The notes beneath the pieces are model-generated. The model was not told the DNA's origin and made no database searches. It was given only the letters and a program-made list of their open reading frames with translations. Below are positions 1 to 30,863 of a stretch of DNA of 30,863 nucleotides, one piece after another. Within the stretch, counting starts at the first letter, position 1; every line of letters starts with the position of its first letter. Position numbers and translations under genes: made by a program. Source of the DNA: a virus; the IMG/VR virus record IMGVR_UViG_3300025133_000425, positions 1 through 30,863 of that record. One strand, 5' to 3'.

Positions 1-1342
1 AATCATTCTTGATCTTGTAGATCACACTGGTGCCTACTGCATCAATAAGTGTGATCGTCCCGTTATTCACATCATCAAATTCGGTATCACCAAAAGTAAA
101 TGTGGCAGTTCCTGCTGCTTCGGTAGTATCGCCAGCATCGATATGTGTTCCCGCAGTTCCGTTATCTACCGTCCAGCTATCGGGAGCATTAGAAGTAAAG
201 TCCTCAAAGTTGACATTACTGAGGTAAGTTTGTCCCTGCAGGGGAGCAATAGTAGGACCAATCCCTGAGCCTGCTGCATCCCAATGGTAGTTCGGATTGG
301 CCTCGTTACCCTCTAATTGGAAGAGTTCGGTCTCGCCTGCAGTTGCCCCACCTGTCTCACTATCACCTACACAGGTCAATGTCATGGTCTCACTAGTATT
401 AGCTAGTTGGCTATTAGCTCCATTCCAGTAAATATTGACCATGCTACCAACAAGGGGGGAGTTGTAACCGTCCAAAACGCTCCCCGTAAGTACTGTACCT
501 AATGATCTACCTGATACAGCAGCAGTGGTAGTAGCTGCTCCCAGTGAAACAACACTAGCAGTTACTGATTCATTAGGTGCCATGGAGACACCAGTCTGGT
601 AAATACTTCCTGCTGTGTTGGCTAAAGCAATACTATCTCCCGAGTCACCAGAAGTGGCGTCTGCGGTAAGTGTCACTTGGGTCGATCCCGTCCCATCTGA
701 AGCAGTTACGCCAGGAATACCATTACCTACACTAGACCCATACTTGATGTCGGTATTTCCCGAGATAGCATCTGCATCTGGTATTGCACCATTAATTGCT
801 TTGATAATAAAGTCTGCAGTTTGCGCATCTGTACCTGCTTGATTAACAAAGATCTCATAGCTGGAGGGAACTAACAAAATCCCAGTCCCATCTTTCATGG
901 TCAAAGTTACTGCTGTACCAAGACCACTTCCTATTGCAGGAACAGTGATTGTAAGTGCATGTCCAGCAGCGTTACTGGCAGTGTTAAGGATATCTGTACC
1001 TTTGGAGGTGACCATATCCTGGTAGATCTTCTGGAATACATTATGGAACGAGGTGTTTCCCTGCAGAGTGAACTTGTCTAGAACATGGATTTTATCTGTG
1101 AAAAGCTCAGTTATCTTCCCAATCATTCCGTGGACCCAACTTTGTACGGAAATCTTGTATTCCTCGAAGGTATCTTTGATGCCTACATAGAGATCAATCT
1201 GGTCATTGGTTTTTAATTGTTCTTCAATTTCATCTCTGCCTGCTTCCAGGGGGGCATAGTAAGCAATGAACTCATTGACTCGTTCAATGAATTCGCCAAT
1301 GTTCTCGAAAAGATCATCATAATTAGCGGAAGTGAGTCCCAT
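1..1342 (-). CDS. Partial virion/tail structural protein (N-terminal ~447 aa)
   Basis: Read on the minus strand from an ATG at 1342-1340, the frame stays open to the left edge without a stop, so the C-terminus is missing. The start has an AAGGG SD about 8 nt upstream. The first ~125 residues are helical and charged (begins MGLTSANYDDLFENIGEFIE). The rest is rich in Gly, Ser, Thr, Ala and Asp and looks like beta-structure, with phrases such as TLTADATSGDSGDSIAL. That pattern is typical of phage tail, fibre or appendage proteins. It is transcribed away from the main structural operon. The function is inferred from composition and context only; I recognise no specific family. Confidence 0.75.
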   Translation of the reverse strand, partial: MGLTSANYDDLFENIGEFIERVNEFIAYYAPLEAGRDEIEEQLKTNDQIDLYVGIKDTFEEYKISVQSWVHGMIGKITELFTDKIHVLDKFTLQGNTSFHNVFQKIYQDMVTSKGTDILNTASNAAGHALTITVPAIGSGLGTAVTLTMKDGTGILLVPSSYEIFVNQAGTDAQTADFIIKAINGAIPDADAISGNTDIKYGSSVGNGIPGVTASDGTGSTQVTLTADATSGDSGDSIALANTAGSIYQTGVSMAPNESVTASVVSLGAATTTAAVSGRSLGTVLTGSVLDGYNSPLVGSMVNIYWNGANSQLANTSETMTLTCVGDSETGGATAGETELFQLEGNEANPNYHWDAAGSGIGPTIAPLQGQTYLSNVNFEDFTSNAPDSWTVDNGTAGTHIDAGDTTEAAGTATFTFGDTEFDDVNNGTITLIDAVGTSVIYKIKND

Positions 1343-1431
1343 GATATATCCCTTGTTCGTATGGGTTCTAAAACGTAGATTTTAAATGATAGAATAAAAA
1401 TCAGAATTTTGTATCCTATAGACGGAAACTA

Positions 1432-1461
1432 TTGACATTCCCCCCCTTAGAAGTCTATTCT
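1432..1461 (+). promoter_or_regulatory. Sigma70-like promoter of the structural operon
   Basis: A perfect -35 box TTGACA (1432-1437) and a -10-like TATTCT (1456-1461) are separated by 18 nt. Transcription would start near 1468, about 30 nt before the first well-supported start codon (1498). It lies in the gap between two divergent genes and is the only good promoter I see ahead of the ~20 kb plus-strand structural block. Confidence 0.6.
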
Positions 1462-1497
1462 AATTTATCAGAGCCAAGGATGTTTAAGGATACCAAA

Positions 1498-1692
1498 ATG
1501 GCTTTAGGTAGACGAGGCTATAGTTTTCGTACTCGAAGTGATACTGTCCAGGAAGGTATGGGTGCCCTGGAACGTCATCGAGAAAAAGGGATACGCACAG
1601 ATAAAAGATTGTCGTCTTCCAAGAAGAAAAAGAAAAGCCCGAAGAAGAAACTTAAACCAAGAGCATTAAAAAGTAATTTTAAACTCAAATGA
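1498..1692 (+). CDS. Small lysine-rich basic protein, first gene of the structural operon
   Basis: This is a 64-residue protein starting MALGRRGYSF. It has a highly basic second half containing runs such as SSSKKKKKSPKKKLKPR. I chose the ATG at 1498 because AAGGA sits 7 nt upstream. An in-frame ATG at 1480 lacks an SD, and an upstream TTG at 1432 falls inside the -35 box. Its stop overlaps the start of the protease gene (ATGA at 1689-1692), so the two are probably translationally coupled. The charge suggests nucleic acid binding, for example an internal virion protein. No family is recognised. Confidence 0.65.
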   Translation: MALGRRGYSFRTRSDTVQEGMGALERHREKGIRTDKRLSSSKKKKKSPKKKLKPRALKSNFKLK

Positions 1693-2975
1693 GATTTAAA
1701 AAACCAATTGTAAACACGGGAGTCTATTCTGTTCCTTCGCCTGAAGGATCGAAAAGAGTTTCGATTACAAAAGATCGTCTTCATCATTGGACTTCTCAGT
1801 TTGATCAGATGAAGCAAGAGGGTATTTCGGTGCCAGCCCCCTGGTCCCACAGCAAAGACGCACTCCCTATTCAAATGGGAACAGATGGTACGCTTCCTCG
1901 AAGTGACATCAACGCAGGTTGGTGGGATAAGCTTTGGGTAGATGGTGAAACTCTCTGGGGGGAGCTTGATATTCCCCGCAGTGAAGACGCAGTCAAGATT
2001 GGTACTAGTGTTCGAGAGTCATCCATTTATGTTCGTCCCGACTTTAATGACGGTTCCGGGAACAATTGGAAAGACTCCTTGATGCATATAGCCCTGGTGA
2101 CACACCCAATCGAAAATGGTCAGAACAATTTCCAACCTGTTGAAGCAAATGGTGAGGGTATTTCGCTTGCCATGTCTCAATTAACGGAACCTCTATCAAT
2201 GGCAGAAGAAAAAGTAGAAGGTCAGCAATACAATGCAGCCAACGCCAGCATGCAGACCGTCCTCGAAGCACTCCGGGAAAATAAGATTGACTTACCGGAC
2301 GATACGGGGGAGGATAACTTCATGGAACGGTTATTAACTGCATTGCGTCAGAAAAAAGTTTCCGAGTCTCCTGATGAGGAAGAGTTAATCACTAAACAAC
2401 CGGAGGGTGCTAAGGAACAACCTGCACCAGTAGCTATGGCACAAGAAAAACAAGAAAAGAATGTGGATGTTGTACAAGACGACCAAGATCAAGGCGCAGT
2501 TGATCTCGTAATGTCTCATCCGAAATACAAAGCTGCCCAACAGACTATTCAGTTTTTACTGAATCACCTGGGTGGTCAACAGAAACAAGCTTTGTCTTCT
2601 CGACGTAACGCACTCATTGAGAGTGGTAAGATTACGGAAGATTATGCAACAAAGCATCTCGATCCAGCTATTGATGGTTTTTCAATGTCGTTTGGTGAAG
2701 ACGGTCATGCTAATGCATGCTCCGCTGAAACGATTATGGAAGCTCTCGAATCTGCACCTTCCCTTACTGGAAGTCTGCTGACTGGAAGTGACAAGTCAGG
2801 TTTAACTCAATCACAACAACTTGCACTTGCTATGTCGCAAGCAGGTACGGTGGAGTTGCCCGCAGGTTTAACGGAAGAGACACTTCCTCTTAAGGCTGAA
2901 ATTCTCGATGCAGAGAAGGCTGATGAAGTGGCTTTAGAATTCCTTCGCAACACGGGCGCGATTGATCGCTCTTAA
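1689..2975 (+). CDS. Capsid maturation protease/scaffold, Mu I-like
   Basis: This 428-residue protein lies two genes upstream of the major capsid protein, where prohead proteases sit. Residues ~40-150 resemble the Mu gpI-like protease family: a PAPWSHS segment, then WWDKLWVDGETLWGELDIP, then VRESSIYVRPDF and an ALVTHPI segment. In that family the conserved 'remains in the wild, lower activity side' wording does not apply; the assignment rests on the order and spacing of these segments. From ~residue 160 onward it is acidic, Gln/Glu-rich and helical, as expected of an internal scaffold removed after assembly. I cannot assign the catalytic residues with certainty. No SD is evident, so translation probably depends on the ATGA overlap with the preceding gene. 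Confidence 0.7.
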   Translation: MRFKKPIVNTGVYSVPSPEGSKRVSITKDRLHHWTSQFDQMKQEGISVPAPWSHSKDALPIQMGTDGTLPRSDINAGWWDKLWVDGETLWGELDIPRSEDAVKIGTSVRESSIYVRPDFNDGSGNNWKDSLMHIALVTHPIENGQNNFQPVEANGEGISLAMSQLTEPLSMAEEKVEGQQYNAANASMQTVLEALRENKIDLPDDTGEDNFMERLLTALRQKKVSESPDEEELITKQPEGAKEQPAPVAMAQEKQEKNVDVVQDDQDQGAVDLVMSHPKYKAAQQTIQFLLNHLGGQQKQALSSRRNALIESGKITEDYATKHLDPAIDGFSMSFGEDGHANACSAETIMEALESAPSLTGSLLTGSDKSGLTQSQQLALAMSQAGTVELPAGLTEETLPLKAEILDAEKADEVALEFLRNTGAIDRS

Positions 2976-2997
2976 GTAACAAATGGAGAAATAGACA

Positions 2998-3825
2998 ATG
3001 TCTTTTGAATTCACAGGTGCATATGGCTTACCAAGCATTCAAACCGCTTTAGAGACGGTAGAGAATGTATTTTGGTGGGGTCGGTTCGAGCAAGAAGCCT
3101 TCATCGGTTCGGTAGTTATCGGTTCTGCTCGTGACGCAGGTAATAGTGGCGACACTACGGTTCTTCGTCCAGGCTTACTTCTAGGCAAAATTACTGCCAG
3201 CGGTAAGTTGAAAGAGTGGGATCCCACGGGTACTGACGGTTCGCAGAACATCTACGGTGTTCTCGGTTATTCCCAGAAGATGACTCGACTTGGTTCTAAC
3301 GCTGATCGTTGGCTTGGTTGGGTCTACTGTTGGGGTTTCCTGAAGGCTGATCGTCTCCTGATCCCAGGTGAGGCCAACTTTGGTATCTCAGGAAACGCAA
3401 ACGAACATATCATTCGTAAGCAATTAAGCAGTCGCTTTACTTTCTCCGACAAGCTGGAAGGTTACAGCTTCGGTGGATTTCGTGATGTTGTTGCCAAGAC
3501 TGCCAGCTACGCTGTTACCGAAGCTGATCATGACACCCTTTTCACCAATCGTGGTGCTGCTGGTGAAGTTGTTTTCACGTTACCTGCTACTGCAGAAAAG
3601 GGTCTCAGCTATACCTTCTACTGTGTTGCGGATCAAAACTTGAAGGTAACCGCAGGTACTGCAGATACGATGGTAACTGCAAATGACGCTGCTGCTGATT
3701 CGGTTTCCTGGGAAACTTCCAGTGAAAAAATTGGTGGTGGTTTTTCTGTATACGGAGATGGAACGTCATGGTTGACTATTTCGCATCTGGCACAGGACGG
3801 TCATACCGTAACAGTCGCAACTTAA
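2998..3825 (+). CDS. Head decoration protein (lambda gpD-like domain plus beta domain)
   Basis: This is a 275-residue protein between the protease and the major capsid gene. Residues ~35-110 (IGSVVIGSARDAGN, then LRPGLLLGKITASGKLKEWD and NIYGVLGYS) match the pattern of the lambda gpD/decoration-protein family: a short beta fold with 'lrpGtvLGkit.sGk...d...'. The C-terminal ~110 residues (beginning near FRDVVAKTASY) form a separate Thr/Ala/Gly-rich beta domain that recurs in phage virion proteins. It presumably sits on the outside of the capsid. There is a GGAG SD upstream of the ATG at 2998. Name by similarity in pattern and position. Confidence 0.7.
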   Translation: MSFEFTGAYGLPSIQTALETVENVFWWGRFEQEAFIGSVVIGSARDAGNSGDTTVLRPGLLLGKITASGKLKEWDPTGTDGSQNIYGVLGYSQKMTRLGSNADRWLGWVYCWGFLKADRLLIPGEANFGISGNANEHIIRKQLSSRFTFSDKLEGYSFGGFRDVVAKTASYAVTEADHDTLFTNRGAAGEVVFTLPATAEKGLSYTFYCVADQNLKVTAGTADTMVTANDAAADSVSWETSSEKIGGGFSVYGDGTSWLTISHLAQDGHTVTVAT

Positions 3826-3873
3826 TAATCGATATTTAACACACCCCTTAAATGATTTGGGAGAATTAGACTA

Positions 3874-5031
3874 ATGGCAGGCGAAATTACTTTACAGCAA
3901 TTGATGCAGACTCCTGTAATCACGAAGGTGGTGTCTCGTATCAAAACCCCCTTGAGCTTGTTCCAAAACTTTTTTGGAATGAACCCAGGTGGGGCAGCAT
4001 CTCAGAATGTTTCCGGTCGTCACTTGGGCTGGGACATCTTTGATAAAACTCGTTTGATTGCAGAGGGTCGTGCCCCTGGTACGGGTCCAGCAACAGTGCA
4101 GCGCAAGTCCGTTGGACATGTCAGTGCTGTGGCTTATCGAGCGCATGAAAAGATTACTCTTCTCCATGAAGAGATCTTCCGCACTCGTCCCCTGGGTCAG
4201 CAGTTTGGTGTAGTTGACGTTAATGGTCAGAACTATGTCAACCAACAGATTGCTTACCTGACGCAGCGATTCCGAAACTCCCGAGAATTCATGATCTCAC
4301 GCATGCTTCGAGGTGGTTTTGGTGTTAAGCAAACGGGCGAAAGTTGGATTCCTGTTGAACTCGACGCAGGTACTTTTAATGTAGATTTCAATGTTCCTGC
4401 TGCACATAAAGACCAACTAGCCATGGGCTCAGGTGGTAATCTTATTAGTGCAAACTGGAATCTTGCAGGAACAGATATCATTGGCGATGTGCTAAACATC
4501 AACAAGTCATTTGAACGTCTGCATGGTCGACCTCTTCGTCACATCTTCATCAACTCGACTATGTTCCAGCATCTCCTGGGCAATACCGGGTTGAAGAATG
4601 TCGGTGGTACTGCTTATCGAATCTTCGATTCGCTCAATGCCCGACAAATGAAGAGTGCAGAAGGTATCCCGGACAGTGGGTTCGATGTAGTCTTCCGTGG
4701 CCTTCCGTTGCAGACATTCCATGTCTATGACGGGGTCTTGAATGTCGACAAGACGACTGACAGTGATACGACTGCTAACACCAGCTTGTTCGTTCCTGAC
4801 GATGTCGCCATCTTCCTGCCTGAACCTTCCAACGACTGGGTTGGCTGGATCAACGCTTCCGAGTACGTGAAAGAAAACGTCATGGATGCTGGTCGACAGG
4901 TATTTGGCTTCCACAGTTGGAGTACTAACACGATTGATCCTGCAGGCGTCGAATTGAAGATGCTTGATAACGGTCTTCCGGTCCTGTACGTTCCGAAGTG
5001 CATCGCCTACGGTACGGTAACTGGCTTTTAA
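3874..5031 (+). CDS. Major capsid protein (lambda gpE-like / HK97 fold)
   Basis: This 385-residue protein follows the decoration gene, in the order protease, decoration, capsid seen in lambda-like head modules. It has the length and texture of gpE-type capsid proteins: an N-terminal helix (LQQLMQTPVITKVVSRIKTP), a segment RFRNSREFMISRMLRGGFGV, a mid-region RPLRHIFINSTMFQHLLGN, and a C-terminal GRQVFGFHSWSTNTIDPAGVE stretch. A GGGAG SD lies upstream of the ATG. A strong terminator follows directly, which fits a gene needing high expression. The assignment is from synteny and overall pattern, not an alignment. Confidence 0.8.
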   Translation: MAGEITLQQLMQTPVITKVVSRIKTPLSLFQNFFGMNPGGAASQNVSGRHLGWDIFDKTRLIAEGRAPGTGPATVQRKSVGHVSAVAYRAHEKITLLHEEIFRTRPLGQQFGVVDVNGQNYVNQQIAYLTQRFRNSREFMISRMLRGGFGVKQTGESWIPVELDAGTFNVDFNVPAAHKDQLAMGSGGNLISANWNLAGTDIIGDVLNINKSFERLHGRPLRHIFINSTMFQHLLGNTGLKNVGGTAYRIFDSLNARQMKSAEGIPDSGFDVVFRGLPLQTFHVYDGVLNVDKTTDSDTTANTSLFVPDDVAIFLPEPSNDWVGWINASEYVKENVMDAGRQVFGFHSWSTNTIDPAGVELKMLDNGLPVLYVPKCIAYGTVTGF

Positions 5032-5066
5032 GAAATAACGTCTCTCACCCTCAGAGACTGCAACTA

Positions 5067-5107
5067 GGACGGACGGATTTGGTCACCCAGTCCGTTCGTC
5101 CTTTTTT
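5067..5107 (+). terminator. Rho-independent terminator after the capsid gene
   Basis: GGACGGACGGA (5067-5077) pairs with TCCGTTCGTCC (5091-5101) across a 13-nt loop with one G-T pair, followed by T6 (5102-5107). It starts 36 nt after the capsid stop, and the next gene begins 7 nt after the T tract. Confidence 0.85.
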
Positions 5108-5113
5108 ATTATC

Positions 5114-5413
5114 ATGAAACTATCAATCGCACTTATACCTTGTTTTCTGGCAGTAGCAGATACCGCCCTGTTTGATTGGGGTACGGTATCTGCGACAGCG
5201 TTACTAGGTTGGTATCTTTGGTACAACACCAAGGTAATCCATCCCAGGCAGGAGACCAGGATCGAGACAATCCACAAACTCTGCAGGCAGGAGATCAGTA
5301 GCCAGCGAGACCACTACGAAGATCTCATTAACGCAATGCAGGAACAACACCAACAACGTCATGAGCAGATCCTGTCTGCCCTACGTACCATTTCCCAACA
5401 AGTAAGGGACTAA
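5114..5413 (+). CDS. Small membrane protein with C-terminal coiled coil
   Basis: This 99-residue protein has a hydrophobic N-terminus (about residues 3-20) and a second hydrophobic segment (about 22-37, SATALLGWYLWYNT). A long charged, Gln/Glu/His-rich helix follows (residues ~45-99), likely a coiled coil. The layout is one or two membrane segments plus a cytoplasmic or periplasmic coil. Holin or spanin functions are possible, but nothing proves them. No SD is visible because the gene starts 7 nt after the terminator T tract, so expression may come from read-through. Family not recognised. Confidence 0.65.
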   Translation: MKLSIALIPCFLAVADTALFDWGTVSATALLGWYLWYNTKVIHPRQETRIETIHKLCRQEISSQRDHYEDLINAMQEQHQQRHEQILSALRTISQQVRD

Positions 5414-5415
5414 TT

Positions 5416-5568
5416 ATGCCCCTGGTACATCGACAAAAAATATGTCCTGAGTGTAAAGCAAATTATGAAGTCACCTATCTTCAGGTGGGTGAGAATCTTG
5501 TACCTCAGAATATATTACGTTCCGATCTTCCTGGAGATAGTTGCCCTCATTGTGAGGAAGAGAAATAA
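5416..5568 (+). CDS. Small zinc-ribbon protein (50 aa)
   Basis: This short frame starts MPLVHRQKICPECKANYEV and ends SCPHCEEEK. CPEC near residue 10 and CPHC near residue 44 form a probable four-cysteine zinc ribbon. The start lies 2 nt after the upstream stop and the end overlaps the next gene (TAATG at 5566-5570). This tight spacing and the intact cysteine pairs make it very likely real despite its size. Its role is unknown; DNA, RNA or protein binding is possible. Confidence 0.65.
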   Translation: MPLVHRQKICPECKANYEVTYLQVGENLVPQNILRSDLPGDSCPHCEEEK

Positions 5569-5900
5569 TGGCAGCACCATCACCTAATCCCAGCACCTGG
5601 GTAGTTGAACCACATCTGACAGGCCCTACTTCAGCCTCGATGACTGCTACCACTGCAACTGGTGATTACGATGTTTACTACGGTTTCACCCAGGATGAAA
5701 TCACTGTTTGGCAGTCAGGCCCTACTTACAAAACCAGTGGCCTTACCCCCGACACTACTTATAGTTTCACAGTACAGACACGTTTCCTACCATTCTCTGG
5801 TGACCATCTTCCTGGCGATGCCTCATCCGCAGGATCATTTACCACACCTACATTGGCGACCCTGACCTATCCTCAATTTACTAATGAGTCGCTCACGTAA
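5568..5900 (+). CDS. Fibronectin type III-like virion accessory protein
   Basis: This is a 110-residue protein. Residues ~15-95 show the FnIII pattern: an early Trp-containing strand, DVYYGFT, then YKTSGLTPDTTYSFTVQTR, matching the '..l.L.pgTtY.v.V.a..' signature of that fold. Such domains are common decorations on phage capsids and tails and are thought to help weak attachment to surfaces. It sits in the accessory segment after the capsid gene, start overlapping the upstream stop. The fold call is from pattern; the location in the virion is inferred. Confidence 0.65.
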   Translation: MAAPSPNPSTWVVEPHLTGPTSASMTATTATGDYDVYYGFTQDEITVWQSGPTYKTSGLTPDTTYSFTVQTRFLPFSGDHLPGDASSAGSFTTPTLATLTYPQFTNESLT

Positions 5901-5911
5901 GGAATACCTAC

Positions 5912-6304
5912 ATGTCACAATCGACACTGACCAGTAAACAACGAAGACTGGATGAAGGTACGTTAGCCAAGTACACAGCCACGATCACTGATGAGGCAGA
6001 AACCGCTATCGCTTTAAGCGCAATGACAACTCTGACTTTGACACTCTATGATGCAGAAACTGGGACAGTTATTAACAGTCGTAATGACCAGGACGTACTT
6101 AATACCAATAATGTAACTGTCAGCAGTGCGGGTCTTTTGACTTGGTTAATTCAGCCTGGAGACAATGCCATCGTGGGAACACGCAGACGCGCAGGACAAT
6201 ACGAAAAGCATGTTGCCCTTTTTGAATATACTTGGTCTAGTGGAAGCAAAGCCAGCAAACACGAGTTAACCCTGGAAATCAGGCAATTAGATAAGGTAAC
6301 TTAA
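5912..6304 (+). CDS. Beta-rich virion protein, baseplate upper protein-like
   Basis: This is a 130-residue protein with an AAGGAA SD. The core (AMTTLTLTLYDAETGTVINS, then NVTVSSAGLLTWLIQPGDN, then ALFEYTW) follows a strand pattern seen in BppU-type baseplate N-terminal domains and in many uncharacterised phage structural proteins. Its stop overlaps the next start (TAATG at 6302-6306), coupling it to the connector gene. I would call it a structural protein of unknown exact place. Its position between capsid and connector genes suggests a head or neck decoration as much as a baseplate part. Confidence 0.55.
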   Translation: MSQSTLTSKQRRLDEGTLAKYTATITDEAETAIALSAMTTLTLTLYDAETGTVINSRNDQDVLNTNNVTVSSAGLLTWLIQPGDNAIVGTRRRAGQYEKHVALFEYTWSSGSKASKHELTLEIRQLDKVT

Positions 6305-6837
6305 TGGTAACTTACAATTCTACAACAGGTTATCAAGAGGTCACTACCTCTTCGTTATCCTACGCATATACTTCAGAAGCAGAGATCAAACGAGTCATTA
6401 GTACTTCAGGATTTGATCTACGTGTAGATGATTTGGCAGATACCCTGGATGCAATAACAGACATCGTGGAAGAAGCTACAGACATGGTGAACTTCTACTG
6501 TGGGCTACACTACAACGAATCCGATCTGGAAACATCCCCCTTGGTTCGTCGTTGGACGACCTGGGTTGCTTGCTATCTCCTCTCCCAGAGAAGAGGTAAT
6601 CCCGCAATCTTTGCAGATCGAATGGGTGAAGTATTGGCTCTCCTGGAAGAAGTATCTCGACATGATCGAATCATTCCTCGACTACCAACTCGGGAAGATC
6701 TGACACCTGCGATGAGTAACGTACATATTGACGACAAGTTTCGTACCCACAAGATCAGGGTTCATCCCACGATCTCGACGGGTGGTACTTATGGTAAACA
6801 GGATTTGTCACCTCGATTCCCATTTGAATGGTTATAG
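6304..6837 (+). CDS. Head-tail connector/adaptor (Mu gp36, DUF1320-like)
   Basis: This 177-residue protein has a helical N-terminal half: AYTSEAEIKRVISTSG, then LDAITDIVEEATDMVNFYCG and RRWTTWVACYLLSQRRGNP. This is the usual pattern of gp6/gp36-type connectors that form the ring under the portal: an initial 'Y.t..dl', a long helix with 'i..As..id.yl', then a Trp/Tyr-rich second helix. It lies just upstream of a tail completion gene, as expected. Assigned by pattern and synteny. Confidence 0.6.
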   Translation: MVTYNSTTGYQEVTTSSLSYAYTSEAEIKRVISTSGFDLRVDDLADTLDAITDIVEEATDMVNFYCGLHYNESDLETSPLVRRWTTWVACYLLSQRRGNPAIFADRMGEVLALLEEVSRHDRIIPRLPTREDLTPAMSNVHIDDKFRTHKIRVHPTISTGGTYGKQDLSPRFPFEWL

Positions 6838-6849
6838 AAAGAGGAAATT

Positions 6850-7299
6850 ATGCGAGGCGGTTCTAAAATAAGAAAATTAAGAAATACTCCCCCACCTTTA
6901 AGGTCAAGGAATACTCCCCCACCTTTAAGACCAAGAAGAGATACACCCCCACCTTTGAAGCCAAGAGGGGGTACACCATCACCTTTGAAGTCAAAAAAAT
7001 CGGTAGTTAAGGGTAAGTTAGGGAAATCAAAAAAAGACCATCGAGTACGGGCGATGGCTAAGAAACAGCAAGCAAGTCTAAGGACGAGTAAACAAAATCC
7101 AGGAACCAAGGCTCCTACTCCTTTGAGTAAAACGAAAATGATTAAACGTAGTAGCCTTGCTCGGGGTTGGAAAGGACCAAAACACCAGGGAGGTTGGGCT
7201 AGGGGAGCGAGTATGGGTCCAAAACTTGGGCAAATGAGACGACAAAGACAAAAGAGATTAGGGCTAAAAGCAAATCCAACCACCGTTAATCTATGGTAG
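6850..7299 (+). CDS. Basic proline-rich repeat protein
   Basis: This 149-residue protein is strongly basic and of low complexity. Residues ~12-48 contain four near-repeats of TPPPL(R/K) with a 9-10 residue period (the last is TPSPL). They are followed by Lys/Arg-rich, probably disordered sequence and a C-terminal part rich in Gly, Trp and Arg (SSLARGWKGPKHQGGWARGA). An AGAGGAAATT SD precedes the ATG. It lies between two head-tail joining genes, so a virion or assembly role is plausible. The opposite strand is also open here, but the SD and the tight packing favour the plus frame. No known family. Confidence 0.6.
   Translation: MRGGSKIRKLRNTPPPLRSRNTPPPLRPRRDTPPPLKPRGGTPSPLKSKKSVVKGKLGKSKKDHRVRAMAKKQQASLRTSKQNPGTKAPTPLSKTKMIKRSSLARGWKGPKHQGGWARGASMGPKLGQMRRQRQKRLGLKANPTTVNLW
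6883..6993 (+). repeat. Four degenerate ~27-30 bp direct repeats
   Basis: Four consecutive units carry the core CCACCTTTRARG and encode TPPPL(R/K) (TPSPL in the last). The first two are nearly identical at the DNA level (AATACTCCCCCACCTTTAAG). They look like tandem expansion inside the basic gene. Confidence 0.7.
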
Positions 7300-7345
7300 A
7301 TGGTTATAAATGACGGTACGACATGTAAAATCCAAGGGAGATCCC

Positions 7346-7909
7346 ATGAAGATCATGGGGTTTGTTAAAGATCTTCCAGACAAGATTGCAGGAGTTAGAA
7401 AAGACCACACAGGTATTGTTGAAGAGTTCTGGGCAGTATTTGCCAAGGAGTTTTACAAGCGATTATCCAGGGGTTTCCTGAAGAAAAGTATGGGTGGCTC
7501 CGACAACCTGGGAAATAGGTGGAAACCCTTAAGTCCTCGAACTATTGAGAAAAGAAAGAAGCAAGGCACTCGACATGGTGGATTAAGAAAGTCCAAAACA
7601 TTTAGAGAAGCAGTGACCCAGGCAGCGAAAGCACATGTCCCTATCTTGATTGATACGGGAAGACTATATACAAGTTTGCTTCCTGGTAGAGTTTCAGGAG
7701 GGGCTTACAGTAAGAAGAGTGAAGATCAAATATTTGAAGTAAAACGAGGTCAAGTTTCTTTGGGGACCAGGGTTCCTTACGCTGAAACTCAGCATAAGGC
7801 GAGACCTTTATGGCCCCCGGAAATGGATAGATGGATTGACGAATCAATTGATGAAGCTTTAAAAGTAATGACACGACTGTTGGTACAAAAAGGACTCTTA
7901 AGCAGGTAA
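7346..7909 (+). CDS. Virion morphogenesis / tail completion protein (Mu gpG-like)
   Basis: This 187-residue protein begins MKIMGFVKDLPDK. Its pattern is that of the phage virion morphogenesis (tail completion, gpG/gpS-like) family: GNRWKPLSPRTIEKRKKQG, then a loop, then PILIDTGRLYTSLLPG, and VSLGTRVPYAETQHK with a final PLWPP motif. Such proteins act at the head-tail joint. I chose ATG 7346 because GGGAG lies 5 nt upstream. An in-frame ATG at 7310 would add 12 residues but has no SD. Confidence 0.75.
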   Translation: MKIMGFVKDLPDKIAGVRKDHTGIVEEFWAVFAKEFYKRLSRGFLKKSMGGSDNLGNRWKPLSPRTIEKRKKQGTRHGGLRKSKTFREAVTQAAKAHVPILIDTGRLYTSLLPGRVSGGAYSKKSEDQIFEVKRGQVSLGTRVPYAETQHKARPLWPPEMDRWIDESIDEALKVMTRLLVQKGLLSR

Positions 7910-7919
7910 GGAGAAAATC

Positions 7920-8063
7920 ATGCCTACAAACTACTCGATGAAAAAGCAAAGTCTACGAAGTAAGACTAAGGGAAGTGTACCCAAACCTAAAATGAAGGGC
8001 GGTACATTTAACAAGGAAAAACCTGGAGTAGAAACTCAGCGAGCCAACGGAATTAAAAAATGA
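7920..8063 (+). CDS. Tiny basic protein (47 aa)
   Basis: This short frame starts at an ATG with AAGGAG 7 nt upstream and encodes MPTNYSMKKQSLRSKTKG and on to a Lys-rich C-terminus. It ends in an ATGA overlap with the next gene. Good SD, exact packing between two genes and strong basic bias support it as real. It joins a set of small basic proteins in this structural operon. Function unknown. Confidence 0.6.
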   Translation: MPTNYSMKKQSLRSKTKGSVPKPKMKGGTFNKEKPGVETQRANGIKK

Positions 8064-8620
8064 GCATAGGTCGTCTCATGCTTTCGGTTAGGGACGAGTT
8101 ACGTCTCAAGCTGGACTTAAAAGAAGATGAATGTCACGTTATGCCTGATGGTAGGCCCATGCCTTCCTGCGGTCAGCGATTCATCGCAGTCTACGCGCAT
8201 AGCTGGAATGCATCCCCAGATGACTTCAATGCAGCAGAAGGTTTAGTGGAATGGTACGGGGTGACTTGTGCAGTCACTTTTAGAAGTGCTTACGTTCCCT
8301 TTGATCGACATATCCCTGGTATAGGATTGGAGATGGAGGATTTTTGTCGAAAGATAATTTCCACTGTCCATCTGAATCATAATATTCTTTTGCGAACAAA
8401 CGAACAAATTGCAGAAGAGTTAGGTCAGATGACAGGGACTGGAATGCTAGAACAACTTCGTTGGGCATCGTGTGATGCAAGCCCTACTTTTGTTACCGGA
8501 GATTGGTTTGGTGAAGGCCCACCTATCGATCAAAACACAGGACTGATGGCAGAAGTACGTTTTGAGCAAGCTACCCGAGTTCAGACTGGCCCCCGTTACC
8601 CAGGAGCAGCCCTAGTATGA
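8060..8620 (+). CDS. Probable tail terminator/neck-type structural protein
   Basis: This 186-residue protein follows the tail completion gene and precedes the probable tube gene by one gene, the place where tail terminator proteins are found. It contains VRDELRLKLDLKEDECHVM, GQRFIAVYAHSW, VEWYGVTCAVTFRSA and a C-terminal MAEVRFEQATRVQTGPRYP strand. An alternating alpha/beta layout fits the gpU-like fold, but I cannot name a family from sequence alone. Starts in an ATGA overlap and its stop overlaps the next ATG. Called by position. Confidence 0.5.
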   Translation: MSIGRLMLSVRDELRLKLDLKEDECHVMPDGRPMPSCGQRFIAVYAHSWNASPDDFNAAEGLVEWYGVTCAVTFRSAYVPFDRHIPGIGLEMEDFCRKIISTVHLNHNILLRTNEQIAEELGQMTGTGMLEQLRWASCDASPTFVTGDWFGEGPPIDQNTGLMAEVRFEQATRVQTGPRYPGAALV

Positions 8621-9018
8621 CAGCCATTCATATTCCTCGACCTCAACTTATACCTTATAAATGTCTGAATAAAATTTGCCCTACTGAGATCATTCATTTT
8701 GACGTTAAAGATAAGGTAAGGAAGGATTGCCCTGATTGTGAAATGCCCCTGCGAAAGACAGCTATCGTCCATTTGCTAGTGCCTGATAAGGAGCAAATGT
8801 GGATAATAAACTGTGAAGAGGGCAAAAGAAATCGAGTTGAACAATGGTCGATTAACAGGAAAGATGCAGGACCAGATTATCCTTTTCATTGCACACCAGA
8901 ATTCCTGGCAGCGACTTGTTATGAATGCTTACAGAATTTTGATAAACTAGTTTCTGATACGAGTGCAGAAGACCTGCAAAAGCTCTATCAATATGTACGT
9001 TTAAAGACAGGTAAATAA
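8617..9018 (+). CDS. Zinc-ribbon protein of unknown function
   Basis: This 133-residue protein has likely metal ligands near the N-terminus: CLNKIC (about residues 15-20) and CPDC (about 38-41). A further cysteine group lies at CTPEFLAATCYEC. The first four could form a zinc ribbon of the rubredoxin/FmdB type. It starts in an overlap with the preceding gene (ATGA) and sits directly before the probable tube gene. Its role, structural or regulatory, is unknown. The C-terminal part is helical. Confidence 0.6.
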   Translation: MTAIHIPRPQLIPYKCLNKICPTEIIHFDVKDKVRKDCPDCEMPLRKTAIVHLLVPDKEQMWIINCEEGKRNRVEQWSINRKDAGPDYPFHCTPEFLAATCYECLQNFDKLVSDTSAEDLQKLYQYVRLKTGK

Positions 9019-9032
9019 CGAGGAGTTATACA

Positions 9033-9572
9033 ATGGCAATCAGTGTTAATGCGGTATCAGGTGCTTACTACGGAACCTACGGTGGGGAATATGTAGGAGT
9101 CACTGAGGATGGTTACGAATTGGAACAGACCACCTATGCAGAACCCATTCGAGGCGACAACCTGGGTGACTCTATTCAGGATGAAGTTTACCGGGGTACA
9201 GATGTCTTTCTTAACTTCGTATTGATCGAGTATATCCAGGCAGCAGCTACTTCTGGGGGTACAGATACTACGCCTATCTTCCATCCCCATGATGATACTA
9301 ATGGTCAGCTTGGGAAACTTGGAGTTCTCCGAGGTGGTTACTCTGCTGATGCTTTAGTCCTCACTCAATACAGTGCTGACACAACTTCAGTACCAGATAC
9401 CATGACGTTCACCAAGTCAGTGTTGGCTTCCAATTTCCCGGTACGTATGTTGTTAGCTAACCGACTCAAGAGAATTCCCATGCGAATGCAGGCATTCCCC
9501 GTATTGACTGCGGTCGGAACTGCGGTCAGCTACACTGGGGTTCCCGCTGGTGCTTGGTTCACTGTCACATAA
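9033..9572 (+). CDS. Probable major tail (tube) protein
   Basis: This 179-residue protein has a GAGG SD. Its features suit a tail tube monomer: small size, beta-rich sequence, a central VYRGTDVFLNFVLIEYIQAA segment, later LGVLRGGYSADALVLTQYS, and KRIPMRMQAFPVLT near the C-terminus. It lies after the neck genes and just before a tape-measure-like protein, and is followed by its own terminator, which fits an abundant product. Assigned by pattern and synteny; no alignment was possible. Confidence 0.65.
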   Translation: MAISVNAVSGAYYGTYGGEYVGVTEDGYELEQTTYAEPIRGDNLGDSIQDEVYRGTDVFLNFVLIEYIQAAATSGGTDTTPIFHPHDDTNGQLGKLGVLRGGYSADALVLTQYSADTTSVPDTMTFTKSVLASNFPVRMLLANRLKRIPMRMQAFPVLTAVGTAVSYTGVPAGAWFTVT

Positions 9573-9603
9573 ATCCCTTTCCCCAGCAAGAATGAAAAGC
9601 CTT

Positions 9604-9634
9604 CTTCTTCTCTCCTGGGGAGGAGAAGGTTTTT
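9604..9634 (+). terminator. Rho-independent terminator after the tube gene
   Basis: CTTCTTCTCTCC pairs imperfectly (one bulge) with GGAGGAGAAGG, followed by a run of five T. It begins about 30 nt after the tube stop codon and just before the tape-measure-like gene. Confidence 0.7.
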
Positions 9635-9648
9635 CGTAAGGGTGTGTC

Positions 9649-11109
9649 ATGGCTAAGAATTCAATTGAAATTAAGCTGGAGTCTACCTCCTCAAAGGAGA
9701 CTAAAGATGCTCCCGCTATTAAGAAAAGCGAGGAAAAGGCCCCGGTCCAGGCAGTCTCTGCTACTGAGAAGCAGATTGAAAACGTAGCCAAGACTGCAGA
9801 GTCAGTTATGACTACTGCAGAGCAGGAATTGAAAGATCGAGCAACAGAAGCTCGTGAGCAAGTACAGCAATCTCCTGTAGTCAGTGCAGTAGCTGCTACT
9901 TCCCCGGTACAGGGGACAGCAGAACAGAAAGATTGGTTTGAAGGTTTTGCGGAAGCAGATACTGGGCAAACAATCAAACATCCTAGTAAGCCTGAATTTC
10001 CTGTCGGTCCAGAGGGCCATCAATGGGAAATGCGAGGAAAACCTGGAACAACTGATTTTCATCGACAACCTCTAATGTCGTTCCGAGGTCATGAAGGAGA
10101 CAGGACAGACGATCCTGAAAAGTCTAGTACTTCTAGTATTGTTAGAGCAATGCGAGAGATGGATAGGGGGAAAGAAGAGGATCCCCTATCTGATATTTCA
10201 ACAGACAGGACAAAGGTAGAGGGTGTCCTTGGCAAGATTGACGAAAACACAGACGAGTTAGAAAGCTTAACAGCAGCAGATCTTAAAAGTAGTGCAGCAC
10301 AAGCAATGGCTGCATTGGATAAGGGACAATCAAGGGGACCAAAAGCACTTGGCAGCGAAGATGTAATTGAGAGCATCAGAGCAGGAGATTCAGGCGGTCC
10401 TGGCACTGGTCCACGGGGAATGTTAGGCGCGGAAGACCCCGAGGACGCCCCCACGGAAAAACTTAAAGGATTAACTGCAGCAGCGGGGCCTTTGTTAGGC
10501 AAGCTAGGGAAATTTGGGATCGCTATAGCTGGCGTAACCAAAGTAACCTCTGTCCTTATCCAAGGTTTCCAGAAACTAGATAGTTTCTTAGTCAAAGCAG
10601 GGGAAGAGATTCAGGCTTTTGCTCCTGACATTATTGTTGAAAAAGTAAATCGTACCATGATGCTCTTGGAAAAGAGAATGGAACGTGCGGATGCAGTCGG
10701 GTCTCAACTAGCTGATTATGAAAAATCCAGAACACGTTTGCTCGAAGCAGTAGAGGAATTCAAGACAAAGTTTATAAAAGTAATGCTTCCTCTCGCAAAA
10801 GTAATAATGGATTTCCTAGGAAAAATAGTTGAGGCCATTCTTAAGATAGGAACATGGGTACGAGTATCACTCCTGTCTATAGAAGAGCTAATCCTTCAAA
10901 CGAAGGTGGCATTCCACGTAGCTGATGCTGCGGATAAAGCACGAATCCTTGTAATTCAAGCAGAGCTAAGGGCTATAAACGCTAACACTAAGAAGAAGAC
11001 AGATATTGCCTGGGATCATATGGATCGAGTACTAACTTTACTTACAGGACAGGGCACTAATGTACCAGGATTTACAAGAGTTCCTGGTTCGATAGCAAGC
11101 GGTATATAG
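9649..11109 (+). CDS. Tape-measure-like tail protein
   Basis: This 486-residue protein is mostly helical. The first ~110 residues are charged, with a Thr/Glu/Lys-rich coil. A Gly/Pro-rich acidic middle follows, then an amphipathic hydrophobic stretch near residues 278-310 (KGLTAAAGPLLGKLGKFGIA), and long coils to the end (ERADAVGSQLADYEKSRTRL). Long helix plus a membrane-active segment, placed right after the tube gene, is what tape measure proteins look like. If so it is short, implying a short tail, on the rough rule of 1.5 angstrom per residue. Confidence is moderate because no typical repeats or peptidase domain are seen. Confidence 0.55.
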   Translation: MAKNSIEIKLESTSSKETKDAPAIKKSEEKAPVQAVSATEKQIENVAKTAESVMTTAEQELKDRATEAREQVQQSPVVSAVAATSPVQGTAEQKDWFEGFAEADTGQTIKHPSKPEFPVGPEGHQWEMRGKPGTTDFHRQPLMSFRGHEGDRTDDPEKSSTSSIVRAMREMDRGKEEDPLSDISTDRTKVEGVLGKIDENTDELESLTAADLKSSAAQAMAALDKGQSRGPKALGSEDVIESIRAGDSGGPGTGPRGMLGAEDPEDAPTEKLKGLTAAAGPLLGKLGKFGIAIAGVTKVTSVLIQGFQKLDSFLVKAGEEIQAFAPDIIVEKVNRTMMLLEKRMERADAVGSQLADYEKSRTRLLEAVEEFKTKFIKVMLPLAKVIMDFLGKIVEAILKIGTWVRVSLLSIEELILQTKVAFHVADAADKARILVIQAELRAINANTKKKTDIAWDHMDRVLTLLTGQGTNVPGFTRVPGSIASGI

Positions 11110-11118
11110 GGCAAGATA

Positions 11119-13248
11119 ATGGCACGATTACTATCTGCAGTAGGTGAACTATACTACAACGGGGTTACTTTCCCTGGCCCAATACGAGCTAGTATTAACT
11201 CCAGCCCAATATATGATGAGGCTGATCGCTCTGTTAAATATGTTAAGCATAAGCTCAGAGTTGAGACCTATTTCTGTCATGATGACACTGCATTAGTCAC
11301 AGGCGCACCTGCAGTCGCAGGAGCAGACCCCCATGTGAATAATATCATTGATTACATTCGTTTACGCTTAACAAAAGTAGGACAAGAATTACGGATCAGG
11401 GAAAAAGGTTTTGGCCTGGATGTGCGAGTTAATGGGACATCTACTGCAGGAAGATTAGCGGGAGTATTTTATGATGCAGAGTTTGGTCCCAAGCCAAGAG
11501 TACTGGCTTGGCAACCGGTAGGCGATAATCGAACAGTAAAAGTTATCTGGGAAGTAGAGTTCAATATCCCTGAATGTTGTGAGTATCCTACACAGGATGT
11601 TCCCCTGGAACGAACATATTCTGTTGATTGGTCAATAGATGAAGAAGGTCTTACTACCCGTACAATTGATGGAAAAATAGAATCAACCATAGCCAGGATG
11701 CCTTTAGCAGGTGGCCTGCGTATGAATGCTAATGCGGATGACTTTCGTCATTGGGCATTCTTCCCTATTCCTTTAGGATTTGTCCGTACACAAAGGTATC
11801 AACTTTCCCCAGATCGAAGAGTACTTACTTTCACTCTAACTGATCGTGAGTTAGCCAGTGACTTCGCATTCACCGAGGGAACACTGAAGATGGAAGCCTC
11901 ACAAACCATTGAAAGTAAATTTCTTGACGGTAATTCTGGTGGTTTTATGAAATGGGATTGTTCGATTCGAGCGACCATTACTCTCCCCAAGAATCAAAGT
12001 AGAGGTACAGGAGGCAATCCTAATAGTCCCAAAGGTCGTAAAATGGCCTGGATTGCTTTTAAAGAAATCCTGGATGAGAAGATCTGGCGTAATGCTCATA
12101 AAGGGAAGAGAGGCGCAGGCGTCTTACGTGTACCTGGAGGAATTTCTAATACAGATGCAGAAGAAGGGGTATTAAAAACAATCAAGGATGGCGGGGCCAC
12201 CTTCATACCTGACGCTATCAGTATACGGGAAGATCTTTACGGTCGTACTTTTGAGTTTCAATTTAACTATATAATCTTCTGTTTCCCTGAGAGAATCTTT
12301 GAAGCTACCAGGATCATGCATCAAAATGGCCCTGGGACAGGTTCCACCAAAAACGACTTTCTTAAATATTTAGAATATACGGGGGGTAGGATTCAACCCC
12401 CAACAAGTGTCAGCAAAGATGATGTCTCAAACACTGAAAGTCAGCCTTTTAGTAATCGGGGAGAGTTGGGCGGTAAAGTAGCAGCGGGTCGAGAAGCCTC
12501 GTACTTTGGGTCTAATCCTCTACATCGGACTGCGGTGTGGACCGATGATATTATTTATGATTTCTGTGAGTGGTCAGCGAACCCACAGGTCCAAGTAGGC
12601 CCTGATGTAGAAAAAGAAAAACCAACAAAGGAGGATCCTTCGGGTTCAGATCCTAATGGAGATCCTCCAAATTCATCAGGTGCATCTACATATTACCCTT
12701 CAGACGGTAAAGGTGTTGCGGGAGGCAAAGGATCATCAGGATCATCAGGATCAGGTGGGGACCAAAAATGCTTAGGTTACGTTTGTAACTACACGCATGA
12801 AGAAATAGGGGCAACCGTCATGCATACCAGGGTGGGCCAGAATTCTTCATCTAGTTATGCCCTAGATTATTTAAATACATCCCAGGAAGGGGATGACTCT
12901 GAAAATCGGTATCAGGCAATAGCAGACACCAATCAACTAGACGCAGCAGATCGACCTAAAATACAGTCTCTGGGGCCTCCACAACATCTAGTTCGAGTAA
13001 CAGGATATGCATACCAATTAGGGTACACTCGAACCCCCCCAGCAACTTTAAAATGGGGGAAAGATTGTACGTTGTACAGAATATCAAAACAATCTACGAT
13101 ATCTCAAGTATGCAAGGGTAAACTACCCGTATACCTAACCACCTGGGACATGTTGTATAATGCAGATAACAGCCCAAATGGTGAACCTTTCAAAGAAGCG
13201 ATTACCACCAATACGACCTCGGGTCTATTAACTAATCAATCAACTTAA
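11119..13248 (+). CDS. Large tail/baseplate structural protein
   Basis: This 709-residue protein follows the tape-measure-like gene. The first ~440 residues are beta-rich (LYYNGVTFPGPIRASINSSP, KVIWEVEFNIPECCEYP, GRTFEFQFNYIIF). Next comes a low-complexity acidic then Gly/Ser linker (about residues 500-550, containing KGSSGSSGSGG) and a Cys-containing C-terminal domain. The layout suggests two folded parts joined by a flexible linker in the distal tail or baseplate. At the DNA level the linker contains three units of GGATCATCA-like repeat near 12730-12755. No named family is recognised. Confidence 0.55.
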   Translation: MARLLSAVGELYYNGVTFPGPIRASINSSPIYDEADRSVKYVKHKLRVETYFCHDDTALVTGAPAVAGADPHVNNIIDYIRLRLTKVGQELRIREKGFGLDVRVNGTSTAGRLAGVFYDAEFGPKPRVLAWQPVGDNRTVKVIWEVEFNIPECCEYPTQDVPLERTYSVDWSIDEEGLTTRTIDGKIESTIARMPLAGGLRMNANADDFRHWAFFPIPLGFVRTQRYQLSPDRRVLTFTLTDRELASDFAFTEGTLKMEASQTIESKFLDGNSGGFMKWDCSIRATITLPKNQSRGTGGNPNSPKGRKMAWIAFKEILDEKIWRNAHKGKRGAGVLRVPGGISNTDAEEGVLKTIKDGGATFIPDAISIREDLYGRTFEFQFNYIIFCFPERIFEATRIMHQNGPGTGSTKNDFLKYLEYTGGRIQPPTSVSKDDVSNTESQPFSNRGELGGKVAAGREASYFGSNPLHRTAVWTDDIIYDFCEWSANPQVQVGPDVEKEKPTKEDPSGSDPNGDPPNSSGASTYYPSDGKGVAGGKGSSGSSGSGGDQKCLGYVCNYTHEEIGATVMHTRVGQNSSSSYALDYLNTSQEGDDSENRYQAIADTNQLDAADRPKIQSLGPPQHLVRVTGYAYQLGYTRTPPATLKWGKDCTLYRISKQSTISQVCKGKLPVYLTTWDMLYNADNSPNGEPFKEAITTNTTSGLLTNQST

Positions 13249-13258
13249 AGGAATTTAG

Positions 13259-13594
13259 ATGTCTGAGCCCAAAACATTTCAATTACCGGACGCCACCAAG
13301 ATACGTCTTCTGGATAGCGATGGGGAAGTAGTCTTTGAAGAGGAGGCAGTCTACATTGACGATCTACTCTCACAGTCACAAGAAGATGTAGATGTGAATA
13401 ATGACAAAGAAGCAGTGAAGAAGTGGTTACCTAAATTCAAAGAACTTCTGACATCCAATCTTGAGTGTGACTTAGGGGATACTGAGGCATACTTTATCGC
13501 ACGAGAAGCGACTAGTGTGATGTGGTCCCTCAAAAAAAAATTCGACGATATACCGACATTATCGACATCTTCGGAATCAACGCCTTCGAGTTAA
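13259..13594 (+). CDS. Probable tail assembly chaperone, upstream frame (G-like)
   Basis: This 111-residue protein has an AAAGGA SD. After an acidic N-terminal half (EEEAVYIDDLLSQSQEDVDV) it has WLPKFKELLTSNLECDLGDTEA, then SVMWSLKKKFDDIP and a Ser/Thr-rich end. A segment of the type 'w...F..ll......ls..ea..i......ev..LKKkf' is common in phage tail chaperone first frames. The frame passes through A9 at 13532-13540, where a second frame opens and continues to 13800 (see slippery site). The two-product layout mirrors lambda G and G-T, although here it lies after the tape-measure-like gene rather than before it. Confidence 0.6.
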   Translation: MSEPKTFQLPDATKIRLLDSDGEVVFEEEAVYIDDLLSQSQEDVDVNNDKEAVKKWLPKFKELLTSNLECDLGDTEAYFIAREATSVMWSLKKKFDDIPTLSTSSESTPSS

Positions 13595-13800
13595 ATCCTC
13601 TGCAATGTAAATTACTATATATGGACATCCCCCGAGTCCTCGCAAAACGAGAGTTAAGAGCCCGTAATTTTGAGGCACCGCTTAATTCAGAAAAAGTATT
13701 TGAACTTGTGTTTATGTCAACCGAGGACGAAGACCAAGCAGATAAAGCCAAAACTGATTTCATCATGGAACAAATGAAGTCAGGGGAAGAAGTAAAATAA
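13522..13800 (+). CDS. Downstream frame of the chaperone, reached by -1 frameshift (T-like)
   Basis: This frame is open from a GTG at 13522 but has no SD, and its useful part starts with Ile at 13540 (IRRYTDIIDIFGINAFELNP). It ends at 13800 with the stop overlapping the portal start. A -1 slip at 13534-13540 would join 94 upstream residues to 86 here, making a ~180-residue fusion. The sequence continues with conserved-looking features (LLYMDIPRVLAKRELRARN) and so is probably translated. It should be annotated as the second part of one gene rather than as an independent CDS. Confidence 0.55.
   Translation: MVPQKKIRRYTDIIDIFGINAFELNPLQCKLLYMDIPRVLAKRELRARNFEAPLNSEKVFELVFMSTEDEDQADKAKTDFIMEQMKSGEEVK
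13534..13540 (+). promoter_or_regulatory. Slippery heptamer A-AAA-AAA for -1 ribosomal frameshifting
   Basis: In the frame of the upstream gene the codons at 13535-13537 and 13538-13540 are AAA AAA preceded by A, within a run of nine A. Slipping back one base puts the ribosome into the frame that reads ATT CGA CGA and continues 86 residues. This is the classical X-XXY-YYZ form. I did not identify a strong downstream stem by eye. Confidence 0.6.
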
Positions 13801-15053
13801 TGGACGCTAAACAATTACTAGGGCCTGCAATCACTGCAGACTACATGCCTCACGGTTACTGGGGCATGTTTATGTTTGCCAGGAACCGCCCTGTCTTTAG
13901 TGGTTCAGTCATTCGGGAGATGATGTCTGATCCCCGAGTCATCTTTGGTCTTTGGCTTATCAAAGGACCAATCCTTTCAAATGCCAGATTTAAAGTTGAA
14001 ACTGAGGACGAGGAGATTAAGGAATTCCTGGTCACTAACATTACTCGCTTCTGGAGAAACTCAGCAGCCCGCGCATTAAAAGCAGTCGAGTGGGGTTACT
14101 CAGCCAGTGAGGTTATGTACCGAGTTGTCGAAGGCCAAATCCACTTTGATATCATCAAGGATATCCATTCCCTGGACTGTCGCGCAGTAACCAAGGCAGG
14201 AGTTCTGATTGGGTTCACAGTCCGAGACGTTCCCCAAAAAGGCAGAGATGCTGCTCGTCAAAAGATGTTCATAGGAATCCCCAAGGGGTTCTGGCACATT
14301 CATTGGAGAGATCGACATCCCTGGTACGGACTCTCCCGTTTGTTTGGCGCACACATTCCCTGGTGGGAAGCATGGTCCGATGGTGGGTATCGAGACATCC
14401 GCAGACTCTGGTTCCACAAGAATGCCTTCGAGGGTGGGGTCATGTATCATCCCCCAGGAATTACTCGCACCAAGGAAGGCATTGCTATCTCCAATAAGGA
14501 TTTAGCCAGGGAGATGATCGAGAAGAAACGGACTGGTGGAACACTCACTCTCCCCAACACCATGTCATCCGATGGCATCCGTAGTTGGGAGTATGCACCA
14601 CCAGCACCCAATTCAATTCCTACAGGACTCCTGGAGTACGGAAACAGTCTCAAGGAAGAACTCTTTGAGGGTATGGGAATTCCCCCTGAAGTATTCGAAG
14701 GCGGTGGTGGAGGATTCGGAGCAGCCACGGGAAGACAGGTTCCTGAAGAAGCATTCTTCTCTGTTCTCCAGGAAATGGTTCAGTGGTTAATCTCTGATGC
14801 AGATCAACAAATCTTTCGACACTTGGTACGCATGAACTTTGGTGAAGATCACGCAAAATACGAGATCATCCCCTTTGGCTTAACTGCCAAGGCAGAAGAA
14901 CGTGAAGACCAGATGAAGGAAGATGTTCGTCAGGCCCAGGCAGCAGAGGCAAGTCGTCTCGCAGGGACTGGGATGCCAACAGAAATGTCCAATAGATTTC
15001 AAGGAAATGGAAATGGCAAAACTTCGTCCAGTCCGTTGGGGCCATCTGCATGA
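13800..15053 (+). CDS. Portal protein (Mu gp29-like, DUF935 type)
   Basis: This 417-residue protein carries the hallmarks of the Mu gp29-like portal family: an early SGSVIREMMSDPRVIFGLWL segment, a region AVEWGYSASEVMY, the WRDRHPWYGLSRLFGAH motif, and the C-terminal helix LKEELFEGMGIPPEVFEGGG leading to a 'QMVQWLISDADQQIFRHLVR'-like helix. Portals form the dodecameric ring through which DNA enters and leaves. Its location ~12 kb downstream of the capsid genes and after tail genes is unusual, since portals normally sit beside the terminase and ahead of the protease. The start overlaps the upstream stop (TAATG). Confidence 0.8.
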   Translation: MDAKQLLGPAITADYMPHGYWGMFMFARNRPVFSGSVIREMMSDPRVIFGLWLIKGPILSNARFKVETEDEEIKEFLVTNITRFWRNSAARALKAVEWGYSASEVMYRVVEGQIHFDIIKDIHSLDCRAVTKAGVLIGFTVRDVPQKGRDAARQKMFIGIPKGFWHIHWRDRHPWYGLSRLFGAHIPWWEAWSDGGYRDIRRLWFHKNAFEGGVMYHPPGITRTKEGIAISNKDLAREMIEKKRTGGTLTLPNTMSSDGIRSWEYAPPAPNSIPTGLLEYGNSLKEELFEGMGIPPEVFEGGGGGFGAATGRQVPEEAFFSVLQEMVQWLISDADQQIFRHLVRMNFGEDHAKYEIIPFGLTAKAEEREDQMKEDVRQAQAAEASRLAGTGMPTEMSNRFQGNGNGKTSSSPLGPSA

Positions 15054-15255
15054 ATTAGATCGCAGGGTTCGATCAGGAACTTCCAGGTTCTACCAGTACC
15101 CCAAGCGACTACAGCATCTCCATTCCTGGAGGGCAATGCACAAGTTGGCAGGTGATCACATGCCAGTACGCATGTCTGGTACTCGCCAGGGTGTTCGTCC
15201 TTCCTCGGACATGTCTATTAAGCAGAAGGTCAACTTCGTAGAGAAGAGGCGATAA
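15013..15255 (+). CDS. Small basic protein overlapping the portal gene end
   Basis: This 80-residue, Arg/His/Lys-rich protein begins MAKLRPVRWGHLHELDRR. I chose ATG 15013 because AAGGA lies 7 nt upstream; ATG 15007 is too close to that SD and longer upstream starts lie deep inside the portal frame. It overlaps the portal 3' end by 41 nt in another frame and ends in a TAATG overlap with the next gene. Function unknown. The charge suggests DNA or acidic-protein binding. Confidence 0.6.
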   Translation: MAKLRPVRWGHLHELDRRVRSGTSRFYQYPKRLQHLHSWRAMHKLAGDHMPVRMSGTRQGVRPSSDMSIKQKVNFVEKRR

Positions 15256-15806
15256 TGGCGCAGTACGCTTACCCTACTGAAGACAAAGAAGACGATGGTT
15301 ACTGGGAGTCTACAGAACAGTCAGAGGGAATGCCCGAATACTATTCTGCAATCGATGAACCAGGAACTGCTGATGACAACGACTACATATCGGGGGATGC
15401 AGGGAGCGCTGGTGAAGTCACCATAGACTTTGAATTAACAAATGGTTTAGATAACCCAGGAGTCACTACAGGGCACAAATTAATTTACCGTTATAATACA
15501 GATGGTAATTCGACAGATTCAAGCCTAACTATTTCATTAATAGAGGGCAGCACTGTTCGTATGACTGAAACGGTCGACACAACGGGTGTCTCCTCTTATG
15601 TAACTCGAACATATGCGCCCACTAACACTACCGGGACTATAAGTTCTTACGACAATTTATTTCTACGAATTTACTTTGATGATACAACGGATTACACAGA
15701 CTACGTCTATATCTCCCAAGCTTACCTTGAGATTCCTGATGCAGCAGCAGGAGCAGATGCAGTCCCCATGGCTTTAAACACATACCAACAAATGAGGAAT
15801 AAGTAG
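15255..15806 (+). CDS. Beta-rich tail-associated protein
   Basis: This 183-residue, acidic protein has an N-terminal Asp/Glu/Tyr-rich tail (about residues 1-50). A beta-sandwich-like domain follows (VTIDFELTNGLDNPG, LTISLIEGSTVRMTETV, NLFLRIYFDDT, YVYISQAYLEI). The domain resembles small carbohydrate- or host-binding sandwich domains, but I cannot assign a family. It lies immediately upstream of the fibre gene, so a fibre or adhesin accessory role is inferred. Confidence 0.55.
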   Translation: MAQYAYPTEDKEDDGYWESTEQSEGMPEYYSAIDEPGTADDNDYISGDAGSAGEVTIDFELTNGLDNPGVTTGHKLIYRYNTDGNSTDSSLTISLIEGSTVRMTETVDTTGVSSYVTRTYAPTNTTGTISSYDNLFLRIYFDDTTDYTDYVYISQAYLEIPDAAAGADAVPMALNTYQQMRNK

Positions 15807-18209
15807 ATGTACCTTAAGCAGTCCACAGCCTATACATTTCGACATGGTCCTTTCCTGGATGAGACAGATGGAAAGACTGCAGAGACGGGTTTAACTATTG
15901 AGGACTCCCATGTTCGGATAAGTAAAGCTGGGGGAAACTTTGTTGATAAAAATGAAACAAGTAATTCAGCCCATGATGAGGCTGGCTTTTATGTTGTAGT
16001 TCTGGACGCTACAGATACAGCCACCGTTGGTGAATTATTGGTTGCAGTACATGTATCGGGTGCCTTACCAGTCTTCAAGACTTTCCAGGTTGTAGAAGAA
16101 GCAATCTACGACGCCTTCTTTGCTGGTAGCGCAGACCTTATTACTAAGATAGATGCCATCGATACGGTAGTGGATGCGATCCTGGTAGATACGGGTACAA
16201 CCATACCAGCCACGATAGCTACAGTTGACACTGTGGTAGATGCCATTTTGGTGGACACGGGTACGACTATACCTGCCACTTTAACTACGATTGACGACTT
16301 CCTGGATACGGAAATTGCTGCTATTCTCGCAGACACTAACGAGCTTCAGACTGATTTAGTAAATGGTGGTCGGTTGGATTTACTTATCGATTCAATCATC
16401 TCCAAGGTAGATGTGGTTGACGGTATCGTAGACGATATCTTGGTCGATACCGCAGTCATTGGTGCAGCAGGTGCTGGTCTTACTGACCTGGGTGGAATGT
16501 CCACAGGTATGAAAGCAGAAGTTAATGTAGAGTGTGATGGGTCTATAGTCACCTACGGACTTGATCATCTTGTCTCAGCTTCCGTAGCAGGAAGTGATGT
16601 TACAGACAACTCCATCGTTGCTAAGCTGGTTTCCAAGGAAAGCACTGCTGATTGGGATGACTTCGCTAACACTACTGAAAGTCTTCAAGCTCTTAGAGAT
16701 CGAGGTGATGCAGCCTGGACAACTGGAGCAGGTGGTACACCTCCCCAACTGATGCAGAGTACAACCATTGCATCTCTCGCATCACAAACTAGCTTTACCC
16801 TCACTGCAGGTTCAGCAGATGACAATGCTTACAACAGTTGTGTCATCATCATAACTGATCAGTCCACTGGTGTTCAGAAAGCGCATGGTTCAATCTCTGA
16901 TTACACGGGTAGCAGTAAGACGGTTACGCTTGGCTCTGATCCCGGTATCTTTACTATGGCAACTGGGGATACTGTAGATATCATGTCTCCGTTGGGGGCT
17001 GCTGGTTCTGGCCCATCTGCTGCTTCCATTGCAGATGCAGTCTGGGATGAAGCCACATCAGGACATGCATCTTCAGGAACCTTTGGAGAGCAAGTCAAAA
17101 CCGACATCGATGCTATCCTAGCTGACACCAATGAATTGCAATCAGATGATATTCCAGGATCCTTATCTACTATCTCTGGAAAAATTGACACTGTTGACGG
17201 TATCGTAGATAACATCCTGGTTGATACGGGGACAACTCTTGATGGAAAGATTGACGCCATTGACGACTTTGTTGATACCGAAGTTGCTGCAATCAAAACA
17301 GCAGTGGACGCCATCCTGATTGACACAGCAGTAATTGGGGCTGCGGGAGCAGGGCTAACCGCAATACCATGGAATGCTGCCTGGGACGCAGAGGTACAAT
17401 CAGAAGTGACTGATTCTATCGTAGCCCATAACCTGGATCATCTAATGTTAACTGCAGTCGCTAGTAACGCAGACATGACGACTGAGATTCCAGACGGTAC
17501 AGTTCTGTCTAACCTTATGACCAAGACAGGCGATACCAGTGACTACGCTTACGCTACCGATAGTCTTGAAAGTTTAGGGGAAGGTAGTGTAACCGCAGTA
17601 GATATTGCTGACGCAGTATGGGACGAAGCTACTTCAGGACATGTAAGTGCAGGAACCTTCGGGAAATTGGCTGCTGATGTTCTGGCAGATACTAACGAGA
17701 TACAGGCAGATGACCTTACAGCAACCCTCACTACCATGACTGGAAAGATTGACGCCATAGATACGGTAGTTGATGCCATCCTGGTTGATACTGCAGTTAT
17801 CGGTGCAGCAGGAGCAGGACTCACTGCAGTTCCCTGGAACTCTGCTTGGGATGCAGAAGTACAAAGTGAATGTGCTGATGCCCTCACTGCTTATGACGCA
17901 CCAACTAACACCGAGATGGTCGCAGCCTTTACAGAGATCAAGGGTAGTGGGTGGGGCTCTTCAACAGATACCCTGGAGAAAATTGCAGAAGGAGCAGGTA
18001 TCTGGACTACTGCAATTGCAGAGAGCTATGCAGCAGATGGAGCAGCAGCAACACCTGCACAACTTCTCTACCAAATATATTGTGCAGTTGGCGAGTTCAG
18101 TATTACTGGAACAACAATCACTGGAAAGAAATTGGATGGTTCAACTACAGCAATGACCTGGACTCTTGACTCCGATACCGCACCGACATCAAGAACACGA
18201 GCAAGCTAA
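15807..18209 (+). CDS. Tail fibre protein with repeated coiled-coil modules
   Basis: This 800-residue protein starts directly after the preceding stop. Residues ~1-100 form a BppU/fibre-type N-terminal attachment domain (begins MYLKQSTAYTFRHGPFLDET). The rest is a mosaic of repeats: several copies of a DAILVDT/DTVVDAI heptad-like coil, three of VIGAAGAGLT, and two of ADAVWDEATSGH followed by GTFG. Such arrays form trimeric shafts in phage fibres. A C-terminal beta segment (about the last 90 residues, including TTITGKKLDGSTTAMTW) looks like a tip or capping domain. Host-recognition role inferred from architecture. Confidence 0.75.
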   Translation: MYLKQSTAYTFRHGPFLDETDGKTAETGLTIEDSHVRISKAGGNFVDKNETSNSAHDEAGFYVVVLDATDTATVGELLVAVHVSGALPVFKTFQVVEEAIYDAFFAGSADLITKIDAIDTVVDAILVDTGTTIPATIATVDTVVDAILVDTGTTIPATLTTIDDFLDTEIAAILADTNELQTDLVNGGRLDLLIDSIISKVDVVDGIVDDILVDTAVIGAAGAGLTDLGGMSTGMKAEVNVECDGSIVTYGLDHLVSASVAGSDVTDNSIVAKLVSKESTADWDDFANTTESLQALRDRGDAAWTTGAGGTPPQLMQSTTIASLASQTSFTLTAGSADDNAYNSCVIIITDQSTGVQKAHGSISDYTGSSKTVTLGSDPGIFTMATGDTVDIMSPLGAAGSGPSAASIADAVWDEATSGHASSGTFGEQVKTDIDAILADTNELQSDDIPGSLSTISGKIDTVDGIVDNILVDTGTTLDGKIDAIDDFVDTEVAAIKTAVDAILIDTAVIGAAGAGLTAIPWNAAWDAEVQSEVTDSIVAHNLDHLMLTAVASNADMTTEIPDGTVLSNLMTKTGDTSDYAYATDSLESLGEGSVTAVDIADAVWDEATSGHVSAGTFGKLAADVLADTNEIQADDLTATLTTMTGKIDAIDTVVDAILVDTAVIGAAGAGLTAVPWNSAWDAEVQSECADALTAYDAPTNTEMVAAFTEIKGSGWGSSTDTLEKIAEGAGIWTTAIAESYAADGAAATPAQLLYQIYCAVGEFSITGTTITGKKLDGSTTAMTWTLDSDTAPTSRTRAS
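16140..16290 (+). repeat. Degenerate direct repeats in the fibre coding sequence
   Basis: Two tandem ~60-66 bp units encode (I/V)DTVVDAILVDTGTTIPAT. Related copies recur near 16400-16460, 17180-17330 and 17750-17830, where they are followed by VIGAAGAGLT-coding sequence. The units differ at many third-codon positions, so they are not a recent duplication. Confidence 0.7.
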
Positions 18210-21200
18210 ATGGCGCATGCACCATTACCAATCCACCTAATCCCTACCAGGGGATTATGGCCTGCAGGATCATCTGTAGTTCCTACCAGGGAAACGCATG
18301 CAGAGTTTCTGGTTACAGGTGGTTCTGTTTCTGGGACTGCTTCTGACTACCCGGAAGAGTCTGGTGTAGCTCATGGTCCTTATTTCCGAGGGATAGAGAA
18401 TTCCAGAATTGAAATTATTCCTGGTGTGGCTGACTATGCTCATGAATCCTACGGTCAATACGTTCACTTTGGGTCCAGCCAGGAGGGAGATACTAGTATT
18501 CGCCCCATTAGTCCTAGTCATTTAATGAAACAACTAGCTTTAGTTCATAAAGAAGAAAAAATTGAGCGATTTGCTGGAGTTGTAAATTGTTTCACTCATC
18601 GAAGGGGACGAACACCCTCTAATGGATTCTTTCTTGTTTTGAAAAGTGATTTAGGCGCAGGTCTAATGGATTCTTTTGATACACAAGTTAGATTTCACCA
18701 GTCTGCAATTCCTGAAAGCTCGTCGATAAGTCTAGCTTCAGAAGACAATAATACAGTCACGATTAAGAGTCTTTTCTTAGTACAAGCAGTCGCAATAACG
18801 CCTGTTATTACGGGACCAGAATTCGATGCATCTGAACTTTCTGCTGCATCTGATGTAGAAAATCAGGTGTACTTAATTGAATTAGCAGATCGACGGGCTC
18901 TTGGCAAATTTGTGGATAGACAGTGGCCTAATTCCGATTCCCAAGCGGGATCCCCCTATGTCAGTGAGCAGTCCTATAATGTGAGAATTCCTGCGGATAA
19001 TCCTGCAGATAGCAGCCCCAACAATGTGACAAGTTACACTGCAGTATTATCCGCTACGGACGAGTACTACGAGTCAACTACGTACACGCCTCCCGGTTCG
19101 ATAGTCCGAGCCCCCTTTACCTGGGAGACTATGTTCACAAATCTGTGGGAAACTATGGGGCTTGTGTTTTCTCATTACGATACCTCAACCTCAACCTACC
19201 AAAGTCTTGATTTTTCATATGCAGAGTTTCCCACACATATCCCAGAAAATTACAAATCTTCTGATTCAGAAGATACATATGCCTTCTTCTTCGACATATT
19301 AGATAGTATCTTTCACACTCTTGTACGTAAGTTGGATGGGTCTTGGTACGTAGTTGGTCCGGGTAATGTGCCATCAAATCTAGTGTCTAGTAGTCCAAGA
19401 GATATGATGCGTATAGCACGACATCATATACAGGATTCTTTAAATCATGTGGACACTAGATGGAATCGTATACCTGCGCATGTTACTGTTCGGTTCCCTA
19501 GAAGCCCAGGCACAAACAGGTGGACCGACAACAGCCAACTTTTTGCTGAAGATGGCTATGATTCAGACTACGGTCAATACGTTGTGTTTCAAGTGGAAAC
19601 TGAAGACCTAACAATAATACCTTCCTCAACCTTATCGTATGCGAATAGTTACTCGGAACATTCAGGGGCAGGAACATACACTGGCGCATTATCTGTTGGA
19701 GTTAGTAACGATTTCGGTGAAACTGGTAACGCTTCATTGGTAAATACTAATTTCACTATTCATGATCGTCTACGGGCTAGGTTCGGGATTGAGCGTCCGA
19801 ATGATCCACTTGGATACGCTGGCCCTGGTGGTGATTTCAGCATTGGTTATATAGCAGGTAATTATAGGTTAAATTCTGCGGATTTTATAAACTGGGAAGC
19901 ACTTATCACTCGTGCAAAAGAACTTGCTCGACTATATCGTGATTTTGTAGTCCACACAGATCCCCTTGTTTATCGTAAGTACAACGGTTATTGGAAATTT
20001 GAGGGAACTCATAAAATAGAAGAAATTACTTGGGGGGATACGGGAGACGGGCCATTTACCATACTGAATAATCCTTCCCGAAAATCTGATGTGGTCACCA
20101 AGATGGTTAGACCCAAAATAAAAAAGGCCCCTCCTGCAAATCGTGTAACTTTTGGGAGAATAGTAGGGACTGCAGTAGTAGGGGGCTTTGGAACATACTA
20201 CGATGCCATTCAACCGAATAAAAAAGGTTCTGCAATACTTCTTAATGATCTTCGGGGAGATGCGAGTACAGGAGTGGTAATGCCTTCTGAACCATATGCT
20301 ACTACACCGGGTTTTCCGGGTAATGCAACTGGGGCATCTGTTACAGTCCACAACATACACCATACTCGTTCATTGCTCCCTGGAGATATCGTCCCAATAA
20401 TATGGGATGCACCAGCGCAATGCTGGTGTGCAGTTTCAACAGGAGGGGCTCCTGCAGGCCATGGCACAGAAATAATTAAAGTGATAGCGCAAGAGGACTT
20501 TCGATGGGGAACCTCGCTTTACGACTTGGAAAGTGCATATGTAAATGCAAGGGCTCACGGACATAGCAATAGCGAGGATCCAGAAGTAGAAGGCCCAGAG
20601 TTTGAGGTTCTATTGACTCACCGAACTATGGCTTTTCAAGTCACCGGAGGTGCTGGTATAAGCACCCAAGACCCTAATGTACTTGAGGGGCAAGCGTTCT
20701 ATGCTGCTCACGTTAATGCATATGATATTGGGCATTATAGGAAGTACCCCTATCAAGTGGCTGCTGCAGGGGAAGCCTTTGGCACCAATGTAACCGAAAG
20801 CACCTGGGTAGCAATATACGGACATCTTGATCACGCAATTGGGACCACCATACTTCGGGCCAAAGGGTGGTCAGCCCAAGGCTGGGGGAAGATGGATGGT
20901 GTCCAAAATTCATCGGAGAATGGTGGTTCGGGAATAAGTATGATAGATTTTATTCCCGTGGGAGCAACTGACATGGGAGGGATACAGGATGAAGGAAGCA
21001 TTGGGACAGCGGAAGGATCCCTAAATACGGATGGAACAGCAAAAGACCCCCCCACACACACCGAAAATACCACTCCAGAAACTGCGACAACTAGTTCTGA
21101 GCAACCGGGCGTCTACAGTAATGATGATCATACAAAAACCCCCCCCATAGAATCTTCAGAACACACTAACGCGAGCCTTGATTATGAACTTCTTTCAGAC

Positions 21201-21326
21201 TATACCACGCATGGACAGCATGCACATGACCATACTGTAGCGGGAGTGGCCCACCGCCACGTTATAGGAGATCGCCCAGCTACTAAGCATCTAGCTTTCT
21301 TTGAACGACTAAACAATGCTCAATAA
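18210..21326 (+). CDS. Large distal tail / fibre or hub protein with histidine-rich end
   Basis: This 1038-residue protein is the last gene of the structural operon. It begins MAHAPLPIHLIPTRGLWPAG immediately after the fibre stop. It is beta-rich with Ser/Thr/Gly/Asn richness. A helical portion near residues 370-410 (FPTHIPENYKSSDSEDTYAF, RKLDGSWYVVGPGNVPSN) resembles tail hub or baseplate proteins. The C-terminal ~40 residues contain HAHDH and HRH motifs, as in metal-coordinating fibre tips. I cannot choose between hub, adhesin and tip protein. No SD is clear, so translation may be coupled. Confidence 0.6.
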   Translation: MAHAPLPIHLIPTRGLWPAGSSVVPTRETHAEFLVTGGSVSGTASDYPEESGVAHGPYFRGIENSRIEIIPGVADYAHESYGQYVHFGSSQEGDTSIRPISPSHLMKQLALVHKEEKIERFAGVVNCFTHRRGRTPSNGFFLVLKSDLGAGLMDSFDTQVRFHQSAIPESSSISLASEDNNTVTIKSLFLVQAVAITPVITGPEFDASELSAASDVENQVYLIELADRRALGKFVDRQWPNSDSQAGSPYVSEQSYNVRIPADNPADSSPNNVTSYTAVLSATDEYYESTTYTPPGSIVRAPFTWETMFTNLWETMGLVFSHYDTSTSTYQSLDFSYAEFPTHIPENYKSSDSEDTYAFFFDILDSIFHTLVRKLDGSWYVVGPGNVPSNLVSSSPRDMMRIARHHIQDSLNHVDTRWNRIPAHVTVRFPRSPGTNRWTDNSQLFAEDGYDSDYGQYVVFQVETEDLTIIPSSTLSYANSYSEHSGAGTYTGALSVGVSNDFGETGNASLVNTNFTIHDRLRARFGIERPNDPLGYAGPGGDFSIGYIAGNYRLNSADFINWEALITRAKELARLYRDFVVHTDPLVYRKYNGYWKFEGTHKIEEITWGDTGDGPFTILNNPSRKSDVVTKMVRPKIKKAPPANRVTFGRIVGTAVVGGFGTYYDAIQPNKKGSAILLNDLRGDASTGVVMPSEPYATTPGFPGNATGASVTVHNIHHTRSLLPGDIVPIIWDAPAQCWCAVSTGGAPAGHGTEIIKVIAQEDFRWGTSLYDLESAYVNARAHGHSNSEDPEVEGPEFEVLLTHRTMAFQVTGGAGISTQDPNVLEGQAFYAAHVNAYDIGHYRKYPYQVAAAGEAFGTNVTESTWVAIYGHLDHAIGTTILRAKGWSAQGWGKMDGVQNSSENGGSGISMIDFIPVGATDMGGIQDEGSIGTAEGSLNTDGTAKDPPTHTENTTPETATTSSEQPGVYSNDDHTKTPPIESSEHTNASLDYELLSDYTTHGQHAHDHTVAGVAHRHVIGDRPATKHLAFFERLNNAQ

Positions 21327-21330
21327 AAAA

Positions 21331-21363
21331 GGGAACCCCCTACTGCGCTGGTAAGGGGTTCCC
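21331..21363 (-). terminator. Terminator between convergent operons
   Basis: GGGAACCCC (21331-21339) pairs perfectly with GGGGTTCCC (21355-21363), 9 bp with a 15-nt loop. The T tract lies on the minus strand (T6 from positions 21325-21330), so it chiefly ends the minus-strand operon. On the plus strand it follows the final structural gene by 5 nt but lacks a T run. Confidence 0.7.
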
Positions 21364-21410
21364 CTATGGAACCGAACAAAAGTAAGTTTAGGGAAATGGG
21401 TAGGTCTTTG

Positions 21411-21674
21411 TCAAGTACCCGTAGTAGTAATGTGTTTCCCATCCCGTAAGAGTCTCTGGGATCTCGTCAGGCTCACCCTGGCTTCGTTCGCCTCTGCCTG
21501 GGTACGATATGGCCCAATATACTCCTTCTCCCCAGAGGGAAGCGTCTGTAGCACCTCATAGCATCCCAGGTACGTATCGCACTCCGGGAAAGTAAAACTG
21601 TTCTTCCTGACATCCTCCAGAATCTCTGGGGTAGATACTTTAATCACCTCATATGTGCTAGGTGTAAACGTCAT
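21411..21674 (-). CDS. Hypothetical small phage protein
   Basis: This 87-residue protein starts MTFTPSTYEVIKVSTPEI. It has an AAAGGAGGA SD about 8 nt before the ATG and is the last gene of the minus-strand operon. The middle has YLGCYEVLQTLPSGEKEYIG, a strand-rich segment, and the end is helical (YRTQAEANEARVSLTRSQRLL). The cytoplasmic role is unknown. I recognise no family. Confidence 0.65.
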   Translation of the reverse strand: MTFTPSTYEVIKVSTPEILEDVRKNSFTFPECDTYLGCYEVLQTLPSGEKEYIGPYRTQAEANEARVSLTRSQRLLRDGKHITTTGT

Positions 21675-21705
21675 ACTTTAGTTCCTCCTTTAAAAATACT
21701 ACGTA

Positions 21706-21897
21706 TCAGTTATCTTCCCAACCTGCTTCGTATCCTGCCTCTACTGTTTTCTGCAGGATAACAGCAAAGAAAGACATTGCATCCCCTTGGGGATCACCCT
21801 TCATGATCGCATCTAAGACAACGGGCATATACCTCATTGCTCCATGAAGCTCAGAGAGTTGCTTCTTTAGCATTGGTATTTCTGTTTTCGGATCCAT
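21706..21897 (-). CDS. Hypothetical small helical protein
   Basis: This 63-residue protein, MDPKTEIPMLKKQLSELHGA and on, has a near-consensus AAAGGAGGA SD. It is predominantly helical with an amphipathic N-terminal coil (LKKQLSELHGAMRYMPVVLD) and an acidic end (AGYEAGWEDN). Its leader is the folded element at 21929-21997. No function can be assigned. Confidence 0.6.
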   Translation of the reverse strand: MDPKTEIPMLKKQLSELHGAMRYMPVVLDAIMKGDPQGDAMSFFAVILQKTVEAGYEAGWEDN

Positions 21898-21928
21898 CTT
21901 AATCCTCCTTTAAAAAGTGTTATAAAAC

Positions 21929-21997
21929 CCCGCCCTCCGTCTCACCGTGGAGTCTGCGAATACCCGCGCGCTTTCTCCCCGTATCGCAGAGGGCGGG
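21929..21997 (-). other. Extended RNA hairpin element in the gap between minus-strand genes
   Basis: CCCGCCCTC (21929-21937) pairs with GAGGGCGGG (21989-21997), 9 bp. TGCGAATAC (21955-21963) pairs with GTATCGCA (21981-21988), 8 bp with one bulged A, stacked directly on the first stem on one side. The other side carries a 17-nt bulge, and the terminal loop is 17 nt. On the minus strand it is followed by TTTTAT and a second T5 run. It may act as a terminator, a leader regulator of the 63-aa gene or a small RNA. A second short hairpin (GTCC/GGAC) lies at 22012-22023. The whole non-coding gap is 21898-22027. Confidence 0.55.
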
Positions 21998-22027
21998 ATT
22001 GCCCGTACACCGGTCCGTAGGGACGAG

Positions 22028-22765
22028 CTACTTACTTTTCCCCTCTTGAAAACTAAATTCATTCTCCCCAAGACTTCTTACAATATACGAAGGGTCAGGA
22101 AATGGTCGCTGCTTCCCACCCTCTGGTCCCTTGTTTGATACTCCTCGACCCCACATCCCAAAGGGTAACCGTACTCCAGGATCCTTGAACACCCACAAGT
22201 GGTACTGATTAGCACCATCTACAACACGAGACTCCGCAGGGTAAAGCTCTACTGCTTCGTTCTCGGGACCGACCAGAGCATTCTTAATAGCCCACATGTC
22301 TCGCCAGTCATGCATGGTTTCAATATCTCGACGTTTAATGCTCAGGTGGATCATGTCAGGCCATTCCTGTTCAGGATCCTTCTGCACATTGCCCTGGTCA
22401 AAAACTGCAACTTGGTAGGTATCATTTCCCCAAAGAACAGCTTGGTCACATCGAGCAAATGCATAATCAATTTGTTCCTGAGAACAATTCATTTCTTTCA
22501 ACCAATCTTGTTGTCGTTGCCTCGACTCAGGAGATTCCTCCAGTCGCTGAAGCGTCATCCACTCCCAGGTACGTTCAAGCTTCTGCACCTCTGCAGACAT
22601 AATCTCTTCAGCCAGATCAGCAGCATGTATTTGTTGCTTATCAAGCTGTTCCACAGGTGCTACATGTGTTCCTCCAGAATCTTGTGTTTCTGGATAATTT
22701 GCACCATGTAGTCTTTTCAAATCTTTTGGTATTGCGCCAACAATTCTTTTACCTTGAATAGCCAT
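22028..22765 (-). CDS. Conserved phage protein (DUF7694-like)
   Basis: This 245-residue protein starts immediately after the csrA-like stop (TGAATG) with AAGGAG inside the upstream gene. The middle contains WPDMIHLSIKRRDIETMHDW, then MWAIKNALVGPENEAVELYP and VVDGANQYHLWVF. This run (Ser-Ile-Lys-Arg, His-Asp-Trp-Arg, Lys-Asn, Glu-Ala-Val-Glu-Leu-Tyr-Pro, Tyr-His-Leu-Trp) is one I associate with a widespread phage domain of unknown function, I believe DUF7694. Its first ~100 residues are helical. No enzymatic role is known to me. Confidence 0.65.
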   Translation of the reverse strand: MAIQGKRIVGAIPKDLKRLHGANYPETQDSGGTHVAPVEQLDKQQIHAADLAEEIMSAEVQKLERTWEWMTLQRLEESPESRQRQQDWLKEMNCSQEQIDYAFARCDQAVLWGNDTYQVAVFDQGNVQKDPEQEWPDMIHLSIKRRDIETMHDWRDMWAIKNALVGPENEAVELYPAESRVVDGANQYHLWVFKDPGVRLPFGMWGRGVSNKGPEGGKQRPFPDPSYIVRSLGENEFSFQEGKSK

Positions 22766-22960
22766 TCAGTTCTCCTTATTACTTTTCCAACGACGAACAC
22801 GTTTAGCCAGGGGTGGTAACTCAAACCGGGAGATTCGAACCTCCTGGGGAGCAACAATCCGTAAGCTCACGCTTCTACCAGAGACCTTGTGGATTTCGAC
22901 ATACACATCGTCACCCAACTTAATCCCCTGTCCTAAATTCCTTTTTAAGACCAATGCCAT
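22766..22960 (-). CDS. csrA: CsrA/RsmA-family RNA-binding regulator
   Basis: This 64-residue protein aligns along its first ~50 residues with CsrA. It has MALVLKRNLGQG for the first strand, then IKLGDDVYVEI, VSGRSVSLRI, and APQEVRISRFEL for the RNA-binding region (E. coli: APKEVSVHREEI). Arg corresponding to E. coli Arg44 is kept; the Arg7 position is Asn. A basic tail (LAKRVRRWKSNKEN) replaces the usual C-terminus. CsrA dimers bind GGA in mRNA leaders and block or stabilise translation. The gene overlaps the upstream stop by one base (TGATG), with GGAGG just before, so it is coupled. The ATG at 22960 is preferred over an upstream TTG. Confidence 0.8.
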   Translation of the reverse strand: MALVLKRNLGQGIKLGDDVYVEIHKVSGRSVSLRIVAPQEVRISRFELPPLAKRVRRWKSNKEN

Positions 22961-23718
22961 CAAATCAAACCTCCTTGTCCAATCATACGGGGCTGCGGAA
23001 GAACGGAACGAACAGGTAGCAACCCTCGAAACCTGTTCATTGAAGTCATCTGCGTCAGTGGTGAATTCTTCTTCACATGGTACGTGAATGCCTGAAGTAG
23101 AGCATAGCTAGTCCCTTGGCCATGTTCTGCGAAGGTAGGATTGCGGTACTCCGCATCAACTTTTCCAATTCGACTCCAGGGCATCAACCGTTGTCGTCCT
23201 GCTTCCATGAGAATTGTATTAACTGACTTCTGGGGAAGCTGAGTCTCCTTCAGACCAGCAACGACTCGATCAATCCCTATTACCTGTTTTCGGTATTCAT
23301 CCAGAGAATCTTGAATTTCATTCTCTAAATTGAAACCTATAGTGTGCTTCTTACGCATCACGATCTGACCAGTCGCCATACCATTCAAACAACATTTAAC
23401 ATTAGCTCCTGCAACCATGAGCAGTGATCGTTTCATGGCATTACTGGTGAGGATCCCTAAAGACAGGGACATCCCCTCAGGAAGCTTCACATCATTAATC
23501 TTGAGATCCAGGGCACCAGCCATCTCTGTCTCATTCGGAGAGACTGAGAACTTGGTATCTTTGACCTCCCACCCTCGTTTCTCAATAGCAGTCACCAGCG
23601 ACTTAGCCAAGGCACCATGAGGGATTCCTGCCCAGCGTAGTCCTGCCTTCTCAGGTCGTCGCAGGGGGATGTGGTGAAGATCTTCCAACTTCGTGTTCGC
23701 ATCATAGACAGTAATCAT
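22960..23718 (-). CDS. DUF932-like phage protein
   Basis: This 252-residue protein has the pattern of the DUF932 (phage/plasmid-like TIGR03299) family: an N-terminal alpha/beta region (AKSLVTAIEKRGWEVKDTKF), then SLGILTSNAMKRSLLMVAGA, then KCCLNGMATGQIVMRKKHTI. The family's 'v.C.NGm......r.rHt' feature appears as CCLNGM...KKHT. Its biochemical role is unknown; members are common in phages and plasmids near replication genes. It uses the same 23-nt leader as the next gene upstream. The stop overlaps the csrA-like start. Confidence 0.6.
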   Translation of the reverse strand: MITVYDANTKLEDLHHIPLRRPEKAGLRWAGIPHGALAKSLVTAIEKRGWEVKDTKFSVSPNETEMAGALDLKINDVKLPEGMSLSLGILTSNAMKRSLLMVAGANVKCCLNGMATGQIVMRKKHTIGFNLENEIQDSLDEYRKQVIGIDRVVAGLKETQLPQKSVNTILMEAGRQRLMPWSRIGKVDAEYRNPTFAEHGQGTSYALLQAFTYHVKKNSPLTQMTSMNRFRGLLPVRSVLPQPRMIGQGGLI

Positions 23719-23744
23719 AGTTCGACTCCTTAAGATTGGTTAAG

Positions 23745-24002
23745 TTAAGATTTAACGAGATTAGGAAGTAGTTTACCTAGTCCCTCTGGGACCAAGGTGA
23801 TGTCCTTGATATGGACTTCTGCCTCCAGCTTGTTTTCGAGGTGATGTCTTGCTGTTAACAGAGCAGCACCTTCATCACTTGCTTGCACAAAGAGAACTTT
23901 GTACGAGAGTTTGCCATAGATATCAGGTGCCCTTTCGACAGCCTCAACATGGGATTGCGAATGCCATCGCACACGCCATTTGTATTCTGTAGTCTTTTTC
24001 AT
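23745..24002 (-). CDS. Hypothetical protein
   Basis: This 85-residue protein starts MKKTTEYKWRVRWHSQSHVE and carries AAGGAG about 8 nt before the ATG, in a leader shared with the DUF932-like gene. It has a short alpha/beta pattern (YKVLFVQASDEGAALLTARH, EVHIKDITLVPEGLG). I do not recognise the family. The gene lies within the helicase-csrA operon. Confidence 0.6.
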   Translation of the reverse strand: MKKTTEYKWRVRWHSQSHVEAVERAPDIYGKLSYKVLFVQASDEGAALLTARHHLENKLEAEVHIKDITLVPEGLGKLLPNLVKS

Positions 24003-24013
24003 AGTTCGACTCC

Positions 24014-24310
24014 TTAAGATTGACGGTAATTCTTACGAGTGACATCAACACGATAGTCACCAAAACCAACTTTCTTCTCCAGACCTAATGCTTCGATTAA
24101 CTTTTTGGATGACTGCAATAGGTTCCCAAACAGATTTCGATCAAAGCGGTCAGTCCACGTGTACTGAAGCACTTCGTATCGATCCTCCAGTACAACCGAC
24201 ACTTGTTTCTTTACCACTGCCTGTTCTTCAGGAGACAGGGCAAGGAAGTTTGCAATCCCTACAGCCATGGTCTGTCCTACGTGATACTGTTCCATTGACA
24301 CCGATCCCAT
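24014..24310 (-). CDS. Hypothetical protein following the helicase gene
   Basis: This 98-residue protein starts MGSVSMEQYHVGQTMAVGIA. The ATG at 24310 is preferred over 24331 because AAAAGGAGG lies just upstream and the longer start would overlap the helicase. It has a helical N-terminal part (NFLALSPEEQAVVKKQVSVV) and a basic C-terminus (DYRVDVTRKNYRQS). Its stop (TAA) lies within the 23-nt leader of the next gene. No family is recognised. Confidence 0.6.
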   Translation of the reverse strand: MGSVSMEQYHVGQTMAVGIANFLALSPEEQAVVKKQVSVVLEDRYEVLQYTWTDRFDRNLFGNLLQSSKKLIEALGLEKKVGFGDYRVDVTRKNYRQS

Positions 24311-24323
24311 GCTGATCCTCCTT

Positions 24324-25844
24324 TTAACCAACCATAACCAAACGATTAAGACTGCGGGTTACCGCAACATACTTGATGTTCATTTCCTGGTGCTTCTCCC
24401 ACTCTAGCTTTGCCATCGGGTGAGGCATCTTGGAAGGCTCCAGGATGAACACTGTCTCTGCTTCCAGTCCTTTAGCACGATGAACCGAAGAGAGCAGGAC
24501 AATGTCTCCCACGGTCTCGACATCAACGAACAGACTCTTGATACGATCAATGACATCCTCAACGGTCGTCTGTCCCTCACAGAGGAACTGGATGCAACTA
24601 ACCTGATCCTGGAGCAACTCCACCTGGATTTCAGTGGGACGATTCTGAGCAAGCAGTCGAGCAGTCTCTCGATCCAGGTACTGTTCTACTTTCAGATGAA
24701 GTTCTTCCACGGTTGTCTTCTTCCCAGCGATCTTCTTGATCATGCTGATCAGTCCTCGCTGGAAATCTCGTCCCTGAATATTGACAGGAAGACCTGCTTG
24801 CAGAAGTCGCAGAGCAACTCCCATCAGTGGTGCATTCATTCTGCAGATGATCAAATCACCTTTCTTTACCTGATCAAAAAGAACGCCATGAGCGATGGTA
24901 TCAATGACACCCTCCTTGGCATCATCCATTGCCTTGAAGTCAGGGACAATGTCCTTAGCAAGGTCGACATGCGACTTGGGACAACGACGACTAACAGTTA
25001 AAGGCATTACCTTGACTCCATGAGGTTCGTCTCCCAATTCCCGTTCCATGTTCCTCATGGATTCAGCGTCTGCTCCAGTGAAGCCATAGATCGCCTGTCG
25101 ATCATCACCAACCAAGACCAAACGTCGAGCAACCTTCATTGCTAACAACTGACGAGAACGATTGAGATCCTGCGCCTCATCAACAAAGAGAACATCAACC
25201 TTGGGGATGCGTACATTCAGAACGATTGGTAGCCAAATCATGTCGTCAAAATCGACCCCAACTCCTGGGCCAAATTCCTTGCTCTTCTCTAGCACCCTGG
25301 GAAGCACTCGCAATACTTCTTCTTCTTTTCCATTAAGGTGAATCCCATAATGGGTAATCATGTCTTCAAACTCTGCCTGGGTGTAACACTCCATGAGCAT
25401 GGTGTTCTTCGCAAGCGAGACAACCTTCTCAATGATCTGAACAAAAGCTAGTACATCCTTTTTGAATTCTCTTCCCTTGCCAACCTTATAGCCCATCTCT
25501 TCCAGGATGTTCCTGGTCTTCCAGTTGTTACCAATCTTCCCCATCTTGGAACCAGTCTGGTAACCATGTTGACGCAGTGCATGTAGACCTAACGAGTGCA
25601 TAGTCTGCGCTTCAACCTGCTCGGGAACTTTCGTCTGCAGTTCAGTTGCAATAGACTTATTGTACGCAACCATCTTCATGACAAACTCAGGATGCTTATC
25701 CAGCATACGATGCGCACCTTCAATACAGGAAAAGGTTTTCCCTGTACCTGCTCGTGCCTGAAGGATAAGATGGGAGGAACCGTTGGTCAGTTCTTCCCAA
25801 AAGTTTTCCTGCTCAACAGAACCTTGGATCTTGGTAGCAACCAT
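24324..25844 (-). CDS. SF1 DNA helicase, UvrD/PcrA-like
   Basis: This 506-residue protein contains a full SF1A motif set: a Q-motif-like EQENFWEEL, motif I ARAGTGKT (residues 30-37), motif II VLFVDEAQD, motif III VLVGDDRQAIYGFTGAD, a motif IV-type SRRCP, motif V SVHRAKGLEAETVFIL and motif VI YVAVTRSLNRLVMVG at the extreme C-terminus. It is shorter than UvrD/PcrA (~700) and lacks the long C-terminal extension and parts of domains 1B/2B. These enzymes unwind DNA 3' to 5' using ATP in replication or repair. ATG 25844 is preferred: AAGGAGG lies 7-8 nt upstream, whereas ATG 25889 has none. Confidence 0.85.
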   Translation of the reverse strand: MVATKIQGSVEQENFWEELTNGSSHLILQARAGTGKTFSCIEGAHRMLDKHPEFVMKMVAYNKSIATELQTKVPEQVEAQTMHSLGLHALRQHGYQTGSKMGKIGNNWKTRNILEEMGYKVGKGREFKKDVLAFVQIIEKVVSLAKNTMLMECYTQAEFEDMITHYGIHLNGKEEEVLRVLPRVLEKSKEFGPGVGVDFDDMIWLPIVLNVRIPKVDVLFVDEAQDLNRSRQLLAMKVARRLVLVGDDRQAIYGFTGADAESMRNMERELGDEPHGVKVMPLTVSRRCPKSHVDLAKDIVPDFKAMDDAKEGVIDTIAHGVLFDQVKKGDLIICRMNAPLMGVALRLLQAGLPVNIQGRDFQRGLISMIKKIAGKKTTVEELHLKVEQYLDRETARLLAQNRPTEIQVELLQDQVSCIQFLCEGQTTVEDVIDRIKSLFVDVETVGDIVLLSSVHRAKGLEAETVFILEPSKMPHPMAKLEWEKHQEMNIKYVAVTRSLNRLVMVG

Positions 25845-25901
25845 AGTGTCCTCCTTATACGTTTCAATAATCAGACTTTTAATATCCAACCTCTATTATT
25901 C

Positions 25902-25930
25902 ATACTACCAGTTATACGGATTACTGTCAA
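25902..25930 (-). promoter_or_regulatory. Leftward promoter for the helicase-csrA operon
   Basis: On the minus strand a TTGACA -35 (25925-25930) and a TAGTAT -10 (25902-25907) are separated by 17 nt, with TGG just before the -10 (extended -10). It points toward the helicase start at 25844 and lies back-to-back with the rightward promoter. Confidence 0.6.
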
Positions 25931-25951
25931 ACCCAAAAATACGGTTTGACA
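25925..25951. promoter_or_regulatory. Inverted repeat containing both -35 boxes (possible operator)
   Basis: TGTCAAACC (25925-25933) and GGTTTGACA (25943-25951) form a perfect 9-bp inverted repeat with a 9-nt spacer. Each arm holds one promoter's -35 box. A dimeric regulator binding here would control both divergent operons. Confidence 0.5.
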
Positions 25952-25974
25952 ATCTTTTTGTATTATGCAATAAT
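25946..25974 (+). promoter_or_regulatory. Rightward promoter for the replication operon
   Basis: TTGACA (25946-25951) and AATAAT (25969-25974) are separated by 17 nt, with TGC before the -10 (extended -10). It lies 27 nt ahead of the first rightward gene (ATG 26001, AAGGA SD). Confidence 0.65.
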
Positions 25975-26000
25975 GAATGAAGTCCAGTAAGGAATGAAAC

Positions 26001-26168
26001 ATGTCAAAGAAACTCACCGCAGTCGAAAGAATGAATCGGTTCCATAATAAGAAAGGTAGCCCTCCCCATGCCCACGATGAACAAAGCGACAGCAAAAAAG
26101 AAGGCAAAGCAAAAAAGAAAAGTCGACCAAGTCGACCCAGCAAACCTCGATCAGATTCTGAAGATTGA
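26001..26168 (+). CDS. Small basic protein, first gene of the replication operon
   Basis: This 55-residue protein begins MSKKLTAVERMNRFHNKKGS and is rich in Lys, Arg and Ser (KAKKKSRPSRPSKPRSD). It has an AAGGA SD 7 nt before the ATG and sits directly behind the rightward promoter, so it should be strongly expressed. It overlaps the next frame by ~100 nt. Function unknown; DNA binding plausible. Confidence 0.55.
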   Translation: MSKKLTAVERMNRFHNKKGSPPHAHDEQSDSKKEGKAKKKSRPSRPSKPRSDSED

Positions 26169-26559
26169 GAACACACCAGACCCTGCCAGAAAATCCTGGC
26201 ACAAAACATGTGGCAAGAAAACCAAGCTAGGCATCATGGCTTTCTGGGCAACCCTCTTCGAGGGCAATGAACTTCTCCCCAGGAACAAGAAGATGACCAA
26301 TGCTGAAATTGAACGACAGGTTCGTCTTGAGTTTCCTCATGAAGAAACTCTCATGGAGAACCTGGACTCTGGTCGACAGACCGTCAACTATTATCGACAC
26401 CTGTACAACGTAGGGAAACTGACTAAGCCCAGGGGAGCCCCCCCGAAGCACATTAGTTTTCGTTACAACGAAACAGGTAAGGTTGTCGACACTCGTTCAG
26501 GGAAACGTGCCCTGAGTAGTGATGAACACGATGCTCTTTTGGAGAAATATAATGCGTGA
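26068..26559 (+). CDS. Probable DNA-binding phage protein, start uncertain
   Basis: This frame encodes up to 163 residues. Its 5' part overlaps the preceding gene and it has no clear SD. A core reading KKMTNAEIERQVRLEFPHEE, then NYYRHLYNVGKLTKPRGAPP and GKRALSSDEHDALLEKY looks like a helix-rich DNA-binding domain with a terminal helix, a pattern I have seen in other phage proteins. The overlapping N-terminus (PTMNKATAKKKAKQKRKV) is basic in this frame too. It could start at 26068 or 26077, at a later ATG (26236), or be joined to the first frame by a shift. The end (GTGA at 26556-26559) abuts the resolvase frame. Confidence 0.55.
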   Translation: MPTMNKATAKKKAKQKRKVDQVDPANLDQILKIENTPDPARKSWHKTCGKKTKLGIMAFWATLFEGNELLPRNKKMTNAEIERQVRLEFPHEETLMENLDSGRQTVNYYRHLYNVGKLTKPRGAPPKHISFRYNETGKVVDTRSGKRALSSDEHDALLEKYNA

Positions 26560-26630
26560 CTTTTTGTTACTCGGTATCTGGTGGGAGCTATTGTGCCAAA
26601 GTGCTGCCAACGAACGAAAGCAAAAAAATC

Positions 26631-27092
26631 ATGAGCCTCAAGTCGAAGAGAGCGTATCTAGGGATCGACCCAGGACGGGCAGGTGGGATAGCGTTAGTTT
26701 GGGCAGACGCCCAACAATACGAAGCGTGGAAGATACCAGAGTCTGAACGAGACCTCTGGGACATCCTCAATAACCATGTCCGACAGTACACCGTGTTCGC
26801 AATGATCGAGAAGGTACATTCATCTCCCCAGATGGGTGTACGGTCTGCGTTCAGTTTTGGTAGATCTTATGGAACCTTGCGAGGCATGCTTAATGCCTTG
26901 GAACTTCCCTTTGATGAAGTCAGTCCTGTGAAATGGCAGAACTGGCAGAAGTGTAGAACAGGAGGAAATAAGAACGTCTCGAAAAGTAGAGCCCAACAAC
27001 TTTTCCCTAACTTGAAGATGACACACGCAATCGCAGACTCACTGCTGATCGCAGATTACTGTCGTCAGATAAGGCTGGGACTAGTTAGATAA
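26631..27092 (+). CDS. RuvC-like Holliday junction resolvase
   Basis: This 153-residue protein, counted from the ATG at 26631 (MSLKSKRAYLGIDPG), has the RuvC/RNase H fold acidic set: Asp13 in GIDPG, Glu60 in IEKVH, and His132/Asp136 in THAIADSLLIADY. These resolve four-way junctions by paired cuts. A longer GTG start at 26556 would add 25 residues that do not look like the family. I picked 26631 by motif position because neither has a strong SD. It sits in an operon with a RecB-type nuclease and a Sak4-like ATPase, which supports a recombination or replication-intermediate role. Confidence 0.75.
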   Translation: MSLKSKRAYLGIDPGRAGGIALVWADAQQYEAWKIPESERDLWDILNNHVRQYTVFAMIEKVHSSPQMGVRSAFSFGRSYGTLRGMLNALELPFDEVSPVKWQNWQKCRTGGNKNVSKSRAQQLFPNLKMTHAIADSLLIADYCRQIRLGLVR

Positions 27093-27116
27093 AAATTTTA
27101 GCCTGGAGACCGAACG

Positions 27117-28127
27117 ATGGGAAAGAAGAAAACAAAGAAGAAGACATTTGCTGAGACAGTGAAGAAGAAGACCAAGAAGAAACCATTTCGCAATGTTAAG
27201 GAAGATGGAGTGACCTACTCCTTCCTCGACGAATGGTTACTGGATCGTGAACAAGCTCGCCTCTCCTACGTCGAGGGGTGGTCGTCATCAGGATTAGCAG
27301 TCCCCCTGGACTTTGGTCTCGCTTTCCACGATTGCCTTGAGTGGATTGCCAAGGGACGTTCCCCCAAGACGATCAAGAAAAAGATTCTGGATCCTTACTT
27401 CGAGCGAAGGATGGAATCCAAAAACAAACTGCGTCCTGATGAAGTAACCAAGCTTCGAGAACTTCTGTCGACAGTGAAAGTACTCTTCGAGGAGTACGCT
27501 CATTACTACAGCGACACAGACAAAGATTTCCAATACATCTTCCAGGAAGCCTCGTTCAAGGTAGACCATACACTCCCCTCGGGACTCACCATGCCCCTTC
27601 GAGGGAGGTGGGATGCAGTCTACAAGGAGAATGGGAAGATCTGGTTGATGGAGAACAAGACCAAAGGACAGATTGACGAAGAAGGAATCCTGGCGTCACT
27701 CCCCTTCGATCTGCAGACCATGCTCTACGTATACTGTCTCCAGAAACACCTCGGTCAGAAAGTTGAGGGAGTTCTCTACAACGTCATTAGACGACCTGGA
27801 CTCCGCAGGAAGAAAACAGAACAGATCGAGGAATTTGTTGATCGCATACAAGATGATGTGGTCAAACGACCTCATCACTACTTTATGCGTTGGAGGGTTG
27901 AATTTCTTCCAGAGGACATAGAGAATTGGGTTTCGAAAAGTTTGGATCCGATCCTCGAACAGGTGATGCAGTGGTGGCTCTCCATCCAGAGCAACCCTTT
28001 CGAGCCTTGGGATTCGCCCTTACACTATCAGAATCCTTCTGCGTTGTTCACTCGTTATGGACGCAGCAGGTACTTTGACTTGATAACGAGAAACCGAACG
28101 ACAGGTCTTTACCGGAGGGAAAAGTAA
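27117..28127 (+). CDS. PD-(D/E)XK nuclease, RecB/Cas4-type
   Basis: This 336-residue protein has a Lys-rich N-terminus. The motif series is His71 in LAFHDCLE, Asp166 in GRWDAVY, Glu179-Asn-Lys181 in LMENKTK and Gln200 in DLQTMLY. That is the order H-D-ExK-Q of the RecB/Cas4-like exonuclease superfamily. I see no four-cysteine iron-sulfur cluster of Cas4, so the fold call is clearer than the subtype. It probably resects or trims DNA during recombination. The SD-containing leader CTGGAGA precedes the ATG, and the stop overlaps the next start (TAATG). Confidence 0.75.
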   Translation: MGKKKTKKKTFAETVKKKTKKKPFRNVKEDGVTYSFLDEWLLDREQARLSYVEGWSSSGLAVPLDFGLAFHDCLEWIAKGRSPKTIKKKILDPYFERRMESKNKLRPDEVTKLRELLSTVKVLFEEYAHYYSDTDKDFQYIFQEASFKVDHTLPSGLTMPLRGRWDAVYKENGKIWLMENKTKGQIDEEGILASLPFDLQTMLYVYCLQKHLGQKVEGVLYNVIRRPGLRRKKTEQIEEFVDRIQDDVVKRPHHYFMRWRVEFLPEDIENWVSKSLDPILEQVMQWWLSIQSNPFEPWDSPLHYQNPSALFTRYGRSRYFDLITRNRTTGLYRREK

Positions 28128-28960
28128 TGGTTCGAACAAAGAAACTAAGACGCAAGAGAACGAAAGAAGCAATGTCTGCGGTGGTCATCCCCACTGAGAA
28201 GAACATTCCTTCCAAGAACTTTGCAGACTACTGTGTTTGTCTGTACGGAGAAAAGGGAATCGGGAAGACACACTTGCTGAGTGAATTTGACAACTCGCTC
28301 ATTATGATGTTGGAACCCAAGCGACGAAACCTAAAGATCAGGCAAGTCAACATTCGACCAATGGGGATGAAGGAACTCAACTCAGAGAGCCCTGTAAAGA
28401 CCCCCTGGCAAACTCTGCAGGACTATATCGCTGCCATCCTGGACGACGACAGCGTTCAACATGTAGGCATCGATACCGTGGACAGGGCACATGAGATGTG
28501 TCTCCTGCATCACTGCTACCAGAAAGGTGTGTCACACCCCAACGATCTTAATGATTACGGAGCGACATGGCATGCCATCAAAGATGACTTTGAAACCACA
28601 ATGAACAAACTGCTGTACGCAGATAAAGGATTGGCATTCGTCAGTCACAGTCATCTGCGGGAAGTTGAAGGCAGGGATGGACTCACCCAGTGGATCCCTA
28701 CTTGCCCACCAGCTTGCTGGAAGTACATTAAGGCAGTCTGTGACTTTGCACTGTACTACGGATACTCGGGAGGTAAGGACCGAGCAATTACTATTCGAGG
28801 GAATGATCTTGTCTGGTCTGCCTGTGGGACCGAGGATCACTTTTTAACCAAGGGAGGGGAACCGATCTCACAATTCTACACAGGTACTTCACAGAAGGTC
28901 GCATTCGACAATCTGTGTAAAGCTTTTACTAACAAACTTTCTGACGACCAAATTATTTAA
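28127..28960 (+). CDS. Sak4-like RecA-type ATPase (phage annealing protein)
   Basis: This 277-residue protein contains Walker A GEKGIGKT (residues 41-48) and a Walker B-like VQHVGIDTVDRA further on. A Sak4-type region AFVSHSHLREVEGRDGL follows. It matches the AAA_24/Sak4 group of phage nucleotide-binding proteins, which help single-strand annealing and recombination together with an SSB. It is followed at once by an SSB-like gene, the usual Sak4 partner arrangement. The first ~15 residues are basic (RTKKLRRKRTK) and may be an extension. Family membership by motif and context. Confidence 0.7.
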   Translation: MVRTKKLRRKRTKEAMSAVVIPTEKNIPSKNFADYCVCLYGEKGIGKTHLLSEFDNSLIMMLEPKRRNLKIRQVNIRPMGMKELNSESPVKTPWQTLQDYIAAILDDDSVQHVGIDTVDRAHEMCLLHHCYQKGVSHPNDLNDYGATWHAIKDDFETTMNKLLYADKGLAFVSHSHLREVEGRDGLTQWIPTCPPACWKYIKAVCDFALYYGYSGGKDRAITIRGNDLVWSACGTEDHFLTKGGEPISQFYTGTSQKVAFDNLCKAFTNKLSDDQII

Positions 28961-28971
28961 GGAACCTAAAA

Positions 28972-29667
28972 ATGGCTAGAACTAATACCAACGCTGGCTT
29001 CGCATCCGCAATGACCAAGATTGACAAAGGAGCTTTCTCCCGAGCCAGGGAAGTCAAAGACAATCGTGGATCATTTGAGAAACCTGAGATCGAGGATGGG
29101 ACTTACGTCTCGACCCTTGTCTCTGCTCGATGCGGAGTCGACAAGAACTCCAATGGCTATGCAGCCTTCGACTTTGAAGTAAGTCGTGGAGATTACGAGG
29201 GAACCCGAGTGAGTAAGTTTCACTCGATTGCAGAACGTGGCAATCGTACCGTGGAGCAAGCTCTCCAATCCTTGTTCATCGATCTGCAACGATTGATTCC
29301 TGACGAGGACTTCACGGAGTTCTCCGCAGAAGATATCGAAGCTGTTGTATCGCAACTGGCAGAGAGTACCAAAGAATCAGGTATTACTTACCAGATTGGT
29401 GTGAAGAATAATGGTAACTTTCTCAACACCTTCATCAACAAACGACTTGATGAAGAGCATGGTTACGAGACAAAAGAAGAAGAGGGAGACGAAGAGTTAA
29501 TTCCTGAGAAGGGTGATATGGTTTTCTTTCAACCACCCCGAACCAAGTCTTCCCAGGAATTCACTGTGACCTCAGTCGCTGAGTCCAAGCGAACGGTTAC
29601 CTTGAAGAGGACTAAGGATGGCAAAGTGTTCAAGACGATCTCCTTTGATCATCTTGAATGGGAATAG
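28972..29667 (+). CDS. SSB-like / DUF669-type single-strand DNA-binding protein
   Basis: This 231-residue protein has an AAGGAA SD. Residues ~35-85 (FEKPEIEDGTYVSTLVSA, YAAFDFEVSRGDYEGTRV) follow the pattern of phage DUF669/OB-fold SSB proteins: 'pdG.Y.a.v.....t..G......feV..G.y.Gr.v'. An acidic segment (KEEEGDEELIPEKGD) follows, then a C-terminal beta domain (EFTVTSVAESKRTVTLKRT). It should coat single strands in replication and recombination and work with the Sak4-like ATPase upstream. The call is from pattern and position. Confidence 0.65.
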   Translation: MARTNTNAGFASAMTKIDKGAFSRAREVKDNRGSFEKPEIEDGTYVSTLVSARCGVDKNSNGYAAFDFEVSRGDYEGTRVSKFHSIAERGNRTVEQALQSLFIDLQRLIPDEDFTEFSAEDIEAVVSQLAESTKESGITYQIGVKNNGNFLNTFINKRLDEEHGYETKEEEGDEELIPEKGDMVFFQPPRTKSSQEFTVTSVAESKRTVTLKRTKDGKVFKTISFDHLEWE

Positions 29668-29686
29668 GGAGATTCCCTCCTGAGAG

Positions 29687-29737
29687 GGGAGCCCGCCTGT
29701 TGAGTTACTCCTGCAGGTGGGTTCCCTGATCTTTTTT
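29687..29737 (+). terminator. Rho-independent terminator after the SSB-like gene
   Basis: GGGAGCCCGCCTG (29687-29699) pairs with CAGGTGGGTTCCC (29714-29726), a 13-bp stem with two G-T pairs, followed by TGATC and T6 (29732-29737). A short GGGA/TCCC hairpin lies just upstream, near 29667-29677. Confidence 0.8.
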
Positions 29738-29761
29738 ATTCTAGTTCTTGGAACCTATACT

Positions 29762-29980
29762 ATGGACGATGGAAACCGAACATGTACTGTTTGCCAAGGG
29801 CCATTCAACTTGGATAGCGAAGGTGGAATGGAGGGGAACTTTGGAATTTTGCCTGTTGCGTTTTGTCCAACCTGTTACGCATGCTTAATGGACATGGCAC
29901 AACAGTTGCTTTACCTGGAATGCCCTCACTGTGGCAAATCATATGACGAGGAACCGAACGATGGATCACCTAGCAGTTGA
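29762..29980 (+). CDS. Small multi-cysteine zinc protein
   Basis: This 72-residue protein is read from ATG 29762; an upstream GTG frame start adds a hydrophobic stretch that lies in the terminator region and is not credible. It has three CxxC pairs: CTVC (residues 8-11), CPTC (35-38) and CPHC (55-58), plus Cys at 41. At least one zinc site is likely. It overlaps the polymerase start by 20 nt in another frame, so it is coupled to it. The role is unknown; a polymerase- or transcription-related adaptor is conceivable. Confidence 0.6.
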   Translation: MDDGNRTCTVCQGPFNLDSEGGMEGNFGILPVAFCPTCYACLMDMAQQLLYLECPHCGKSYDEEPNDGSPSS

Positions 29981-30863
29981 TACGGAAACAACAGGCGTGG
30001 ATCTGTTCCATGCAGCAGTACCTTTTGCAGTGAGTGCTTGTGACGAAACTGGAAAGACATGGTTCTGGGAATGGAAGGTTAATCCCCAGACCAGAAAACC
30101 CAAGGTGCCCAAGAAAGATCTAGAAGAGATCAAGGATGTTCTTGCAGGTAAGGTACTGGTCTTCCATAACGCCAAGTTCGATCTAAGGGCTCTTGCTAAT
30201 TTGGGAATCTCAATTGGTTGGGATACCTGGACTACGCTCCTGAACAAACCTGCCATTGAGATTGCAGGACTTGAGGATACACTACTTGCTTCCCATGTCT
30301 GTGATAGTAATGAACCCCATGGCCTTAAGTATTTAGCAGAAGAGTATCTGGGCATCATGGACTCCGACCAGGAAGAACTTCTGGAAGAGGTTCGCTCTGC
30401 TCGTAGATTCGCCAAGGCACAGGGGTGGGTATTGGGGCAAGCCAAGAGCAACACCAGTAGCGTTCACTGCGATTACTGGATGCCTCGTGCAGCCTTCGAC
30501 TCTGACGTATTGGAAACCTACGCAGTACAAGACGCAGTCCGTACTATGCTCCTCTGGAAGATGTACGAAGAAGTCATGCAGCAAAAGGAATTAGCGGAGC
30601 AATACAAGCTGCGGAAACAATTAATCCCCATCTCATTTGATATGGAGAACTCGGGTGTGTCGATCAAGCCTCGTACACTCAACAATGAAATCAAACGCTA
30701 CCTGCAAGCTGCTCAGGATCAGGAAAAAGAATGTTTCAAGATCATCAGCCATTTGGTCGATGAAGACTTTAACATTCGTTCAGGTATCCAACTCCAGAAA
30801 GTCCTGTATGGGGATCAGGAAGCTTCCTCTGCAGCAAAGCGTAAAGGTCTGGGGTGCAAGATC
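29961..30863 (+). CDS. polA-like: Family A DNA polymerase, N-terminal part (3'-5' exonuclease)
   Basis: The frame is open from the ATG at 29961 (GAGGAA SD) to the right edge, 301 codons, so the polymerase palm is outside the window. The exonuclease signatures are all present: ExoI Asp7/Glu9 in LAVDTETTG, ExoII Asp74 in VFHNAKFD and ExoIII Tyr187/Asp191 in YAVQDAVRT. The subsequent KQLIPISFDMENSGVSIKP segment is the linker ahead of the thumb seen in phage PolA-type enzymes ('l..vl..mE..Gv.id'). It replicates phage DNA with proofreading. No 5'-3' exonuclease domain precedes it. Confidence 0.85.
   Translation, partial: MDHLAVDTETTGVDLFHAAVPFAVSACDETGKTWFWEWKVNPQTRKPKVPKKDLEEIKDVLAGKVLVFHNAKFDLRALANLGISIGWDTWTTLLNKPAIEIAGLEDTLLASHVCDSNEPHGLKYLAEEYLGIMDSDQEELLEEVRSARRFAKAQGWVLGQAKSNTSSVHCDYWMPRAAFDSDVLETYAVQDAVRTMLLWKMYEEVMQQKELAEQYKLRKQLIPISFDMENSGVSIKPRTLNNEIKRYLQAAQDQEKECFKIISHLVDEDFNIRSGIQLQKVLYGDQEASSAAKRKGLGCKI

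Follow-up and report, generated by a model that had tools for sequence, protein, structure and literature searches.

Genes flanking the divergent intergenic region

The DNA analysed here (the window) is a whole IMG/VR virus record of 30,863 bases. Because the record is classed as linear, it is possibly a fragment. A short intergenic region separates a leftward from a rightward transcription unit. The features of this part of the window are as follows.

22766-22960, minus strand: CsrA-like regulator, in the leftward unit (phrog_9500, E 1.9e-7)
24324-25844, minus strand: UvrD-like superfamily 1 helicase; opens the leftward unit, with its ATG at 25844 preceded by AAGGAGGA
25845-26000, no strand: divergent intergenic region, 156 bp; G+C 32% versus 46% for the window
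26001-26168, plus strand: basic ORF of 55 aa with which the rightward unit begins; protein not conserved
26068-26559, plus strand: 163-aa protein with no assigned function (phrog_28737, unknown function, E 0.00067)
26556-27092, plus strand: RuvC-like Holliday junction resolvase (phrog_1770, E 2.4e-23)
27117-28127, plus strand: PD-(D/E)XK exonuclease (Pfam/PHROG family matches)
28127-28960, plus strand: Sak4-like ATPase / annealing protein (Pfam/PHROG family matches)
28972-29667, plus strand: possible SSB (phrog_378, E 0.00019)
29931-30863, plus strand: DNA polymerase, truncated where the record ends (phrog_17, E 7.7e-26)

In the leftward unit, the helicase is followed by small genes without assigned function, a 252-aa protein and the CsrA-like protein. 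The first conserved gene of the rightward unit encodes the 163-aa protein, which is 62-67% identical to its counterparts in the relatives described below. Its structure model is of low confidence (mean pLDDT 48.4, pTM 0.25). The 55-aa ORF and the 163-aa gene are read in different frames and share 101 nt, at the start of the latter. The small ORF found at this place in the relatives is longer, and its overlap with the gene is slight or absent. When the whole window was searched against Rfam at the gathering thresholds, no match was obtained, and the window contains no tRNA or tmRNA.

Several other features of the window should be mentioned. A long GC-rich hairpin with TTTT at its end lies between two minus-strand genes (21915-22035, minus strand; -49.4 kcal/mol, z -2.17; no Rfam match) and is possibly a terminator or a structured RNA. 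An identical 19-base leader, CTTAAGGAGTCGAACTATG, is located ahead of two consecutive minus-strand genes (23716-23734 and 24000-24018, minus strand); the mean number of such repeats in shuffled sequences was 0.00. Furthermore, a second divergent region, also of 156 bp, is present at 1343-1498. On its plus strand, a TTGACA box at about 1433 precedes a small basic ORF and the structural genes.

A divergent promoter pair in the 156-bp region

Two predicted promoters and an inverted repeat were located within the intergenic region.

25902-25930, minus strand: predicted leftward promoter; 10/12 match; P 0.003 versus local shuffles
25946-25974, plus strand: predicted rightward promoter; 11/12 match; P 0.007 versus local shuffles
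25925-25933, plus strand: left arm of the inverted repeat, TGTCAAACC; bases 1-6 are complementary to the minus -35 box
25943-25951, plus strand: right arm of the inverted repeat, GGTTTGACA; bases 4-9 form the plus -35 box

The minus promoter consists of TTGACA (25930-25925), a 17-nt spacer and TGG-TAGTAT, and its -10 box ends at 25902. The plus promoter consists of TTGACA (25946-25951), a 17-nt spacer and TGC-AATAAT, and its -10 box ends at 25974. In both, TG is placed one base ahead of the -10 box. Both sites therefore conform to sigma70-type promoters with an extended -10 (a TTGACA-like box, a spacer of 16-18 nt, a TATAAT-like box and TG); the consensus used was that of sigma70 (TTGACA/TATAAT), from which the preference of the host's sigma factor may differ. 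Judged by sequence, these are two outward promoters in a single intergenic region serving two genes, that is, a divergent pair. Downstream of each promoter is a gene with a plausible ribosome-binding site. If transcription starts 7 nt after the end of the -10 box, the start sites would be at about 25981 (plus) and 25895 (minus), 86 bp apart.

We then compared the promoter pair with chance expectation. By a weighted matrix, the two promoters are the top-scoring sites of the 156-bp region by a wide margin, and the P values given above (0.007 for plus and 0.003 for minus) were obtained with this matrix against 300 shuffles of this AT-rich region. Exactly two sites in the 30,863-bp window match at least 10/12 positions and carry the TG, and these are the present pair; Markov-shuffled windows contain on average 0.41 such sites. 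None of 150 Markov-shuffled windows contained an outward pair whose -35 boxes are separated by 0-60 bp, and such a pair was likewise absent from all of 3000 shuffles of the 156-bp region. Because of the individual P values and the result with the 150 shuffled windows, the promoter pair exceeds chance.

A preliminary description of this DNA had reported back-to-back promoters with both -35 boxes in a perfect 9-bp inverted repeat, 17-nt spacers and extended -10 elements on both sides, between helicase/csrA and replication genes. The sequence and coordinates agree with this base for base, the matches are 10/12 (minus) and 11/12 (plus) with TG on both, and the flanks were also described correctly: UvrD-like and CsrA-like genes are on the left, and RuvC-like, Sak4-like and DNA polymerase genes are on the right.

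The inverted repeat and the -35 boxes

The arms TGTCAAACC and GGTTTGACA are perfect over 9 bp, are separated by 9 bp and lie 18 bp apart from centre to centre. Six of the nine arm pairs are the -35 boxes themselves, which are separated by 15 bp; the repeat beyond the boxes consists of three pairs, ACC/GGT. Two consensus -35 boxes pointing apart always form an inverted repeat of at least 6 bp. Therefore, the repeat alone is no evidence of an operator.

We estimated how often the additional three pairs would arise. When two -35 boxes facing away from each other were simulated at the gap of the window with the local base composition, arms of at least 9 bp were formed in 7% of cases. In 300 shuffles of the region, the P value for a best perfect arm of at least 9 bp was 0.057. 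In the window, there are eight perfect 9-bp inverted repeats with a loop of 3-30 bp (including two that form one overlapping repeat) versus a mean of 4.0 in 15 shuffles; thus, a 9-bp inverted repeat is not rare as such. Beyond the two boxes, the repeat is not clearly in excess over chance, and it is probably in the main a by-product of two identical consensus -35 boxes that point apart.

The IMG/VR viral collection contains 22 stretches of the form TGTCAAACC-N7-11-GGTTTGACA. None of the 22 has a -10 box of at least 4/6 matches at 16-18 nt on both sides. The repeat does not travel with such promoters as a regulatory element.

Related contigs and their gene order

Among annotated phages, blastn with positions 24300-27100 detected no nucleotide relative and tblastn with the 163-aa protein gave no match. 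The helicase matches 148 phage records, all with less than 60% identity. No relative of the 163-aa protein was found in genome contigs. In IMG/VR, a scan with the 163-aa protein of the window alone found nothing, and alignment-based scans succeeded. A scan with the Sak4-like protein yielded L061-L063 (55% identity), three contigs that are at least 99.85% identical to each other and belong to one virus. L067 and L068 were obtained with the L063 exonuclease as a query, and L069-L072 with an alignment of the 163-aa protein. In total, nine IMG/VR contigs encode the 163-aa protein, and a rescan with a wider alignment gave the same nine. Because L061-L063 are one virus, the nine contigs represent five relative lineages besides the window: L063, L067 with L068, L069 with L070, L071, and L072. 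Two later scans, one of them this rescan, gave no new lineage with the locus; the other added two distant helicases (L090 and L091).

Seven of the nine contigs were scored for promoters: L063 (for its three contigs), L067, L068, L069, L070, L071 and L072. The comparison does not include L061 and L062 (the same virus as L063), L064-L066 (on the contigs of L061-L063), L073-L077 (contigs already used) and L082-L091. Thirty-seven helicase loci (L002-L038), the best segments of which show 27-39% identity, also lie outside it.

In L063, L068, L069, L070 and L071, the helicase gene diverges from the small ORF and the 163-aa gene. L072 has a small ORF (identified by eye) between its helicase gene and the divergent region, and no helicase was found in 10.9 kb of L067. 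Across six aligned relative loci, the helicase is 52-56% identical.

The divergent regions of L067 (3440-3623) and L068 (3443-3626) are nearly identical. At the place of the L068 helicase, L067 has other small genes behind the same minus-strand site. On comparison of the two sequences, this is an apparent gene replacement behind a retained promoter region.

Promoter sites in the relatives

In all seven contigs, a plus site with a 17-nt spacer was found whose -10 box ends 31-40 nt ahead of the first plus-strand ATG. Similarly, all seven have a minus site with a 17-nt spacer whose -10 box ends 49-64 nt ahead of the first minus-strand ATG. The P values of the plus sites are 0.26 (L063), 0.08 (L067), 0.05 (L068), 0.04 (L069), 0.05 (L070), 0.007 (L071) and 0.27 (L072). 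Those of the minus sites are 0.037 (L063), 0.02 (L071), 0.44 (L067), 0.35 (L068) and 0.63 (L072). In L069 and L070, the minus site that matches in position has a score of 5.3 (P ~1); among the minus sites of L069 it ranks third. Because most minus sites in the relatives are individually no better than chance, the case for promoters in these contigs rests on position and synteny. In favour of the minus sites are their common position and, as judged by eye, a CGATA at the -10 that all five relative lineages share; this CGATA is absent from the minus promoter of the window.

The gap between the -35 boxes is 35-48 bp in the relatives versus 15 bp in the window; for L069 this uses the positionally matching minus site, and the best-scoring L069 pair has a gap of 79 bp. 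The exact inverted repeat, searched with a spacer of 5-30 bp, is found in none of the seven relative records, so that the window is the sole carrier among eight records. Since the sites match in position and the exact repeat is absent from the relatives, the divergent promoter layout appears to be a property of the phage group, and the palindrome, as far as seen, would belong to this one virus.

Another palindrome recurs in the divergent regions. A AAATTCAGAATTT-like element is exact in L069, L070 and L071 and has two mismatches in L072. The window contains such an element at 25867-25879 (three mismatches, by eye) and also at 1397-1409. In several relatives it is placed directly downstream of the inferred minus start, and it is also found beside another TTGACA promoter (G004:C1:8934-8946 and G005:C1:36286-36298). 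As an operator candidate, this palindrome may be preferable to the repeat at the -35 boxes.

Interpretation of the promoter pair

We propose, with a probability of about two in three, that the locus consists of two divergent host sigma70-type promoters in a compact arrangement, at which RNA polymerases compete, and that the inverted repeat is mainly a by-product of their identical -35 boxes pointing apart. Transcription by host RNA polymerase would proceed from the plus promoter to the right, into the recombination/replication unit, and from the minus promoter to the left, into the helicase/csrA unit. Both promoters may be active early in infection, when they would be recognized by the host polymerase. 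The 15-bp gap would put the upstream (alpha-CTD) contacts of one polymerase on the -35 region of the other promoter. Because the alpha-CTD region of each promoter is the -35 region of the other, simultaneous occupancy is unlikely. The balance of the two units may therefore be set by competition between polymerases and not by a dedicated dimer. Such competition needs no dedicated protein and is the simplest means by which the compactness could have an effect.

The preliminary description had interpreted the repeat as the operator of one dimer. According to this reading, a dimeric phage or host protein on 25925-25951 would cover both -35 boxes and shut off or activate the two units together. The perfect 9-bp arms, 18 bp apart from centre to centre and placed exactly on both boxes, are consistent with it. 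So are short inverted repeats in two relatives that touch the plus -35 box. In L069 (3669-3694) the sequence is CTGTCA-N14-TGACAG and in L070 (3671-3696) it is TTGTCA-N14-TGACAA; both finish on the plus -35 box, and the outermost pair differs between them with complementarity kept. However, the arms of these two repeats are not longer than in shuffled sequences (P 0.85-0.89), and TGTCA-N10-22-TGACA occurs at seven places across the eight records versus five for a reversed control. In the window itself, the three pairs beyond the boxes have a P value of about 0.07, with six of the nine pairs being the boxes, and copies of the arm with at most one mismatch are not in excess (five found versus 9.0 expected). 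Conservation of the repeat, on which the preliminary description had made its operator depend, was not observed in any of the seven relative records, although at protein identities of about 50-67% an operator could have drifted. The suggested binder, the small basic protein at 26001, fares no better: its identity to the small ORF in this position in the relatives is about 20-22%, and it matched no family in Pfam or PHROG. The repeat also differs from an operator of the lambda OR type, which would be present in related or multiple copies and conserved apart from the promoter boxes. Accordingly, we regard a shared operator at the -35 boxes as unlikely.

It is distinctly improbable that one promoter only is active, or that a phage factor later takes over both, with the symmetry being incidental. 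In that case the leftward unit could really be controlled by the AAATTCAGAATTT-like palindrome, which lies just downstream of the inferred minus start in several relatives. Against this, both promoters widely outscore the other sites of the region, and each is followed by a gene that has a plausible ribosome-binding site. The spacing of the promoters offers another explanation. If the -35 boxes were whole helical turns apart, the polymerases would be on the same face of the DNA and would compete or cooperate, and this spacing would be the conserved feature. The gaps for the window and the five lineages are 15, 48, 46, 37, 37 and 35 bp, with L067/L068 and L069/L070 each counted once and L069 represented by its third-ranking minus site. 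Their circular concentration at a period of 10.5 bp is reached by 0.6% of random gap sets for six lineages, and by 1.5% when three gap classes only (15, 35-37 and 46-48) are used. However, the phasing was noticed afterwards, the independent lineages are few, and the result depends on which weak -35 box is accepted: the best-scoring L069 pair has the 79-bp gap, and the plus promoter of L063 can be read with a shorter spacer. For these reasons, the phasing is only a lead, and we consider this explanation very doubtful. In its most extended form, which is speculative and has little chance of being correct, the whole group would hold both units under back-to-back promoters at a whole-turn separation, and polymerase competition, with or without a dimer, would set their ratio; the window would then be the most compressed case, in which the -35 boxes have merged into a palindrome. 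We retain competition of host polymerases at a compact promoter pair as the preferred reading. For an uncultured phage group, the locus offers a clean, small test case of how polymerases compete when promoters stand back to back.

Comparison with known divergent promoters

In lambda, the start sites of PR and PRM are about 82-83 bp apart; the promoters are accompanied by a set of three related operators and flanked by cI and cro. The pair in the window resembles PR/PRM in that two sigma70 promoters face apart, interference is likely and the inferred starts are about 86 bp apart. In contrast to lambda, no adjacent repressor gene was identified, the single repeat coincides with the -35 boxes, and the flanking genes are those for the helicase and replication proteins instead of cI and cro.

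The overlapping divergent promoters Pr and Pc of pLS20 likewise control two transcription units from a short region, and for this system the regulator RcoLS20, its operators and DNA looping are reported to have been shown by experiment (PMC4207663). Unlike that system, the window pair is predicted from sequence, and no regulator was identified for it. A further type is the bidirectional promoter with a symmetrical -10, in which the -10 region is shared and the starts are usually 18 bp apart (PMC10268837, PMC12825309). Divergent initiation from compact symmetrical DNA is common to both, and in those promoters one polymerase can exclude the other (PMC10268837, PMC12825309). A shared -10 was ruled out for the window, where the separate -10 boxes end at 25902 and 25974. 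In contrast to the promoters in these reports, those of the window do not share a -10, and it is their -35 boxes that are symmetrical.

A limited literature search found nothing on the exact -35-symmetric arrangement, which does not imply its absence from print. Overlapping or adjacent divergent promoters are well described, and the pair in the window is one more example, with its symmetry centred on the -35 boxes.
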